NCBI RefSeq assembly: GCF_005116445.1
Contig: NZ_SWBQ01000001.1
Coordinates: forward strand, 868,001-932,000
Length of the DNA: 64,000 nucleotides
Source: Pedobacter frigoris
GTDB lineage: Bacteria > Bacteroidota > Bacteroidia > Sphingobacteriales > Sphingobacteriaceae
Direction of reading: 5' to 3'
Shown here piece by piece: positions 1 to 64,000 of this stretch. The first letter of the stretch is position 1. Every line of letters begins with the position of its first letter. Under the pieces are notes generated by a model. That model did not search any database. It was not told the origin of the DNA and was given only the letters and a program-made list of their open reading frames with translations. A program made the position numbers and the translations under genes.

Positions 1-1
1 A

Positions 2-100
2 TCCTATGATCATCGAGTGGTAGATGGAGCACTGGGAGGATCGTTTGTAAGAAGGGTAGCAGACTACCTGGAAAACTGGGATGTAAACAGAGAAATATAA
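2..100 (+). CDS. 2-oxoacid dehydrogenase E2 (acyltransferase), C-terminal end only
   Basis: Partial gene entering from the left edge; only the last 32 codons and a TAA stop are present. The fragment carries DHRVVDG, the catalytic His-Asp signature of the lipoyl-dependent acyltransferase (E2) family, followed by the usual C-terminal helix (ADYLENWD). E2 enzymes move acyl groups from lipoamide to CoA in the pyruvate, 2-oxoglutarate or branched-chain dehydrogenase complexes. The fragment cannot tell which complex; the GALGGSFVRR wording looks closest to pyruvate or branched-chain types. A terminator follows directly. Confidence 0.85.
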   Translation, partial: SYDHRVVDGALGGSFVRRVADYLENWDVNREI

Positions 101-107
101 TGAATTA

Positions 108-133
108 AAGAAGGCCCCAATCGAGGCCTTCTT
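108..133. terminator. Convergent hairpin terminator between the E2 gene and hom
   Basis: Perfect 9-bp inverted repeat AAGAAGGCC / GGCCTTCTT with an 8-nt loop. It lies 7 bp after the E2 stop and about 28 bp from the end of the minus-strand hom gene, so it can serve both convergent transcripts. Confidence 0.75.
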
Positions 134-161
134 ATTATCAAAACAAAATAAAAAGAACTAA

Positions 162-1403
162 CTAGTTAAATAATATTTCCTCTTCTGAGATAGTTTGAAT
201 TTGTTGCTCAGTATAGGTATACCTACCCGTATGAGCAATAAATACATCCTTTTGCTCCAGTAAACTCCAGTTGGCCAAAAGTGTTTTAAGGCTAACATTG
301 CCAATTACATATTTGTAATCATTGCGGGAGAAGCGTTCTATAATATTGTCGATTTGAAGTTTCTCAACTGTGTATTCGTGCGTATATCTTAGGTACACTT
401 CAATGTCTACATTATCGGTATGAACAAGACCGTTATGTTGATGGTATTTTTTGTATTCATAACGATAGTCATACCTTAAAGCAGCGATGTCAGATAGGAC
501 AGCAGCGCCTGTAGGGTGGCCGCCAGCACCTTTTCCAAAGAAAAATTGCTTGTCGGCAAATGCCGCCTGAACAGTTACTCCATTGTATTCGTTCTCCACA
601 TTGAAAAGGAAATCTTCAGATTTAACAAATTTAGGCAATACATAAGTAACCACCTGTTTTGTGCTGATCTTGCGTGCGGTAGGGACTAACTTGATCTTGA
701 AATTCTTTTCCTTTGCGTACTGGATGTCATTATCAGACAAATTCTGGATACCGATGTTGAGGATTTTATCCGGGTTGATGAATAGTCCATAAGCATGCGC
801 GGTGGCAATAGCCAGTTTAAATTTAGGATCATATCCACCAACATCAAGTATTGGATCAGTTTCAGCAAATCCAAGATCCTGAGCCTGCTTTAATGCAACC
901 CCATATTCAAGATTTTCATTAAATATCTTAGATAAAATGTAGTTCGAAGAACCATTAAAGATACCGCTTATTCCGTGAAGTAACTCGTTGTCATAGTATT
1001 CTTCCAGGTTACGGATGATTGGGATACTGCCGCACACTGCACCTTCATAAAGCAACGACGTTCCGTGTTTTTCCTGTAATTCAACAAGTTCTGCCAAATG
1101 CGTTGCTATCATTTTTTTATTAGCAGAAACTACGTTTTTACCCGTGCTTAGTGCCTTTTTAACAATATTAAAAGCGATATCCGCATCATCAATCAACTCA
1201 ACGATTGTATTGATCTCATCGTTGTTTAATAATTCATCATGATCAGTGGTGAAAAGGTGCGCATCCAGCGTACGTTTCTTTTCAGGATTTTTAATCGCTA
1301 TTTTAACAATCTCCAAGTTTAAATCCTGGCCACGGATGATATCGTGTAAGCCTTGCCCAACTACTCCAAAACCAAATAAACCAATCTTAAGTTTCTTGCT
1401 CAT
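162..1403 (-). CDS. hom: Homoserine dehydrogenase
   Basis: Reduces aspartate semialdehyde to homoserine with NAD(P)H in the cytoplasm, the branch step to threonine and methionine. The 413-residue protein begins with a Rossmann GFGVVGQG motif (residues 11-18), has the SANKK segment near residues 93-97 and the family signature DVGGYDPKFK near 188-197. It is a stand-alone enzyme without an aspartokinase domain. It is the third gene of metY-metX-hom: the ATG is 7 bp after the metX stop, so the homoserine supply is co-expressed with the enzymes that consume it for methionine. Regulation by the upstream SAM riboswitch is inferred from this layout. Confidence 0.95.
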   Translation of the reverse strand: MSKKLKIGLFGFGVVGQGLHDIIRGQDLNLEIVKIAIKNPEKKRTLDAHLFTTDHDELLNNDEINTIVELIDDADIAFNIVKKALSTGKNVVSANKKMIATHLAELVELQEKHGTSLLYEGAVCGSIPIIRNLEEYYDNELLHGISGIFNGSSNYILSKIFNENLEYGVALKQAQDLGFAETDPILDVGGYDPKFKLAIATAHAYGLFINPDKILNIGIQNLSDNDIQYAKEKNFKIKLVPTARKISTKQVVTYVLPKFVKSEDFLFNVENEYNGVTVQAAFADKQFFFGKGAGGHPTGAAVLSDIAALRYDYRYEYKKYHQHNGLVHTDNVDIEVYLRYTHEYTVEKLQIDNIIERFSRNDYKYVIGNVSLKTLLANWSLLEQKDVFIAHTGRYTYTEQQIQTISEEEILFN

Positions 1404-1410
1404 CTAATTA

Positions 1411-2469
1411 TTATGCTGTTTTATGTAATTTAATTATTTTCTTATTTATGCTTTCTTTCAAAAAATTGCTGATGATATTGGTCAATGTATCAGTTTCGAT
1501 TAAGAACCCATCATGGCCATACGCTGATTTGATGCTCTGAAATGATGCATCTGTGATGTTTTTAGCTAGGAATTCCTGTTCTACTAGCGGGAATAACACA
1601 TCATTTTCAATTCCAATTACCAGGGTGTTAGATTTAATTAGTTTCAAGGCACTGATAACACTTTCTCTTCCACGTCCCACATTATGACTATCCATAGCTT
1701 TACCCAGATACCAATAGCTATACGCATTAAACCTTTTACACAGCTTTTCTCCCTGATAATTTTGGTAGGATGAAGCCCGGAATGAACCAGTTTTATCATT
1801 TACACTTTCCAGTTGAGTTGCAACATAAGCATCATAAGTCCTGTATGACAATAATGCGATACTCCTCGCCGCTTTCAGTCCTTTTAATCCTCCATCGGGC
1901 TGCTGGGCGTAAAATGTACGGTCTGTACTTATAGCCAGGCGCTGACTTTCGTTGAATGCAATTCCCCATGGCGAATGAACAGCATTGGTAGCTAGAAGAA
2001 TGAGGTTATCTATGATTTTGCTATCAGTGATGGCCCATTCTACAGCCTGCTGTCCGCCTAACGAACCACCTATAAGCACTTTTATATGATCAATTCCTAA
2101 ATGCGCTGCCAGCAACTGATGCGCTTTCACTAAATCTCTGATCGTAAACTCTGGAAAGGCCAGATAGTAAGGTAGACCTGTAACCGGATTTATGCTCAGT
2201 GGGTTTGTTGTGCCATAATGAGATCCCAAAACATTTGCGCAAATGATGAAATGTTCTTCAGGATTAAATAAGGCGTTACTTCCAAAAAGTCCCTTCCACC
2301 AGTCAAGGACATCAGCATTAGCAGTAAGTGCGTGGCATGCCCAAATGACGTTGTCTTTTTTGGCATTGAGTTTACCATAAGTCTGATAAGCGATATCGAC
2401 GTTACGTAACTTTTTGCCGTTTTCCAGTTTAAAGAGTTTGTTGTAAGTATATGTTGCTGTAGTGCTCAT
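1411..2469 (-). CDS. metX: Homoserine O-acetyltransferase
   Basis: Transfers acetyl from acetyl-CoA to homoserine, activating it for methionine synthesis. This is an alpha/beta hydrolase-fold protein of 352 residues: the nucleophile elbow GGSLGG places the catalytic Ser at about 136, with the Asp in IENDVLFP and the His in YGHDGF near the C-terminus completing the triad. It sits 29 bp downstream of metY and 7 bp upstream of hom on the minus strand. An O-succinyltransferase specificity is possible in this family, but pairing with a MetY-type sulfhydrylase favours acetyl. Confidence 0.95.
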   Translation of the reverse strand: MSTTATYTYNKLFKLENGKKLRNVDIAYQTYGKLNAKKDNVIWACHALTANADVLDWWKGLFGSNALFNPEEHFIICANVLGSHYGTTNPLSINPVTGLPYYLAFPEFTIRDLVKAHQLLAAHLGIDHIKVLIGGSLGGQQAVEWAITDSKIIDNLILLATNAVHSPWGIAFNESQRLAISTDRTFYAQQPDGGLKGLKAARSIALLSYRTYDAYVATQLESVNDKTGSFRASSYQNYQGEKLCKRFNAYSYWYLGKAMDSHNVGRGRESVISALKLIKSNTLVIGIENDVLFPLVEQEFLAKNITDASFQSIKSAYGHDGFLIETDTLTNIISNFLKESINKKIIKLHKTA

Positions 2470-2498
2470 TCTTTGTATTGTAGCTGATAATTAGCTGT

Positions 2499-3809
<1,311 letters not shown>

Positions 3810-3842
3810 TTATTTTTTCGTTTAAACCATATTTGTGAATTC

Positions 3843-3896
3843 ATACGCTAATGAATATTGAGCGTATCTGTTGTGGCGTATCCCGATGTATCGGGA
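3843..3896 (-). promoter_or_regulatory. Two hairpins in the metY leader, downstream of the SAM aptamer
   Basis: Two perfect inverted repeats lie between the leader ORF and metY: ATACGCT / AGCGTAT (3843-3849 with 3861-3867) and TCCCGAT / ATCGGGA (3881-3887 with 3890-3896). Neither is followed by a T-run on the minus strand, so they are not classic terminators. They could be part of the expression platform or RNA-stability elements. The TCCCGAT/ATCGGGA pair also resembles widespread Bacteroidota repeat fragments. Confidence 0.4.
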
Positions 3897-3939
3897 CCTT
3901 CCGGATTCATATTAATAATGTAAAAGGAAGATTTTTAGG

Positions 3940-4020
3940 TTAGCACATGCTACAGCACATACATAGTGCAGCTTGCGTACGATAAAAATAAGACTGGGTA
4001 GAGATACTTAATTTTTTCAT
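3940..4020 (-). CDS. 26-aa Cys/Met-rich leader peptide ORF between SAM riboswitch and metY
   Basis: An intact ATG-TAA frame of 27 codons starts about 13 nt after the SAM aptamer and stops 136 nt before metY. The peptide begins MKKLSIST and ends ALCMCCSMC: four Cys and two Met fall in its last seven residues, directly before the stop. Such a run of codons for the products of sulfur metabolism, exactly where an attenuator would sit, is hard to ascribe to chance. The cysteine codons overlap a small GCAC/GTGC inverted repeat. Proposed role (inference): ribosome stalling on scarce charged Cys/Met tRNA adds a second sensor to the riboswitch. A short functional peptide is the alternative. I do not recognise it from a named family. 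Confidence 0.6.
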   Translation of the reverse strand: MKKLSISTQSYFYRTQAALCMCCSMC

Positions 4021-4032
4021 TTTGTTTAAATT

Positions 4033-4136
4033 TATCTTTCCAAAGGACACCATGTCTTCTGGTCAGGAATTGGCACCTTCTCCATTTGGGAGGGTTGCCA
4101 GTGGGTCAAAGAGCCTGTCTCTCGCCACTTCTTTAT
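4033..4136 (-). promoter_or_regulatory. SAM-I (S-box) riboswitch aptamer
   Basis: Read on the minus strand this region carries the conserved S-box core: AGGCTCTTTGACCC, then CTGGCAACC, a variable hairpin CCCTCCCAAATGGAG, then AAGGTGCCAATTCC, closed by an outer P1 helix pairing ATTTAT (around 4135-4140) with ATAAAT near 4032. S-box RNAs bind S-adenosylmethionine and shut down methionine genes. It lies between a good promoter and metY, in the sense orientation. No intrinsic terminator is visible downstream, so control may be translational, or may act through the adjacent leader ORF. Confidence 0.93.
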
Positions 4137-4186
4137 AAATCAAACCATTAAGGATTGACTTGTTTAGCTTCTTGCTAAATGTTATG

Positions 4187-4218
4187 CAAATGTATAGCTA
4201 AGTAATAAAATAACCAAA
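4187..4218 (-). promoter_or_regulatory. Promoter of the SAM riboswitch / met operon
   Basis: Exact match to the Bacteroidota housekeeping promoter on the minus strand: TTTG (4215-4218), 20-bp spacer, TACATTTG (4187-4194, TAnnTTTG). Transcription would start near 4180, about 45 nt before the SAM aptamer. Confidence 0.75.
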
Positions 4219-4303
4219 ATAATATTCTGAAATATTATTAATATACTGTTTTACAGTAGATTAATTTGAATTTTAAAGTGTTTATAGTTTTGTGGTGACC
4301 TGT

Positions 4304-5422
4304 TTATGACGATAAAGCCTGATCTATATCAGCAATTAAATCGTCAATGTGTTCAAGACCTGCAGATATCCGAATTAAATTTTGTGGGGTTTTAGTGTCC
4401 GGACCTTCTACAGAAGCTCTATGTTCTATTAGACTTTCTACGCCGCCGAGGCTTGTGGCCTGTGCAAAAAGCTTAACTTTATTGACTACCCTCACAGCAT
4501 CTTCTACCCCGCCTTTTACTAAGATGGAGAGCATGCCGCCAAAACTACTCATCTGCTTTTTAGCTATTTCATGTTGCGGGTGCTGACTTAAACCAGGGTA
4601 GTAAACGGTATCTACAGAAGGATGCTGATCGAGATATTTGGCTAAAGCCATTCCATTTTCCGAGTGTCCCTGCATTCTGTAAGGCAAAGTTTTAATACTT
4701 CTAACCAACAAAAAGCAATCAAAAGGAGAGGGCACAGCACCACCGATCTGCTGAATGTTCCTTATTTTTTTCCAAAGCTCATTATGAGCAGCAGTAATTA
4801 AAATGCCGCCTAATACATCACTATGACCGCCGATATATTTAGTTGATGAATGCATCACGATATCAGCACCTAAGGTAATGGGATTTTGAAGCGATGGAGA
4901 TGCAAATGTGCTGTCGCAAGCCAGAGTTAAACCATGTTGTTTAGCTATATTAGCAACAGCGCTTACGTCGGTGATTTTCAGCAATGGATTTGACGGCGTT
5001 TCTATCCAAATCAGTACCGTATTCTTTTTGATAAAGTTGTGCAGGTTTTCAGTATCCGTAAGATCTACGAAGTCGATTTCCAGCGTATCGGCAAAGATGG
5101 TCTGCAGTTGCTTTTTAAAACCCCAGTACATATCATCGGGCGCGATGATGTGGCTGCCTGGTTTGAGTGCCTGAAACAACGTCATGCCCGCTGTGTTTCC
5201 TGAAGAAAAAGCGCAGGCATCTACTCCCTTTTCCAAATTGGCGAGTACTTTTTCAAGCGCTGTCCGGTTCGGATTACTCACCCTGCTATACATGTGTCCC
5301 CCAGAATAGCCACCATCTTTATCCCTTAAAAAAGTGGTCGATAAATTTATAGGAGCTGTAACATCTTTTGTATTTGTTTCGTATAAATTTCCGGCATGTA
5401 TCGCAAGAGTTTCTGGCTTCAT
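4304..5422 (-). CDS. Trans-sulfuration PLP enzyme (cystathionine gamma-synthase/lyase type)
   Basis: A 372-residue member of the Cys/Met metabolism PLP family. The Schiff-base lysine is K195 in HSSTKYIGGHSD, and the YSRVSNPNRTALE stretch (46-58) supplies the usual phosphate/substrate contacts. Length fits cystathionine gamma-synthase (metB) or gamma-lyase, not MetY. The sequence alone does not separate synthase from lyase, so no symbol is given. It is minus-strand, ends about 85 bp before the met promoter and is transcribed toward it, so some read-through into the riboswitch region is possible. The divergent lipoprotein gene begins 120 bp from its start. Confidence 0.88.
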   Translation of the reverse strand: MKPETLAIHAGNLYETNTKDVTAPINLSTTFLRDKDGGYSGGHMYSRVSNPNRTALEKVLANLEKGVDACAFSSGNTAGMTLFQALKPGSHIIAPDDMYWGFKKQLQTIFADTLEIDFVDLTDTENLHNFIKKNTVLIWIETPSNPLLKITDVSAVANIAKQHGLTLACDSTFASPSLQNPITLGADIVMHSSTKYIGGHSDVLGGILITAAHNELWKKIRNIQQIGGAVPSPFDCFLLVRSIKTLPYRMQGHSENGMALAKYLDQHPSVDTVYYPGLSQHPQHEIAKKQMSSFGGMLSILVKGGVEDAVRVVNKVKLFAQATSLGGVESLIEHRASVEGPDTKTPQNLIRISAGLEHIDDLIADIDQALSS

Positions 5423-5542
5423 TATTACTGGGTTAAATGTGGAATTAAGGGGTCAGTTATAACAAAGTTAAAAGTATCAGCCTATTCTGTAGAAGTTTTT
5501 GGCAAGATTTATGTAATTGAAATATCAAATAATATAAATGAT

Positions 5543-6031
5543 ATGAAAAGAATATTCCTGATAGCAGCCATTTTATGTAGTTCATTAATGGTTTTGCAAA
5601 GTTGCTCTCCTAAGGCTGGCACCGCTACAACTGTAAAAAGAGGCGATGTAACAGGTACATGGACATTGAATGACATTACATTTGAAGGTGTGCCCCAATC
5701 AGCAGTAAAGTCGTTGTTTGATGAAGGATCTTATACTTGTTTTGTAGGAAGTACATGGCGCCTCACAAACAGTGGTAATGGTAGCTATAGTTTGCCTGGA
5801 GGAGGAACCTGTGCCGCAAAAACACAGTCTATCTTTTGGTCTGCAAGTACAGCTGATCAGACTTTTCAGTTCAAAAAATTGTTTGAAGGAGATAAGGCTA
5901 AGAATGTAACGTCTGGTTACAGATTGTTGTTGTCTTCTTCTGACGGAAATAGCATGGTGATTAAGTCGCCTGTAGAATACGGAAGTACACCTGCTTACAT
6001 TGTATTAAATTTTACAAAAGCAGCAAAATAA
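5543..6031 (+). CDS. Lipocalin-like lipoprotein
   Basis: A 162-residue lipoprotein: the signal sequence MKRIFLIAAILCSSLMVLQ is followed by a lipobox Cys (LQSC, residue about 20). The mature part begins GTWTLNDITFEG and contains short beta-rich stretches, like the lipocalin-like small lipoproteins common in Bacteroidota. An upstream in-frame extension to 5396 overlaps the start of the divergent trans-sulfuration gene and lacks a signal peptide, so the ATG at 5543 is preferred. Probably anchored in the outer membrane or at the periplasmic face. Ligand and role unknown. Confidence 0.8.
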   Translation: MKRIFLIAAILCSSLMVLQSCSPKAGTATTVKRGDVTGTWTLNDITFEGVPQSAVKSLFDEGSYTCFVGSTWRLTNSGNGSYSLPGGGTCAAKTQSIFWSASTADQTFQFKKLFEGDKAKNVTSGYRLLLSSSDGNSMVIKSPVEYGSTPAYIVLNFTKAAK

Positions 6032-6051
6032 TTGGTTTAGTTTGGTTTAGG

Positions 6052-6086
6052 AAAAGGGGGCTCAATTTATTTTGAGTCCCTTTTTT
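6052..6086. terminator. Rho-independent terminator after the lipoprotein gene
   Basis: Stem GGGGGCTCAA / TTGAGTCCC (one bulge) with flanking A-run and a TTTTTT tail, 20 bp after the stop. The A/T symmetry lets it also serve the minus-strand DUF6266 gene. Confidence 0.85.
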
Positions 6087-6092
6087 ATATAT

Positions 6093-6189
6093 ACGTCATC
6101 CTTTTAAAACGGTCGTTGTTCTTTGTTTTGCTAAAGCGATCGTCCTGAAATAAATTTGCTTCGCAGCTTCTTCGAAGTCAGGATGACGT
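6093..6189. repeat. 97-bp palindromic intergenic element (MITE/REP-like)
   Basis: Bounded by a perfect 10-bp inverted repeat ACGTCATCCT / AGGATGACGT. The interior has further short palindromes (AGCTTCTTCGAAG). It carries no ORF. TCATCC/GGATGA-ended elements are widespread in Pedobacter-like genomes. The terminal TCAGGATGACG recurs at 19705-19715, inside the terminator of the second DUF6266 gene. Confidence 0.6.
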
Positions 6190-6207
6190 TGTGCTTAATA
6201 AATCACT

Positions 6208-6852
6208 TCAACACAACACCCTCCCCGTATACACACTGTCAGAAATACTACTCCTGTCGTCCGTGATAAAAGAAATATACGTCTCTGCAAACCTGCCTTT
6301 CATAGCAACCGGAACCTTCAGCAGTTCCTCGCAATCAGATCGCTCTGCACCGCTGATGATCTGAAAAAATCGTGGCTGATCAACCTCAGGAAAATACACC
6401 AGCAACATGGTACGGTCGTAAGGACTGCCGTTAGGATCTTGTGCATCAAAAGCCCAGGTAAACTTAAACCCATCTGCAACGCTTTGTACGGCAGCATTTA
6501 GCGGCAGCGAGAGGTTACCTTCGCTGAGGCGCACCGCAGGATAATCAATTTCCTGGTTAGGATATTGACCCTTGATGGCATGCTTAAGGTTATAAGACCT
6601 GAAGCAGTTGCTGGCCGAGTCAGCCTTTTCAATACCTTTCAGTGCAAAGCCCACCCTGATGTATAGCTTTAAGTACGAAATGACGGGCTTCAGTACGCTC
6701 ATTCGCTGTTGCTGCGCCAGCTGTTTCTCTGATTTGGGCTTGATGATGTGCGAAGCTGCGCGTACTTGCTGTTTGCCGTACCTTACGTAATAATAGGTAT
6801 TGCCTATTTTTCCTGTCACTAGCCCCTGGGCTCCGGTTGATGATCTTGCCAT
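6208..6852 (-). CDS. DUF6266 family protein
   Basis: A 214-residue protein recognisable as DUF6266, a Bacteroidota family of unknown function: N-terminal MARSSTGAQGLVTGKIGNTY, a basic middle, then beta-strand-rich segments ending SDSVYTGRVL. No signal peptide, membrane span or catalytic motif is visible. A paralogue lies at 19029-19670 and shares the layout (SSDSVFVGAL at its end). The start is set by ATGGCAAGATC, preceded by an AATGGTT motif that also precedes the paralogue. Divergent from the sigma-factor gene across an 11-bp tandem array. Confidence 0.75.
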   Translation of the reverse strand: MARSSTGAQGLVTGKIGNTYYYVRYGKQQVRAASHIIKPKSEKQLAQQQRMSVLKPVISYLKLYIRVGFALKGIEKADSASNCFRSYNLKHAIKGQYPNQEIDYPAVRLSEGNLSLPLNAAVQSVADGFKFTWAFDAQDPNGSPYDRTMLLVYFPEVDQPRFFQIISGAERSDCEELLKVPVAMKGRFAETYISFITDDRSSISDSVYTGRVLC

Positions 6853-6960
6853 AATGGTTTTCTATTTGATTAAAATTAACCATTACCTGCACGTGCTGTA
6901 TGGGAGCTAAAACAATTCATAGAAATACGGAACATTTCAGCAACATGACTTAACCATCTG

Positions 6961-7015
6961 TGCGTGGACCACTCGTGGACGACACGTGGAGAGCGGGTGG
7001 AGAGCGCGTGGAGAT
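6961..7015. repeat. Tandem array, five 11-bp units with GTGGA core
   Basis: GTGGA recurs at 6964, 6975, 6986, 6997 and 7008, exactly every 11 bp, with partly variable flanks (CTCGTGGACGA, CACGTGGAGAG, CGGGTGGAGAG). It is GC-rich relative to its surroundings and lies in the divergent promoter region between the DUF6266 and sigma-factor genes. Confidence 0.8.
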
Positions 7016-7053
7016 GAAGCAATGTCTGGAAGAAGAATTTATTTCCCGAAGTA

Positions 7054-7086
7054 TTTGGTTATTATGAAGGAACTTATATAATCTTG
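7054..7086 (+). promoter_or_regulatory. Candidate promoter of the fecI-like sigma gene
   Basis: TTTG (7054-7057), 21-bp spacer, TAATCTTG (7079-7086), one mismatch to the Bacteroidota -7 consensus TAnnTTTG; about 47 bp upstream of the ATG. Confidence 0.5.
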
Positions 7087-7132
7087 TACTAGAATTCATT
7101 AAATTAGTATAACGGGATATAACTCAAAATTG

Positions 7133-7741
7133 ATGGCTGCATACAGAAAATATACAGATCAGGAAATTCTCCTGCTGGCGCGGGAGGATAGGGAGAAGGC
7201 ATTTGATATCGCCTTTAACCAGTATTGGCCTGTTTTGTATCACCATGCTTTTAAAAAAGTGCAGTCTAAAGATCTTGCTAAAGACATTGTGCAGGATGTA
7301 TTCATTAAAATGTGGGACAATATATCTAAGCTTGCCGAGCAGGATAGTTTGCTGCCCTATCTCTACACTGTTTTGCGTAACAATACTTTAAAGCAGTTTG
7401 AGAAGGATAATGTGAGGTTGAAATATGCGATGAACCGGGTGACCTATCAGGATGATTTTGAAGTAACATCGCATCATCTGCTGATCAGCAAGGAACTCCA
7501 GGCAATTATTGATGACGAAATGTCCAGAATGCCTGCCCGGATGAAAGAAATTTATGAATTAAAAAAGGAACAAAACTTTAGTATTAAGCAGATTGCAGAA
7601 CAATTGGGATTATCTGAGCAGACAGTAAAGAACCAATTGCATACCGCATCGAACCGCCTAAAAGAGCGGATTAAGGTTTATGATCCTGGGTTGATTTCTG
7701 TTGCTTTGATGGTGAGCGGGTTGTATGGGTATGTAAACTAA
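7133..7741 (+). CDS. ECF sigma-70 family RNA polymerase sigma factor (FecI-like)
   Basis: A 202-residue sigma factor with region 2 in the N-terminal half (KDLAKDIVQDVFIKMWDNI, near 48-66) and a region 4 helix-turn-helix in the C-terminal half (FSIKQIAEQLGLSEQTVKNQ, near 142-161). This is the Bacteroidota expansion of FecI-like ECF factors that switch on SusC/SusD loci when a FecR partner relays an outer-membrane signal. The ATG at 7133 is preferred over a TTG one codon earlier. The usual partner fecR is displaced to 9278 by the rpn gene and its duplicate. The C-terminus (LISVALMVSGLYGYVN) is hydrophobic. Confidence 0.92.
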   Translation: MAAYRKYTDQEILLLAREDREKAFDIAFNQYWPVLYHHAFKKVQSKDLAKDIVQDVFIKMWDNISKLAEQDSLLPYLYTVLRNNTLKQFEKDNVRLKYAMNRVTYQDDFEVTSHHLLISKELQAIIDDEMSRMPARMKEIYELKKEQNFSIKQIAEQLGLSEQTVKNQLHTASNRLKERIKVYDPGLISVALMVSGLYGYVN

Positions 7742-7855
7742 ACATCAATCTGTTGAAATACATAACAGTTTTTAGGATAATAATTCAGAATAATAACATA
7801 TATATCAAAATATTATTTCAATAAGAAATAATAATATCTTATTAGTTTAATTTTC

Positions 7856-7887
7856 TTTGGATTCTGTCCTGATCCTATTTATATTTG
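7856..7887 (+). promoter_or_regulatory. Promoter of the rpn-family gene
   Basis: Full match to the Bacteroidota promoter: TTTG (7856-7859), 20-bp spacer, TATATTTG (7880-7887). It shows that the rpn cassette is transcribed on its own rather than only with fecI. It leaves at most a few nucleotides of leader before GTG 7891 or ATG 7906. Confidence 0.75.
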
Positions 7888-7905
7888 TCAGTGAAAAACT
7901 TTGTG

Positions 7906-8895
7906 ATGAAACAAGAAGATATTCCTGACGACACGCTCCGTGAACCAGCAATTGCCTATGGCAGCAGAAAGGAGCAAGAACCCTATTTTTTTGATCCTCT
8001 AGAGGATGTGGGTTTCAAGCGCCTGTTTGCTGCTGAACAAAATCAAGAACTGACGGTCGCTTTCCTGAACCATGTACTCCGGGGAAAAAAGACGGTGGTT
8101 TCTATTGAAGTCCTCAAAAGCGAATATCCGGGCGAAACGAAAGAAGAAGGGCAGGTGACGGTTGACATGGTTTGCAAGGATCAGGAAGGAGCTATTTTTC
8201 TGGTCGAGATGCAGAGGCAGTATTATAAGAATTTCAAGAAGCGCTCCTTGTATTACGGATCCAGACTCCTGGTGGAGCAGGCGCCCCGCGGCAATCGCAG
8301 GGAATGGGGGTATGACCTGAAGGATGTTTATGTGATAGCATTGCTTGAGGAATTTAAAGTTAGCGAAGACGAGGATCGCATTTGGCTTCATGATGTTGCC
8401 CTTTTCGATACTACTGCAGAAAAAGTATTCTGCAGTGCACTTAGCTTTATTTATATCGAAATGCCTCATTTTCAGAAGACAGAGCAAGAACTGAAAAGCG
8501 ATTTGGAGCGGTGGATTTATGCTTTAAAGCATTTGAATCATTTGCAAGCGATACCGGCTACATTTTCTGAGCCCGAACTGGTTCAGTTTTGTGAGGCCGC
8601 CAGATACATAAACTTAACAAAAGCAGAAAAAAATATGATCAGCAACAGGACAAAACAGCGCTGGGATTACTATGCGATAATCGAAGGTGCGAAGGAAATA
8701 GGAGAAGCAGAAGGTCGTGCAATTGGAGAATCAATTGGAGAAGCCAGAGGAGAAGCAAAAGGTCGTGCAATTGGAGAGGCCATGGTGTATGAAAAGGCGG
8801 TAAAAACGGCCAGAAAGCTCAAGGGCAAAGGCTTTTTAATTGAGGAAATTGCCGAACTGACAGAACTTAGCGTGGCTGAGATAAAAAGCCTGTAA
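7906..8895 (+). CDS. Rpn-family (PD-(D/E)XK) recombination-promoting nuclease
   Basis: 329 residues from the ATG (an in-frame GTG at 7891 is an alternative). The N-terminal two-thirds is the PDDEXK nuclease fold of the Rpn / putative-transposase family: FFDPLEDVGFKRLF at the start, the Asp in TVDMVCKD, and VEMQRQ carrying the Glu-x-Gln. The C-terminal domain (from about residue 244) holds four-residue repeats GEAE-GRAI-GESI-GEAR-GEAK-GRAI-GEAM and a helical tail. Known of the family: E. coli Rpn proteins are toxic DNases with anti-phage activity, held in check by a separately translated C-terminal fragment whose four-residue repeat number varies. Here the gene has its own promoter, splits fecI from fecR, and is followed by a second copy of the C-terminal domain. 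Confidence 0.85.
   Translation: MKQEDIPDDTLREPAIAYGSRKEQEPYFFDPLEDVGFKRLFAAEQNQELTVAFLNHVLRGKKTVVSIEVLKSEYPGETKEEGQVTVDMVCKDQEGAIFLVEMQRQYYKNFKKRSLYYGSRLLVEQAPRGNRREWGYDLKDVYVIALLEEFKVSEDEDRIWLHDVALFDTTAEKVFCSALSFIYIEMPHFQKTEQELKSDLERWIYALKHLNHLQAIPATFSEPELVQFCEAARYINLTKAEKNMISNRTKQRWDYYAIIEGAKEIGEAEGRAIGESIGEARGEAKGRAIGEAMVYEKAVKTARKLKGKGFLIEEIAELTELSVAEIKSL
8635..8895 (+). CDS. Possible intragenic small protein (RpnS-like) within the rpn gene
   Basis: In-frame ATG at codon 244 of the rpn gene, preceded by an A-rich stretch (AAAAGCAGAAAAAAAT) of the kind that supports initiation in Bacteroidota. It would give an 86-residue protein starting MISNRTKQRW, the repeat-bearing C-terminal domain alone. 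The downstream duplicate begins at precisely this ATG with a similar A-rich lead, supporting it as a real domain and translation boundary. By analogy with E. coli RpnS it would neutralise the full-length nuclease. Inferred, not shown. Confidence 0.4.
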   Translation: MISNRTKQRWDYYAIIEGAKEIGEAEGRAIGESIGEARGEAKGRAIGEAMVYEKAVKTARKLKGKGFLIEEIAELTELSVAEIKSL

Positions 8896-8927
8896 CAACT
8901 ATTAGCAGTTTGCAAAAAAAACAAAAT

Positions 8928-9200
8928 ATGATCAGCAACAGGACAAAACAGCGCTGGGATTACTATGCGATAATCGAAGGTGCGAAGGAAATAGGAGAAG
9001 CAGAAGGTCGTGCAATTGGAGAATCAATTGGAGAGGCTAGAGGAGAGGCCAGAGGAGAAGCAAAAGGTCGTGCAATTGGAGAGGCCATGATGTATGAAAA
9101 GGCGGTAAAAACGGCCAGAAAGCTCAAGGACAAAGGCTTTTTAATTGAGGAAATTGCCGAACTGACAGAACTTAGCGTGGCTGAAATAGAAAGTCTGTGA
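8928..9200 (+). CDS. Stand-alone duplicate of the Rpn C-terminal domain (candidate free antitoxin)
   Basis: A 90-residue ORF nearly identical to the last 86 residues of the preceding rpn gene. It begins at the equivalent ATG (MISNRTKQRW), 32 bp after the rpn stop, and ends with its own TGA. The only length change is one extra four-residue repeat (GEAR-GEAR-GEAK instead of GEAR-GEAK), a 12-bp insertion; otherwise a few substitutions (V to M before the YEKA segment, G to D in LKDKG, K to E near the end). The frame is intact. It may be an independently encoded RpnS-type inhibitor, or simply a fragment left by tandem duplication. An in-frame extension to 8910 adds six residues. Confidence 0.6.
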   Translation: MISNRTKQRWDYYAIIEGAKEIGEAEGRAIGESIGEARGEARGEAKGRAIGEAMMYEKAVKTARKLKDKGFLIEEIAELTELSVAEIESL

Positions 9201-9277
9201 TAGCAAAACCAAAAAACTTTTAAAATGGTATAGTACTTTTTCATAGTTGACCGGTTATGTACTAAAATGGGATAACA

Positions 9278-10423
9278 GTGGAACTAAAAGAAATCAAGGC
9301 ACTAATCGAAAAATATAACCGGAATGAGGTTTCTGAAGAGGAGCGCGATCTGGTGATCGAATGGTACGACAGGATTGAGGGTAATGCCCCTGAATTTGCT
9401 GCGGGTGAGTTTGATGCAATCACACTGGAGGTTTACCGGAATCTACAACATTATAGATCAGGAAACAACGAGCAAGTGAAACGGGTTCGTTTATGGCCTC
9501 GAATTGCTGCGGTTGCCGCGGCAGTGGCGATGGTTGTGTTTGGGGTTTGGTTTTTTAATTATAGAGGTGAGATCCTTCGCGATGGTCTGGATGACAAAAG
9601 CGTTGTGATGAACGATATCGCTCCGGGCAAAAACGGAGCAACGATTACACTTGCTAATGGGAAGGTAATTCAATTGAGCGATGCGAAGAGCGGGGTGGTG
9701 ATAGGGGAAGACTTAAAGTATAGTGACGGTGAGATCCTTCGCGATGCTCTGGATGACAATGATGGTGTTTTGTCATCCCGAGTTCCGAGGGATCTAGTTG
9801 CCTCTACCACCAAAGGCCAAACCTATATATTTACCTTGCCTGATGGCACCAAAGTATGGCTAAACGCAGCCAGTAAGTTAAAATTCCCATCTGACCTGTC
9901 TGGTAAAGAACGCAAAATTGAACTAGAGGGAGAAGCGTATTTTGAAGTGGCTAAGGATAAGAAACGACCTTTTATAGTGATAAGCGAAGGACAGCAACTG
10001 GAAGTATTGGGTACACATTTTAACCTAAATACCTATGGCGATGAGCACCCTGGAACAGTAACCAGTTTGCTGGAAGGATCGGTGAAGGTAACCGGCAAGG
10101 AAGGATCACGTGTACTGAAACTGGGTGAGCGGGGGATAAATACGATAAAAGGAGTATTGCTGCTTAGAGGAGATGCCCAGGATGATGTAGACTGGAAAGA
10201 AGGGCGATTTGTGTTTGACAACGAGCCACTGGAGCAGATCATGGCAAAGGTATCACGCTGGTACGATGTAGCAATTGTGGATGAGCGCAAAGCTGCTAAG
10301 CCTGTAACGTTTAAAGGGTCTTTTTCAAGGTACGAGAATGTATCAAAAGTACTATCGAAGCTAGAATTTGCAGGAGATGTGAAGTTTAAAATTGAAGGTA
10401 GAAAAATTACGATTACCAAATAG
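9278..10423 (+). CDS. FecR-type anti-sigma / signal transducer
   Basis: 381 residues from a GTG start. The N-terminal cytoplasmic segment (1-70) should hold the sigma factor; one membrane span lies near 75-92 (IAAVAAAVAMVVFGVWFF). The periplasmic FecR domain contains the usual FTLPDGTKVWLNAASKLKFP near 185-205 and the C-terminal DUF4974-like part (KGSFSRYENVSKVLSKLEF). It would pass a signal from the STN domain of the SusC-like receptor to the FecI-like sigma factor encoded at 7133. Odd: two in-frame copies of GEILRDxLDD (residues about 97 and 151), the second part of a REP-like palindrome, sit in the linker region. A rpn cassette separates it from its sigma gene. Confidence 0.9.
   Translation: MELKEIKALIEKYNRNEVSEEERDLVIEWYDRIEGNAPEFAAGEFDAITLEVYRNLQHYRSGNNEQVKRVRLWPRIAAVAAAVAMVVFGVWFFNYRGEILRDGLDDKSVVMNDIAPGKNGATITLANGKVIQLSDAKSGVVIGEDLKYSDGEILRDALDDNDGVLSSRVPRDLVASTTKGQTYIFTLPDGTKVWLNAASKLKFPSDLSGKERKIELEGEAYFEVAKDKKRPFIVISEGQQLEVLGTHFNLNTYGDEHPGTVTSLLEGSVKVTGKEGSRVLKLGERGINTIKGVLLLRGDAQDDVDWKEGRFVFDNEPLEQIMAKVSRWYDVAIVDERKAAKPVTFKGSFSRYENVSKVLSKLEFAGDVKFKIEGRKITITK
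9566..9759 (+). repeat. 32-bp direct repeat inside fecR
   Basis: Copies at 9566-9597 and 9728-9759 differ at one base (start GGTGAGATCCTTCGCGATG, end TCTGGATGACAA). They are 162 bp apart, a multiple of three, so both encode GEILRDxLDD in the same frame. Confidence 0.9.
9732..9795. repeat. REP-like palindrome inserted in the fecR coding sequence
   Basis: Outer arms AGATCCTTCG (9732-9741) and CGAGGGATCT (9786-9795), inner arms TGGATGACA (9750-9758) and TGTCATCCC (9771-9779). The TGTCATCCCGAG...GAGGGATCT wording is the common intergenic repeat of Bacteroidota genomes. Here it stays in frame and is translated. Confidence 0.75.
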
Positions 10424-10475
10424 TATAGAAATCATTCTTGAACTAACCATATATCAACTAAACCAACAACCAATT

Positions 10476-10508
10476 ATGAGACTAAGACATTTACGAAAGC
10501 GGAGTTAA
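10476..10508 (+). CDS. Ten-residue Arg-rich ORF upstream of susC
   Basis: ATG to TAA, encoding MRLRHLRKRS; six of ten residues are basic. It follows fecR by about 50 bp and precedes the hairpin at 10534. It may be a leader peptide or chance; there is no supporting comparison here. Confidence 0.25.
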   Translation: MRLRHLRKRS

Positions 10509-10533
10509 ATTAGAAAAGGGCTGCTATAAAAAA

Positions 10534-10565
10534 AGCCGCAGAAGTCTCTGAACCCTTCTACGGCT
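10534..10565 (-). terminator. Minus-strand intrinsic terminator between fecR and susC (no minus-strand gene)
   Basis: Arms AGCCGCAGAAG (10534-10544) and CTTCTACGGCT (10555-10565). On minus-strand RNA all 11 pairs form, with one U-G wobble, and are followed by UUUUUUU. On plus-strand RNA one pair is a C-A mismatch, and no U-tract follows. The signal is therefore built for minus-strand transcription, although no minus-strand gene exists here. Confidence 0.6.
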
Positions 10566-10634
10566 ATATCTGAGCTAACCCTGAAAAACAAAATTGTAGA
10601 GTGTTTCACGTATTTAACCCAGAAAATTAAAGGT

Positions 10635-13600
10635 ATGAATTTAAATGCTTTTAACAGGGATGCACTGTTTAAAAAACAGCTCCTGAAGAAAATGATATTG
10701 ATTATGAGAATGATTGTAATCATAATGACCACCTGCCTGATTCAGGTAAGCGCAGCAAGTTTTGCGCAGAGGATCAACTTGGTCCAGAAGAATGCCAGTC
10801 TGGCAACAGTGCTCGATGAGATCAGCAAACAAAGCGGATACCAGGTGTTGTATTCAAGTGAAAAGATCGACGTCAGCAAAAGAATGGACGCAAATTTCAG
10901 AAATACCGACCTCAAAGAAGTATTGGAAACCTGTTTGAGTAAGCAAGGTTTTAGCTATGCGATAGAGGATAATGTGATTATGATTAAAAAGAGAGCGCCT
11001 TCCTTTCTGGATAATCTGGTTGCTCGTTTTAGTGCCATTGATATTAGGGGTAAGATCATTGGCGAGAATGACCAGGTATTAGCCGGGGCTACGGTGAAAG
11101 TGAAGGGGTCGAATAAGATCACAAAGAGTAATGAAAATGGTGAGTTTTACTTAGCTAATGTGGATGAGGATGCGGTATTGGAGATTAGTTATGTGGGGTA
11201 TAAAGCATTGGAGATTTCATTGAGGGGTGCAGTAATGCCATTGGAGATTAGGTTGAGTGTGGCGACTGGAGAGTTGGAGGAGGTGAACGTGATTTATAAT
11301 ACGGGTTACCAGAATATTGATAAAACTCGGGCTACGGGGAGTTTTGTACAGATTGAGAATAAATTATATAATGAGCAGGTAGGTATAAATGTACTGGATA
11401 GATTGGAATCAATTGTAAATGGATTACAAGTTGACAGAAAAGTATCTGGAACGGCTGCCAACGGGAAATTTTTGATACGTGGTATAAGTACCATGACACC
11501 ATCGATCATGTCTCCTTTGATAGTTGTTGATGATTTTCCTTATGAAGGAAATATTAATAATATAGATCCCAATACTGTTGAATCTGTAACGGTCCTGAAA
11601 GATGCTGCTGCCGCATCAATTTGGGGAACACGTGCCGGTAACGGAGTTATTGTAATCACTACAAAAAAAGGGAAATTTAACCAGACCTTTACTACTGATT
11701 TTAGTGCCAATACCACGATCACAGATAAACCAGATCTGTTTTATGTCAAGAATATTTCTTCCAGCACCTTTGTTGACTTCGAAAGAGACCTTTTTAGTAA
11801 AGGGTTTTACACAGGTAAAGAGAACGATGCAATAGGCCGTGTGCCGCTCTCCCCAGTTGTAGAGTTATTAATTTCCAATAGAAACAAGTCTATCACTAAT
11901 GAACAATTGGAACTAAGCTTAAACAACTTAAGACAAAATGATGTCAGAAACGATTTTAATAAGTATGTGTATAGAAATGCATTTAATCGACAGTATGGGC
12001 TAAATTTCAGGGGAGGTTCAAATGCGCTTGCCTATGTCTTTTCTGCAGGTTATAATGACAATAAAACAGAGCTATCTGGTGGTTATACAAGATTAAACAT
12101 CAGCACACAAACCACATTTAAACCTTTAAGGGACATCAGCATTACCGGAGGGGTGACGTATACAGATAGTAAAGATTTAACCGGTAAGACCGGTTATCAG
12201 AGCACGAAAATGGGTGTGAATAATTTGCCGCCCTATTCGAGACTTGTTGATGAAAATGGAAATCCGGCTTTCATATCACAATATAGACAAACCTATATAG
12301 ATACAGCTGGAAAGGGTAAGCTAGCTAATTGGAAATATTTCCCGCTGGAAGATTATAAGCATAATGTTGGATCTGTAAAGGTTCGTGATATGCTGTTTAA
12401 CTTGGGGACACAATATCAATTGAATTCAAATTTAAAGTTTGATGTTAAGTACCAATATCAGAAACAACAATCTGTGAATCGCATTTTACAAGACAAGGAC
12501 AGCTATTACACCAGAGATCTGGTAAATAGGTTTACTAGGATTTCCGGCTCTACAGTTACCTATGCAATACCAAATCAAGGCATTCTGGATTTAACCAATA
12601 CTGACACGGAAAGCCAGTCTTTGCGCGGACAAGTTAACTTCGATCAAGATTGGGATGTTCACACTATTCATGCAATAATGGGAATGGAAACAAGACAGAT
12701 CATCAATAGCTTCTCCGGGCAGCGGGCATATGGCTATGATGAAGAGTTATTGCGAACGGCAAGTGTAGATTATATAACCAGGCATCGGCAATATATAAGT
12801 GGATTAACTGATTTAATTCCGGACAGGACAAATTTTGGTAAGACAAATAACCGGTTTTTATCCTTTTATGCAAATGCAGGCTATACGTATAGGTCAAGAT
12901 ACACTGTCTCTGGAAGTATACGCCGCGATGGTTCAAACCTGTTCGGAGTTACCACTAATGATAAATGGAAACCTCTGTGGTCGGCTGGTTTAGGTTGGAA
13001 TCTTTCCGAGGAAGATTTTTATAAACTGCATTGGTTGCCTTATCTGAAATTACGTGCTACTTTGGGGTACAGTGGTAATATAGACCCGAACAGGACTACC
13101 GCCACAACCATAGAATACTTAGGTACAAACCCTGCAACATCAACACCTCTGGCCCAATTCCGAACATATTATAATCCCGGTTTAAGGTGGGAGGAAGTTA
13201 GAATGCTAAATTTTGCACTCGATTTCAGAACAAAAAATAATATCGTAAACGGAAGTGTAGAATACTACAATAAAAAAAGTACTGATTTATTTGGACAGGC
13301 GCCAATAGACCCCACTGTGGGAATAAGTTCGAATACCGTTGTTAAAAATGTTGCTGAAATAGCTGGCAGCGGACTAGACATCCAGATCAATACGATAAAT
13401 TTGAACAGAAATGTAAAATGGCTTTCACAGATCAACCTGAACTTTTATAAAGACAAGGTACAGGATTACTATTTACCAACACTTCAGGGTTTAAGATTTG
13501 TAGGCGGAAATGCGGCGGGTCCTAAGGGGTATCCTGTAAACGGAGTATATTCTTATCGTTGGGCCGGGCTGGATCCCAATACCGGAGATCCGCAAGGCTA

Positions 13601-14165
13601 CATCAATGGTGTGGTTAGTAAAGACTACACCAATATAACAAATAATGGCACACAATTTTTGGATTTACTTTTTAGTGGTTCTGCCCTTCCTAAAGTATAT
13701 GGTACACTAGGAAATACCTTAAGTTACAAATCATTTTCAATAACAGCCAGATTGTCTTATAAATTCGGACACTATTTTAAGAGATCATCCATCTATTATA
13801 CCAGTCTATTTAATAATTACATTGGTCATGGTGATTATGAGCATAGATGGATTAAAACCGGAGATGAGAATATGACAACTGTGCCTTCCATGGTATATCC
13901 GGCAAATAGCAACAGGGATTTATTCTATAACAATTCGGAGGTTTTGGTTAGTAGGGGAGATCATATCCGACTCAATTATGTAACACTAAGTTATTCGATA
14001 GAGGGAGCAAAATTGAAGCCCTTTAAAACCGTTCAGTTTTTTATAAACGCAAGTAACCTAGGCATTCTATGGAAGACGGGATCTTTGGACATAGACCCTG
14101 ATTATGCAGACACCTCAATTCCGCCTTCTAAAAATATTTCATTTGGCCTTAAAACCTCACTTTAA
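10635..14165 (+). CDS. SusC/RagA family TonB-dependent outer-membrane transporter with STN domain
   Basis: A 1176-residue outer-membrane receptor that with SusD imports a polymer or complex ligand using TonB energy. Order: long signal region ending SAASFAQ (about 44), STN domain (about 52-118, ATVLDEISKQSGYQVLY), CarboxypepD-regulatory-like domain (about 137-210, VLAGATVKVKG), TonB plug (about 225-345, VESVTVLKDAAAASIWGTRA) and a 22-strand-type barrel to the C-terminus, ending with aromatic-rich strands. An STN domain marks receptors that signal through FecR/ECF sigma pairs, matching the upstream genes. The substrate is unknown: no glycoside hydrolase or peptidase lies beside it. Confidence 0.95.
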   Translation: MNLNAFNRDALFKKQLLKKMILIMRMIVIIMTTCLIQVSAASFAQRINLVQKNASLATVLDEISKQSGYQVLYSSEKIDVSKRMDANFRNTDLKEVLETCLSKQGFSYAIEDNVIMIKKRAPSFLDNLVARFSAIDIRGKIIGENDQVLAGATVKVKGSNKITKSNENGEFYLANVDEDAVLEISYVGYKALEISLRGAVMPLEIRLSVATGELEEVNVIYNTGYQNIDKTRATGSFVQIENKLYNEQVGINVLDRLESIVNGLQVDRKVSGTAANGKFLIRGISTMTPSIMSPLIVVDDFPYEGNINNIDPNTVESVTVLKDAAAASIWGTRAGNGVIVITTKKGKFNQTFTTDFSANTTITDKPDLFYVKNISSSTFVDFERDLFSKGFYTGKENDAIGRVPLSPVVELLISNRNKSITNEQLELSLNNLRQNDVRNDFNKYVYRNAFNRQYGLNFRGGSNALAYVFSAGYNDNKTELSGGYTRLNISTQTTFKPLRDISITGGVTYTDSKDLTGKTGYQSTKMGVNNLPPYSRLVDENGNPAFISQYRQTYIDTAGKGKLANWKYFPLEDYKHNVGSVKVRDMLFNLGTQYQLNSNLKFDVKYQYQKQQSVNRILQDKDSYYTRDLVNRFTRISGSTVTYAIPNQGILDLTNTDTESQSLRGQVNFDQDWDVHTIHAIMGMETRQIINSFSGQRAYGYDEELLRTASVDYITRHRQYISGLTDLIPDRTNFGKTNNRFLSFYANAGYTYRSRYTVSGSIRRDGSNLFGVTTNDKWKPLWSAGLGWNLSEEDFYKLHWLPYLKLRATLGYSGNIDPNRTTATTIEYLGTNPATSTPLAQFRTYYNPGLRWEEVRMLNFALDFRTKNNIVNGSVEYYNKKSTDLFGQAPIDPTVGISSNTVVKNVAEIAGSGLDIQINTINLNRNVKWLSQINLNFYKDKVQDYYLPTLQGLRFVGGNAAGPKGYPVNGVYSYRWAGLDPNTGDPQGYINGVVSKDYTNITNNGTQFLDLLFSGSALPKVYGTLGNTLSYKSFSITARLSYKFGHYFKRSSIYYTSLFNNYIGHGDYEHRWIKTGDENMTTVPSMVYPANSNRDLFYNNSEVLVSRGDHIRLNYVTLSYSIEGAKLKPFKTVQFFINASNLGILWKTGSLDIDPDYADTSIPPSKNISFGLKTSL

Positions 14166-14176
14166 ACTAACTTGTC

Positions 14177-15544
14177 ATGAAAAATATAAAATGCCTTTTT
14201 ACTATTTGGATTGCCTTGGTGCTTTTTCCTTGCCTTGGCTGTAAAAAATACCTTGAAGAAAAATCTAACGATAAATTCGCTGTTATCACTAATTTAAGAG
14301 ATCTACAGGCCTTAATTGATTTTGATCTCACAAACCAATCAGACCCAAGTGCCGGGGAGGAAAGTGCAGATAATTACTATGTTACCTTTTCGATATGGCA
14401 AGCACTTTCAACTGAATTTGACAGAGATATGTATATATGGGAGCAAAATGTTTTCTCTACAACAAACGTAAATAACTGGACTTATCTATATGATTTGTTG
14501 TACAAAGCCAACACAGTATTGGAAAGTCTTGAAAAGATACAGAAAACGGGAGGAAACGAAGCGGAATGGAGCCATTTGAAAGCTCAGGCCTTATTCCTGA
14601 GGGCTAAATGCTTTTTGAAGGTTGTTGAAATTTGGTCACCGGCATTTGACGAAAGCAGTTCAAATACCGATCTAGGTATTCCGCTACGGTTGACTACTGA
14701 TTTTAATCAGGTTTCTACGCGTGCCTCAGTCAGAGAGTCTTACAATAAAATCTTAGATGATCTGAAACTGTCTGTCGCCCATTTACCAATTGTGCCATTG
14801 CATGTTATCAGGGCATCGAGGGCATCAGCTTATGGTTTGATAGCAAAGACTTATCTGGACATGAGATTATATAAGGAAGCTGGTGTTTATGCCGATTCTT
14901 GTTTGCAATTGAACAATAAGCTATTGGATTTTAATACGCTTAATGCTGCTGCGAATTTTCCGATTGCCCAATATAATGAAGAAGTTATTTATCATTCCAG
15001 CTGCAGGTCTCCTGCTATATTAACTCAGGCACGAGCCATAATTGATGGAAATCTTTTTAACTCTTATAGTGATAGTGATCTCAGGAAATCTGTATTCTTT
15101 AGAAAAAATGCTGACAATACGGCAACTTTTAAAGGGTCATACAACGGGAATGGTGCAATGTTCGGGGGGATTGCTGTAAGCGAAATCATACTTATCAGGG
15201 CCGAATGTTATGCGCGCGAAGATAATGTTGCCAAGGCTATGACCGATCTGAATACCTTAATGGTAAAAAGATGGAATAAAAATGTTTTGTTTACTCCGTT
15301 TTCAGCAACCTCAAAAGATGATGCGTTGAATAAAATTCTGATAGAGCGAAGAAAGGAACTTGTATTGCGGGGAGGGATCCGATGGATTGATATCAAGAGG
15401 CTAAATAAGGAAAATAGAAATATCATCATCGGGCGCTCATTAAACGGTACAACTTATTCTTTAGCGCCCAATGATAAAAGATATGCGCTACCCTTACCAG
15501 AGAATGTGATTATGAATTCCGGCATGCCCCAAAACCCTCGTTAA
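14177..15544 (+). CDS. SusD/RagB family outer-membrane lipoprotein
   Basis: A 455-residue surface lipoprotein that caps the SusC barrel and binds ligand. The signal sequence has a lipobox Cys in CLGCKKYLEE (about residue 22). The body has SusD TPR-like helices (LKAQALFLRAKCFLKVVEIW near 140) and the C-terminal RKELVLRGGIRWIDIKRLN signature. It begins 11 bp after the SusC stop, so the two are co-translated. With only 455 residues it belongs to the shorter SusD group often found with FecIR-controlled loci. Confidence 0.95.
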   Translation: MKNIKCLFTIWIALVLFPCLGCKKYLEEKSNDKFAVITNLRDLQALIDFDLTNQSDPSAGEESADNYYVTFSIWQALSTEFDRDMYIWEQNVFSTTNVNNWTYLYDLLYKANTVLESLEKIQKTGGNEAEWSHLKAQALFLRAKCFLKVVEIWSPAFDESSSNTDLGIPLRLTTDFNQVSTRASVRESYNKILDDLKLSVAHLPIVPLHVIRASRASAYGLIAKTYLDMRLYKEAGVYADSCLQLNNKLLDFNTLNAAANFPIAQYNEEVIYHSSCRSPAILTQARAIIDGNLFNSYSDSDLRKSVFFRKNADNTATFKGSYNGNGAMFGGIAVSEIILIRAECYAREDNVAKAMTDLNTLMVKRWNKNVLFTPFSATSKDDALNKILIERRKELVLRGGIRWIDIKRLNKENRNIIIGRSLNGTTYSLAPNDKRYALPLPENVIMNSGMPQNPR

Positions 15545-15573
15545 TTTTTAATGTATTTATCCCAAAGACTGAT

Positions 15574-16851
15574 ATGAAATTCATTACAAAGCTAGTTTTT
15601 GTATTGCTATTGACCTCTATGGCCCTTTTGGGTTATGGTCAGGGCAATCCTGCTAAAGAACTAAATATTGGAGATACCTGCCCTGATTTAAGCCTAAGCC
15701 TGGTAAACCATAAATATAAAAAGACCAAGCTGAACGAAATAAAAAAAAGCCTCATTATTTTAGACTTCTGGACACTATCTTGTTCGGGGTGTATTTTGAG
15801 TTTTCCTAAGCTGGATAGTTTACAACACAGGTTTGATAGCAAGATCCAGATATTACTGATGAATGAAATGGATTCTGAAGAGCGGATTTTGAACTTTTTT
15901 GAAAGAAGAAAGACAAAATCCGGGGCAAAGTATTCCTTGCCATCATCATTCGGGGATTCTATCGCTAAAAAGCTGTTTAAGCACAGATCTATCCCTCACT
16001 ATGTCTGGCTTGATAGTGCCTTGCGTATAGTTGCTATAACCGGGCCACAAGAAATTGTTGGGCAAAATATCCAATCATTTTTAAATGGTGAAAAAATATC
16101 TTTACCCTTTAAAAATGATTATGGAATTGATGAAGATGCTTTATTTAGCCATAGTGGTATACTTAACAAGGCACATATCGAAAGCCAGGTTACTTTTACA
16201 GGCTTTGCTAATGGGCTAGGACCTCATGTTCGCAGTTTTACAAATAATGCTGGTCGTATCTACCGTCAGTATTGGATCAATTACCCAATAATAGGCATTT
16301 ATAAAGATGCCTATAAGGCTTATTTGCCGAAATCCCAGATCTTGGTCGAAGTGAAGGATATGAAGCGGTTTCGGCAGGAAGATGCTACTGCTGAATGGAA
16401 TACAAAAGATTTATACTGCTTTGAAATGATTAATAATAGTGACGATTTAATCAATTTTGAAGAGAATTTAAAAGCAAATCTGAATCAGTTTTTTGGGCTC
16501 AGTGCAAAACTTGAAAGAAGATTCGTAAAGTGCTATGTGCTGACATCCAAAAAGCCCAGAATATTTAAAAAACCTGATGGTACAGAACAATCAAATAACC
16601 TTAGGGAGTCTGGTCAGCATATGAAATTCGTTAAAAACATGTCGTTGGCCGCTTTTGTAAGCTCCTTAAACCAAATTATGAGCAACCCGATTATTAATGG
16701 GACAAATTATAAAGGAAGGTTGGATATGCAGTTTGAGCCGGATGTATTTAATGATATATTAAAACTAGAAAATGCTTTGAAAAAATATGGATTTGACCTT
16801 ATAGAGGAAACCCGGGAAATGGAGGTATTTATGATAACTGATAAGCAGTAA
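15574..16851 (+). CDS. Secreted thioredoxin-like (TlpA/ResA-type) protein with C-terminal extension
   Basis: 425 residues with signal peptide (cleavage near LLGYGQ). The N-terminal half is a thioredoxin-like fold: NIGDTCPDLSLSLVNH, then LIILDFWTLSCSGC with an intact CxxC (CSGC, about 71-74), and a cis-Pro region HRSIPHYVWLD. The second half (from about 180) is an extension I do not recognise. Placed 29 bp after susD in the same orientation, a common arrangement in Sphingobacteriaceae SusCD loci. It probably acts on periplasmic thiols, perhaps to mature the imported ligand or the receptor; the partner is unknown. Confidence 0.8.
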   Translation: MKFITKLVFVLLLTSMALLGYGQGNPAKELNIGDTCPDLSLSLVNHKYKKTKLNEIKKSLIILDFWTLSCSGCILSFPKLDSLQHRFDSKIQILLMNEMDSEERILNFFERRKTKSGAKYSLPSSFGDSIAKKLFKHRSIPHYVWLDSALRIVAITGPQEIVGQNIQSFLNGEKISLPFKNDYGIDEDALFSHSGILNKAHIESQVTFTGFANGLGPHVRSFTNNAGRIYRQYWINYPIIGIYKDAYKAYLPKSQILVEVKDMKRFRQEDATAEWNTKDLYCFEMINNSDDLINFEENLKANLNQFFGLSAKLERRFVKCYVLTSKKPRIFKKPDGTEQSNNLRESGQHMKFVKNMSLAAFVSSLNQIMSNPIINGTNYKGRLDMQFEPDVFNDILKLENALKKYGFDLIEETREMEVFMITDKQ

Positions 16852-17149
16852 CAAATTGCTCTACCTAAGATTATACAAGAAGAAGAAAGCCAGGCCTAGA
16901 GAGAATGTAAAGAAAGGCAAGCGAAAAGCGAGGCGATCGAAAAAATCAATGATAGATTGTTGGTTTGGTTCTGGTGCGTCTCATTTCATGGGCGTGGTAT
17001 AGTGGTTGGGACAAACCATCTTAACATCAAAATATTGAAAATTAGCAACTCTTAAAATTAATAAACCCTAAATTATGCCTAAACGTAAACTCACCAATCA
17101 CCTGGGATCAATGCATCCTGTAAGTAAAGATTGACCATTTAAATAACTA
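16852..17149. other. Intergenic stretch with a truncated-looking mini-ORF
   Basis: About 300 bp without a clear gene. At 17075-17134 a 19-codon frame reads MPKRKLTNHLGSMHPVSKD, which resembles the opening residues of Crp-like proteins (a basic start followed by a helix with an HP motif). It could be a remnant N-terminus lying next to the Crp-like gene at 17150. The rest (16870-17000) has no start-to-stop frame of note and may be degraded coding DNA. Confidence 0.35.
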
Positions 17150-17767
17150 ATGCATCAAATTATGGAATACACTAAAGATGAACCCGTCCTAAACCTCAAG
17201 TCCTACCTGCACAGTAAAATTGTATTATCCCCTGCTTTTGATCCCAGCATAGATCCAATGCTTATAGCTAAGATATTGGCTGCAAAATATACAAGTCTTA
17301 AAAATGGGGATGGTGTTAACGATATTGCCTATTGGGTAGATGAGGGATTCGGGTATTTCACCAAGCCGGGGAAAGATAAAGAAGATTTGGATGTGGAACA
17401 TATTGATGAGATCTTGCCCTCCAGGATGATTGGGCTGGATGCAGATGGTTTCTTTAACAATGTCCCCTCCAATCGTACATTGCATTTTACCAAAGGCTCG
17501 GTGATTATTCCTTTTTCTAAAGCAGATTTCCTGATACTGAAAGTGACTGCGCCTGAAGCAGAGGCCTTGGCCAATTGTATACTGGCCGAACTTAAAAACC
17601 ATGAAGTAGTAATTGCGAATATGAACAAGCTGGTGATGGAGGAACGGTTGAAGATCTTTGAACAGATCTATGGCAAGGAGATATGGCAGCATTTCTCGCA
17701 AAAGCAGCTGGCAGATTATACGGGAATTACGGTGTCTTACCTGAGCCGTTTGAAAACTAGAGAGTGA
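17150..17767 (+). CDS. Crp/Fnr-like transcriptional regulator
   Basis: A 205-residue protein (an ATG at 17162 is an alternative start). The first 150 residues form a poorly conserved cyclic-nucleotide-binding-like domain. The C-terminus is a compact helix-turn-helix, HFSQKQLADYTGITVSYLSR (182-201), which reads as the Crp recognition motif and ends the protein. The domain lacks the canonical phosphate-binding signature GExFGE, so a classical cAMP response is doubtful. The HTH-coding 3' end is repeated, diverged, at 18527-18613, on the far side of the nucleotidyltransferase module. Confidence 0.7.
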   Translation: MHQIMEYTKDEPVLNLKSYLHSKIVLSPAFDPSIDPMLIAKILAAKYTSLKNGDGVNDIAYWVDEGFGYFTKPGKDKEDLDVEHIDEILPSRMIGLDADGFFNNVPSNRTLHFTKGSVIIPFSKADFLILKVTAPEAEALANCILAELKNHEVVIANMNKLVMEERLKIFEQIYGKEIWQHFSQKQLADYTGITVSYLSRLKTRE

Positions 17768-17807
17768 GGGGGGATGGACGGAGCTATTAATGTCGCTACC
17801 AAGTCAA

Positions 17808-17839
17808 TTAGGAAAAATCCTCTGGGAATTGTACTTTTG
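17808..17839 (+). promoter_or_regulatory. Candidate promoter directly at the start of the small-protein/nucleotidyltransferase pair
   Basis: TTAG (17808-17811), 20-bp spacer, TACTTTTG (17832-17839). The -7 element ends three bases before ATG 17843, which would make the mRNA leaderless or nearly so. Confidence 0.45.
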
Positions 17840-17842
17840 AAT

Positions 17843-18052
17843 ATGGCTACATATCGTTTAGATCGAACTGCTTTTAAGGCTCATACCGTCAATGAAGCCG
17901 CAGATCATGCTTCTTATTATAAGAAGCTGGATTTTGTAGAACGCTTGAAAGTCGCTGCTTATCTAAACAGTATTGCTTTTAATTATCCTGAAGGTAATCC
18001 GCCGAAATTAGACAGGACGGCCTTTTCCACCAGAGCCAGATCTAATGGGTAA
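17843..18052 (+). CDS. Small protein paired with nucleotidyltransferase (antitoxin-like position)
   Basis: 69 residues, MATYRLDRTAFKAHTV at the start and KLDRTAFSTRAR near the end, so the motif LDRTAF occurs twice. The middle is helical (DHASYYKKLDFVERLKVAAY). I recognise the general type as a short protein found next to nucleotidyltransferase genes in Bacteroidota, function unknown. Its stop overlaps the next start by 8 bp, so the two are co-translated. An extension upstream to 17774 is possible but runs through the candidate promoter and adds residues unlike the conserved start. An antitoxin role is inference. Confidence 0.65.
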   Translation: MATYRLDRTAFKAHTVNEAADHASYYKKLDFVERLKVAAYLNSIAFNYPEGNPPKLDRTAFSTRARSNG

Positions 18053-18497
18053 TATATTTAATGATGATTTTAGAGATTTTCTGAAAGCATTAAATAACCA
18101 AAATGTTCGGTATATGCTTGTTGGAGGATTTTCAGTTATCCTACACGGTTATTCCAGAACTACCGGTGATATGGATATTTGGGTTGAACGCACGTCTGAA
18201 AATTACCTCAGCTTAAAAAATGCCTTCGAAGAGTTTGGGATGCCGGTTTTTGATATGACAGAGAAGAACTTTTTATCTCATCCGGCTTGGGATGTGTTTA
18301 CATTTGGGAGACCTCCAGTAGCTATTGATATTATGGTAAAAGTAAAGGGCCTGGATTTCGATCAGAGTTATCAGAATTCCGTTGTATTTGAAGATGATAA
18401 TCTTTTTATAAGGACGATTCATAAAGACGGCCTCATTGCTGCTAAAAAATCTGCTGGTAGGAATAAGGACCTAGATGATCTAGAAAATATAACCTAA
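18045..18497 (+). CDS. Nucleotidyltransferase-fold protein (toxin-like)
   Basis: 150 residues with the minimal nucleotidyltransferase signature: GGFSVILHGYSRTTGDMDIW (27-46), supplying the GG-x-S element and the DxD metal ligands, and a later Asp in VAIDIMVK (near 94). The end, GRNKDLDDLENIT, resembles the tail of the AbiEii / DUF6036-type nucleotidyltransferases. Family members add nucleotides to RNA or protein and often act as toxins of type IV-like modules. Overlap with the preceding small gene supports a two-gene module. Either a toxin-antitoxin or a housekeeping minimal transferase is possible. Confidence 0.75.
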   Translation: MGNIFNDDFRDFLKALNNQNVRYMLVGGFSVILHGYSRTTGDMDIWVERTSENYLSLKNAFEEFGMPVFDMTEKNFLSHPAWDVFTFGRPPVAIDIMVKVKGLDFDQSYQNSVVFEDDNLFIRTIHKDGLIAAKKSAGRNKDLDDLENIT

Positions 18498-18526
18498 CAG
18501 CAGTCAGCTGCGCTGAGCTCGCAGCA

Positions 18527-18613
18527 CACCAGTTTTCGCAGCATGAGCTTTCAAATTATACGGGAATTACAGTGTCATATCTGAGTCGTTTGAAAAATAA
18601 ACTGTCCGGTTAA
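18527..18613 (+). pseudogene. Remnant of a second Crp-like HTH (3' end only)
   Basis: Reads HQFSQHELSNYTGIT then VSYLSRLKNK and a stop, parallel to HFSQKQLADYTGIT / VSYLSRLKTRE of the gene at 17150. About 40 bp from ATTATACGGGAATTAC onward match 17715-17756 with four substitutions. No upstream frame encodes the rest of such a protein; the nucleotidyltransferase gene ends 30 bp before it. Confidence 0.75.
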
Positions 18614-18698
18614 TTTTTTGTCTTTTTGCAATTGCTTGACTGGAATTTCACCATTATTTTAGGAGATCAACTAAATTATTGACATAAACCTAAATTTT

Positions 18699-18899
18699 AT
18701 GGAAGGCTTATTCCTCTCAATTAAACACGTGCGGCAAATCACCAGACTTGGTGAGACTGCAGCGCAAGGCCGTCTGGCTGATGTACGCAAAGCGTATAAC
18801 ATTCCCAAATATCAGCAAGTAAATGTTTTTGAATATTGTAAGTTTTATCGGCTGGATGTGGATCTGATACTGAAACTGTTGAACGGCGACAGGAAGTAA
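18699..18899 (+). CDS. Small conserved-looking protein of unknown function
   Basis: 66 residues, MEGLFLSIKHVRQITRLGET at the start, basic and helical, ending LDVDLILKLLNGDRK. It has no signal peptide or membrane span. The VRQITRLGETAAQGRLADV stretch could be a helix-turn-helix, so a DNA-binding role is possible. It stands alone between the Crp remnant and the DUF6266 gene. I believe similar short proteins recur in Pedobacter-like genomes but cannot name a family. Confidence 0.6.
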   Translation: MEGLFLSIKHVRQITRLGETAAQGRLADVRKAYNIPKYQQVNVFEYCKFYRLDVDLILKLLNGDRK

Positions 18900-18975
18900 T
18901 ACAGATAGTTTCGGTTTCTTTCAGATTTCACCTTATTCTACCGATAAGTTATACTTCATTATTTTATTGTTAATG

Positions 18976-19010
18976 AACCATTTATGTTTGGTTTAATTAA
19001 CTGAATGGTT
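18976..19010 (+). promoter_or_regulatory. Inverted repeat and -7-like box before the second DUF6266 gene
   Basis: AACCATT (18976-18982) and AATGGTT (19004-19010) frame TATGTTTG (18983-18990), a full match to TAnnTTTG. The same AATGGTT / AACCATT pair occurs directly upstream of the other DUF6266 gene (6853-6859 and 6878-6884). Confidence 0.4.
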
Positions 19011-19028
19011 TTACTTAATTTTTAAACT

Positions 19029-19670
19029 ATGGGAAGAGCAATTTGGGGAACCTCAGGTGGCTTTCAGGGCAAAAATGGTGCGAACATAGGCCGGTGGCTG
19101 AATGGACAAAACATTGTAGGCCCGCTGCCTCACCCTTCTCAAACACCACCCTCCACCGCACAGCTTAATCAGCGTGCAAAATTTGGCTTGGTAACGAGCT
19201 GGCTTAGAATAGTCAAAGGCGTTATCCGTACGGGATTCAATGTGCACAAGGAAAAAGTATCGCCCTGGAATGCTGCAGTGCAATACAACCTGGAATACGC
19301 CGTGACGGGTGTGGCGCCAAACTTTACCATCAATTATCCAATGGTGATGTTTTGCAAAGGAGAGCTTAGTCCGCCACTGGATGTAACGGTGGCTACCGCG
19401 GCAGGCGCAAACCTGGAATTTGAATGGGATACGCTGTTTAATGTGGCGTTTGGTGCAGACACGGACAAAGCCACCTTTGTGGTGTACAATCCAGACAAGA
19501 ACCTGTTTGTGGTGCTCGCTGGTGCTGTAACCCGTGTAGCGGCAACGTATACGCTACAATTGCCAACATCATTTGTCGGCGACCAAGTACAGTGCTATAT
19601 GAGCCTGCTGTCTGCGGATGGTAAGGTGTCTAGCGACAGTGTATTTGTGGGGGCATTGACAGTGGTGTAG
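19029..19670 (+). CDS. DUF6266 family protein (paralogue)
   Basis: 213 residues, paralogue of the gene at 6208-6852 with the same length and architecture: a Gly-rich start (MGRAIWGTSGGFQGKNGANI), a NYPMVMFCKGELSPPLDVTV segment matching NLSLPL of the first copy, and the end SSDSVFVGAL. Function unknown; no localisation signal is visible. Its 3' flank has a strong terminator whose loop includes TCAGGATGACG, the arm sequence of the repeat beside the first DUF6266 gene. Confidence 0.75.
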   Translation: MGRAIWGTSGGFQGKNGANIGRWLNGQNIVGPLPHPSQTPPSTAQLNQRAKFGLVTSWLRIVKGVIRTGFNVHKEKVSPWNAAVQYNLEYAVTGVAPNFTINYPMVMFCKGELSPPLDVTVATAAGANLEFEWDTLFNVAFGADTDKATFVVYNPDKNLFVVLAGAVTRVAATYTLQLPTSFVGDQVQCYMSLLSADGKVSSDSVFVGALTVV

Positions 19671-19682
19671 AATGAGGTAAGG

Positions 19683-19736
19683 AAAAGGGGCTACTGAAAG
19701 AAAATCAGGATGACGACTTTCAGATAGCCCTTTTTT
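19683..19736 (+). terminator. Terminator after the DUF6266 gene
   Basis: Stem GGGGCTACTGAAAG / CTTTCAGATAGCCC (one bulge), A-rich 5' flank and TTTTTT tail, loop containing TCAGGATGACG. Confidence 0.85.
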
Positions 19737-19745
19737 ATTTAGGAA

Positions 19746-19777
19746 TTGCTATTTCTCCCAATGAATCGCTATCTTTA
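19746..19777 (+). promoter_or_regulatory. Candidate promoter of the DUF2911 gene
   Basis: TTG (19746-19748), 21-bp spacer, TATCTTTA (19770-19777), one mismatch to the Bacteroidota -7 box; 27 bp before the ATG. Confidence 0.4.
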
Positions 19778-19804
19778 ATACCTTAATCTGATAAAACTAA
19801 AATC

Positions 19805-20317
19805 ATGAAAAAATCATTCGTCCTAACATTATTCCTAAGTGTAGCTACACTTGCATCTTTCGCTCAGCAGGATAAAAGTAAGCGTCCAAGTCCTCCCGCG
19901 GTAGTAAAACAAACCATCAGCTCTGGTGCTACGGTGACCATAGAATATAGTCAGCCATCGGTTAAAGGTCGTACTATAGGCGGAGAAATCGCTCCGTTTG
20001 GAAAAGTATGGCGTACGGGTGCTAATGAGGCTACCATATTTGAGGTAGATAAAGCCGTGAAAGTAGAAGGAAAAGCGCTTGCTGCGGGTAAGTATGCCAT
20101 GTATTCTATTCCTGGTGAAAAAGAATGGACTATTATTTTGAACAAAGCCTGGGATAAGCCAATCAATACGTATGCTGAAGCACAGGATGTACTTCGTGCA
20201 GTGGTAAAGCCGGCAAAGGCTTCTGCCGCTATGGAGAAGATGACCTTTAAAATAGATAAATCTGGCAAAGTATCACTGATGTGGGGAAATATAGTAGTTC
20301 CTTTTACAGTAAAATAA
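19805..20317 (+). CDS. Secreted DUF2911 domain protein
   Basis: 170 residues with signal peptide ending SFAQQ (about 21). The rest is DUF2911: TIEYSQPSVKGRTIGG near 45-60, WRTGANEAT near 71, then a beta-rich core with YAMYSIPGEKEWTIILNK. Such proteins are periplasmic or secreted and of unknown function in Bacteroidota. Single-gene unit between a promoter-like sequence and a strong terminator. Confidence 0.85.
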   Translation: MKKSFVLTLFLSVATLASFAQQDKSKRPSPPAVVKQTISSGATVTIEYSQPSVKGRTIGGEIAPFGKVWRTGANEATIFEVDKAVKVEGKALAAGKYAMYSIPGEKEWTIILNKAWDKPINTYAEAQDVLRAVVKPAKASAAMEKMTFKIDKSGKVSLMWGNIVVPFTVK

Positions 20318-20331
20318 CTGCTAAAGTTTAG

Positions 20332-20365
20332 AAAAGGCCTGTCATGAAAATGACAGGCTTTTTTT
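20332..20365 (+). terminator. Terminator after the DUF2911 gene
   Basis: AGCCTGTCAT-type stem: CCTGTCAT / ATGACAGG with a 4-nt loop (GAAA), preceded by AAAA and followed by TTTTTTT. Confidence 0.9.
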
Positions 20366-20421
20366 GTTTAAGCCCGCTTTATAGCTATTTTATCGTACTT
20401 TTGCGGCATCATATTATGTAC

Positions 20422-21615
20422 ATGGATACTACTTCAAAATTAGCATTGATTATTGATGATCCGGATTTGCCGAAGATGCACCGTGATATAGCAAAAAAGG
20501 TACAAAATCAGGAGCGGATCAGCTTTGATGAGGGCGTTTACCTTTATGAACACGGCGAACTGGCTTATTTGGGCGTATTGGCAAATTATATCAGAGAGGC
20601 GAAGCATGGCGACAATACTTATTTTAACCGCAATTTTCACCTGGAGCCTACCAATTTATGTGTCTACGACTGTAAGTTTTGTTCTTATTCCCGTTTGATC
20701 AAACAAAAGGCTGAAGGCTGGGAGCTGACGATGGAAGAGATGCTGGATATCGTAAAAAAATATGATAACGAACCAGTAACAGAAGTGCACATCGTAGGAG
20801 GGGTTTTGCCTCAATATGATGTGGCGTTTTATTCGGCCTTATTTACAGCTATAAAAAAGCATCGTCCAGAACTACACGTGAAGGCCTTGACTCCGGTAGA
20901 GTATCATTATATCTTTAAAAAGGCTAAAATAGACTATGCGTCCGGAATGAAACTCATGAAGGAAGCAGGACTGGAATCAATGCCCGGCGGTGGAGCAGAG
21001 ATCTTTCATCCTGAAATCAGGGATCAAATAGCAAAAGATAAATGTACCGCGGATCAATGGCTCGCTATTCATGAGGAATGGCATAAGTTGGGGATGCGTT
21101 CTAATGCCACCATGTTATATGGGCATATAGAGCGATTTGAACATCGTGTAGATCATATGGAGCGCCTACGCCAGTTACAAGATAAGACTGGAGGTTTTCA
21201 GACTTTTATACCGCTTAAATTCAGGAATCAGCATAACCAGATGGATCATGTGCCAGAAGTTTCTGTGATAGAAGATTTGAGAAATTATGCGATAGCCCGT
21301 ATTTATATGGACAACTTTGATCACATAAAAGCTTATTGGGCGATGATCAGCAGGCAAACGGCACAGTTGTCCCTTAATTTTGGGGTAGATGATATTGACG
21401 GGACGCTGGATGATACCACAAAAATCTATTCTATGGCTGGTGCAGAGGAACAAACGCCTGCAATGAGCACGCAGGAGGTCGCAAATCTGATTAAACAAGT
21501 GAAACGAAGGCCAATTGAAAGAGACACATTGTATAATGTGATCAAAGATTATACAGACGTTGTTTTTGATGACGAGGTAAAACCACAATATTATAAACTC
21601 CCGGTAGTCAATTAA
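20422..21615 (+). CDS. mqnE: Aminofutalosine synthase (radical SAM)
   Basis: Radical SAM enzyme of the futalosine route to menaquinone: it joins the enolpyruvyl product of MqnA to S-adenosylmethionine to give aminofutalosine. The iron-sulfur motif is CVYDCKFC (C80, C84, C87), followed by the GGVLPQ and HVKALTPVEYHY stretches typical of MqnE/MqnC. Start ATG 20422 is chosen; ATG 20416 is an equal option, and a longer frame back to 20344 runs through the upstream terminator. Its stop overlaps the next start (TAATG), and mqnA follows, so it opens a menaquinone operon. Confidence 0.93.
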   Translation: MDTTSKLALIIDDPDLPKMHRDIAKKVQNQERISFDEGVYLYEHGELAYLGVLANYIREAKHGDNTYFNRNFHLEPTNLCVYDCKFCSYSRLIKQKAEGWELTMEEMLDIVKKYDNEPVTEVHIVGGVLPQYDVAFYSALFTAIKKHRPELHVKALTPVEYHYIFKKAKIDYASGMKLMKEAGLESMPGGGAEIFHPEIRDQIAKDKCTADQWLAIHEEWHKLGMRSNATMLYGHIERFEHRVDHMERLRQLQDKTGGFQTFIPLKFRNQHNQMDHVPEVSVIEDLRNYAIARIYMDNFDHIKAYWAMISRQTAQLSLNFGVDDIDGTLDDTTKIYSMAGAEEQTPAMSTQEVANLIKQVKRRPIERDTLYNVIKDYTDVVFDDEVKPQYYKLPVVN

Positions 21616-22226
21616 TGGATAAGGAAATATACATCATCAGACATGGTGAAACGGAATTAAATAAACTCGGAATTGTACAGGGACGCGGAGTAAATAGTGA
21701 TCTTAACGATACGGGTAGGGCACAGGCTGCGGCTTTTTATGCGCGGTATAAAGATGTCCCATTTGAAAAAATATATACTTCTAAACTAGTTCGTACTCAT
21801 CAGACTGTAAAAGGCTTTGTTGATGCAGGCACGCCCTGGGAGCAACTTTCAGGTCTTGATGAGCTTGCCTGGGGCGAATGGGAGGGTAAGCCCAATGATG
21901 AAAATGCGATAGCGGCCTTTAAAGGATTGGCAGAAAAATGGGATACAGGAGATTTTGATGCTCATTTTGTAGGGGGCGAGAGTCCTAATCAGGTTTTGTT
22001 GCGGCTTAAAGAGGCGCTGGACGAGATTCTGAGCCATACTGATGAAAAGCTGGTTTTGGTGTGTATGCACGGACGGGCGATGCGTATGTTTATGTGCTTG
22101 CTGATGAATAAACCACTATCGGAAATGGGAGAATTCCCGCATCTGAATACAACACTTTACAGGCTGCAGTTGACCGGTGACCAATTCACGATCATCGATT
22201 TTAACAATACCGATCATTTAAAATAA
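21615..22226 (+). CDS. Histidine phosphatase superfamily protein
   Basis: 203 residues. The phosphoglycerate-mutase-like signature IIRHGETELN (7-16) provides the catalytic His; a second HGRAM site (near 150) supplies the other His. Acts in the cytoplasm on a phosphomonoester. Its start overlaps the mqnE stop by one base and mqnA begins 7 bp after its end, suggesting a function linked to menaquinone or shared expression only. Families of this type include alpha-ribazole phosphatase and phosphoglycerate mutase; the substrate cannot be read from the sequence. Confidence 0.85.
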   Translation: MDKEIYIIRHGETELNKLGIVQGRGVNSDLNDTGRAQAAAFYARYKDVPFEKIYTSKLVRTHQTVKGFVDAGTPWEQLSGLDELAWGEWEGKPNDENAIAAFKGLAEKWDTGDFDAHFVGGESPNQVLLRLKEALDEILSHTDEKLVLVCMHGRAMRMFMCLLMNKPLSEMGEFPHLNTTLYRLQLTGDQFTIIDFNNTDHLK

Positions 22227-22233
22227 TACCCTT

Positions 22234-22959
22234 TTGAACAAGATTAAAATTTCTGCGGTTTCTTATACGAATACTAAACCCTTTATATACGGTATTGAAC
22301 ATTCAGAACTGATAAATAAGATAGATTTAAGTTTAGATATCCCTTCAGATTGCGCAACTAAATTAATTAATAAACAGGTAGATATAGGTTTGATTCCAGT
22401 AGCTGCTATTCCTTATGTCCCCGATGCAAATATTGTAGCCGATTATTGCATCGGCTCGAAAGGTGCAGTGAATTCTGTTTTTATTTTTAGTGATGTGCCG
22501 GTCAGCGAGATTAAAAAAGTGAGACTTGATAGCCAATCAAGGACTTCTAATAACCTCGCAAAAGTGTTGCTTAAATTTTACTGGAAACAGGAAGTTGAGT
22601 TTACTACTGATCCTGATTTGAAGACTGATGCATTAGTGCTGATTGGTGACCGTACGTTTGGTAAAAAGTCTAATTATGCATTTGCGTATGACATGGGTGA
22701 GGAGTGGATGAACTTTACCGGGTTGCCGTTTGTTTATGCAGCATGGGTGGCCAATATAGCTATATCTCAAGAGTTTATAAACGAGTTTAATGTAGCTCTG
22801 GCAAAGGGGCTGGCGTATCGGTTAGAACTGGTTAAGGAATTGCCCAAACATGATAATTTCGATCTGGAAGACTACCTGATGAATAAGCTTGATTTTGAGT
22901 TGACTGCACAAAAACGTGAAGCTTTAAATTTGTTCCTTTCTTATATTGGGAAACTGTAA
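22234..22959 (+). CDS. mqnA: Chorismate dehydratase, menaquinone biosynthesis
   Basis: 241 residues; converts chorismate to 3-[(1-carboxyvinyl)oxy]benzoate, the first step of the futalosine pathway. N-terminus ISAVSYTNTKPFIYG and the VDIGLIPVAAIPY stretch are typical of the MqnA periplasmic-binding-like fold. The start is TTG at 22234, giving the family N-terminus MNKIKISAVSY; no ATG is available there. Third gene after mqnE and the phosphatase. The pathway also needs mqnB, mqnC and mqnD, which are not in this window. Confidence 0.92.
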   Translation: MNKIKISAVSYTNTKPFIYGIEHSELINKIDLSLDIPSDCATKLINKQVDIGLIPVAAIPYVPDANIVADYCIGSKGAVNSVFIFSDVPVSEIKKVRLDSQSRTSNNLAKVLLKFYWKQEVEFTTDPDLKTDALVLIGDRTFGKKSNYAFAYDMGEEWMNFTGLPFVYAAWVANIAISQEFINEFNVALAKGLAYRLELVKELPKHDNFDLEDYLMNKLDFELTAQKREALNLFLSYIGKL

Positions 22960-23045
22960 ACCTATTCACATTTTTTTAATTTTCAACAAATCATGAAGCC
23001 TACATGTCAAGGTAGTATCTTTACGATTTTGTAAATAGAATCATT

Positions 23046-25655
23046 TTGGCTAAAGATAATACGAAGGAAACTCCACTGATGCAGCAATACAATGCGATTA
23101 AAGCAAAGTATCCGGGTGCATTATTACTGTTTAGGGTTGGCGATTTTTATGAAACATTTGGCGAGGATGCTGTAAAAACTTCGCAAATATTAGGAATTGT
23201 ACTTACCAGGCGGGGCACTGGTCCAAATGGTGCACTCGAGCTCGCAGGTTTTCCGCACCATTCACTCGATAATTATCTTTCGAAGCTGGTTAGGGCAGGT
23301 CAACGAGTTGCCATCTGTGACCAGCTGGAAGATCCAAAAATGACCAAGACGATTGTTAAACGAGGTGTAACGGAGTTGGTAACCCCAGGAGTTGCTTACA
23401 ATGACAATATCCTTAGTCAGAAGTCAAACAATTACTTAGCTGCAGTTTACTTCGATAAAAATACGTTAGGTGTATCCTTTGCTGATATTTCAACTGGTGA
23501 ATTTTTAGTCGCACAGGGTGATGTTGAATATATTGATAAGCTTTTGCAAGGTTTTAAACCTACAGAAGTAGTTTTTCAAAAGAGTAAGAGGAAGGAATTT
23601 CTAGAGCTTTTTGGTGATAGGTTTTATACTTTTCATTTGGATGATTGGGCTTTTACAAATGACTATGCCAATGAAATTCTAACCAAGCATTTTGAAGTAA
23701 ATTCATTAAAGGGTTTTGGAGTAGATAAGTTGCAGACTGGTATTGTAGCGGCCGGAGTGGTGCTTCATTATTTGAATGAAACGGAACACCGTAACCTGAA
23801 ACACATTTCTTCTATCTCCAGATTGGAAGAGGATAAATTTGTTTGGTTAGATCGCTTTACGATTAGAAACTTAGAGTTGGTTACGTCAGCAAACGACAAT
23901 GCGGTTACCCTTTTTGAGGTTTTAGACCAGACTTCTACGCCTATGGGAGCCCGCTTGCTTCATAAGTGGATCATAATGCCTTTAAAAGAACTGAAACCTA
24001 TTCAGGAACGTCTTGGTATGGTGGAGTTTTTAGTTAGGGACGACAGGCTTTTACAGGAGTTTCTAGGTCATATTAAGCAGATTGGTGATCTGGAAAGACT
24101 CATTTCCAAAGTAGGCCTGCAGAAAGTTGGTCCCCGTGAGCTTTGTCAGTTAAAGAAAGCCCTTTATCATATAGAAGCGGTAAAGAAAATAGCTGAAGAA
24201 GCTAAAAATCCTTTTCTTTCTGTGTTGGCAGAGCAGTTGAATCCTTGTCTGACGATAAGGGAGAAGCTGGAGAGAGAATTGCAGCAAGACCCACCGGCGT
24301 TATTGATCAAGGGAAATGTAATTGCGGATGGGATAGATGAGGATCTGGATCGTCTGCGTAAGATTGCTTTTGGAGGCAAAGATTATCTTGTTGAAATTCA
24401 GAAAAGAGAGGCTGCAATTACAGGAATTCCTTCTTTAAAAGTGGCCTTTAATAATGTATTTGGCTATTACCTGGAGGTAACACATACACATAAAGACAAG
24501 GTTCCTGCCGACTGGATTAGAAAGCAGACTTTGGTAAGTGCGGAGCGTTATATTACTCCGGAGCTGAAGGAATATGAAGAACAGATACTGGGTGCTGAAG
24601 AAAAGATTCAACAAATTGAGATTCGTTTATATAATGAATTGATATATCAGGTAGCTGCGTACATCAAGCAGATCCAATTGAATGCTTTCCTGATCGCGCA
24701 GCTTGACGTTTTATTATGCTTTGCACAGCTTGCTGTCCAGAGTCATTATGTGAAACCTGAGGTAAACAAAGGTAAGGATCTGGACATCAAGGGAGGAAGG
24801 CATCCTGTTATCGAAAAAAGACTGCCGATTGGACAGGAGTATATTACGAACGATGTATTTCTGGATAACGACAATCAGCAGATCATCATCATTACTGGTC
24901 CGAATATGTCGGGTAAATCGGCTATTTTAAGACAAACAGGACTTATTGTACTGATGGCTCAAATGGGGTGTTTTGTACCAGCGAAGTCTGCGAGTATTGG
25001 CTTGGTAGATAAAATATTTACAAGGGTTGGTGCTTCTGATAATTTGTCATCAGGAGAGAGTACATTCATGGTGGAAATGAATGAGACGGCAAGTATCCTG
25101 AATAACATTTCTGACAATAGTCTGATCCTGCTAGATGAGATAGGAAGAGGTACCAGTACTTATGACGGAATTTCAATTGCATGGGCTATAGCTGAGTTTT
25201 TGCATACCCATCCTAATGCAAAGCCCAAGACATTATTTGCAACTCATTATCATGAATTGAATGAGCTGGCCAATACGATGAGCAGGATTAAGAATTTCAA
25301 TGTTTCCATTAAAGAGGTAGGTAATAAAGTAATATTCCTTCGAAAGCTTGTGCCAGGAGGCAGTGAGCATAGTTTTGGTATTCATGTTGCTAAAATGGCT
25401 GGTATGCCACCCAAACTGATCAACAGGGCTAATGAAATATTAAAGAAACTGGAGATCGACAGGACTGAGGGACAAAGCATTAAAGACAGCATCAAAAAGG
25501 TTCAGAATCAGGCTTATCAACTACATATGTTTGCAGTAGAAGATCCAATTCTTGTTAAGATCAGAGATACATTGAACAATCTGGATGTAAATATATTAAC
25601 CCCTGTAGAGGCTTTGCTGAAATTGGATGAAATACAAAGGATAGTTAAACAATAA
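23046..25655 (+). CDS. mutS: DNA mismatch repair protein MutS
   Basis: 869 residues; recognises mismatches and recruits the repair machinery. The mismatch-binding loop GDFYETFG (near 33-40, with the Phe-x-Glu contact) opens the protein, followed by connector, lever and clamp domains. The ATPase Walker A GPNMSGKSAIL lies near 618, Walker B ILLDEIGRGTSTYDG near 697, and the HYHEL segment near 736. TTG start at 23046 gives the normal MutS opening (MAKDNTKETPLMQQY). Two bases separate its stop from the NlpC/P60 gene, so those two are coupled. Confidence 0.97.
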   Translation: MAKDNTKETPLMQQYNAIKAKYPGALLLFRVGDFYETFGEDAVKTSQILGIVLTRRGTGPNGALELAGFPHHSLDNYLSKLVRAGQRVAICDQLEDPKMTKTIVKRGVTELVTPGVAYNDNILSQKSNNYLAAVYFDKNTLGVSFADISTGEFLVAQGDVEYIDKLLQGFKPTEVVFQKSKRKEFLELFGDRFYTFHLDDWAFTNDYANEILTKHFEVNSLKGFGVDKLQTGIVAAGVVLHYLNETEHRNLKHISSISRLEEDKFVWLDRFTIRNLELVTSANDNAVTLFEVLDQTSTPMGARLLHKWIIMPLKELKPIQERLGMVEFLVRDDRLLQEFLGHIKQIGDLERLISKVGLQKVGPRELCQLKKALYHIEAVKKIAEEAKNPFLSVLAEQLNPCLTIREKLERELQQDPPALLIKGNVIADGIDEDLDRLRKIAFGGKDYLVEIQKREAAITGIPSLKVAFNNVFGYYLEVTHTHKDKVPADWIRKQTLVSAERYITPELKEYEEQILGAEEKIQQIEIRLYNELIYQVAAYIKQIQLNAFLIAQLDVLLCFAQLAVQSHYVKPEVNKGKDLDIKGGRHPVIEKRLPIGQEYITNDVFLDNDNQQIIIITGPNMSGKSAILRQTGLIVLMAQMGCFVPAKSASIGLVDKIFTRVGASDNLSSGESTFMVEMNETASILNNISDNSLILLDEIGRGTSTYDGISIAWAIAEFLHTHPNAKPKTLFATHYHELNELANTMSRIKNFNVSIKEVGNKVIFLRKLVPGGSEHSFGIHVAKMAGMPPKLINRANEILKKLEIDRTEGQSIKDSIKKVQNQAYQLHMFAVEDPILVKIRDTLNNLDVNILTPVEALLKLDEIQRIVKQ

Positions 25656-25657
25656 GT

Positions 25658-26173
25658 ATGGTTGCTTTAAAAAGATGTCGAGAAGGATTGAAGGTTATAG
25701 TATTTTTATTAGCCATTGTGTTCTTGTCTGCATGTGGTTCGAGAAAATTGGCAGTGAAATCAAATACCTCGGCTTCTAAAATGGCCGATGCGATGTCTCA
25801 TTTAAAAAGTAAACCTCTGTACCGCTTTATAACAGATTGGAGCGGGGTTAAATACCGTTTAGGTGGTCTAGATAAAAGTGGTATTGATTGCTCTGGATTT
25901 GCATATTTGCTTCAAAAGGATATTTATGGCAATAGCTTGCCAAGGAGATCAAGAGATCAGGCTGAGACTGTAAATGAAAAAAGTTTGGGCCAACTGAAGG
26001 AAGGGGATTTGATTTTCTTTTCATTCGGAGGTGCGTCTGTAGATCACGTAGGTGTTTACCTCAATGGCAACTATTTCGTTCATGCTTCTACTACAAGAGG
26101 AGTAGTAGTTGATGATTTAAACATGCCTGTTTATCAAAAAGCGATGGTTAAGGCTGGTTCTTTTAAAAATTAG
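25658..26173 (+). CDS. NlpC/P60 lipoprotein (cell-wall peptidase)
   Basis: 171 residues: a signal region with lipobox Cys (FLSACGSR, near 26), then the NlpC/P60 fold with the catalytic Cys in IDCSGFAYL (near 84), the His in DHVGVYL (near 129), and a third polar residue in FVHAST (near 140). Such enzymes cut gamma-D-Glu to diaminopimelate links in peptidoglycan. Likely attached to the outer or inner membrane and active in the periplasm. Only 2 bp after mutS, an unusual companion, probably a shared transcript and no more. Confidence 0.9.
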   Translation: MVALKRCREGLKVIVFLLAIVFLSACGSRKLAVKSNTSASKMADAMSHLKSKPLYRFITDWSGVKYRLGGLDKSGIDCSGFAYLLQKDIYGNSLPRRSRDQAETVNEKSLGQLKEGDLIFFSFGGASVDHVGVYLNGNYFVHASTTRGVVVDDLNMPVYQKAMVKAGSFKN

Positions 26174-26176
26174 AAT

Positions 26177-26299
26177 ATGGAAAATCAGCGAGATCAAAAC
26201 TCATTCTGGACAAAATACAGGAAATTTGCTACTACAGAGATTTTGATGTATTTGATCATGATCATTGGAATTGGCTTGGGGATTGTCATCTTGAGTTAG
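26177..26299 (+). CDS. 40-aa single-span membrane protein
   Basis: Starts 3 bp after the NlpC/P60 stop. The 40 residues are a charged 20-residue N-terminus (MENQRDQNSFWTKYRK) and a hydrophobic span MYLIMIIGIGLGIVILS that ends the protein. Its stop overlaps the end of the convergent DUF3857 gene by four bases. The clean frame, close spacing and clear membrane segment support a real small gene. I do not recognise a family. Confidence 0.6.
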   Translation: MENQRDQNSFWTKYRKFATTEILMYLIMIIGIGLGIVILS

Positions 26300-28206
26300 T
26301 TTGACTTCAGTGTAATTTTACTGTTGTCGAATCCATTGATGTTGCTGAAAAAAGCAACTATATCGACGTATTTGTTCGCATCAAATATTCCACTGTTTAT
26401 ACTCAGTTTTCTTTTGTATATCAGCTTTTTACCATCTGACTTAATTGCCATTTCATAAGTTCCAAAAAGAGTTTTTATAGTTACATCTTCCGGCTTATTT
26501 TCCAATGCATATCCTGCCGGTAATTCGTAAATGATTTCGTCTTCGTCTGAATATCCCCGGTTTACATATACTGGTAAGTTTCTGTTCTTTGATTCAGGAA
26601 TTGAACTTGCTTTATTGAAGATATTTGGAATGAGGTAAATTCGGTTACTGGTTTTAGGCGTATATTTTAGAATCTTTAATTTAAGGGATTCAGTCGTTAC
26701 AGGATTAATACCTTCCTTTTTTTGTATGAATTTAACGTCACTGAAGTTGATGTTGTCGATATCATATGCTTCTTTCAAATGTTTTAACTGTTCTTTATAC
26801 GGCTCATTAATGATTCTTTCATAATTGTCATACTGCGATCCGTACACATTTGTTTGCATGTTCCCGTTCACATCCCCCTCATCATTTATTGTCAATTCAG
26901 CCTTTCTTTTCGATAGGTTAGTTGTTGTATTTAATGCCGGAGTCCTTAAAATTCCCCCTCCTTCTTCCGTACAAGCAAATACTGTGCGATCGTCTGTAAA
27001 TGTCCCCAGGTACCCGAACGGCGTAGTCTGACTTGTACACTCAAGCCAGGTAGTGTCATTTTTAAAAGGAACACATAGAATGATGTGATTACCCTGATCC
27101 ATACTGGCAAAATCAATATCCATGTTTTTCTTCAAACTGCCGGCGTTTACAACACAATACATGCTATTTATGCCTACAGCTTTCAAGAGACTTTGTGTGT
27201 AGTTCACCAATGCTTTACAATCGCCATAGGATAGGCGATCTACTTCGGATGCCGGAAAAGGCTGAAATCCCCCTATACCTACCTGTACGCTGATGTACCT
27301 GGTCTTTTTTTGCATGAATTCATAGATTTTCTTCGCCTTTTCTTTGTCGTCAGTTATTCCTTCGACAAGTTTATTTACATCAGAAATAGCAGCAGGACTA
27401 AGTGTTTGCCTTTTTTTAATCAGGTCATTGTAAACCCATTTTCCCAATTCATTCCAATTGTTGTAAGTCCCCTTGAAGCCATAATAGGTAAACTGCTCTG
27501 GCGCTATTTTCACATAGGTAAGGTAACTGTCAGGATCTGGCGCATACGGTTCGTACTTAAAAGCATTAAGGTTTTTTACGCTCCACGTCAAGCTCTTTGT
27601 TTTTTCAGTAATTGACTCTTCTGGACTGCTTTTGTAATTGTAAGATTTGATACGGATTTTATCTTCTGGCTTGCAAATAAATGTGTAGCTGTTTTTTTCT
27701 ACGGCGACATCGGGATAGGGGTTGGCATACCATTCAGGGATAATGAGATTTTGCCTATATCTGATTTCATATTCATAAACGACTGTATATGGATATGAAA
27801 GGATAGACGGAGCAAAGCTTTTGATTCTGGCGTCTTCAAAAAGTGAATAATCGCTTGATGCACTTTCATCGCTAAAATTTGCCTGATTAAATTTGCCTAC
27901 GGTATTGCCAGCAGCATCTAATAGGAGACCTTTTATACTTTTAACAACGGTGCTCTTATTATAGTAAATAGAAAGTGCCCCTCTTTCATCCGCACTTTTA
28001 TTAAGAATCGTAACTGCCTTTTTAACGTAGAGAATTACATTGTCCTGCGTTCTCATGTCAACAGTAGTCTCCATATTTCTTATCACAGCTCCGGCTCTTG
28101 ATTTTAGGTTTGATGGAATCAGATCTGCATTATAATCTGTTTTATTCTGTGCGAAACTGCCGTAAGTAAATGCAATGAAAAATAGGATTAGTAATTTTTT
28201 TTGCAT
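26296..28206 (-). CDS. DUF3857 / transglutaminase-like secreted protein
   Basis: 636 residues from ATG 28206, which gives the signal peptide MQKKLLILFFIAFTYGSFAQ; a longer frame to 28236 starts in the preceding gene. DUF3857 occupies roughly 40-240, followed by a transglutaminase-like core: YGDCKALVNYTQSLLKAVGI with the Cys, GNHIILCVP with the His, and an Asp-equivalent position that is Glu here (WLECTS). A beta-rich C-terminal domain follows. Probably periplasmic or cell-surface; substrate unknown. Four bases separate it from its upstream DUF3857 partner. Confidence 0.85.
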   Translation of the reverse strand: MQKKLLILFFIAFTYGSFAQNKTDYNADLIPSNLKSRAGAVIRNMETTVDMRTQDNVILYVKKAVTILNKSADERGALSIYYNKSTVVKSIKGLLLDAAGNTVGKFNQANFSDESASSDYSLFEDARIKSFAPSILSYPYTVVYEYEIRYRQNLIIPEWYANPYPDVAVEKNSYTFICKPEDKIRIKSYNYKSSPEESITEKTKSLTWSVKNLNAFKYEPYAPDPDSYLTYVKIAPEQFTYYGFKGTYNNWNELGKWVYNDLIKKRQTLSPAAISDVNKLVEGITDDKEKAKKIYEFMQKKTRYISVQVGIGGFQPFPASEVDRLSYGDCKALVNYTQSLLKAVGINSMYCVVNAGSLKKNMDIDFASMDQGNHIILCVPFKNDTTWLECTSQTTPFGYLGTFTDDRTVFACTEEGGGILRTPALNTTTNLSKRKAELTINDEGDVNGNMQTNVYGSQYDNYERIINEPYKEQLKHLKEAYDIDNINFSDVKFIQKKEGINPVTTESLKLKILKYTPKTSNRIYLIPNIFNKASSIPESKNRNLPVYVNRGYSDEDEIIYELPAGYALENKPEDVTIKTLFGTYEMAIKSDGKKLIYKRKLSINSGIFDANKYVDIVAFFSNINGFDNSKITLKSN

Positions 28207-28210
28207 GAGG

Positions 28211-30187
28211 CTATTTATTCTTTTTAAAGACAACATCTGTTTTTTGTAATTGAATCAAGCGACTGTAGAACTCCTTTAGTGAAAGGTATTCTTCTGGTTC
28301 ATAAATAGGTTTGCTTAACTGGAGTACTTGCTGTGATATGAAGGTATCACCTTCTACCATACTGGTATTCATGTATTTCCCCCCGTTATCTTCAAGACTC
28401 ATAGCTATATCTTTAGGCTTGTCAGTAATAGTATAGCTATTTGGCAGTTTTATAAATATGCTCACTCTTTCTTCTCTTATGGCACCAAAATCGACAGGAT
28501 ATGTTCGTTCATTCAGGTTAAATGGATTTTTCTCCGTTCTATTAATGAAAAATGGATTGAAAAAAAGCTGGTCTTTGTTGACATCATCATAACTTTTCAT
28601 TTCTATATCGTATACCTCTATTAATGGATTATCAAGACTATCAAGGTTTTGGATGTCATGTTTGCTGATACTGATCCTGGGCATTTGTTCATCTAATTTT
28701 TCCACAAATTCTTCAACAGAATTGGCAGCTTTAATTTTCATTCGTTTTATTAATCCGGAATAACCGGATGAATAAGTGGTAAGCTGGCCTTTAATCATTC
28801 CGTCGTTAGTCAACTCCGCATTTAAGGTATACCTGGTTAGATCTTTCTGGCTTGCTTTTATATCGTACCAGTAAGACGGTTTTTTTAGATTCACTACACG
28901 CCCTTGTCCATTAATACAATGAAGAGGCAGTAAGCCAAAGGGCATTAAAGGCTCCGTTGCGTCTAGAAGATAACTTTCAGTACCAATGTTGACTTTTGCT
29001 ATCACATAATTGAAATCACTGATGACAGGATAAAGTGTATTCACTGTGCCATTGGCCCTTGTTGACAGTATAACCGCATCTACATCCAGATCTGCCGCGC
29101 TCAATGCTCCTATGAGTGCTAAATTGATGTCTCCTGTGTTTCCAGTATGCGTTTCCAAAGCATTTTTGATATTTGTCTCGCTATAAATACCTATAAAACC
29201 ATTTCGCCTAATGCTTTTTTTAATATATGAATAGATTGCCTGAGCTTTACTCAATTCATCAGTAGTATTTTTGAGTATTTCTGGCAGTATATCTTTGAAA
29301 ATGTCTTTTCTTTTCATTTGGGTGCCAAACGATTTGTCGCTTGTCAATTCGTAATCGACATCTTTCCATGTTTTAGTTACGTTTTTCTTGCCTCCATTCC
29401 AGGTATGGTAGTCGGATAGCTCATAATAAATTGCTGACCTGAAGTTGTCAGGAGAAGTCATATATTCTTCTTCCACAAAGGCTGGAACATTTTTCATAAT
29501 ATAGGTCAGTTTTGAGCAATCGGCATCATATCCGCCAGCTCTAAAACAGTTTTTTTGTAATTCAGCTTTATCAGATGTCAGTTTTCTTCCTCCTCTTAAG
29601 GAAGCATTGTAATTATACAACGCAGGTATTACAGCTATATATTCGCTATGAAGTTTTGGTATATCAGATTGAAAATCCCAGCTTTTAAAATTAAATATAC
29701 TAGGTAGAATCATGCGGTAACTATATTCGATGATGCAGCCTTCTGTAAGATTGGGCATAGTGAATTTTGTTAGTACTGTATATTTGTTTTTCCGCTCAGT
29801 AAAAACATTTTTTTTATCAAGTTCGGCTCTGACTACCTTACCATCAATAAAGGCTATTGTTGTAGCTTTAAGCTCCTTAATTTCATCTTCATTGTCGCTA
29901 TAGACTCTTCTTGGAATGATAATATTGCCGCTTCCGAATCCATTTTTGTTAAAAATTTTAATTTTAACGTGATACTCAAAATCGATAGTCATTCTACCTG
30001 CTACATCGTCTAAACGCATTGATGATGTTCCGAATTCACGGATTACCATTGCATTTGCATTACTGTCCAGTACAATATTTTTTAAATCAAGATCCTCACC
30101 GGTGAGTTTTCCGTATTCAAAATTCTGTGCATTTACGTTGAGAATACAAGAAACAAAAAAGAAGAGCAAGGCGGAAAGGCATTTCAT
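28211..30187 (-). CDS. DUF3857 protein with degenerate transglutaminase core
   Basis: 658 residues from ATG 30187 (signal peptide MKCLSALLFFFVSCILNVNA). Same plan as its neighbour: DUF3857, then a transglutaminase-like core, then a beta domain. The catalytic Cys position is Ile (NTGDINLAL, in place of GDCKAL) and the His position is Tyr (FNYVIAKV), although the Asp region (YLLDATEP) remains. It should lack thiol catalysis and may be a binding or scaffold partner of the neighbour. The genes are 4 bp apart. Confidence 0.85.
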   Translation of the reverse strand: MKCLSALLFFFVSCILNVNAQNFEYGKLTGEDLDLKNIVLDSNANAMVIREFGTSSMRLDDVAGRMTIDFEYHVKIKIFNKNGFGSGNIIIPRRVYSDNEDEIKELKATTIAFIDGKVVRAELDKKNVFTERKNKYTVLTKFTMPNLTEGCIIEYSYRMILPSIFNFKSWDFQSDIPKLHSEYIAVIPALYNYNASLRGGRKLTSDKAELQKNCFRAGGYDADCSKLTYIMKNVPAFVEEEYMTSPDNFRSAIYYELSDYHTWNGGKKNVTKTWKDVDYELTSDKSFGTQMKRKDIFKDILPEILKNTTDELSKAQAIYSYIKKSIRRNGFIGIYSETNIKNALETHTGNTGDINLALIGALSAADLDVDAVILSTRANGTVNTLYPVISDFNYVIAKVNIGTESYLLDATEPLMPFGLLPLHCINGQGRVVNLKKPSYWYDIKASQKDLTRYTLNAELTNDGMIKGQLTTYSSGYSGLIKRMKIKAANSVEEFVEKLDEQMPRISISKHDIQNLDSLDNPLIEVYDIEMKSYDDVNKDQLFFNPFFINRTEKNPFNLNERTYPVDFGAIREERVSIFIKLPNSYTITDKPKDIAMSLEDNGGKYMNTSMVEGDTFISQQVLQLSKPIYEPEEYLSLKEFYSRLIQLQKTDVVFKKNK

Positions 30188-30338
30188 ATTGAGCGGGTTA
30201 AACATGGCGCAAGATAAAAGGAGTAAAGCAATTATTAAAACAAATGCTAAATCATTTACACAGATTTGTCCTTTATCAAATAAGTTAAGGAATACCGGAT
30301 GATTTTTACGACTTTTGAATCGTTACAAATAGTTAAAG

Positions 30339-31322
30339 ATGAAATTAAATTTAAACCGTCCGCTTGCTTTTTTTGATTTAGAAACCACCGGCGTAAACGT
30401 AGGTTCTGATCGCATTGTGGAGATTGCCATATTAAAAGCGATGCCAGACGGCACAGAAATTATAAAAACACTTCGCATTAATCCGGAGATGCCAATTCCC
30501 CTTGCATCGTCTTTGATTCATGGAATTTACGATAAAGATATAGCAGACCAACCTACCTTTAAAGCAGTAGCACAGGAATTTTCCGACTTTATCGGTGATG
30601 CAGATCTTGCCGGATATAATTCTAACAGATTTGATATTCCTGTTTTATTGGAAGAGTTTTTAAGAGCAGGTGTAGATTTTGATATGACTGACCGCAGGTT
30701 TGTAGATGTTCAGAACATATTTCATCAAATGGAGCAGCGCACACTTCGTGCAGCTTACAAATTCTATTGTAATAAAGATATTGTCAATGCGCATTCAGCA
30801 GAAGCGGACATCACCGCAACGTATCATGTATTGTTAGCACAGATCGAGCGTTATCAGGATGCTGATTTTGAAGATAAACAAGGGAACCTATCAAAGCCTG
30901 TTCAGAATGATGTAGATGCCCTTCATGCATTTACCAATATGAATAAACCGGTAGATTTTGCAGGTAGAATGGTTTTTAACGAAGAAGGTGAGGAGTGTTT
31001 CAACTTCGGGAAACATAAAGGCAAAACAGTCGAACAAGTATTTAATATCGAGCCGAGTTACTATGCCTGGATGAAACAAGGAGATTTTCCTCTTTATACA
31101 AAGAAGAAGCTAACTGAGATATGGGAGCGTTGGAATAAGAAAAAAGACCAGCTAAAGTCAGAGAAGCAGCAATCTGCACAAAATCCTTCCAATACTTCTG
31201 GTCAAAGGCCTACACCTAAAGTTAATAATCCAGGATTCAAACCTCAGCCTAAAAATGAAAAGCCGCCAGTGGATGTAACCAATGATATGCTGGAGCAGCT
31301 TAAAATGAAATTTGGTAAATAA
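30339..31322 (+). CDS. DEDDh-type 3'-5' exonuclease
   Basis: 327 residues. The exonuclease domain (about 1-170) has all three motifs: FFDLETTG (Exo I, D13 and E15), NRFDIPVLLEE (Exo II) and HSAEADITAT (Exo III with His and Asp). It resembles the DNA polymerase III epsilon/DnaQ family. The remaining 150 residues carry a conserved-looking segment ECFNFGKHKGKTVEQVF (near 226) and a charged, Pro-rich tail. Cytoplasmic; probably DNA repair or RNA turnover. It ends one base before the convergent queG gene. Confidence 0.9.
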   Translation: MKLNLNRPLAFFDLETTGVNVGSDRIVEIAILKAMPDGTEIIKTLRINPEMPIPLASSLIHGIYDKDIADQPTFKAVAQEFSDFIGDADLAGYNSNRFDIPVLLEEFLRAGVDFDMTDRRFVDVQNIFHQMEQRTLRAAYKFYCNKDIVNAHSAEADITATYHVLLAQIERYQDADFEDKQGNLSKPVQNDVDALHAFTNMNKPVDFAGRMVFNEEGEECFNFGKHKGKTVEQVFNIEPSYYAWMKQGDFPLYTKKKLTEIWERWNKKKDQLKSEKQQSAQNPSNTSGQRPTPKVNNPGFKPQPKNEKPPVDVTNDMLEQLKMKFGK

Positions 31323-32261
31323 TTAAGAGGTCTTTTTCAGAAAGTCAATATTTCTCGTTAAGCCTTTAAATTTGGTTCTTTTGACGGCGGAGTTTTTAAA
31401 AATATCTTTAAAAACATCTTCAGTAATGTCCATCCAGTCTTCGCGTTTCATACTCAATAAGTTTTCGTTGGGCTGAAACATGGGTTCTGAATGCGGTACG
31501 GAAAAGCGGTTCCAGGGACAGACATCCTGACAAACATCACATCCAAACATCCAGTTGTCCATTTTGTCATTGAAGTTGGTAGGGATTTCTTCTCTTAATT
31601 CAATGGTTAAATAGGAGATACATTTTTTTGCATCAATGACAAAAGGAGAAAGGATCGCTTCGGTAGGGCAGGCATCTATACATTTGGTGCAGGTTCCACA
31701 ATGATCGGTTTCAAAAGCATTATCGTATTCCAACTCCAGATCGATGATCAATTCAGCGAGAAAGAAGAACGAGCCACTTTTTTTACTAATCAGGTTACTG
31801 TTTTTGCCGATCCATCCGATACCTGCCTTTTTAGCCCAGGCACGATCAAGCACAGGGGCTGAATCAACAAAAGCACGGCCATTCACTTCGCCAATATTTT
31901 CAGAGATGAAGTTTAATAATTGAAAGAGCTTATCCTTGATTACCGTATGATAATCAAAGCCATACGCATATTTCGAGATCTTTGGTGCATTGGGATCAGA
32001 TTGTTGCTGATCAGGGTAGTAGTTCAGACTAAGAGAAATTACAGATTTAGCTCCCTCTACTAATAGTCTCGGATCTAGGCGCTTGTCGAAATGGTTTTCC
32101 ATGTACCCCATTTGGCCATGATGGTTATTGTTTAACCATTTTTCTAATCTTGGAGCCTCCTCTTCAAGAAATTCAGCCTTCGCAATACCACATTGCATGA
32201 AGCCCAGTCGAAAGGCCTCATCTTTAATGAGCTTGCTGTATTTAGCCGAATTGTTTATCAT
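31323..32261 (-). CDS. queG: Epoxyqueuosine reductase
   Basis: 312 residues; reduces epoxyqueuosine to queuosine in tRNA using cobalamin and two [4Fe-4S] clusters. Cluster ligands: [12 protein letters not shown] (near 190) and [11 protein letters not shown] (near 240). The N-terminus [15 protein letters not shown] matches the family. Use of cobalamin fits the presence of a B12 riboswitch-receptor pair further on. A -7-like box TATCTTTG on the minus strand (32269-32276) lies only 7 bases before the ATG. Confidence 0.95.
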
Positions 32262-32341
32262 CAGTCTACAAAGATAAACTTTAAGAATAAAACATTTTTA
32301 TTTAAGCCGCTGTTATATAAGCAGACCAAATTTTAGAAATC

Positions 32342-32593
32342 ATGGAAAATCAAAATAATAACCCTGAAGATCATAACGATAGTATTGAAAATATAGAAGC
32401 AAGGCATGCTGAGGATCCTAATAAACCTCATAAGCCAATAGAACACAATTATGCTAAACATGAAGCTGATCCTGGACCATCTCCCCAGGCTGTAGAAGAA
32501 TACAATGACAGAGGCGCAGGTCCGGTAATGAAATGGCTGATTCCCGTGTTGATTGTAATATTGCTGATCTGCTGGTTTATATTTAGAAAATAA
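32342..32593 (+). CDS. Small tail-anchored membrane protein
   Basis: 83 residues: a very hydrophilic His/Asp/Glu/Asn-rich N-terminus (NNNPEDHNDSIENIEARHAE), then one C-terminal span MKWLIPVLIVILLICWFIF ending in RK. That is a tail-anchor topology, with the acidic/His-rich part probably cytoplasmic. It forms a single-gene unit followed 1 bp later by a hairpin terminator. No family recognised. Confidence 0.7.
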   Translation: MENQNNNPEDHNDSIENIEARHAEDPNKPHKPIEHNYAKHEADPGPSPQAVEEYNDRGAGPVMKWLIPVLIVILLICWFIFRK

Positions 32594-32620
32594 AAAAAGG
32601 GGTGTATAACACCCCTTTTT
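32594..32620. terminator. Bidirectional terminator
   Basis: AAAAAGGGGTGT / ACACCCCTTTTT, 12-bp perfect stem with 3-nt loop, between two convergent genes. Confidence 0.95.
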
Positions 32621-32634
32621 GTTAATATAGCTAG

Positions 32635-34143
32635 CTATTTTAGCAATCTTACTTCATAGAGATCCTTACGGCGATCCTTCAGTATTTTGACCGTTCCAAA
32701 ATGGTGGAGCTCATCTAAAAGGTGAAGATCCACATCTACCACAAGCATCATTTCCGTATTTGGTGTTGTTTCAGCCTTCACTGCGTTAGTTGGAAATGCG
32801 AAGTCTGATGGGGTAAACACTGCAGATTGTGCAAACTGAATATCCATATTATTAACCTTAGGTAGATTACCTACACATCCAGCTATCGCAACATAACACT
32901 CATTCTCAATAGCTCTCGCCTGAGCGCAGTGTCTTACTCTCGTATAACCGTTTTGAGTATCCGTAAGGAAAGGTACAAATAGTATCTGCATTCCCTGATC
33001 TGCATAAATTCTACTCAATTCAGGGAATTCTACATCATAACAGATGAGTATTCCTATTTTTCCACAATCTGTGTCAAATACCTGAATTTTATCGCCACCC
33101 ACCATTCCATAGTATTTTTGCTCATTGGGAGTGATGTGAATTTTCCTGAACTCTTCAGTTTTACCTGTTCTATGACACAAGTAAGTAGCATTGTAGAGCT
33201 TATTGTTTTCCAATATCGGCATGCTGCCAGATATGATGTTCACATTGTAAGAAACTGCAAATGACTGTATTTTATGTACAATCTCCTCAGTTTGTTCAGC
33301 CAGCTTACGCATTGCCTCCATTTCGGGAAGATGATTGTAGGGCTGAAGTAATGGGGTATTGAAGAATTCTGGAAACATGATGAAATCAGATTTGTATCCG
33401 CTTACTGCATCTACAAAAAATTCCACCTGTTCATAGAAAGCTTCAATGTCAGGAAACAATCGCATCTGCCATTGTACCAAACCAAGACGGATCGTTTTTG
33501 CCGAACGTGCAGAAGCATCAATGCCCTGATAGTAGATGTTATTCCATTCAATAAGCGTTGCAAACTCTTTAGATTCATGATCTCCCGGGAGATAGTTCTT
33601 TAACACTTTTCTTACGTGGAAGTCATTGGAAATCTGAAAAGTAAGGGTAGGGTCGTAGATTTCTTTGGCTTTTACCTTATCTATATATTGCCTTGGACTG
33701 AGTTTGTCTGCATATTCATGATATCCCGGGATCCTTCCTCCGGCAATAATACTCTTGAGGTTCAGTGTCTCGCAAAGTTCCTTCCTGGCTTCATACAATC
33801 TCCTCCCTAACCGTAATCCTCTATATTCAGGATGAACAAATATCTCAATCCCGTATAATACGTCTCCGTTTGCATCATGTGTACTAAAACCGTAATTTCC
33901 TGTGATGTTCTGATAAGTGTGTTTGTCTCCATATTCATCGTAATCAACGATAATAGACAGGGAGCAAGCCACTACTTTATCGTCTACTGCGATGCACAAT
34001 TGTCCTTCAGGAAACAGCTTTAAAAGTTTTGCTATGGTCGACTTGCTCCAGATTTGGCCGCCAAGCGTATCATAAGCCTGAAGCATGGATTCTTTAAGGT
34101 CGTCATAATCTTCTAAAGTTAGTTTTCTTGTTTCTATATTCAT
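32635..34143 (-). CDS. GNAT acetyltransferase - carbon-nitrogen hydrolase fusion
   Basis: 502 residues with two domains. Residues 1-200 form a GNAT N-acetyltransferase (IEIFVHPEYRGLRLGRRLYE near 100-119, the acetyl-CoA loop). Residues about 215-500 are a nitrilase-type hydrolase with Glu (FPEF), Lys (RKIHITPNE) and Cys (ILICYDVEFPE, near 371) in order. This fused arrangement is known in bacteria. The hydrolase may open an amide generated or consumed by the acetyltransferase; substrate unknown. A perfect 17-bp palindrome lies 14 bp upstream of the start. Confidence 0.9.
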   Translation of the reverse strand: MNIETRKLTLEDYDDLKESMLQAYDTLGGQIWSKSTIAKLLKLFPEGQLCIAVDDKVVACSLSIIVDYDEYGDKHTYQNITGNYGFSTHDANGDVLYGIEIFVHPEYRGLRLGRRLYEARKELCETLNLKSIIAGGRIPGYHEYADKLSPRQYIDKVKAKEIYDPTLTFQISNDFHVRKVLKNYLPGDHESKEFATLIEWNNIYYQGIDASARSAKTIRLGLVQWQMRLFPDIEAFYEQVEFFVDAVSGYKSDFIMFPEFFNTPLLQPYNHLPEMEAMRKLAEQTEEIVHKIQSFAVSYNVNIISGSMPILENNKLYNATYLCHRTGKTEEFRKIHITPNEQKYYGMVGGDKIQVFDTDCGKIGILICYDVEFPELSRIYADQGMQILFVPFLTDTQNGYTRVRHCAQARAIENECYVAIAGCVGNLPKVNNMDIQFAQSAVFTPSDFAFPTNAVKAETTPNTEMMLVVDVDLHLLDELHHFGTVKILKDRRKDLYEVRLLK

Positions 34144-34156
34144 AAATGATGTTTAA

Positions 34157-34173
34157 ATGCCTTTTAAAGGCAT
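34157..34173. promoter_or_regulatory. Perfect palindrome upstream of the GNAT-nitrilase gene
   Basis: ATGCCTTTTAAAGGCAT, eight-base arms with a one-base centre, 13-29 bp before the ATG. No T-run follows in either direction. Candidate operator or small RNA hairpin in a 116-bp gap after ruvB. Confidence 0.4.
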
Positions 34174-34259
34174 ATTCTTAATGCCCAAGACTGATTTTTT
34201 TAGTCAGCCGGTAATTTTCTATCTAACAAAAACACTGCCGATATGGCGTTTGTAAGAAT

Positions 34260-35282
34260 TTAAAACAACTTTCCGGTTTGCCCTGGGAAATTTCTTTTTA
34301 AGTGTTTATAAGCCGCTTCAGTAGCCTCTCGGCCACGGGAGGTTCGCATTAGAAAGCCTTCCTGGATCAGGAATGGTTCATAAACTTCTTCGATAGTTCC
34401 CTCATCATCGCCTACAGCAGTAGCAATAGTTTTAAGCCCTACAGGTCCGCCTTTGAACTTATCTATAATGGTGGTCAATATTTTATTGTCCATTTCATCA
34501 AGCCCGTGTTCATCTACATTGAGTGCATTCAACGCATAACGCGCAATTTCAGTATCAATCTGACCATTGCCTTTGATCTGGGCAAAATCTCTTGTACGTC
34601 TTAACAAAGCATTCGCAATACGAGGAGTACCGCGGCTTCTTCTTGCAATTTCATAGGCACCTTCGTCTGTAATCGGTGTCTTCAGTATTTCAGAAGACCT
34701 CAATACGATCGTGGTTAACAACTTGGCATCGTAATAAGCCAGTCTGGAATTAATCCCAAATCGAGCTCTTAATGGTGCTGTTAATAAACCTGAACGGGTA
34801 GTGGCGCCAACGAGCGTAAATGGGTTTAAGGAAATCTGTACAGAACGGGCATTAGGTCCGCTCTCCAACATAATATCTATTTTAAAGTCCTCCATAGCAG
34901 AATACAGATATTCTTCTACAAGAGGGCTTAAACGATGTATTTCATCAATGAAAAGGATGTCGCCTTCATCAAGGCCAGTCAGCAGCCCAGCAAGATCCCC
35001 GGGTTTATCTAGTACAGGGCCGGAGGTGACTTTTATACCAACGCCCATCTCATTTGCAATGATCAGAGATAACGTGGTTTTTCCCAATCCCGGAGGGCCA
35101 TGAAGTAAAACGTGATCCAAAGGTTCACCACGAAGTTTTGCAGCTTTTACAAAGATCTTCAGGTTTTCCATCACCTTTTCCTGACCTGTGAAATCTTCAA
35201 AAGCCTGCGGGCGCAGTACTTTTTCTATATCGCGTTCAGTGGGGGTGAGGCTTTCTGAAGAAGGATCCAGGTTTTCATTCAT
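34260..35282 (-). CDS. ruvB: Holliday junction branch-migration helicase RuvB
   Basis: 340 residues; hexameric AAA+ motor that drives RuvA-bound Holliday junctions. Walker [10 protein letters not shown] (62-70), Walker [11 protein letters not shown] (near 110), sensor and arginine-finger region GATTRSGLL (near 160), and the C-terminal winged helix with RTSRGREAT. Start ATG at 35282 gives the usual N-terminus. It lies downstream of the hydroxyacyl-CoA dehydrogenase on the same strand (36 bp apart). Confidence 0.97.
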
Positions 35283-35318
35283 ACCGTAAAGTTACTATAA
35301 AAGCCATTAAGTTAAGTG

Positions 35319-36209
35319 CTATTTGCTAAATTTACTAGCAACTTTTGCTTCTTTTACGCCATTGGCATAGTTATAAAAACCTTCTCCGGATTTTACGCCT
35401 TTATTACCAGCTGTGACCATATTGACCAACAATGGACATGGCGCATATTTAGGATTGCCAAAGCCATCATGTAGCACGTGCAAAATAGCGAGGCATACAT
35501 CCAAACCTATAAAGTCAGCGAGTTGTAATGGCCCCATCGGGTGTGCCATTCCCAACTTCATTACAGTATCAATTTCCTCCACACCTGCTACACCTTCATA
35601 CAGCGTATAGATTGCCTCGTTGATCATCGGCATTAGTATCCTATTGGCTACGAAGCCTGGATAATCATTCACCTCTACAGGAACTTTAGCCAATTTTCTG
35701 GAAAGCTCCATCACAGCTTCAGTAGTTTCATTGCTGGTTGCATACCCCCTGATTACTTCTACCAATTTCATTACCGGTACAGGATTCATAAAATGCATCC
35801 CGATTACTCTGTCGCCACGGCCTGTTACGGAAGCAATCTTTGTAATGGATATTGAAGAGGTATTACTGGCCAGAATAGCTTCGGATTTGGCAAAGGAATC
35901 TATGTCTTTAAAAATCTTTAGTTTTAATTCCAGATTTTCAGTCGCAGCCTCAACAACAAGGCTGACGTCAGAAACACCTTCTTTGAGGTCATTATATACT
36001 GTAATTCTGGACAATGTATCTGATTTTTCAGTTTCAGATAAAGTGCCTTTACTTACTTGTCTGTCAAGATTTTTACTAATTGTACTTAAAGCTTTAGATA
36101 GTGCATCATTACTGATGTCTATAAGATTGACCTGATATCCAAATTGGGCAAAAGTATGAGCGATTCCATTGCCCATAGTTCCGGAGCCTATAACTGCGAT
36201 GTTTTTCAT
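35319..36209 (-). CDS. 3-hydroxybutyryl-CoA / 3-hydroxyacyl-CoA dehydrogenase
   Basis: 296 residues; NAD-dependent oxidation of a 3-hydroxyacyl-CoA. The Rossmann motif GSGTMGNGIAHTFA (8-21) and the signature HFMNPVPVMKLVEVI near 138-152 with catalytic His are intact, and the C-terminal helical domain holds NRILMPMINEA. A single-domain form, unlike the FadB fusion, so it may act in fatty-acid oxidation, butyrate or phenylacetate routes. Between pdxH and ruvB on one strand with short gaps. Confidence 0.93.
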   Translation of the reverse strand: MKNIAVIGSGTMGNGIAHTFAQFGYQVNLIDISNDALSKALSTISKNLDRQVSKGTLSETEKSDTLSRITVYNDLKEGVSDVSLVVEAATENLELKLKIFKDIDSFAKSEAILASNTSSISITKIASVTGRGDRVIGMHFMNPVPVMKLVEVIRGYATSNETTEAVMELSRKLAKVPVEVNDYPGFVANRILMPMINEAIYTLYEGVAGVEEIDTVMKLGMAHPMGPLQLADFIGLDVCLAILHVLHDGFGNPKYAPCPLLVNMVTAGNKGVKSGEGFYNYANGVKEAKVASKFSK

Positions 36210-36236
36210 TTCGTTTTTTATGATGCTAGTTTAAGT

Positions 36237-36887
36237 TTATGGCGCTAATCTATTGATAATCCATGAACCATCCACAAGATCGTAAGCAATTCTATCATGA
36301 AGTCTGCTTGATCTCCCTTGCCAGAACTCTATAAACTTAGGCTCTATCAGATAACCACCCCAATGTAAAGGGCGGGGAATTTCTTTGCCTTCATATTCAG
36401 ATGTAAGTTCTTTCACTTTTTCTTCCAGTAAAGACCTATCATTAATTATACTGCTTTGCGGAGAGGCCATGGCTCCAATCTGGCTGCCGATAGGACGGGA
36501 ATGAAAATAATCGGAGGAAGTTTGTGCATCAACTTTCGTTACCAGACCTTCTATTCTTACCTGTCTTTCTAATTCTGCCCAGAAAAATACAAGAGCCGCC
36601 TGTGGATTTTCTATTAAATCCTGCCCTTTTTTACTTTCATAATTTGTAAAAAATACGAACCCACTTTCATCAAAACCTTTTAACAATACAATGCGGGCAG
36701 AAGGCTTTCCATCGCTGTCTGCGGTAGCTAATGTCATCACATTAGGTTCATACAACCGTGCATTTACAGCATCTGCAAACCATTTTTTAAACTGCAGTAT
36801 GGGATTGCTTTCTACATCATTTTCAGAAAGCTGTGCTGCACGATAATCTTGGCGTAAGTTTTGTATGTTTTCTTTAGTAAGCTCCAT
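36237..36887 (-). CDS. pdxH: Pyridoxamine 5'-phosphate oxidase
   Basis: 216 residues, the expected length, from ATG 36887; a longer frame to 36998 overlaps yqgE and adds non-family residues. FMN enzyme that makes pyridoxal 5'-phosphate from PNP or PMP. Motifs: GKPSARIVLLKG near 58, FFTNYESKKGQDL near 75-87, RPLHWGGY (near 176) and SRLHDRI near 195. It serves the several PLP enzymes nearby. It is first of pdxH-dehydrogenase-ruvB on the minus strand and divergent from yqgE by 44 bp. Confidence 0.95.
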   Translation of the reverse strand: MELTKENIQNLRQDYRAAQLSENDVESNPILQFKKWFADAVNARLYEPNVMTLATADSDGKPSARIVLLKGFDESGFVFFTNYESKKGQDLIENPQAALVFFWAELERQVRIEGLVTKVDAQTSSDYFHSRPIGSQIGAMASPQSSIINDRSLLEEKVKELTSEYEGKEIPRPLHWGGYLIEPKFIEFWQGRSSRLHDRIAYDLVDGSWIINRLAP

Positions 36888-36890
36888 GTT

Positions 36891-36922
36891 CAAAAATAGG
36901 GTTAGTTTGTTATTTTTTCTAA
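36891..36922 (-). promoter_or_regulatory. Promoter ending 3 nt before the pdxH start
   Basis: Minus strand: TTAG (36919-36922), 20-bp spacer, TATTTTTG (36891-36898). The ATG follows after three bases, implying a leaderless or nearly leaderless transcript. Confidence 0.5.
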
Positions 36923-36931
36923 ATTTCCGAA

Positions 36932-37495
36932 ATGTTAAGTCGATTAGAGCCATCTCTTGGTAAATTATTAATTTCAGAACCATTTTTAATGGATCCAAAT
37001 TTCAAGCGTTCGGTGGTGTTGATCGCAGAACACCAGGAAGAGGGTACAGTTGGCTTCATTTTGAACCATCCGAGTGCTTTAATGCTTAAGGATTTGATTC
37101 CTGAGTTAGGCGAAGCGGATTTCCCGGTATATATTGGAGGACCGGTAGGCACGGATACGATACACTTTATTCACCGCTGTTACGATAAGATACGTGACGG
37201 TGAAGAAATAGCTAAAGGAGTTTATTGGGGAGGTAATTTTGAAGCTTTAAAAATCCTGATCAATAACAATAGTATCAGTCCGGATGAAATTAAATTCTTT
37301 ATAGGCTATTCGGGCTGGGCAGAGCAACAACTGAAAGATGAAATTGAAGAAAACACCTGGATTGTGTCAGACAAGTACCACGCTGACGTAGTGTTTTCTG
37401 ATAATGAAGAGGAGGTATGGAGAGAAGTAATCATCAATCTCGGACCCAAATATGCCCATGTGAGTAAATTTCCCCAAAACCCTAACTTAAATTAA
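36932..37495 (+). CDS. YqgE/AlgH family protein
   Basis: 187 residues. The family signature LLISEPFLMDPNFKRSVVLI (12-31) and GTVGFILNHPS (near 41) are clear; later GYSGWAEQQLKDEI is typical. Conserved across bacteria, function uncertain (linked to transcriptional regulation in some species). Divergent from pdxH; its stop overlaps the purE end by four bases. Confidence 0.93.
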   Translation: MLSRLEPSLGKLLISEPFLMDPNFKRSVVLIAEHQEEGTVGFILNHPSALMLKDLIPELGEADFPVYIGGPVGTDTIHFIHRCYDKIRDGEEIAKGVYWGGNFEALKILINNNSISPDEIKFFIGYSGWAEQQLKDEIEENTWIVSDKYHADVVFSDNEEEVWREVIINLGPKYAHVSKFPQNPNLN

Positions 37496-37980
37496 CCTTC
37501 CATCTCAGTAGCGGTTTCTTCAACTTTCTTGCGCAATTCATCTTTATAAGCCTGCATTTTTTCAGCGAGAGCAGAATCAGCTGTAGATAGAATCTGAACG
37601 GCCAATAAACCTGCATTTTTTGCCGCATTAAGCGCTACCGTGGCTACAGGAATGCCATTAGGCATTTGCAGTATAGATAAGATTGAGTCCCAGCCATCTA
37701 TAGAATTGGAAGATTTTACGGGAACGCCAATTACAGGTAATACAGTAATCGAAGCCACCATACCTGGTAAATGTGCAGCACCACCTGCGCCGGCGATGAT
37801 CACTTTTAGTCCACGCCCTGCGGCCTGTTTAGCGTAATAAAACATCCTGTCCGGGGTTCTGTGTGCAGACACAACAGTCATTTCAAACTCAACCCCAAAT
37901 TCTTTAAAAATATCGGCAGCATCCTGCATGATGTGAAGATCCGATTTGCTGCCCATTATAATACCTACCTGTACGCTCAT
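37492..37980 (-). CDS. purE: N5-carboxyaminoimidazole ribonucleotide mutase
   Basis: 162 residues; moves the carboxyl group of N5-CAIR to give CAIR in purine synthesis. N-terminus GIIMGSKSDLHIM (6-18) and SAHRTPDRM (near 40) form the nucleotide site, followed by AGAGGAAHLPGM. Starts 1 bp after the purK stop, so it is translationally coupled to purK. Confidence 0.97.
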   Translation of the reverse strand: MSVQVGIIMGSKSDLHIMQDAADIFKEFGVEFEMTVVSAHRTPDRMFYYAKQAAGRGLKVIIAGAGGAAHLPGMVASITVLPVIGVPVKSSNSIDGWDSILSILQMPNGIPVATVALNAAKNAGLLAVQILSTADSALAEKMQAYKDELRKKVEETATEMEG

Positions 37981-37981
37981 T

Positions 37982-39121
37982 TTATGAAATAACTTTTAAT
38001 GTGTTTTTTATATAGTTTGCTTTTTCTATTGCCGCATCGCGATTTTGATCTACGACGGTGATGTGCCCCATTTTGCGGAATGGTTTGGTATATTTTTTTC
38101 CATATAGGTGTACATATACACCATCAATTGCCATGATTTTTTCCAAACCCGAGTATTTAGCTACTCCGTTATGGTTTTTTTCGCCTAGCAGATTGATCAT
38201 AACTGCATTGCTGACAGCACGGGTGTCGCCTAAAGGAAGGTTGAATATTGAGCGTAAGTGTTGCTCAAACTGAGACACATAATTGCCTTCTATCGTATGA
38301 TGTCCGCTGTTGTGTGGGCGGGGAGCCAATTCATTAACTAAGATCTCGCCATCTTTCGTGATGAACATTTCTACTGCAAGTAAGCCTGTGATGTTTAACG
38401 CTGCAGCTATTTTTTTAGCAATAGTTTCTGCCCGATGCTGTACGGATTCAGGATAGGTAGAAGGTGAGATCAGGAATTCTACAAGATTCGCTTCTGCATT
38501 GAATTCCATTTCAACCATAGGGAAAGTTTTAACATCTCCATTAGGATTTCTGGCAACGATTACTGCGATCTCTTTTTCAAAATCTACCAGTTGTTCAATC
38601 AGACAAGGTGCATCAAAGGCATTGTCAACCTCCGCTACATTGTTGATTTTCATTACACCCTTTCCATCATAACCATCACGACGCTGTTTTAAAATATAAG
38701 GGAAAGCAAAGTCGCTGTTTAGGATGTCTTCTTTTGTATTTACCAGTTGAAAAGGGGCAGTCGGGATGTCATTTTCTTTAAAGAACTGTTTTTGGACACC
38801 CTTATCCTGGATCAGACGTATCACCCTCGCTTGAGGATATACGTGTTTACCTTCCTTTTCAAGCTGTTCAAGTGCATCGATGTTTACTTTCTCTATTTCA
38901 ATGGTAATGATATCTGCTTTTTTACCAAAGTTATAAACCGTATCAAAATCCGTAATAGAACCACATTCAAAGTAATTAGCGATGTGTTTACAGGGAGCAT
39001 CAGTATCCGGATCTAAAATTAAGGTGGTCAGGTTGTAGTTGATAGCTTCCTGGATCAACATTCTGCCCAGTTGACCACCACCTAATATGCCTAATTTTAA
39101 ATCACTTATTTGTTTTGCCAT
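37982..39121 (-). CDS. purK: N5-carboxyaminoimidazole ribonucleotide synthase
   Basis: 379 residues of the ATP-grasp family; carboxylates AIR with ATP and bicarbonate to N5-CAIR, the substrate of purE. N-terminus LGILGGGQLGRML (9-21); ATP-grasp centre YILKQRRDGYDGKGV and the metal ligands in VNELAPRPHNSGH near 272-284. First gene of the purK-purE unit, divergent from the flavoprotein gene with a 56-bp gap. Confidence 0.97.
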   Translation of the reverse strand: MAKQISDLKLGILGGGQLGRMLIQEAINYNLTTLILDPDTDAPCKHIANYFECGSITDFDTVYNFGKKADIITIEIEKVNIDALEQLEKEGKHVYPQARVIRLIQDKGVQKQFFKENDIPTAPFQLVNTKEDILNSDFAFPYILKQRRDGYDGKGVMKINNVAEVDNAFDAPCLIEQLVDFEKEIAVIVARNPNGDVKTFPMVEMEFNAEANLVEFLISPSTYPESVQHRAETIAKKIAAALNITGLLAVEMFITKDGEILVNELAPRPHNSGHHTIEGNYVSQFEQHLRSIFNLPLGDTRAVSNAVMINLLGEKNHNGVAKYSGLEKIMAIDGVYVHLYGKKYTKPFRKMGHITVVDQNRDAAIEKANYIKNTLKVIS

Positions 39122-39177
39122 ATCTATATGAAAAAGTTATGCTTATTTTGCACAAAAATAACAATATAAACGGATTG

Positions 39178-40368
39178 ATGGATGCAGATGCTATAATTAT
39201 TGGTGCAGGAGCTTGCGGTTTGATGTGTGCGGTGCAGGCTGGTTACCTTGGAAAAAAGATTATATTGTTGGAAAAGAGCGATAAACCGGGTGCAAAGATT
39301 CTAATATCCGGTGGTGGCCGTTGTAATTATACCAATCTGTTTGCTAGTGACGAGCAGTTCATATCCAATAATAAACATTTCACTAAATCGGCTTTTACGC
39401 AGTGGACAGTAGATGATACGGTGAGTTTTTTTGAGACCTATGGCATTGCCGGTAAAGAAAAAACACTAGGACAGCTTTTTCCAGACGGCAAAAATGCGAA
39501 GGATGTAGTGGCTGTGTTTACAGAAATCTGTGCCGACTTTGGCCAGCGGATCATTTGCGATACAGAAGTTACGAATATTGAACATTTGGAAGATGGTTTC
39601 TCTGTTAAATACACAAAGGATGGTAACGTAAAAGTGCTGAAGGTACCTAAATTGGTTATTGCTACCGGAGGTTTACCTATCCCAAAGATGGGGGCAACCG
39701 ATTTCGCTTTGCGTTTTGCAAGGAAACATAAACTAAACATTATTGAAACAGCTCCCGCTTTGGTGCCGCTCACCATTACTGGTAAAGATGAAGAATGGTA
39801 TACCCAATTGTCTGGAAATTCAGTTTTTTGTGAAGTTAGTAATGACGAAATATCCTTTGAAGAGAATATTCTTTTTACGCACTGGGGACTGAGTGGACCT
39901 GCAATTCTGCAAATATCGTCTTATTGGAGAAGAGGAGAGGAGATCAATATTGATTTATTGCCAAGACAGCATATTGTTGATCTAATAGAGGTTGAAAGAA
40001 AAGAAAATGGTAAACTACTGTTGTCCACTTTTCTTAACAGGATTTATCCTAAAAAATTTACTGAAGCCCTCAGTAAATTTCTTCCCATTGATAAGCAGGT
40101 AGCTTCTTTAACAAAGGCGGAGCTAGAATCCATTGATAAAACCATTCATTTTTTTAAAGTGAAACCGGCGGGTGACAAAGGGTATGATAAAGCTGAGGTG
40201 ATGAGGGGCGGTATAGATACCAATTCGATTTCATCCAAAACGCTGGAATGCAAGCAAATACCAGGTTTGTTTTTTGGCGGTGAATGTGTAGACGTAACCG
40301 GTTGGCTGGGAGGATATAATTTTCAATGGGCCTGGGCCAGTGGTTTTGTGATTGCTCAAAACCTATAG
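39178..40368 (+). CDS. BaiN/HI0933-type flavoprotein
   Basis: 396 residues from ATG 39178, which puts the FAD-binding IIIGAGACGLMCAV (residues 6-19) at the usual distance from the start; earlier frames to 39115 add an unrelated leader overlapping purK. Further FAD contacts: GGGRCNYTN near 46 and GGECVDVTGWLGGYNFQWA near 370. Family members are NAD(P)H-linked oxidoreductases of unclear substrate (one clade reduces bile-acid intermediates). Stand-alone gene. Confidence 0.92.
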   Translation: MDADAIIIGAGACGLMCAVQAGYLGKKIILLEKSDKPGAKILISGGGRCNYTNLFASDEQFISNNKHFTKSAFTQWTVDDTVSFFETYGIAGKEKTLGQLFPDGKNAKDVVAVFTEICADFGQRIICDTEVTNIEHLEDGFSVKYTKDGNVKVLKVPKLVIATGGLPIPKMGATDFALRFARKHKLNIIETAPALVPLTITGKDEEWYTQLSGNSVFCEVSNDEISFEENILFTHWGLSGPAILQISSYWRRGEEINIDLLPRQHIVDLIEVERKENGKLLLSTFLNRIYPKKFTEALSKFLPIDKQVASLTKAELESIDKTIHFFKVKPAGDKGYDKAEVMRGGIDTNSISSKTLECKQIPGLFFGGECVDVTGWLGGYNFQWAWASGFVIAQNL

Positions 40369-40485
40369 TTTTTATTTTGTCTCTCGTAAACTGAGTTTCT
40401 ACTTAAGTAATTTTTAGTTTTATAGTTATAGCTATTAAGTATAATACCGAAATACACTTGATTAAAATAGTAATCGAATTTTAAA

Positions 40486-40564
40486 GGGAGATAACAAGGA
40501 CTTAAAAAGGATTTGCCCCTGTTAAGTCCCTGTTATCTCCCCGTTATGTCCCTGTGATATTCTT
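40486..40564. repeat. Inverted array of 11-bp repeats
   Basis: GGA recurs at 40487, 40498 and 40509 (left half), and GTTA/GTGA at 40521, 40532, 40543 and 40554 (right half), each 11 bp apart. The halves are complementary: GGGAGATAACAAGGACTTAA (40486-40505) pairs with 40522-40541 at 19 of 20 bases, so the RNA can form a long hairpin. Convergent gene ends on both sides. Confidence 0.8.
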
Positions 40565-40650
40565 TTTATAAATTGACAGGTTTTCTTGTTTTTATAACCA
40601 ATCACTGGATCGGTATTATTTTTCTTTTAATGAAAATCATCTCAAACTGC

Positions 40651-43600
40651 TTACTCGCAATTGGGTATGGTATAAGTCCAGGTCTCTGCAATTCCTGTAG
40701 GGAAGCTGTAAACCATTCCCTTGCCCATCTCAAACCATAGTTTGCCACGCAATTTCTCATGCCCACCAATTTCATTCATAGATAAACTGTCGTAAATTCT
40801 TCCATTGATCATCACATATTTGATTTTTTCGGAGTTTCTGATGTCATCAAGCGGGTTAGCATCCATGATAACCATGTCCGCCAGTTTTCCTACTTCTAGT
40901 GAACCTATTTCACGGTTCATGCCTAAATATGAAGCGCCATTGATGGTTGCGCATCTTATGGCCTGAAGAGGAGTCATGCCGCCTTGTACAAGCATCCAGA
41001 GTTCCCAATGTGCCCCAAGTCCTTGAATTTGTCCATGAGCACCCAGATTTACTTTAGTGTTGCCACCGTCGGCAATTTGTTTAGTTGCTTTAGATACTTC
41101 AATATGTCCGTAATCTCCATATTCGGAGGTTGTTCTCCTTCTTGATCTGGAATCAATGATAGCTCTTGGAGTAAAATTCAGGAGTCTTTCATTTTCCCAG
41201 ACATTGGTGCGGTCATACCAATAATTCTCTCCCCATTGACTTCCGTAACTAACGATTAATGTAGGTGTATAGGCAACTTTTGTGTTGTTCCAGAAAGAAA
41301 CAACATCTTTATATACTGGTGCTACGGGGATACTGTGTTCGATGCCGGTGTGCCCATCGGCCACCATATTCATATTGGTGAAGAATGTAGAGCCGCCTTC
41401 AGGAACAACTTCCATTTTCAGTTGTCGGGCTGCTTCCAGAATCTGCTGACGCTGATCCCTTCGTGGTTGGTTATATGATTTTACTGAAAAGGCACCCACA
41501 GCTTTTAGCCTGCGCAAGTGTGATAACGCATCATCCAGACTATTGATTGCCACCTTGAAATCTCCATCGGCACCATAAAGTATAGCTCCTGTTGAGTACA
41601 ACCGTGGACCGACCATTCTCCCTGCTTTGATCATTTCTGACTGACTGAATACCATTTCTGTATTGCTGGAAGGATCATGAGCGGTAGTTACCCCAAAAGC
41701 GAGGTTGGCCAGGTAAGACCAGTCGTTTGTTGGACTAACTCCATCCGGACTTGTGCGGAGGTGCGCATGCACATCAATGATACCTGGCATGATGGTTTTT
41801 CCTGTCACATCTATAACTTTTGCTGCAACCGGGATCACAAGTTCTGTCGCTTTTCCCATTGAAATGATCTTATTGTTTTCGATAAGGATCGTTCCTTCCT
41901 CAATAACTTCATCTCCTTTCATTGTAATGATACGCGCTCCCTTTAAGGCGGTGAGACCTGTAGGCATGTCGCCTTTCAGTTTTAAATTAATGGTGATACC
42001 GGTGCTGTCCGGTTTAGGCAGGTTTTGCGGTGCACCTTCAATGAAGTCGAAAGTGTTTTTAATTTCACGGCTGTAGTATTGATCTCCCAGTGTCCACAAT
42101 AACTTCTGACTGTCATGACTCCAGTGCAGGTAGGTTCCTGCATCCTTGGTCACTCTTGTAAGAGGTATGTTTTTATTGGCAGAAGACAGTTCTAGCGGAG
42201 AGCCGATGTTAACCATGGGTGTAATGTACACATTGAACAATTCTGTAAACGCCAACCATTTTCCATCCGGACTAGGAGAAAACTGTGTAACGTATGTAGA
42301 AGTATAATGTGTGCGTTCATTGGCACCGTTAAGGTCTATACTTTTTAATGCCTTTTTACCTCCTTCATTTCCTTGAAAATAAATTCTGCTATCATCAGTA
42401 CTGAATTGAGGCTTAATGCCATTTTCGGAAACTAAGGTCTTAGCTCCTCCATTTGCAGACATGGTAAAAATGCCCGTTCCACGACCATAAGCATAACCCA
42501 GAACATCGTTGCCGATTCCCTTTCTAAATACGATTTTATCACCCTTATTGGAGAAGTTAGGAGAATAATAAAAGCCTTTTTCATCAGTAAGTATTACCGT
42601 TTTTCCAGACTTGATATCTGTCTTTTTGATGGCGCCCTTAAACTCGTCGCTCCATGTGGTATATATAACTGTTTTACCATCCGGACTGATTTCTGGCTCA
42701 AATTCAAAGTCAATGCCATCGGTAATTCTTTCTGGATTTCCGTTAGGAAGCTCCTTTTTATATAAGAAGCCTACGGCATTAAAGATGACGAATTTGCCGT
42801 CTGGCGAGGTGGTCAACTGGCGGATCATTTTTGAGGTAAACTCAGGGTTGAATACTTGCTGAGGGAAATGCAATGCTTCCTGCACAGTCTGATTGATGGT
42901 AACCTGGAATGGGATGTCAGTGGTTATTAGCGAGGCTAGTTCAATTTTTTTAATCTTTCCTTTGGCATAGAAAACTATGTTTTTGGTATCCGGAGTCCAT
43001 GCGTAGTTGGGATATACACCGAAGATTGCCCATGTTTCCTGCTGGTCGTGAGAGAGGTCTTCTGTGAGCGGCCATTCTTCACCTGTCTTTAGATTTTGAA
43101 CAAACAGCACTGATTTTAATCTTACCCTTTTTACGTAAGCCATCATTTTTCCGTCAGGAGATATTTGTGGACGTGCGGCACCACCTGCTTGTGCAATAAG
43201 GTTGCTCAGTTTTCCGGTATTCATGTCCAGTTGTCTGATCGCATAGATTAATCCATTGGGATCTTTACTGTATTCGAAGTTAGGACCGGGAGAAACATCT
43301 TCGCTGAAATAAAGATAGCGTCCGTTAGGATCAACATTTGGTTCGCCGGCATCCTGCTGGTCGTTTTTTCTTTTGGTAAGCTGTATACCATCACCTCCGT
43401 GTATATTGTACATCCACATTTCTCCTGCACCCAATGAACGTGACGCGGTGAAGTGTTTGCGGGCGATGAGGTATTCGCTGTTTGGAGTCCATGTTGCATT
43501 ATTCAGCAAACGGAAAGTTTCTTTTGTAACCTGTCTTTTATCAGATCCATCGCGTTTCATGATCCAGATATTGTCGGCCCCGCTTTTATCGCTTGTATAT

Positions 43601-43893
43601 GAGATATATTTTCCATTGGGACTAAATCTTGGTTGAATGTCCCAGGCAATACCGCCGCTTAGCAACGTAGCAGCGCCACCTCCGATGGGTATGACGTAAA
43701 TATCGCCAAGTAAGTCAAAGACGATATCTTTTCCGTCTGAACTGACATCAAGATTCATCCAAGTACCTTCATCTGTATTAATTGAAAACGTTTTAGTCGT
43801 TCCCTGATATTTTTCTATATCCCATTTTTTTTCCTGAGCATGAGAAAAATAGGTTGTGGCAAGGAAAAGTAATAGTAAAAATGATGATCTCAT
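40651..43893 (-). CDS. Secreted TolB-like propeller - amidohydrolase fusion
   Basis: 1080 residues. Signal peptide MRSSFLLLLFLATTYFSHAQ, then many WD40/PD40 repeats (about 45-640; repeated SPDGK and SPNGK motifs), then an amidohydrolase barrel starting near 695 with the HxH metal motif DVHAHLRT and a later KSYNQP segment (Lys) and HSIPVAPV. The propeller probably binds peptide-like ligands, the barrel hydrolyses an amide or related bond. Imidazolonepropionase-like enzymes in Bacteroidota share this fusion. Periplasmic; single gene on its strand. Confidence 0.88.
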   Translation of the reverse strand: MRSSFLLLLFLATTYFSHAQEKKWDIEKYQGTTKTFSINTDEGTWMNLDVSSDGKDIVFDLLGDIYVIPIGGGAATLLSGGIAWDIQPRFSPNGKYISYTSDKSGADNIWIMKRDGSDKRQVTKETFRLLNNATWTPNSEYLIARKHFTASRSLGAGEMWMYNIHGGDGIQLTKRKNDQQDAGEPNVDPNGRYLYFSEDVSPGPNFEYSKDPNGLIYAIRQLDMNTGKLSNLIAQAGGAARPQISPDGKMMAYVKRVRLKSVLFVQNLKTGEEWPLTEDLSHDQQETWAIFGVYPNYAWTPDTKNIVFYAKGKIKKIELASLITTDIPFQVTINQTVQEALHFPQQVFNPEFTSKMIRQLTTSPDGKFVIFNAVGFLYKKELPNGNPERITDGIDFEFEPEISPDGKTVIYTTWSDEFKGAIKKTDIKSGKTVILTDEKGFYYSPNFSNKGDKIVFRKGIGNDVLGYAYGRGTGIFTMSANGGAKTLVSENGIKPQFSTDDSRIYFQGNEGGKKALKSIDLNGANERTHYTSTYVTQFSPSPDGKWLAFTELFNVYITPMVNIGSPLELSSANKNIPLTRVTKDAGTYLHWSHDSQKLLWTLGDQYYSREIKNTFDFIEGAPQNLPKPDSTGITINLKLKGDMPTGLTALKGARIITMKGDEVIEEGTILIENNKIISMGKATELVIPVAAKVIDVTGKTIMPGIIDVHAHLRTSPDGVSPTNDWSYLANLAFGVTTAHDPSSNTEMVFSQSEMIKAGRMVGPRLYSTGAILYGADGDFKVAINSLDDALSHLRRLKAVGAFSVKSYNQPRRDQRQQILEAARQLKMEVVPEGGSTFFTNMNMVADGHTGIEHSIPVAPVYKDVVSFWNNTKVAYTPTLIVSYGSQWGENYWYDRTNVWENERLLNFTPRAIIDSRSRRRTTSEYGDYGHIEVSKATKQIADGGNTKVNLGAHGQIQGLGAHWELWMLVQGGMTPLQAIRCATINGASYLGMNREIGSLEVGKLADMVIMDANPLDDIRNSEKIKYVMINGRIYDSLSMNEIGGHEKLRGKLWFEMGKGMVYSFPTGIAETWTYTIPNCE

Positions 43894-44006
43894 ATGCTGC
43901 GGTGGTTAATTAGCCCGCAATTTAATAATATCAGTTCATTTTTATAGTTTTGATGAACATGTTTTTATAGGAGATGCTGACAAAGTTTGGGATGACGGGT
44001 TAAATT

Positions 44007-45899
44007 ATGAACGAAGCGGAAATATTAAAGAGATATTGGGGATTTGAAAGTTTCAGGCCTTTGCAGGATGAGATTATTAAATCAGTTTTAGACGGACATG
44101 ATACACTTGCGTTGATGCCTACAGGAGGAGGGAAATCCTTGTGTTTCCAGATACCTGCCATGGTAATGGATGGGATTTGTATAGTGGTTTCTCCGCTTGT
44201 TGCTCTCATGAAAGATCAGGTTGAAAATCTAAAAAGCAAGGGTATTGATGCCGTTGCAATATATGCGGGTATGGGCAAGCGGGAAATTGATATTTTACTT
44301 GATAATTGCATCTATGGTAAGATCAAGTTTTTATACCTGTCGCCCGAACGCTTACTTTCGGAACTTGTAAGAGAGCGTATTTCCTATATGAATGTAAATT
44401 TGATTGCAGTAGATGAGGCTCATTGTGTTTCTCAATGGGGGTATGATTTCAGGCCTCCTTATTTGCAGGTAAATGCCTTGAGAACAGTGATTCCTGATGT
44501 GCCTGTGCTAGCACTTACGGCAACGGCAACTCAATTTGTAAGGAATGACATTGTAGATAAGCTGGCGTTTAAAAACCATAAAATCTTTGTGCAGAGCTTT
44601 GCCAGAAAAAACCTGAGTTATGTGGTTTCGGCTGATGAGGATAAGCACCGGAAGCTTTTGAGCATAGTGAAAAATGTGAAAGGCAGTGGATTGGTGTATG
44701 TGAGGAATAGGAGAGAGACGGCTGAAATTGCTTTATTTCTACAACGAAATAGTATAGCTTCAGATTTTTATCATGCAGGTGTAGAAAAGGAAGAACGCTT
44801 TAAAAGGCAGGAGGACTGGAAACAAAACAGGATTAGGGTGATGGTAGCTACGAATGCTTTTGGAATGGGGATAGATAAAGCCGATGTACGTTTTGTAGTT
44901 CATCTGGATCTGCCCGATAGTTTGGAAGCTTATTACCAGGAAGCAGGAAGAGCCGGTAGAGATGGAAGCAGATCTTATGGGGTGTTATTGGCCAATAAAA
45001 GTGATCAGCTGGCATTAGAAGGCAAATACAAAGATAGTTTTCCTTCATCTGATGAGATCAAAAAAGTATACCATTATCTGGGTAATTATTTTCAACTGGC
45101 TTTTGGCAGTGGGGAAGGACTGAGCTTTGGTTTCGATATCGCAGATTTCTGTAAGCGGTTTAACATAGGTATAATTAAAGCACTGGCTGCTTTAAAGTTC
45201 CTGGAGCACGATGGATATATCACTTTGTCTGAGAATATCTTTTTGCCATCGAGACTGCTTTTTATCGTCGGACATGAAGATGTATACCGTTTTCAGATAG
45301 AAAATGCAGGTTATGACCGCTTGATTAAAACCATATTGCGCTCCTGTGGTGGTGCATTTGAGCATTACATTAAGATTCAGGAATCCGATATCGCGAAAAA
45401 GATGGCGATGTCATTTAATGAGGTAGGTAAGCAGTTGAAATTTTTGGAAGAGCAGGGTTTGTTGTCTTACTTGCCGCAGACAGATCAGCCTCAGTTGCAA
45501 TATGTACGACCGCGGTTAGATTTGCCGCATCTTGATATTGACGTAAAATATATAGAGCTCAGAAAAAAGATTCAGACCGATCAGGTGAATGCAGTACTCA
45601 CATATACAGAAAACAAGGAGTGCCGAAGTGTGCAGCTGCTCCGTTATTTTGATGAGCCAAATGGAGATAAATGCGGTGTTTGTGATGTTTGTTTGTCAGA
45701 AAAGAAAGCTGATGATGAGGAACATCTGGATGATAAAATTGATTTTGAGATTGCTACCCTGCTTCAAATTCAATCCTATGGCCTATCAGAGTTGGTAAAT
45801 GCAATTAAAACAGGTGATGAAACAAATCGTATCAATCGGATCAGAGACTTACTGGATGCCGGTAAAATCAAAACAGATGGTAAAAATTACTATCTTTAA
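44007..45899 (+). CDS. recQ: ATP-dependent DNA helicase RecQ
   Basis: 630 residues; 3'-5' helicase in recombination and fork repair. Walker A MPTGGGKSLCF (37-47), DEAH box VDEAHCVSQWGYDFRPPY (135-152), motif VI QEAGRAGRDG (near 311), and the RQC zinc cysteines CRSVQLLRYF / CGVCDVCL near 535-560. It lacks a clear HRDC domain; the C-terminus is a short winged-helix-like segment (LSELVNAIKTGD). A -7-like TAGTTTTG is found about 55 bp upstream. Confidence 0.96.
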   Translation: MNEAEILKRYWGFESFRPLQDEIIKSVLDGHDTLALMPTGGGKSLCFQIPAMVMDGICIVVSPLVALMKDQVENLKSKGIDAVAIYAGMGKREIDILLDNCIYGKIKFLYLSPERLLSELVRERISYMNVNLIAVDEAHCVSQWGYDFRPPYLQVNALRTVIPDVPVLALTATATQFVRNDIVDKLAFKNHKIFVQSFARKNLSYVVSADEDKHRKLLSIVKNVKGSGLVYVRNRRETAEIALFLQRNSIASDFYHAGVEKEERFKRQEDWKQNRIRVMVATNAFGMGIDKADVRFVVHLDLPDSLEAYYQEAGRAGRDGSRSYGVLLANKSDQLALEGKYKDSFPSSDEIKKVYHYLGNYFQLAFGSGEGLSFGFDIADFCKRFNIGIIKALAALKFLEHDGYITLSENIFLPSRLLFIVGHEDVYRFQIENAGYDRLIKTILRSCGGAFEHYIKIQESDIAKKMAMSFNEVGKQLKFLEEQGLLSYLPQTDQPQLQYVRPRLDLPHLDIDVKYIELRKKIQTDQVNAVLTYTENKECRSVQLLRYFDEPNGDKCGVCDVCLSEKKADDEEHLDDKIDFEIATLLQIQSYGLSELVNAIKTGDETNRINRIRDLLDAGKIKTDGKNYYL

Positions 45900-45922
45900 A
45901 CTTATTTATTAATACTGCCCAA

Positions 45923-46633
45923 ATGAAAAAAATATCAATTATAGCTCTTGTTTTGCCTGTTTTGCTGGCAGGTTGTACCTCTAAATGTATTGAAGACTCC
46001 GGTAAAAATGTGCATATTGAAAGTGTGGTGAAAAACTTTGATCAGATCAAAGTAGAAGGTGCAATTAAATTGGTGCTCAAACAGGATAGTACTTATTCTA
46101 TAAGAATAGAAGCCGATTCAAATATTATGAAACACATTACTGCCGATGTGAGCGGGAGGGAGCTGAAGGTGAAACTGGATGATAGTAAATATTGCGGATC
46201 TGATTCGATAGTGGTGTATGCGGGAATTGGGGAGCTGAAGAAAATAAATGCAGATGGTACTGTAAAGATTGTTGGAGATGGCAGAATTTATGGAAATGAT
46301 GTGGATTTTAAGTTTACAGGAACATCTGATGTGAGTCTGGATCTGAGTGTTGCCAAGCTAGTCACGAAAATAGATGGAAATAGCTTGTTGACCCTAACGG
46401 GGCAAGCCGGGGTACATGATCTGGACACCAAAGGGACGGCTAGGGTAAATGCTTTTGGCTTTTTGTCAGGTGTTTATGATATCGATATAGACGGGATTGG
46501 TAAAGCTAATATCAATGTTCTGAATGAGCTTAAAGTAAGAACATCAGGATCTAGTGAAATCTATTATAAAGGGAACCCCAAAAAAGTAGATGAAAAAAAG
46601 TCCGGTGCTACCAAACTTGAAAAAGTAAATTAG
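45923..46633 (+). CDS. DUF2807 (GIN-type) lipoprotein
   Basis: 236 residues. Signal peptide with lipobox Cys (LLAGCTSK, near 18). The body carries the beta-helix-like DUF2807 pattern: FDQIKVEGAIKLVLKQD, then repeated short strands such as VSLDLSVAKLVTKI and GVHDLDTKGTARVN. Probably an outer-membrane lipoprotein with an adhesive or structural role; unknown ligand. It begins 23 bp after recQ and is likely on the same transcript. Confidence 0.85.
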   Translation: MKKISIIALVLPVLLAGCTSKCIEDSGKNVHIESVVKNFDQIKVEGAIKLVLKQDSTYSIRIEADSNIMKHITADVSGRELKVKLDDSKYCGSDSIVVYAGIGELKKINADGTVKIVGDGRIYGNDVDFKFTGTSDVSLDLSVAKLVTKIDGNSLLTLTGQAGVHDLDTKGTARVNAFGFLSGVYDIDIDGIGKANINVLNELKVRTSGSSEIYYKGNPKKVDEKKSGATKLEKVN

Positions 46634-46678
46634 TGGTGATTCTGGTTTTTTAGCTACTTTAGTCCTCTTAATCGATAC

Positions 46679-48004
46679 ATGGAACAAAAAAACAACAAAA
46701 AGACCATTCGGTCATGGGCATTCTTTGACTGGGCTAATTCTGCTTATAATTTGGTGATTACTACTACGATATTTCCTACTTATTATACGCTGATAACTAG
46801 TGATAAAGATCAGAATACGATAGATTATGTCACTTTTTTGGGTCATAGTTTTGTAAACTCATCATTGTATAGCTATGCGCTTGCTTTTGCTTTTTTGGTT
46901 ATTGCAATTTTGTCACCTATTTTGTCGTCTATAGCAGATAGCCGGGGTAACAAGATGGTATTTATGAAAACATTTACCTATGTGGGAGCTATATCCTGCT
47001 GCGGATTGTATTACTTTGATGTCGATACCCTTCAAGCTAGCATGCTGCTTTTTATTGTAGCAGCTATTGGCTATTCTGGTAGTCTGGTGTTTTATAACTC
47101 TTATCTGCCGGAGATTGCTACGGTAGACCGACAGGATGCTGTGAGTGCAAAAGGATATGCTTATGGCTATATAGGTAGTATTTTGCTTCAGATACTGTGT
47201 TTTGTCTTTGTTTTCTTTCCTGAGGTTTTTGGTTTATCAGGAAAAGCACATGCTTCAAGATTTTCTTTTCTATTAGTGGGACTTTGGTGGATCATTTTTG
47301 CTCAGATACCATTTAGGAAATTACCTAAAGGCAGCCCTAATTTTGAAAGACCAAAGAATAATATCATGACCAGTGGTTTTAAAGAGTTGAGTAAGGTATG
47401 GCAGCAGGTGAAGCAAATGGCTTACCTGAAACGCTTTTTATACTCTTTTTTCTTTTACTCGATGGGGGTACAGACAGTAATGCTTGTAGCTACGATTTTT
47501 GGAGAAAAAGAATTGTTATTGTCAACTGAGAAACTGATTGCAGTTATTTTATTATTGCAGCTGGTTGCGATACCAGGAGCGATGCTGATGTCTTTTCTTT
47601 CCAGAAAGTTTTTCGGTAACGTAAGTGTGTTGATAGGGGTTCTGGTGGTTTGGATTGGTGTGTGTATTTCGGCATTTTACGTAAGAACAGAATTGCAATT
47701 CTATTTTTTAGCTGGGGTAGTGGGTTTAATTATGGGAGGTATTCAATCATTATCACGTTCCACTTATTCTAAATTTCTACCCCAGGAGAGTCCCGATCAT
47801 ACCGCATTCTTTAGTTTTTACGATGTCACTGAAAAGATTGCCATTGTGATCGGAATGTTTAGCTTTGGTTACATTGAAGAGTTCACGGGTAGTATGCGTA
47901 ATTCGGTGATTGCATTGGCCTTATTTTTTGTAGTTGGGTTGGTGTTTTTATTGATGCTTAGAAGTATAGAGCCTAAATCAATTAAGGTTAACCCCCAGAT
48001 TTAA
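46679..48004 (+). CDS. MFS transporter, UMF1/Atg22-like
   Basis: 441 residues with about 12 hydrophobic spans. N-terminus TIRSWAFFDWANSAYNLVI and FYNSYLPEIA are the marks of the UMF1/Atg22-like major facilitator branch; a charged loop (ERPKNNIMTS) sits in the middle. Inner membrane. Family members export amino acids or maltose-like solutes; substrate unknown here. Lies 10 bp before the LutA-like gene. Confidence 0.88.
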   Translation: MEQKNNKKTIRSWAFFDWANSAYNLVITTTIFPTYYTLITSDKDQNTIDYVTFLGHSFVNSSLYSYALAFAFLVIAILSPILSSIADSRGNKMVFMKTFTYVGAISCCGLYYFDVDTLQASMLLFIVAAIGYSGSLVFYNSYLPEIATVDRQDAVSAKGYAYGYIGSILLQILCFVFVFFPEVFGLSGKAHASRFSFLLVGLWWIIFAQIPFRKLPKGSPNFERPKNNIMTSGFKELSKVWQQVKQMAYLKRFLYSFFFYSMGVQTVMLVATIFGEKELLLSTEKLIAVILLLQLVAIPGAMLMSFLSRKFFGNVSVLIGVLVVWIGVCISAFYVRTELQFYFLAGVVGLIMGGIQSLSRSTYSKFLPQESPDHTAFFSFYDVTEKIAIVIGMFSFGYIEEFTGSMRNSVIALALFFVVGLVFLLMLRSIEPKSIKVNPQI

Positions 48005-48013
48005 GATATAGAG

Positions 48014-48751
48014 ATGAGAGTAGAATTGTTTGTGCCTTGCTTTGTAGACCAGTTATATCCAGAAACTGCATTTAATACAGTTAAATTGCTGGAAAAATGC
48101 GGTTGTGAAGTATTTTTCAACTCCGCACAGACCTGTTGCGGTCAGCCAGCTTATAATGCAGGCTATTGGGAACAAGCTAAAGAAATAGGGAATAAGTTTT
48201 TAAATGATTTTTCGGAGACAGATTATATAGTGGCCCCTTCTGCATCATGTGTAGGCATGGTTAAAAAGGGTTATAGCGATTTATTTACCAATACAATAGT
48301 GCATAATAAATGCAGGAATATCCAGGCCAATATTTTTGAACTGTCAGACTTTTTAATAAATGTATTGAAACGTGATTACTTCGGTGCTGAGCTTGATGGT
48401 AAAGCGGTTTATCACGATTCGTGTAGTGGGTTGAGAGAATGTAAAATCAAAGAGGAACCTCGCTTGCTGCTTTCTAAAGTTCATGGTCTGGAAATAGTAG
48501 AGATGAAAGATACGGATATGTGCTGCGGATTTGGCGGAACCTTTGCTGTTAAATTTGATGCGATTTCTTCTGCAATGGCGGAACAGAAAGTGAATAATGC
48601 GCTGGAACAAGAGGCAGAATACATTATTTCCACTGATTTATCATGCTTGATGCAGCTGCAAGGCTATATTGATAAGAATAATATACCACTTAAAACCATG
48701 CATTTAGCCGATGTTTTAGCCAATGGATGGCTGGAGAGTACTGAGTATTAA
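48014..48751 (+). CDS. LutA/YkgE-type (Fe-S)-binding CCG protein
   Basis: 245 residues with two CCG domains: QTCCGQPAYNAGYW (near 39-52) and DMCCGFGGTFAVK (near 172-184), plus a Cys in VYHDSCSGLRECK (near 138). In Bacillus LutA forms part of the LutABC lactate oxidation complex. No lutB or lutC follows here, so it may work with a remote partner or with another oxidoreductase. Cytoplasmic. Confidence 0.88.
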   Translation: MRVELFVPCFVDQLYPETAFNTVKLLEKCGCEVFFNSAQTCCGQPAYNAGYWEQAKEIGNKFLNDFSETDYIVAPSASCVGMVKKGYSDLFTNTIVHNKCRNIQANIFELSDFLINVLKRDYFGAELDGKAVYHDSCSGLRECKIKEEPRLLLSKVHGLEIVEMKDTDMCCGFGGTFAVKFDAISSAMAEQKVNNALEQEAEYIISTDLSCLMQLQGYIDKNNIPLKTMHLADVLANGWLESTEY

Positions 48752-48781
48752 TTTTTTAATCGCGGTACCATCTTGTTTTGT

Positions 48782-48789
48782 TATCTTTG
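48782..48789 (+). promoter_or_regulatory. -7 box of the thrS operon promoter
   Basis: TATCTTTG fits TAnnTTTG exactly, about 70 bp before thrS; no TTTG sits at the usual spacing upstream. Confidence 0.4.
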
Positions 48790-48861
48790 CAATAACTAAG
48801 GATCACTTTGTAGGTGATTGAGAATATACATTTTTTATTAATTTTTAAATCATAGTTGTAG

Positions 48862-50787
48862 ATGATTAACATTACATTACCTGATGGCTCAAGCCGTCAG
48901 TACGAAAAGGGCACAACCGCCCATCAAATTGCATTATTCATTTCAGAGGGTTTAGCCCGTAATGTTTTAGCCGCAGAAGTAAACGGAGAAGTATGGGATT
49001 CTTCAAGACCCATTTTAACTGATTCTTCTTTAAAGCTATTGACATGGAATGATACTGCAGGTAAAGCTACTTTTTGGCATTCATCAGCCCATATTATGGC
49101 TGAAGCATTGGAAGCTTTATATCCGGGAACTAAGTTTGGTATTGGTCCGGCGATAGAGACAGGATTTTACTATGACGTGGATTTTGGCGACAGAGAGTTT
49201 TCTTCTGATGATTTTAAGGCGATAGAAACTAAAATGCTGGAGCTTGCAAAGCAGAAAGAAGTATTTGAAAGGAAATCTGTTTCTAAGGCTGATGCTGTTG
49301 CTTATTTTAATGAAAAGGGTGATGAGTACAAACTGGACCTTTTAGAGGGACTGGAAGATGGAAAGATCACTTTTTATAGACAAGGTGAGTTTACGGACTT
49401 GTGCCGCGGTCCGCATATTCCAAATACCGGTTTTGTCAAAGCAGTTAAATTGATGAATGTTGCCGGTGCTTATTGGAGAGGAGATGAAAACAGAAAACAG
49501 CTGACACGTATTTATGGTGTTACTTTTCCTAAGGCAAGCGAGCTGACTGAATATCTTCAAATGATTGAAGAGGCGAAGAAACGCGATCACAGAAAATTGG
49601 GTAAGGAACTTGAATTATTTGCCTTTTCTGAAAAGGTAGGTATGGGATTGCCATTGTGGTTGCCTAAAGGGGCAGCTTTACGGGAACGTTTAGTTCAGTT
49701 TTTGACTAAAGCGCAGGGTAAGGCAGGATACGAACAGGTAATAACCCCGCATATTGGTCATAAAAACTTGTATATTACTTCAGGACATTATGAGAAGTAC
49801 GGAAAAGACGCATTTCAACCAATAAAGACACCTCAAGAAGGCGAAGAGTTTTTTCTGAAGCCGATGAACTGTCCACACCACTGTGAGATTTATAAAACAA
49901 AACCACGGTCTTATAAGGATCTTCCTTTGCGTTTTGCTGAGTTTGGTACAGTATATAGGTACGAACAAAGCGGAGAGCTACATGGCTTGACACGTGTTCG
50001 TGGTTTTACCCAGGACGATGCGCATTTATTTTGCAGGCCTGATCAGGTGAAGGAAGAGTTTAAAAAGGTGATAGATCTGGTACTTTATGTCTTTAAATCT
50101 CTAGGGTTTAACGATTATATAGCCCAGATTTCTTTGAGGGACCCTGAAAACAGAGCTAAATATATTGGAAGTGATGAAAACTGGCACCTGGCAGAAAATG
50201 CGATCATTGAAGCAGCTGCTGAGAAAGGTTTACCAACAGTAGTAGAATACGGAGAAGCAGCATTCTATGGTCCAAAACTTGACTTTATGGTAAAAGATGC
50301 TTTGGGTAGAAAATGGCAGTTGGGTACTATTCAGGTAGATTATAATTTGCCTGAACGTTTTGAACTGGAGTATACAGGCAGCGACAATATGAAGCACAGA
50401 CCGGTAATGATCCATAGAGCACCTTTTGGTTCTCTGGAGCGTTTCATTGCGGTTTTGATAGAGCATTGTGCTGGTAATTTCCCGTTATGGCTCTCTCCTG
50501 AACAATTTATTATTCTTCCTATCTCTGAAAAGTATGAAGAATATGCAAAAAAAGTTTCAGATGAACTAAATAATTCCGATATTCGCGGGCTGATTGACTT
50601 TCGTGATGAGAAAATCGGAAGGAAAATCAGAGATGCAGAAGTTAAAAAGATACCTTATATGCTGATTATCGGTGATAAGGAAATGGCAGAAGGAAAGGTG
50701 TCAGTGAGGAAGCATGGTGAGGGAGATTTAGGAGAAATGACACTGCAGGAATTTAGTGAATTATTAATTAAAGAAATAACAGTTTAA
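48862..50787 (+). CDS. thrS: Threonine-tRNA ligase
   Basis: 641 residues, the standard length. N-terminal TGS domain ([19 protein letters not shown]), then the second additional editing domain ([17 protein letters not shown] near 74-90, with the HxxxH zinc-like site), then the class II catalytic core ([10 protein letters not shown] near 333, [13 protein letters not shown] near 380) and the anticodon-binding domain with [11 protein letters not shown]. It leads an operon with infC, rpmI and rplT. Because ThrRS and IF3 genes are together, their levels are probably coordinated. Confidence 0.98.
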
Positions 50788-50800
50788 ATAAGATACAAAT

Positions 50801-51370
50801 TTGGCATTAGGCAGACCAGGATTTAATAGGGGACCACGTCCTCCTTTTAAGAAAAAAGAAGCAGAACATAATATTAATCAGTTTATCAGGGCACAAGAGG
50901 TAAGGTTAGCTGGGGATAATGTTGAACCGGGGATTTATCCTTTGGCAAAAGCTTTGGCCATGGCAGATGAATTGGAGTTGGATTTAGTGGAGATTTCTCC
51001 AAATGCTGTTCCTCCTGTTTGTAGAATAATCGATTACAGCAAATTTGTTTACGAACAAAAGAAAAAGCAGAAAGAGATTAAAGCTAATGCTAAGCAAACT
51101 GTTATTAAGGAGATTAGATTCGGGCCTAATACCAATGATCACGATTTCCAGTTTAAACTAAAGCATGCAGTTAGTTTCCTGGAGAATGGTGAGAAAGTTA
51201 GGGCGTATGTTCACTTTAAAGGAAGAGCAATTGTTTACAAAGAGCAAGGAGAGATTTTGCTTTTGAAATTTGCGCAGGCCCTGGAAGATATAGGTAAAGT
51301 AGAATTACTGCCTAAATTGGAGGGAAAGCGGATGTTTTTGACACTTGCACCAAAAGTTGCTAAAAAATAA
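50801..51370 (+). CDS. infC: Translation initiation factor IF-3
   Basis: 189 residues; prevents 30S-50S joining and proofreads the start codon. N-terminal domain ([16 protein letters not shown] near 24-39), linker rich in Lys, and a C-terminal domain with [16 protein letters not shown] (near 101-116). Starts at TTG 50801, 13 bp after thrS; a non-ATG start is the classical self-regulating feature of infC, since IF-3 discriminates against such starts. Confidence 0.97.
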
Positions 51371-51396
51371 ATAAATTACATAAATAAACACAGGTT

Positions 51397-51597
51397 ATGC
51401 CAAAAATGAAAACCAATTCCAGTGCTAAAAAGCGTTTTTCGCTTACTGGAACAGGTAAAATCGCAAGGAAGAATGCCTACAAAAGCCACATCTTAACAAA
51501 GATGTCGACTAAACGTAAGCGTAACTTAGGTCAGACTTCAATGGTGTCTGATGCTGACATGGGCAACGTTAAACGTATGCTTGCAATCGGTAAATAA
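51397..51597 (+). CDS. rpmI: 50S ribosomal protein L35
   Basis: 66 residues, highly basic: [20 protein letters not shown], matching bL35 length and N-terminus. It lies 26 bp after infC in the usual infC-rpmI-rplT order. Confidence 0.98.
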
Positions 51598-51672
51598 TTA
51601 AATTTTAAACCAGGTAACCGGTAGATAAGTTTGCTGTAAAACGCAACACCGTTTATCAAAAACAATTAAAAC

Positions 51673-52017
51673 ATGCCACGTTCGGTAAACGCAGTAGCTT
51701 CGAGAAGAAGAAGGAAAAAGGTCTTAAATTTAGCCAAAGGCTATTGGGGATCAAGAAGCAAGGTTTTCACCATTGCTAAAAATACGGTAGAAAAAGGTTT
51801 GCAATATGCATACCGTGACCGTAAAGTTAAGAAAAGAGAATTTCGTGGATTGTGGATTCAGCGTATCAATGCTGGTGCACGTCAACACGGTATATCTTAC
51901 TCTCAATTAATTGGTAAATTGGCTAACAAAAACATCGGTTTAAACCGTAAAGTTTTGGCTGACTTAGCAATGAACCATCCAGAAGCTTTTAAAGCTGTAA
52001 TTGATGCAGTAAAATAG
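51673..52017 (+). CDS. rplT: 50S ribosomal protein L20
   Basis: 114 residues, basic: [20 protein letters not shown] start and [18 protein letters not shown] near the end, diagnostic of bL20. In many bacteria L20 represses rpmI-rplT translation; the 75-bp gap before it may hold that site, but no clear mimic is visible. A terminator follows. Confidence 0.98.
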
Positions 52018-52038
52018 ATATAACTTTAAGTTATAATG

Positions 52039-52067
52039 AAAAAAGGGAGCTATTGGCTTCCTTTTTT
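52039..52067 (+). terminator. Terminator after rplT
   Basis: AAAAAAGGGAGC / GCTTCCTTTTTT with a 5-nt loop; one G-U pair in RNA. Confidence 0.85.
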
Positions 52068-52112
52068 GTTGCAGATACTTTTATGTGCTATTAATTATTT
52101 CAACGTTTGGAA

Positions 52113-52724
52113 TTATATAGAGATATATTGTCTACAATTAGCAATACTTTCGCTATCAATGATGCTCAACTTGGGTACTTTCCCCAAGATCTTTACATTG
52201 CTATATTTGCTAATATAATCTTCACTTTCCTGATTAGCTATGCCGTTAAAAATCAAACCTTCGATATTGATGTTGTTTGATTTGAATACTTCTAACGTAA
52301 GTAAAGTGTGATTGATACTACCCAGGTAATTTTGACTAACTACAATCACTCTAGCCTTCAATTTTTTAATCAGATCTAATATAAGTTCCTCGTCATTAAG
52401 CGGAACCATTAATCCCCCTGCACCTTCAATAACCAAGTCATTTGTAGTAGGCGGAATGTCAATATCACTTACGGAAATTTTAACACCATCTATTTTTGCG
52501 GATAAATGTGGCGATAAGGGCTGGCCCAGACGGTATCTTTCGGGATGTATAGTCGTTTTTTTATTGCTTATCAGATGTTTAATCAGTAGACTGTCGCTGA
52601 TTTCAAGATCTCCAGATTGAATTGGTTTCCAATAGTCTGCATTTAGCTTCTCAGTAAGGATCGCACTAACAATGGTTTTTCCTATTCCTGTGCCTATTCC
52701 TGTAATAAAATAAATATTACCCAT
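52113..52724 (-). CDS. bioD: Dethiobiotin synthetase
   Basis: 203 residues; closes the ureido ring of dethiobiotin from DAPA, CO2 and ATP. P-loop GIGTGIGKT (10-18) and the second nucleotide motif VIEGAGGLMVPL (near 95-106). Starts inside the end of bioF (8-bp overlap), so coupled. bioA and bioB are not in this window. Confidence 0.95.
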   Translation of the reverse strand: MGNIYFITGIGTGIGKTIVSAILTEKLNADYWKPIQSGDLEISDSLLIKHLISNKKTTIHPERYRLGQPLSPHLSAKIDGVKISVSDIDIPPTTNDLVIEGAGGLMVPLNDEELILDLIKKLKARVIVVSQNYLGSINHTLLTLEVFKSNNINIEGLIFNGIANQESEDYISKYSNVKILGKVPKLSIIDSESIANCRQYISI

Positions 52725-53850
52725 GTTCTTGTATAGATGATAATGTATCGATTAATGTTTTTATTTCTTTATCCGTATTGAATGTGTGAAGGCAAATTCT
52801 TAAACGTTCTCTTCCTTCTGGAACCGTCGGGCTTAATATGGCCCGTACATCCAGTCCTGTTGATTGAAGTAATTCTGCCGCATTCTTTGCCTCAGAATTA
52901 TTATGGTAAAGAATTGTTTGTATAGCACTTTTGCCAATGCTTATCGGCATGGACGAAGCTCTGGCCACTTCAGTATAATATTGTATCCTGTCTTGAATCA
53001 AGGCGGTATAATCGGTTTCGATCAACATGTCATACCCACTTTTGATTACTGCAATATTGTGCAGTGGAGCAGCTGTAGTATAGATAAATGACCTTGAATA
53101 ATTGATGAGGTATTCTCTTAAAATTTTACTGCCCAATACGATAGCTCCGTGTGCACCCAGCGCTTTGCCAAAAGTAACAATTCTTGCAAATACACTGTTT
53201 TCGAGTTTCAGATGCTGGACCAGTCCATTTCCATGATCGCCGAAAATGCCTAATGCGTGAGCTTCATCTACAATTAGCGCTGCATGATATTTTTTACACA
53301 GATCACTGATTTCTTTTAGACGAGCAAGGTCGCCATCCATCGAATATACACTCTCGACGACTACATATACATTACCTTTCGCTAAGCTTAACTTGGCTTC
53401 AAGATCGATAATACTGTTATGCTTGAATGTATAACGATTTGCATGAGTTAATCTCGCACCGTCAATGAGGCTTGCGTGAATAAATTCGTCGGAAATTATG
53501 GTATCCCCACGTTGAGCGAGCGATGATAGCAGACCGAGATTGGCATCGTATCCGGAATTGAAAATTAAACCGCTTTCTGCAGAATGGAATTTAGCTATAA
53601 GTAATTCGGTTTGTTCAGTAAACATATGGTTGCCGCTGAGCAAACGTGAACCACCTGAACCATTTTTGTATTGAGGTATTTGTGATAAGTTGTCTTCAAT
53701 TACACTTTTGAGCTCAGAAGATCTTGCAAATCCGAGGTAGTCATTAGAAGAGAAATCTACAGCAAATGATTTTGTGCTGAGTTTTCTTAATGAGCCGTGT
53801 TCTGTTTTGGCTTTTAACCTGTCTTTTATAAATTGTTCGGCTTTATCCAT
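52717..53850 (-). CDS. bioF: 8-amino-7-oxononanoate synthase
   Basis: 377 residues from ATG 53850 (a TTG start at 53859 is less likely). PLP enzyme that condenses pimeloyl-ACP/CoA with alanine. The PLP lysine is in VTFGKALGAHGA (near 231), with the DEAHALG motif (near 200) and the FSSNDYLGFA stretch near 36. On the minus strand a -7-like TATTTTTG (53857-53864) lies 6 bp before the ATG. It is first of the bioF-bioD pair. Confidence 0.94.
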   Translation of the reverse strand: MDKAEQFIKDRLKAKTEHGSLRKLSTKSFAVDFSSNDYLGFARSSELKSVIEDNLSQIPQYKNGSGGSRLLSGNHMFTEQTELLIAKFHSAESGLIFNSGYDANLGLLSSLAQRGDTIISDEFIHASLIDGARLTHANRYTFKHNSIIDLEAKLSLAKGNVYVVVESVYSMDGDLARLKEISDLCKKYHAALIVDEAHALGIFGDHGNGLVQHLKLENSVFARIVTFGKALGAHGAIVLGSKILREYLINYSRSFIYTTAAPLHNIAVIKSGYDMLIETDYTALIQDRIQYYTEVARASSMPISIGKSAIQTILYHNNSEAKNAAELLQSTGLDVRAILSPTVPEGRERLRICLHTFNTDKEIKTLIDTLSSIQEHG

Positions 53851-53880
53851 TTGTCTCAAAAATAAAGAAAGCAGAATAAA

Positions 53881-53944
53881 GTATGCTTGTCCTGCTAAAT
53901 TTTTAAATAACTATTGTTCATTTTTATTTAAGCAGGACAAGTAT
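53881..53944. terminator. Long inverted repeat between bioF and the XRE-S24 gene
   Basis: GTATGCTTGTCCTGCTAAAT (53881-53900) and ATTTAAGCAGGACAAGTATA (53926-53945) are complementary except for one mismatch and one extra base, with a 25-nt AT-rich loop. Probably a terminator of the minus-strand XRE gene, or a protein-binding palindrome in the bioF promoter region. Confidence 0.5.
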
Positions 53945-53949
53945 AAAAC

Positions 53950-54726
53950 TTAGTTTTTATTTAATTGAGAAATAGATTTCTGCATTTGAGACATCATATT
54001 TGTCAAGGTTTCTATAGTAGGTTCGGGAGTCGGATCTGGAAGAGTAGAAGATATGTAGGCTTTTGCTTTCCAGATCTCAAGAATATCATCCGCAGATATC
54101 GTATAAGGATCGTATACTTTATTGTCTGATATTAATTTTAAATCTTTATTTTCTTTGAAACGATTGCCAGCTCTTTTATATACCACTCCTTCATTTTTGC
54201 TGATGATGATATAGGTTTCACCTGTTTTTACGTCATTCCAATTGTCCAGGTATTCTGCAAGGATGATGCTGCCAGGTTGTATTGGAAGCATGGAATCTCC
54301 CATGATTTCAAATGCGCGGAAAGTTCCCTGTCTAAGAAAAGGAAGTGGTAGTTGAAATTTGGGCAGGTCTTTAATGTATTGCGGATCTGAAAAGCCGTTT
54401 AGATATCCGGCACTTGCTTTTACAGGAACCATTTCTATATTTTCATTGTCGTCTTTATCAACTGAAATGCTAAGGACTCTCAAATTAGATCCCTGGCTTT
54501 TTGGCTTTGGTTTCCAGTCTTCATTTATATTTTCATTGATGAATTCATCAATAGTAAGTTCGAAGTATTCTGCTATTTTCTTTAGTAAATCGTATTTTGG
54601 TTCAGCTCTGTCTTCTTCATAGGCTCCGATGAGTGATCTCTTAATACCCATTGCATCAGCAAATTGCTGTTGTGTATGGCCTTTTTTCTTTCTTAAGTAC
54701 TTAAGGTTCGATGAAATGTTTGACAT
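53950..54726 (-). CDS. XRE-family repressor with LexA/S24 peptidase domain
   Basis: 258 residues. N-terminal helix-turn-helix NLKYLRKKKGHTQQQFADAM (7-26). C-terminal S24 fold: cleavage-type site KASAGYLNG (near 104), catalytic Ser in MGDSMLP (near 144), Lys in VVYKRAG (near 181). Proteins of this design (LexA, CI) cleave themselves when RecA filaments form. Divergent from a GIY-YIG gene with palindromes between them, so SOS-linked control of that gene is plausible (inference). It may also control itself. Confidence 0.9.
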   Translation of the reverse strand: MSNISSNLKYLRKKKGHTQQQFADAMGIKRSLIGAYEEDRAEPKYDLLKKIAEYFELTIDEFINENINEDWKPKPKSQGSNLRVLSISVDKDDNENIEMVPVKASAGYLNGFSDPQYIKDLPKFQLPLPFLRQGTFRAFEIMGDSMLPIQPGSIILAEYLDNWNDVKTGETYIIISKNEGVVYKRAGNRFKENKDLKLISDNKVYDPYTISADDILEIWKAKAYISSTLPDPTPEPTIETLTNMMSQMQKSISQLNKN

Positions 54727-54755
54727 AAAATAAAAATTTAATATTTATTTGTTTT

Positions 54756-54837
54756 TACTAAAATAGTTAGTATTATTGTGCCAATAAAGTTAGTAATATT
54801 AATTTGAATATCCAATAAGAGTACTAATTAAATTAGT
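54756..54837. promoter_or_regulatory. Candidate operators between XRE-S24 and GIY-YIG genes
   Basis: TACTAA-AATAG-TTAGTA (54756-54772), a related half site TTAGTAATATTAA (54790-54802), and the perfect palindrome ACTAATT-A-AATTAGT (54823-54837). All share the ACTAA/TTAGT half site. The third overlaps a promoter-like TTAGTTTG of the GIY-YIG gene, as expected for a repressor site. Confidence 0.45.
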
Positions 54838-54861
54838 TTGTAAATATTAAAGCCAAAGGCC

Positions 54862-55212
54862 ATGAAAAAATTCGTATACATTGTGACAGACAGGAATCGC
54901 ACCAGCTTACACGTAGGAATGAGTTCTGATTTGATAAAAACATTGGATTTTTATAAGCAAATGCCAAGTTTGTTTTTCGATAATGCACAACAATTAACGC
55001 GTCTGGTATATTTTGAAGAGTTCAAAACTGAAGCCCAGGCTTTGAGCAGATTCAAATTGATGAGCAGATTTACAAGAATGCAGAAGGAACGGGTCGTGAG
55101 GTCTTGTAATCCAGATTGGGTTGATCTTACTATAGGATTAGATTTTGAGCACATCATTTCCAGTAAGAAGCTGATCAATCAGGTTAATCTGCCATTTGGA
55201 ATGCTTTCTTAA
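54862..55212 (+). CDS. GIY-YIG-type endonuclease-like protein
   Basis: 116 residues. The fold signature is diverged: FVYIVTDRN (4-12) for GIY and LHVGMSSDL (16-24) for YIG; the Arg of the active site is unclear, while the helix with Glu (FKTEAQALSRFKLMSRFTRM) and the NPDWVDLT end match the UPF0213/YhbQ-like group. Small single-domain GIY-YIG proteins cut DNA or are catalytically weak. Divergent from the XRE-S24 repressor, ended by a strong hairpin. Confidence 0.75.
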   Translation: MKKFVYIVTDRNRTSLHVGMSSDLIKTLDFYKQMPSLFFDNAQQLTRLVYFEEFKTEAQALSRFKLMSRFTRMQKERVVRSCNPDWVDLTIGLDFEHIISSKKLINQVNLPFGMLS

Positions 55213-55213
55213 G

Positions 55214-55253
55214 TTTTCAAACAAGACGTATATTGATATGTCTTGTTTGAAAA
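55214..55253. terminator. Strong bidirectional hairpin after the GIY-YIG gene
   Basis: 18-bp arms (TTTTCAAACAAGACGTAT and its complement at 55236-55253, one mismatch) with a 4-nt loop, immediately after the stop. Confidence 0.8.
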
Positions 55254-55268
55254 TGACTATATGTTCTT

Positions 55269-58200
55269 TTACCAGCCTGGTGCAAATGTAAGCCCGAATA
55301 CTCCGGCAGATACATCTTTACGCTGAAAAGGAAAGGCATAATAAGGTTCAAGAACAAAATATCCGAAGACATTTACTCTGAGTGAGATACCTGCACTCAA
55401 TGCGGGAACTCTTTCCGCAGGTTTGCCATTAGGTAGGAGCATACCATTTGGCTGGTCTTTGAAAGCTACTTTAGAATCTTCATCCCATGCTACTCCTGCA
55501 TCGAAAAATAGATTTAGATCCGTAAATAAAAACTTGGATGGAATTGCAGACAACTTTTTAGGACCTGTAAATGGTAAGCGTACTTCCAGGTTTACAACGG
55601 CAATTTTACTTCCAGATAATTGATTGATATCAAATGTACCAGGGTTTGCATTATTGCTTCTATAGAAAGAATTAGCTTCATAACCTCTTATAAGGTATGA
55701 ATAACCAGCGTACAGAGGGTAGAGGTTTTCACCATCTCGTCCAACCCTTATGTAGTTATACGTTCTGGCCGCTAATGTAATTGGCTTTAGACGTATGTAT
55801 TTTCTTACATCTACTGTAAACGCAGAGAAGCTATAATCTCCAAAATATCTTTCAGCACCAAGTCTGTATCTGAATCCATCCAATGGAGAAGTAATGCCGG
55901 ATATAGAGTTGTCTCCAACAAAAGAAGCATTGAGCTGAAAGATAGAAAATGAATTGAATGGTACCCCGAGTTCTTGCGATGCCTGATTCGTAGGTACTTT
56001 TGCTTTCTCCGACCCAATATAATAGCCAATTGCTCCACCGCCTAAATCTTCATAATAATTACTGATCCTGTCAATTCGATAGCTATAGCGCGAAAATGCA
56101 CCACCGGCTTCGAATCTATGTACTTTATTGAAAGGATACGCTGCGAAAAGTTGAGCCTGATCTTCAAACGTCCTGATTAAGTTAGTTCTGTCGCTATAAA
56201 CGTCAATCATAGTGCCGTCTCCTCTGTCAATTTTCTCAGGAACGATTTCTCTGAATCCGGTAATATACGGAATGTGAGATAAGGCAACTCCCCAATTGAT
56301 TCTACTTTGTTGGTTAATATAGCCGACCAAGCCACCGAAGTCATAGATCTCCCCATTGATGGAAAGATTTGCAATGATTTGATTTCGGCCGATAATATCG
56401 CTGAACATTCCTACAATACCACCCTGAACGCCTGTTCCAAAACGACTAGTGGAAACACCAACGCCACTATTCGCAAGATAATCTAATTTGAATTTTGGTC
56501 TGTAAGGAACCAATTTCATTGAATCAGTTGTTGTTTTTTCAAATCGTTCAAAATTACCGAGATTTGAGTTTACAATATCCACTCCATTACTTTCCATTGG
56601 AGGCAATATTGCAGCGTCAAAATTTACAGCATTCGCATCAACTGGTCTTGACTTGAAATTGCTTAATGGCGAGTTATATAAAGTATAACGCTGCGAACGA
56701 TAGTAGCTATAAACAATGTCATCATTCCTTGATACCGATATAGCAGGTGAGAACTCCGTGATACCACTAATTCCTGTAAAATAATCAGTCAGTTGTTTTA
56801 CCGAGTTGTCAGTTAAATTGTATTCATATAAATTCCTGAATCCATCGCGATTTGACAAAAAGAATAGTCTTTTACTATCGCCGGAAAACTGTGCATTTAA
56901 ATTGTTGGCTCCTGGGAAAACAGGTACATCAGATAATGATTTACTTTCTAAATCGTAAACCGTCAAATTGATTGGGTGAACAGCATTAGTGCCACTTTTT
57001 AATAAAGAGGCCCTATCTGAAGAGAAAACAAGTTTTTTACCATCAGGAGAGTAACTTGGTGCATAATCAGAATATACATCATTGGTGATCTGAGTAATCT
57101 TTTTTGTTTTCAGGTTGTAAGAAAAAATATCACTTTGGCCTTCAACCATTCCGGAAAAAGCAAGATCATCGCCGTTTGGCGACCAGGTAATGTTTCCAAA
57201 TTGTTCCACATGAGACATATCCACGCGGAGTGAAACCTTACCATTGTCCACGTTCACGATCATTAACTGATTTTTGCCCTTACTGAAGATGCTAAATGCA
57301 AATTGCTTTCCATCCGGAGACCATGCACCTGCTGACTCTATAAAATTAAAATCATCAATATGAGAATTAGATACCTGACTACTTAGTTTTCTAAGTATTT
57401 TGCCTGTTTTCGCATCCGCTAAGAATAAATCTATTCCAAAAAGATCTTTTTCAGACATAAAAGCAAGGTATTTTCCATCGGGGCTCAAAGCAGGAGCAAC
57501 GTTCATACTTCCGCCATTTTTGTTGTCAATGATTTTAGCTCCGCTGATCTTGATCTGGGAACTGTCTGCCCTTAGCATCGGACGGTAATGTTTTTCTATT
57601 GCATTTTTCCATAAACCAGAAAGAGTATTGTCATCGTATCCAAAGGTGTATTTCAGTCCATTTTCATAGCCAAACCTTGCTGTAGACTTAAACAGTGGAA
57701 CGATGGTTGTATCACCATAAACCGAACCGATAAAGGTCCAGAAAGCCTGTCCATAACGATAGGGGAAGTATTTGTTTGAATTAGTAAGGTCTTTTAATGA
57801 TGGTATATCGCGATTTAAGAGTGCATCCCGCATCCACATAGAGGTAAAAGCATCAGTTTTTCCAACAGACAAATATTCAGCCATACCTTCAACCATCCAT
57901 AGCGGAATCTGGCTTACACCTTCCATACTTACAGAATCCTTTTCGAGGAGGATATGGTATTGGAAAGCATGCACAAGCTCATGACCCAAAACGTGCCTGG
58001 TTTGGTTATTTAACTCCATTATAGGCATAATTACTCTATTTTTAAGCGCTTCAGTAACACCGCCGGTACCTATGCCTATTTCTCCCTGAAGAGCTGTAGT
58101 CTGTTGAAAATCAGGGTGGTTATTATAAAGTATGATTGGGTTTTTTTTGAGGAAGGTATCCCTGAATATCTCCTGATGCATTTTGTACCAGGTTTCCGCA

Positions 58201-58403
58201 TCCTGAGCAAATTTTTCGATCATTTTTTCATTTTTCAGATAATAATAGATCTCAAAATGCGGAGTTTGAAGCACTTTAAACTTTTCATTTTTATACCTCA
58301 CTTTATTTTGCCCAAAATATTGTGCATGAACAGAAGCGATAGATATCATGATAATGATTAACAGTGGGATTAGCCTTCTCAGAAATGTAGAGTTCATGAT
58401 CAT
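55269..58403 (-). CDS. Peptidase-MA / WD40-propeller / surface-barrel outer-membrane protein
   Basis: 1044 residues (an ATG two codons later is equally good). Signal peptide ending SVHAQ (about 28). Residues about 40-260 are a gluzincin with zinc motif GHELVHAFQY (HExxH, near 145) and EGMAEYLS as third ligand. A PD40 propeller follows (about 300-580; repeated SPDGK), and the last 350 residues are beta-rich, ending in FGYFVLEPYYAFPFQ and a terminal W, like a bacterial surface antigen (BamA/TamA) barrel. Probably an outer-membrane protein whose peptidase domain faces the periplasm. The PBP gene is upstream on the same strand. Confidence 0.85.
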   Translation of the reverse strand: MIMNSTFLRRLIPLLIIIMISIASVHAQYFGQNKVRYKNEKFKVLQTPHFEIYYYLKNEKMIEKFAQDAETWYKMHQEIFRDTFLKKNPIILYNNHPDFQQTTALQGEIGIGTGGVTEALKNRVIMPIMELNNQTRHVLGHELVHAFQYHILLEKDSVSMEGVSQIPLWMVEGMAEYLSVGKTDAFTSMWMRDALLNRDIPSLKDLTNSNKYFPYRYGQAFWTFIGSVYGDTTIVPLFKSTARFGYENGLKYTFGYDDNTLSGLWKNAIEKHYRPMLRADSSQIKISGAKIIDNKNGGSMNVAPALSPDGKYLAFMSEKDLFGIDLFLADAKTGKILRKLSSQVSNSHIDDFNFIESAGAWSPDGKQFAFSIFSKGKNQLMIVNVDNGKVSLRVDMSHVEQFGNITWSPNGDDLAFSGMVEGQSDIFSYNLKTKKITQITNDVYSDYAPSYSPDGKKLVFSSDRASLLKSGTNAVHPINLTVYDLESKSLSDVPVFPGANNLNAQFSGDSKRLFFLSNRDGFRNLYEYNLTDNSVKQLTDYFTGISGITEFSPAISVSRNDDIVYSYYRSQRYTLYNSPLSNFKSRPVDANAVNFDAAILPPMESNGVDIVNSNLGNFERFEKTTTDSMKLVPYRPKFKLDYLANSGVGVSTSRFGTGVQGGIVGMFSDIIGRNQIIANLSINGEIYDFGGLVGYINQQSRINWGVALSHIPYITGFREIVPEKIDRGDGTMIDVYSDRTNLIRTFEDQAQLFAAYPFNKVHRFEAGGAFSRYSYRIDRISNYYEDLGGGAIGYYIGSEKAKVPTNQASQELGVPFNSFSIFQLNASFVGDNSISGITSPLDGFRYRLGAERYFGDYSFSAFTVDVRKYIRLKPITLAARTYNYIRVGRDGENLYPLYAGYSYLIRGYEANSFYRSNNANPGTFDINQLSGSKIAVVNLEVRLPFTGPKKLSAIPSKFLFTDLNLFFDAGVAWDEDSKVAFKDQPNGMLLPNGKPAERVPALSAGISLRVNVFGYFVLEPYYAFPFQRKDVSAGVFGLTFAPGW

Positions 58404-58502
58404 ATTATGATTTTAGTTTAGTTGTTGTTCTTTTAAATTTACGCAAAATTCCCCAAAATAGTTTTAGTAATTATTGAACTGATTATACTTTAGCCCAATG
58501 GT

Positions 58503-60956
58503 TTACTGCACATTATTTTTCTGTTGTTTTTCCCTTTCCTTCTCTTCCTGTCGTTGCTTTCTTTTCAGCTGCCGTTCTTCTTTTTTCGTCAACGGAAGCT
58601 CAGTTGCCGGTTGTTTTGCCACTTCAGAAGTTTTAGTTTCTACCGGTTTAACCGGGTTTTCCTGTACAGGAACAGGATGCTGTTCTACCGCAGGTACTTC
58701 AAAATCTGTTGAATCTACAGCAAGACTATCTGTACTTGAGGTATCCACCTGGTATCTTGGAGTAGGACAGTTGATTTCCCTGCCCAGTTTACCCTTCCAT
58801 TTAGGGAAAGGACCTTCTGTATATCCGGTGGTTTTATCTTTGTAAACCTTTTCCATGAATTTGGCAAAGATTGGTAAAGCAGTTCTAGACCCTTCACCGG
58901 TTTCGCCATTTTTAAAATGTGCCGTACGTTCATCGCAGCCCACCCACACTCCGGTAACCAGATCTTTAGTGATGCCCATATACCATGCATCTACATAATC
59001 CGAGGAAGTACCTGTTTTACCACCGATCTGGTTGTTGTTTTTCCATAAATCCCATTCCCAAAGGGCCTGAGATGTTCCTCCAGGTTCTTCCATACCACCT
59101 CTGAACATGTAAAGCATTAGCCATGCGATTTCTTCAGACAGCACTCTTTTTGTTTTGGCTTTAAATTCTTCAATGACATTGTCGTCCTGATCGGTGATTT
59201 TTTCAACCAGGATAGGGTCAGTCCTGACACCTTCATTCAGAAAAGTACTATAAGCTCTTACCATTTCATATACAGATACGTCATTAGGACCTAAGCTGAC
59301 AGAAGGAACAGGAGCAAGGTCGCTTTCTATACCGCACTCATACGCCCATTTTACTACATTTTCCGCACCTACTTTTTCCGTTACCTGCGCTGTAATTGTA
59401 TTTACGGATTTGGCCATTGCCCATCTGAGCGACATTTCTCTGTAGCTAATGCTCCAATCCGAATTTTTTGGTTCCCAGTATTCGGTTTTACCTTTTTCCT
59501 GATAAGCGATCCTTACAGGTTTGTCGGTGAACTTGTCGCATGGACTCATTCCGCTTTCAAGTGCGGCGAGATATGCAAATGGCTTGAAGGTCGACCCAGC
59601 TTGCCTTTTCGCCTGCTTTACATGGTCGTATTTAAAGAATTTGTGGTCGACACCACCAACCCAAACTTTAATTTTTCCACTAAACGGATCCATAGTCATC
59701 ATGCCTGTATTCATGATTTTTCCATAATATTTTATAGAATCCATGGTAGAGAATAAAGTATCCCTATCGCCCTTCCAGGTAAAGATCTTCATCTTCTTTT
59801 TTCTGTTGAAATAAGCTTCTACAGAGTCAGGAGTTTCTTTATATTTCTTCTGAAGCATGGCATAGATAGGAAGGTTTTTCATTGCCCTGTTCGGATAATC
59901 TACCTTTTGTTTTTCAGAATCTTCCCAGGGATCTTCATTGCCCCAGACATTGTAAAATCTCTTCTGGATGACTTTCATCTGCTCTATGACAGCTTCTTCT
60001 GCATATCCCTGCAGTTTAGAATCTATGGTAGTGTATATTTTTAATCCATCTTCATAGAGGTCGTAATTGTTATCCTTGCACCATTTCTCAAGATATTTAT
60101 CGACAGCAGCTCTTAAATAAGAATCCCCGTCACTTCCTTCGTCAACTCTGCCTTCCTTAAGTTTTAGAGGAACTGCTTTGAATTCATTCAATTGCTGGCT
60201 ATTGATATAACCATATTTATTCATTTGCGACAGTGCCACATTTCTTCTCTCCAGTGATCTCTGCGGATTTTTGATAGGGTTATACATCGAAGTACCTTTT
60301 AGCATTCCTATCAAAAGTGCCGATTCCGGAACATCAAGCTCGTTTGCTTCCTTGTCAAAGTAAATTCTTGATGCGGTTTTTATCCCATAGGTATTATTTC
60401 CGAACGAAACAGTGTTCAGGTACATGGTGATAATGTCGTTCTTCGAATAGTTAGATTCCAGTTTTACAGCAGTCAGCCATTCTTTAAGCTTCGCAACAAT
60501 GGTGCGTACCAATGGTATACGGCTCAGTAGTCCTTGTGATTTATTGTATCTGGTCCGGTATAAATTTTTGGCGAGCTGCTGGGTAATGGTGCTGGCGCCT
60601 CTTTTATCACCGGTCGCTGTGGATATACCGCTTGATAAAAGCGAGCGGAAGTCGATTCCCATGTGTTTATAAAAGCGAACATCCTCGGTTGCTACCAATG
60701 CATTGATGATGCTCGGGGAAATTTCGTTGAAGTTTACCGGTGTCCTGTTTTCTTTAAAATACCTGCCGATTAATTTGCCGTCTGCTGTATATAATTCAGA
60801 CCCTACCCTAAGTGTCGGGACCTTAATGTCTTTATATGAAGGGGAATAGCCGAATAACCATAAAAAGTTTAGCTGCAACGCACAAAAGAAGATGATGATA
60901 CAAAAGAGGACTATGCTTGAATAACGTATGTACTTATTGCGAATTTCTTTAAACAT
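58503..60956 (-). CDS. Class A penicillin-binding protein (PBP1A-like)
   Basis: 817 residues; polymerises and cross-links peptidoglycan. N-terminal cytoplasmic tail and one span (SSIVLFCIIIFFCALQL, 13-29). Glycosyltransferase GT51: EDVRFYKHMGID (near 91-102) and GASTITQQLAKNLY (near 119-132). Transpeptidase: STFK (catalytic Ser), SVN and KTGTS motifs in order. The C-terminal 60 residues are a charged low-complexity tail (KKEERQLKRKQRQEEKERE). Inner membrane. Upstream of the peptidase-barrel gene (99 bp). Confidence 0.95.
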   Translation of the reverse strand: MFKEIRNKYIRYSSIVLFCIIIFFCALQLNFLWLFGYSPSYKDIKVPTLRVGSELYTADGKLIGRYFKENRTPVNFNEISPSIINALVATEDVRFYKHMGIDFRSLLSSGISTATGDKRGASTITQQLAKNLYRTRYNKSQGLLSRIPLVRTIVAKLKEWLTAVKLESNYSKNDIITMYLNTVSFGNNTYGIKTASRIYFDKEANELDVPESALLIGMLKGTSMYNPIKNPQRSLERRNVALSQMNKYGYINSQQLNEFKAVPLKLKEGRVDEGSDGDSYLRAAVDKYLEKWCKDNNYDLYEDGLKIYTTIDSKLQGYAEEAVIEQMKVIQKRFYNVWGNEDPWEDSEKQKVDYPNRAMKNLPIYAMLQKKYKETPDSVEAYFNRKKKMKIFTWKGDRDTLFSTMDSIKYYGKIMNTGMMTMDPFSGKIKVWVGGVDHKFFKYDHVKQAKRQAGSTFKPFAYLAALESGMSPCDKFTDKPVRIAYQEKGKTEYWEPKNSDWSISYREMSLRWAMAKSVNTITAQVTEKVGAENVVKWAYECGIESDLAPVPSVSLGPNDVSVYEMVRAYSTFLNEGVRTDPILVEKITDQDDNVIEEFKAKTKRVLSEEIAWLMLYMFRGGMEEPGGTSQALWEWDLWKNNNQIGGKTGTSSDYVDAWYMGITKDLVTGVWVGCDERTAHFKNGETGEGSRTALPIFAKFMEKVYKDKTTGYTEGPFPKWKGKLGREINCPTPRYQVDTSSTDSLAVDSTDFEVPAVEQHPVPVQENPVKPVETKTSEVAKQPATELPLTKKEERQLKRKQRQEEKEREKQQKNNVQ

Positions 60957-61124
60957 GTGATAAAGATCAAAAAAACGTAAAACTGTTAATGTTAAATAGT
61001 GTTAAAACTTGCAGTACAAATTAACGTAATTAATTTACTTAAATTTCCTCCGTCAGCCTATTTTTTAATACCAGAGCGCACATAAAGCTTTTTGTTATAT
61101 ATTTAAAGTCAAACATCACCTGAT

Positions 61125-62003
61125 ATGAAAGACGAGATTAAACAATATTTTGCTACACCGGGCAAGAAGATATCATTAAAAGATTATAGTACGAGTTATA
61201 AGGGGGAATTAGTCAAAGATGATGGTAAAGACCTTCTGGAAGAAATAAAGGGACAACTGAGTAAATTTCAGGAAACCCTCTATGCGGCCAATTCACATTC
61301 CATTTTGATCATTTTTCAGGCAATGGATGCTGCTGGAAAAGACAGTGCTATTGAGCATGTGATGTCGGGCTTAAATCCACAGGGGTGTCAGGTTTATAGT
61401 TTCAAGACCCCAAATTCTGAAGAATATGAGCACGACTTTCTATGGAGGCATTATAAAGCGTTACCTGAAAGGGGAAGGGTAGGCATACACAACCGTTCTC
61501 ATTACGAGAATGTATTGGTCTGTAAAGTGCATCCCGAGTATGTTTTGAAAGAAAATATCCCTGGTTATAGTGATGTAAAGCAAATTGACAAGAAATTCTG
61601 GAAACAGCGTTACGAGAGTATCCGGAATTTCGAAAAGCACATCAGCGCCAATGGCACGGTGGTCATCAAAATCTTTTTATACGTTTCCAAGCAGGAGCAA
61701 AAAGAACGCTTTCTGGACAGGATCGATGACCCTGCAAAAAACTGGAAATTTTCTTCGGCTGACATAGCGGAGCGTCAGCTTTGGGACGATTATATGAAAG
61801 CCTACGAACAGACTATTGAGGAGACTTCGACAGATGAATGTCCATGGTATATTGTTCCGGCAGACCAAAAGTGGTATAGCAGACTGGCAATCAGTAAAAT
61901 ATTGAGCGATGCTTTTGAAAAACTTGACCTTAAGTTTCCTGTACTTGTAGAAGAAGAGGGTAAGAAGCTTGAAGAAATCAAACAGCAGTTGCTCAAAGAG
62001 TAA
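61125..62003 (+). CDS. Polyphosphate kinase 2 family protein
   Basis: 292 residues of the PPK2 family, which transfers phosphate between polyphosphate and nucleoside mono- or diphosphates. Walker A FQAMDAAGKDSAIEHV (64-79), the lid segment HNRSHYENVLVCKVHPEY near 127-144, and DDPAKNWKFSSADI (near 201). Subclass (ADP or AMP phosphorylation) is not clear from the sequence. Cytoplasmic; stands alone. Confidence 0.93.
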   Translation: MKDEIKQYFATPGKKISLKDYSTSYKGELVKDDGKDLLEEIKGQLSKFQETLYAANSHSILIIFQAMDAAGKDSAIEHVMSGLNPQGCQVYSFKTPNSEEYEHDFLWRHYKALPERGRVGIHNRSHYENVLVCKVHPEYVLKENIPGYSDVKQIDKKFWKQRYESIRNFEKHISANGTVVIKIFLYVSKQEQKERFLDRIDDPAKNWKFSSADIAERQLWDDYMKAYEQTIEETSTDECPWYIVPADQKWYSRLAISKILSDAFEKLDLKFPVLVEEEGKKLEEIKQQLLKE

Positions 62004-62090
62004 CGCTCAACCAGGCAGTTTTGATAAGAAAACGCATTGCCTACTATAAACCTACATATAGATAACTGAATTAAACAATCCTTCCTATAT

Positions 62091-62165
62091 TGTTGGACTA
62101 TGGTTGGACTATCCTTATTGTGTCCATGGATAGTTCAACCATAGTCCAAGGATAGTTTAAGGACC
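62091..62165. repeat. Third 11-bp-period array, with inverted halves
   Basis: GGACTA repeats at 62095 and 62106; ATAGT repeats at 62130, 62141 and 62152, all 11 bp apart. The halves are complementary: TTGGACTATGGTTG (62094-62107) pairs with CAACCATAGTCCAA (62137-62150). It lies in the gap between the PPK2 gene and the cobalamin riboswitch. Confidence 0.8.
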
Positions 62166-62256
62166 CTGTAATTATGTCGTCTATATATAGCTACTCTGAA
62201 GCTCACATTTACTAGAACAACCATTCAAGGAAGCATAATAAACAAAGACCATAAAG

Positions 62257-62288
62257 TTTGTTCCTGGCTGAAATATTGAGTACCTTTG
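62257..62288 (+). promoter_or_regulatory. Promoter of the cobalamin riboswitch / TonB receptor
   Basis: TTTG (62257-62260), 20-bp spacer, TACCTTTG (62281-62288), an exact Bacteroidota promoter. The aptamer starts about 9 bases later. Confidence 0.8.
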
Positions 62289-62296
62289 CGACGCTT

Positions 62297-62475
62297 TTGG
62301 TTTCTGACTAATTTGTTCAGGATTAAAAGGGAATACGGTGTAATTCCGGAACTGTCCCGCAGCTGTAAGCTCTATAACGGTGTTCTAATCGAAGCCACTT
62401 TTTGTAATCCTTAGGGAGCGCAATTGGGAAGGCAGAATACCGGGAGTAAGTCAGAAGACCTGCCAAGAGTGGTAA
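62297..62475 (+). promoter_or_regulatory. Cobalamin riboswitch
   Basis: Contains the B12 box pieces in order: AAAAGGGAATACGGTG, AACTGTCCCGCAGCTGTAA, GCCACT, GGGAAGGC, and GAGTAAGTCAGAAGACCTGCC (closing helix). Known of the family: adenosylcobalamin binding turns off B12 uptake genes. It lies about 105 bp upstream of the TonB receptor start, matching a cobalamin importer. No terminator follows, so translation control is likely. Confidence 0.95.
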
Positions 62476-62578
62476 TATTTCATAGCTTTCGGGGATTGAA
62501 GCTTGGAGTGAGTGCTTGTTTATTGTATTTCATTTCCTTGATCTAACTGTTTGCTGTGGGTAATCAACTCACATCAAA

Positions 62579-64000
62579 ATGATAAGAAACAAAAGTGTCG
62601 TAAAGGCATTAAATTGTGTTTTTTTAGTTGCTGCATCCATTATAGGATGTGGTGCTTTTGTGCCATTGGTTTCATCCGCCCAAAACAATACACCTAAACA
62701 CGTAAGTACTGATTCGTTGAGTAAGGTAAATCAACTCAATGAAGTCAATATCAAGAAAATAAAAATCAGCAGGAGACAAACTTCATCTACTCCTCTACAA
62801 ATATTATCAGGCGAGGAGCTTCAGAAACTGAACAGTTTATCTGTTGCAGATGCGGTTCGTTTTTTCTCCGGGGTACAATTGAAAGATTATGGTGGCATTG
62901 GCGGATTGAAGACCATCAATGTTCGCAGTATGGGTACCAACCATACAGCGGTGTTTTATGACGGCGTGCAATTGGGCAATGCCCAGAACGGGCAGGTAGA
63001 CCTTGGCAAATTTTCGCTCGATAACATTGAGGAGATAGAACTGTATAACGGTCAGAAGAGCTCTATATTTCAATCGGCCAAAGGTCTTGCCTCTGGAAGT
63101 TCGCTATATCTTAAATCCAAACAACCCGACTTTGCTAATTGCAGGACACAGAAAATCCGAGCAGCCATAAAAGGGGGCTCATTTGGATTGGTTAATCCAT
63201 CTCTATTGTGGCAAAGTAAAATCAGCAATAGTGTTTATAGCTCAGTCAGTGCCGAATATAAAAATGCAAATGGCCGTTACAAGTTTCGCGCTACCAATGG
63301 CGTATACGATACTACAGCAGTGCGGACGGATGGCGATATTGAAACCATGCGTTTGGAGCTGGGGCTAAATGGGGTATTGCCTGATAGCAGTAAATGGAGG
63401 ATTAAATTGTATGGTTATAAAGATAACCAGGGACTACCAGGTGCGGTTGTAAACAATGTATTTGCCTTTTCGCAAAGGATGTGGAACAGGAACCTTTTTG
63501 CGCAGTCGGCCTATGAAAAAACTGTTGGCAAATACAGTTTACTGGCCACAGCAAAGTATGCCAACGATTACCAGCGTTATCTTAATCCTGATATTGTCAC
63601 TGTCGATGGTTTGCAGGAAAACAACTACTACCAGCAGGAAATATATGTTTCTTTGGCCAATAAACTGGAACTGACGAAATATTGGGATGTGGTATTGTCG
63701 GCCGATTACCAATGGAATAAGCTAAATGCCGATCTGTACCGCTTTTCATATCCTGTAAGGAATACAATATTAGCCGCTTTGGCTACACAACTCCATTTTG
63801 AAAGGCTGGACCTCCAGGCCAGTTTGTTGAGCACGCTTAAGTACGACAGCACAAAGCGTGGACCTGAAGATCCGGACAGAAATGAACTTACACCTACAAT
63901 CCTGGTATCCTGGCAACCCTTTAACCAAAAGGAGTTCAGGTTGCGCTCATTTTTCAAAAGCATTTTCAGGATGCCAACATTTAACGATCTTTATTACACC
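62579..64000 (+). CDS. TonB-dependent receptor, probably vitamin B12 (BtuB-like), truncated by the window
   Basis: 474 codons to the edge without a stop. Signal-like N-terminus (VFLVAASIIGCGAFVPLV, then SSAQ), TonB-box-like LNEVNIKK, then the plug: EELQKLNSLSVADAVRFFSG (near 82-101), NVRSMGTNHTAVFYDGVQLG (near 117-136) and the IEEIELYNGQKSS segment (near 149). Barrel strands follow with the usual alternating hydrophobic residues. The B12 riboswitch upstream predicts cobalamin as ligand. Companion btuF/btuCD genes would lie beyond the edge. Confidence 0.9.
   Translation, partial: MIRNKSVVKALNCVFLVAASIIGCGAFVPLVSSAQNNTPKHVSTDSLSKVNQLNEVNIKKIKISRRQTSSTPLQILSGEELQKLNSLSVADAVRFFSGVQLKDYGGIGGLKTINVRSMGTNHTAVFYDGVQLGNAQNGQVDLGKFSLDNIEEIELYNGQKSSIFQSAKGLASGSSLYLKSKQPDFANCRTQKIRAAIKGGSFGLVNPSLLWQSKISNSVYSSVSAEYKNANGRYKFRATNGVYDTTAVRTDGDIETMRLELGLNGVLPDSSKWRIKLYGYKDNQGLPGAVVNNVFAFSQRMWNRNLFAQSAYEKTVGKYSLLATAKYANDYQRYLNPDIVTVDGLQENNYYQQEIYVSLANKLELTKYWDVVLSADYQWNKLNADLYRFSYPVRNTILAALATQLHFERLDLQASLLSTLKYDSTKRGPEDPDRNELTPTILVSWQPFNQKEFRLRSFFKSIFRMPTFNDLYYT

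Follow-up and report, generated by a model that had tools for sequence, protein, structure and literature searches.

The window analysed here, a stretch of 64,000 nucleotides from Pedobacter frigoris, contains an intact gene for an Rpn-type nuclease that is followed, 32 nt after its stop codon and on the same strand, by a free copy of the gene's own C-terminal unit with its own start and stop (Table 1), as had been recognised in the first-pass annotation. The nuclease domain is complete, scoring 222.9 bits against PF12784 (curated cut-off 27.4) and 86.9 bits against TIGR01784 (cut-off 52.1). The D...ExQ residues, which we take to be the active-site acidic pair of Rpn / PDDEXK_2 nucleases, are present as DMVCKDQEGAIFLVEMQ, and the same pattern was found in 128 of 131 related ORFs. 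The layout is that of a gene within a gene, with an in-frame ATG at codon 244, a C-terminal domain predicted to be helical and GEAR-type repeats. By homology, this would be an Rpn toxin–antitoxin gene encoding the nuclease RpnL together with RpnS translated from inside; in the systems already described, RpnS is translated from inside rpn genes and binds and inhibits RpnL (PMC10327210).

Table 1. Features of the rpn locus and its immediate neighbours in the window.
Feature	Position	Strand	Evidence or remark
ECF-type sigma factor gene, directly 5′	7130..7741	+	PF08281, PF04542
Bacteroidota-type promoter-like motif, TTTG-N20-TATATTTG	7856..7887	+	Ends 18 nt before the rpn ATG
rpnL, full-length Rpn-type PD-(D/E)XK nuclease, 329 aa	7906..8895	+	PF12784 E 6e-66 over model 1-229 of 229; TIGR01784 E 1.9e-24; D..C...hEMQ motif
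Putative internal rpnS frame, 86 aa, ATG 8635 = codon 244, A-rich leader	8635..8895	+	Homology to other internal units
Four-residue repeat tract of the resident unit	8701..8781	+	Read from sequence
32-nt spacer with the A-rich leader of the free copy	8896..8927	+	Read from sequence
Free rpnS copy, 90 aa, ATG 8928, TGA 9198-9200	8928..9200	+	ORF list, repeat finder, pairwise comparison; predicted long helix and two short helices
Four-residue repeat tract of the free copy, longer by one unit	8994..9086	+	Read from sequence
Extra 12-bp GEAR unit	9030..9041	+	Copy-versus-copy comparison; placement within the tract arbitrary
FecR-type anti-sigma gene, directly 3′	9278..10423	+	PF04773, PF16344

The rpn gene and a second copy of its C-terminal unit

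The ORF list opens the rpn frame at TTG 7885 and the free frame at TTG 8910. The rpn gene had been credited with its own promoter, and a TTTG-N20-TATATTTG motif, presumably the Bacteroidota-type promoter consensus, does stand just before its ATG; however, the window holds five such motifs where 4.8 are expected, which leaves only the position of this one as suggestive. The rpn gene and the free copy are likely co-transcribed, because the motif scan found no such motif from the rpn start to the free copy. Internal initiation is supported in the family by the sequence AAGGAG, which in Bacteroidota rpn genes precedes the internal start at 52 of 65 KEE sites, compared with 4 of 32 KEE sites in other parts of these genes (p 2.5e-10, the rows being related). 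Bacteroidota are thought to rely little on Shine-Dalgarno-like motifs, which makes this enrichment noteworthy. The aligned start position was read in 122 long genes and is ATG in 65, TTG in 9 and another codon in 48; in some subfamilies the methionine sits a residue or two earlier. The window gene reads KAEKN before its internal start and has an A-rich leader without AAGGAG.

The profile of the C-terminal unit matches the solved RpnA antitoxin 7TH0 (E 2e-6), although the best match is not 7TH0 but 8VD6, named CAP REPEAT (E 1.5e-13); among its further matches are several chains of pentatricopeptide and of designed helical-repeat proteins. The AlphaFold2 prediction from the two window sequences, with an alignment two deep, has a mean pLDDT of 83 and places helices at residues 4-38 and 40-68 followed by two short ones, which is consistent with an RpnS whose first helix has been lengthened by repeats. 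The full-length window protein had no PDB sequence match at E up to 1, and neither window protein was matched by PADLOC at E up to 0.1.

The repeat finder paired 8627-8762 with 8920-9055 (96%) and 8720-8893 with 9025-9198 (94%), far beyond chance. The copies are identical from 5 nt upstream of both ATGs through the first 107 nt of the frames, and the homology as a whole spans from those 5 nt to the stop, so that the free copy begins at the counterpart of the internal ATG, as proposed earlier. Outside this homology the sequences are unrelated, with differences at 36 of 51 sites further upstream and at 21 of 30 sites after the stops. Within it there are three synonymous and three nonsynonymous changes (dS 0.055, dN 0.015) and one additional in-frame GEAR unit, in agreement with the earlier reading of one extra 12-bp repeat and a few substitutions; the first 34 residues are identical and identity outside the insert is 97%. 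The comparison shows the free copy to be a recent partial duplicate of the unit whose 5′ limit lies shortly before the internal start codon and which ends at the stop. The changes are too few to reveal constraint on the free copy. Repeats are a common cause of misassembly, but the chance of an assembly artefact is negligible here, since the copies differ by six substitutions and 12 bp and their flanks are unrelated.

The pair lies between the ECF sigma gene and the FecR gene, which is followed by a gene for a TonB-dependent receptor. The gap between the sigma and FecR genes is 1,536 nt in the window. Eight of eleven other FecR loci have a sigma gene directly upstream, its alignment ending 95-143 nt before the FecR match, and a recognisable upstream sigma gene was not found in the other three. 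Because the usual gap is so much shorter, the rpn module looks inserted between the sigma and FecR genes. FecR genes form a large paralogous family whose best matches in other genomes are only about half identical and no orthologous empty site was found among them, so that only the usual sigma-FecR spacing can serve for comparison. Elsewhere in the P. frigoris genome, rpn occurs at three more sites, of which one is fragmented. When 145 genomes of the genus, this one included, were searched at the DNA level, 6 had matches; besides the window's own genome, one match was long (69% over 692 nt, in G112), and there another rpn remnant lies downstream of the rpn gene in place of a free copy of its own. 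A search with the 90-aa protein gave matches in 22 of 99 genomes of the genus, the best-scoring one outside the own genome being 46% identical. As far as sampled, the window free copy appears to be recent and lineage-specific.

A gene of the DUF6266 family (PF19781) is found at 6208-6852 on the minus strand, roughly 1 kb away from rpn. PF19781 has 26 matches in the genome, fragments included, and at three of the four rpn sites a match lies no more than about 1.5 kb away, which on a rough binomial estimate has a chance of about 4e-5. Among the other fetched loci, PF19781 was found near rpn only in L151, L210 and L011/L040/L144. In L011/L144 (G079), a lone 71-aa relative of the window unit stands beside a nuclease-end remnant, apparently the surviving short frame of a decayed rpn.

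Free copies elsewhere and their repeat number

The arrangement had been put forward as possibly undescribed. It is of a known kind, since separate downstream rpnS genes have already been reported for some E. coli, downstream of rpnE (where the gene is called ypaA) and of rpnC (Zhong et al. 2023, PMC10327210). Judged by sequence, the layout of the window is that of E. coli rpnE-ypaA, in which a free C-terminal copy lies directly downstream on the same strand and starts at the internal start codon with its leader. In K-12, the free copy also has one four-residue repeat more than the rpnE C-terminus. Unlike the window, the E. coli duplication is older (L-S dS 0.46-0.70) with a diverged C-flank, and K-12 RpnE is annotated as inactive. 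E. coli rpnC with rpnCS likewise has a separate downstream copy, whereas the N-terminus of that free copy differs (MEIKTRRETRQTLAQ vs MMTLAQ).

The same study also bears on how these units work: the product of K-12 YpaA was detected by tagging, RpnS dimerises via the helix that bears the repeats, and adding one repeat prevents RpnC from being neutralised unless the addition is present in both partners; only RpnS of equal repeat number blocked RpnC (PMC10327210). Loss of rpnS by deletion or fusion is also mentioned, and of repeat expansion and possible contraction it is said there that this 'warrants further study'. Its main text does not compare the repeat numbers of ypaA and rpnE; the SI alignments may show them. 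Among the matches listed, one 2017 study (PMC5350276) was the only other title found on Rpn function, the remaining papers mentioning the name incidentally.

The E. coli rpnE sample consisted of K-12 and 17 of 60 spread matches, chosen for diversity. In none of the 14 loci with both units (L236 included) was the repeat number equal, and ten distinct combinations were present; the remaining four loci read carry a fused rpnE. Six rpnC loci were fetched, of which L092 was set aside as rpnC is a fragment there, and free and resident units were equal in length in none of the other five, which have an intact rpnC and a free copy. No free copy was found at K-12 rpnC. Altogether, the lengths are equal in 0 of 19 E. 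coli loci read. In the locus set aside (E. coli OkiPb01695), rpnC is cut to a C-terminal fragment that adjoins an ISEc49 (IS66-like) transposase gene.

A profile search with the C-terminal unit, covering overlapping sets of 400 family, 400 order and 392 phylum genomes and restricted to the matches listed, extended the comparison to Bacteroidota. It gave 129 distinct intact long genes with at least 500 nt downstream, 29 with an alignable downstream ORF and 100 without, in a set enriched for free copies in that 60 of its regions were picked mainly for short frames. The 54 regions fetched as long frames, with no copy known beforehand, held four open free copies and two that were broken or partly unread; none was found in 20 phylum-wide regions. 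This search for Bacteroidota rpn genes with a downstream C-terminal-only paralogue, suggested in the first-pass annotation, showed that open free copies recur and left 25 usable pairs. Set aside beforehand were L210 (equal length, free frame interrupted), L184 (unread bases, readable part apparently equal), the broken copies of L160 and L083, the free copies with a different tail type (L119, L113, L132), two chance alignments (L166, L179) and another rpn (L039).

Free and resident units are equal in length in two of the 25 pairs (L205, L212), pairs found by shared peptides included; if L210 and L184 are counted as equal, the figure becomes 4 of 27. The pairs are not independent, as L101 and L103 apparently represent a single locus in two species and both L110 and L140 contribute two copies. 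A few rows are odd: in L106 the copy is 787 nt away, the length difference in L168 is 11 residues and so no multiple of four, and an obvious ATG at the homologous start is missing from L202 and L124. The difference between free and resident units is 24 in L035. Even the four least diverged pairs (the window, L134, L122 and one of L140), whose flanks differ at no more than 4 of 141 sites, are already one unit apart. These counts fit the earlier proposal that the duplicate is freed to vary in repeat number.

As separate observations, the equal-repeat pair L212 (G699) involves a gene missed by the nuclease profile, and in L014/L140 (G035) rpn is followed by two free copies in a small cassette-like array; compared with the resident unit, the first of these has three units more and the other has one unit fewer.

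Mismatch is no more frequent than the high variability of repeat number would predict. Permutation of the ten distinct rpnE pairs, with 0 equal against 0.90 expected, gave as low a number in 37% of permutations, and for 20 Bacteroidota pairs, with 1 equal against 2.9 expected, in 17%; the rpnC set, with 0 expected equal, is uninformative. In an L-L control of long genes with similar N-flanks from different loci, lengths agreed in 64 of 545 pairs, which is no different from 2 of 24 Bacteroidota pairs (p 1.0; count before L211 joined). Selection for mismatch is not supported, the permutation and the L-L control accounting for it. Nothing seems to keep a free copy matched to its neighbour; mismatch appears to be tolerated, and selection for it is not shown.

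The first-pass annotation had also named dosage among the properties free to vary. A free copy that just adds to the supply of RpnS against its neighbouring toxin would suit the near identity of the two window units and the detection of the ypaA product in K-12. We consider this improbable: the window pair differs in repeat number or unit length, as do all 19 E. coli loci read and 23 of the 25 Bacteroidota pairs, and extra dosage fits badly with the sole case tested, RpnC, in which a one-repeat mismatch was enough to leave the toxin active (PMC10327210).

Evidence of exchange between toxin genes and free copies

Over the leader and N-flank (69 sites) of the 14 E. coli rpnE loci, toxin and free copy have six shared polymorphisms and no fixed differences, whereas the C-flank (90 sites) has two shared polymorphisms and 12 fixed differences. 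Over the 57 N-flank sites of 13 loci, a toxin and its own free copy show 2.6 differences, toxin and free copy of different strains 2.4 and two toxins 2.6. Because polymorphisms divide in this way and own pairs are no closer than cross-strain pairs, the start-side half acts like a single pool with exchange and the far half like two separate lineages, the boundary lying around the repeats. Further evidence comes from the fused genes. In 25 of the 60 spread E. coli matches there was a single place of match, and all four read (H21, H36, H41, H42) are rpnE with a tail of the free-copy type; these four loci without a separate copy represent three distinct proteins. The three fused tails compared at the DNA level differ from K-12 ypaA at 0, 2 and 3 of 111 sites and from the K-12 toxin tail at 15-17 of 90. 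In each of the five rpnC loci, free copy and toxin have 1 difference in the 24 sites of the short N part; their tails differ at 7-8 of 57 sites in four loci and at 2 in L090, whose free copy has a toxin-like tail. Because the L090 tail differs at so few sites, exchange can apparently reach the tail and is not always bound to the start side.

In Bacteroidota, the N-flank is less diverged than the C-flank in 19 of 21 pairs, the two exceptions being the pairs of L140; the clearest cases are L107 (0/51 vs 17/90) and L127 (0/51 vs 36/90). Stronger constraint on the start side could add to this flank pattern, and for that reason E. coli offers the better evidence of exchange. In L119, L113 and L132, the start-side half of the free copy resembles the neighbouring toxin but the tail belongs to a different type, as though entire C-terminal ends had been swapped.

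The main rival to a functional reading is that a repeat-rich gene sheds tandem partial duplicates which decay without function. The recent origin of the window copy, absent from the one long DNA match among the 145 genus genomes, would be expected of such a by-product, as would the broken copies elsewhere (L160, L083, L210) and the existence of a surviving short frame beside a toxin remnant (L011/L144). Yet open free copies recur, and in 15 of 21 pairs the homology ends no more than about 25 nt 5′ of the start codon. Constraint on ypaA also speaks against it: among alleles, pN/pS is 0.21 for the ypaA tail and 0.27 for the toxin tail, although exchange with fused toxin alleles could contribute to this signal. 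On balance, we regard a neutral by-product as unlikely, while giving it more weight than the other alternatives.

A possible source of new specificities

The reading of the window copy to which we give an even chance is that it is non-cognate to the toxin of its locus: a variant antitoxin of orphan type that can serve as a partner in recombination, and not extra dosage. The 90-aa frame would be translated from the same message as the toxin. Its product would probably not inhibit the toxin of its own locus, which is of the 86-residue type, because a one-repeat difference abolished neutralisation of RpnC, the one tested protein on which the repeat rule rests (PMC10327210). The free copy could then act as an orphan unit of different specificity, countering toxins of another repeat number. 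It may also recombine with the toxin gene through the start-side sequence that they share, giving a toxin with a new C-terminus and an internal antitoxin that would match it automatically.

A different use of the longer copy would be to pair with the resident RpnS, keep it off the toxin and so tune the release of the nuclease. This reading draws on the dimerisation of RpnS through its repeat-bearing helix (PMC10327210) and on the window copy being predicted as a nearly continuous long helix with two short ones, but mismatched repeats should weaken the very same interface and we hold it to be very improbable.

Extended to the family, and here more tentatively than for the window copy itself, the non-cognate reading would make free rpnS copies expressed specificity cassettes, with a repeat number and C-flank unlike those of the resident unit, that recombine via the shared leader and start-side helix. 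Such exchange would switch the C-terminus of the toxin in one step, and since the toxin gene contains the antitoxin, the switched toxin would still be self-neutralised; the product of the free copy may in addition protect against the other type. The orphan modules of CDI/Rhs systems offer a parallel in that displaced 3′ modules lie downstream of the full gene with shared sequence that could allow recombination and toxin switching (PMC4927057). In contrast to Rpn, whose antitoxin is inside the toxin gene, those toxins are delivered and have separate immunity genes, so that the likeness is one of analogy and not of membership.

If this view is right, the free copies would amount to a system of orphan modules, similar to those of CDI/Rhs, by which an intracellular anti-phage toxin is switched. 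The repeats vary between strains and set the pairing in the tested case, which raises the question of how a cell could survive the appearance of new Rpn specificities. In E. coli rpnE, the start-side halves are shared and the far-side halves mostly distinct, and some toxins carry a free-copy tail; these features make exchange a testable route to such specificities. The extra repeat predicts non-cognate pairing and makes the window copy more interesting than a plain duplicate: the window presents a nearly isogenic natural pair of 86 and 90 residues, one repeat and three residues apart, on which the rule found for RpnC could be tested directly.
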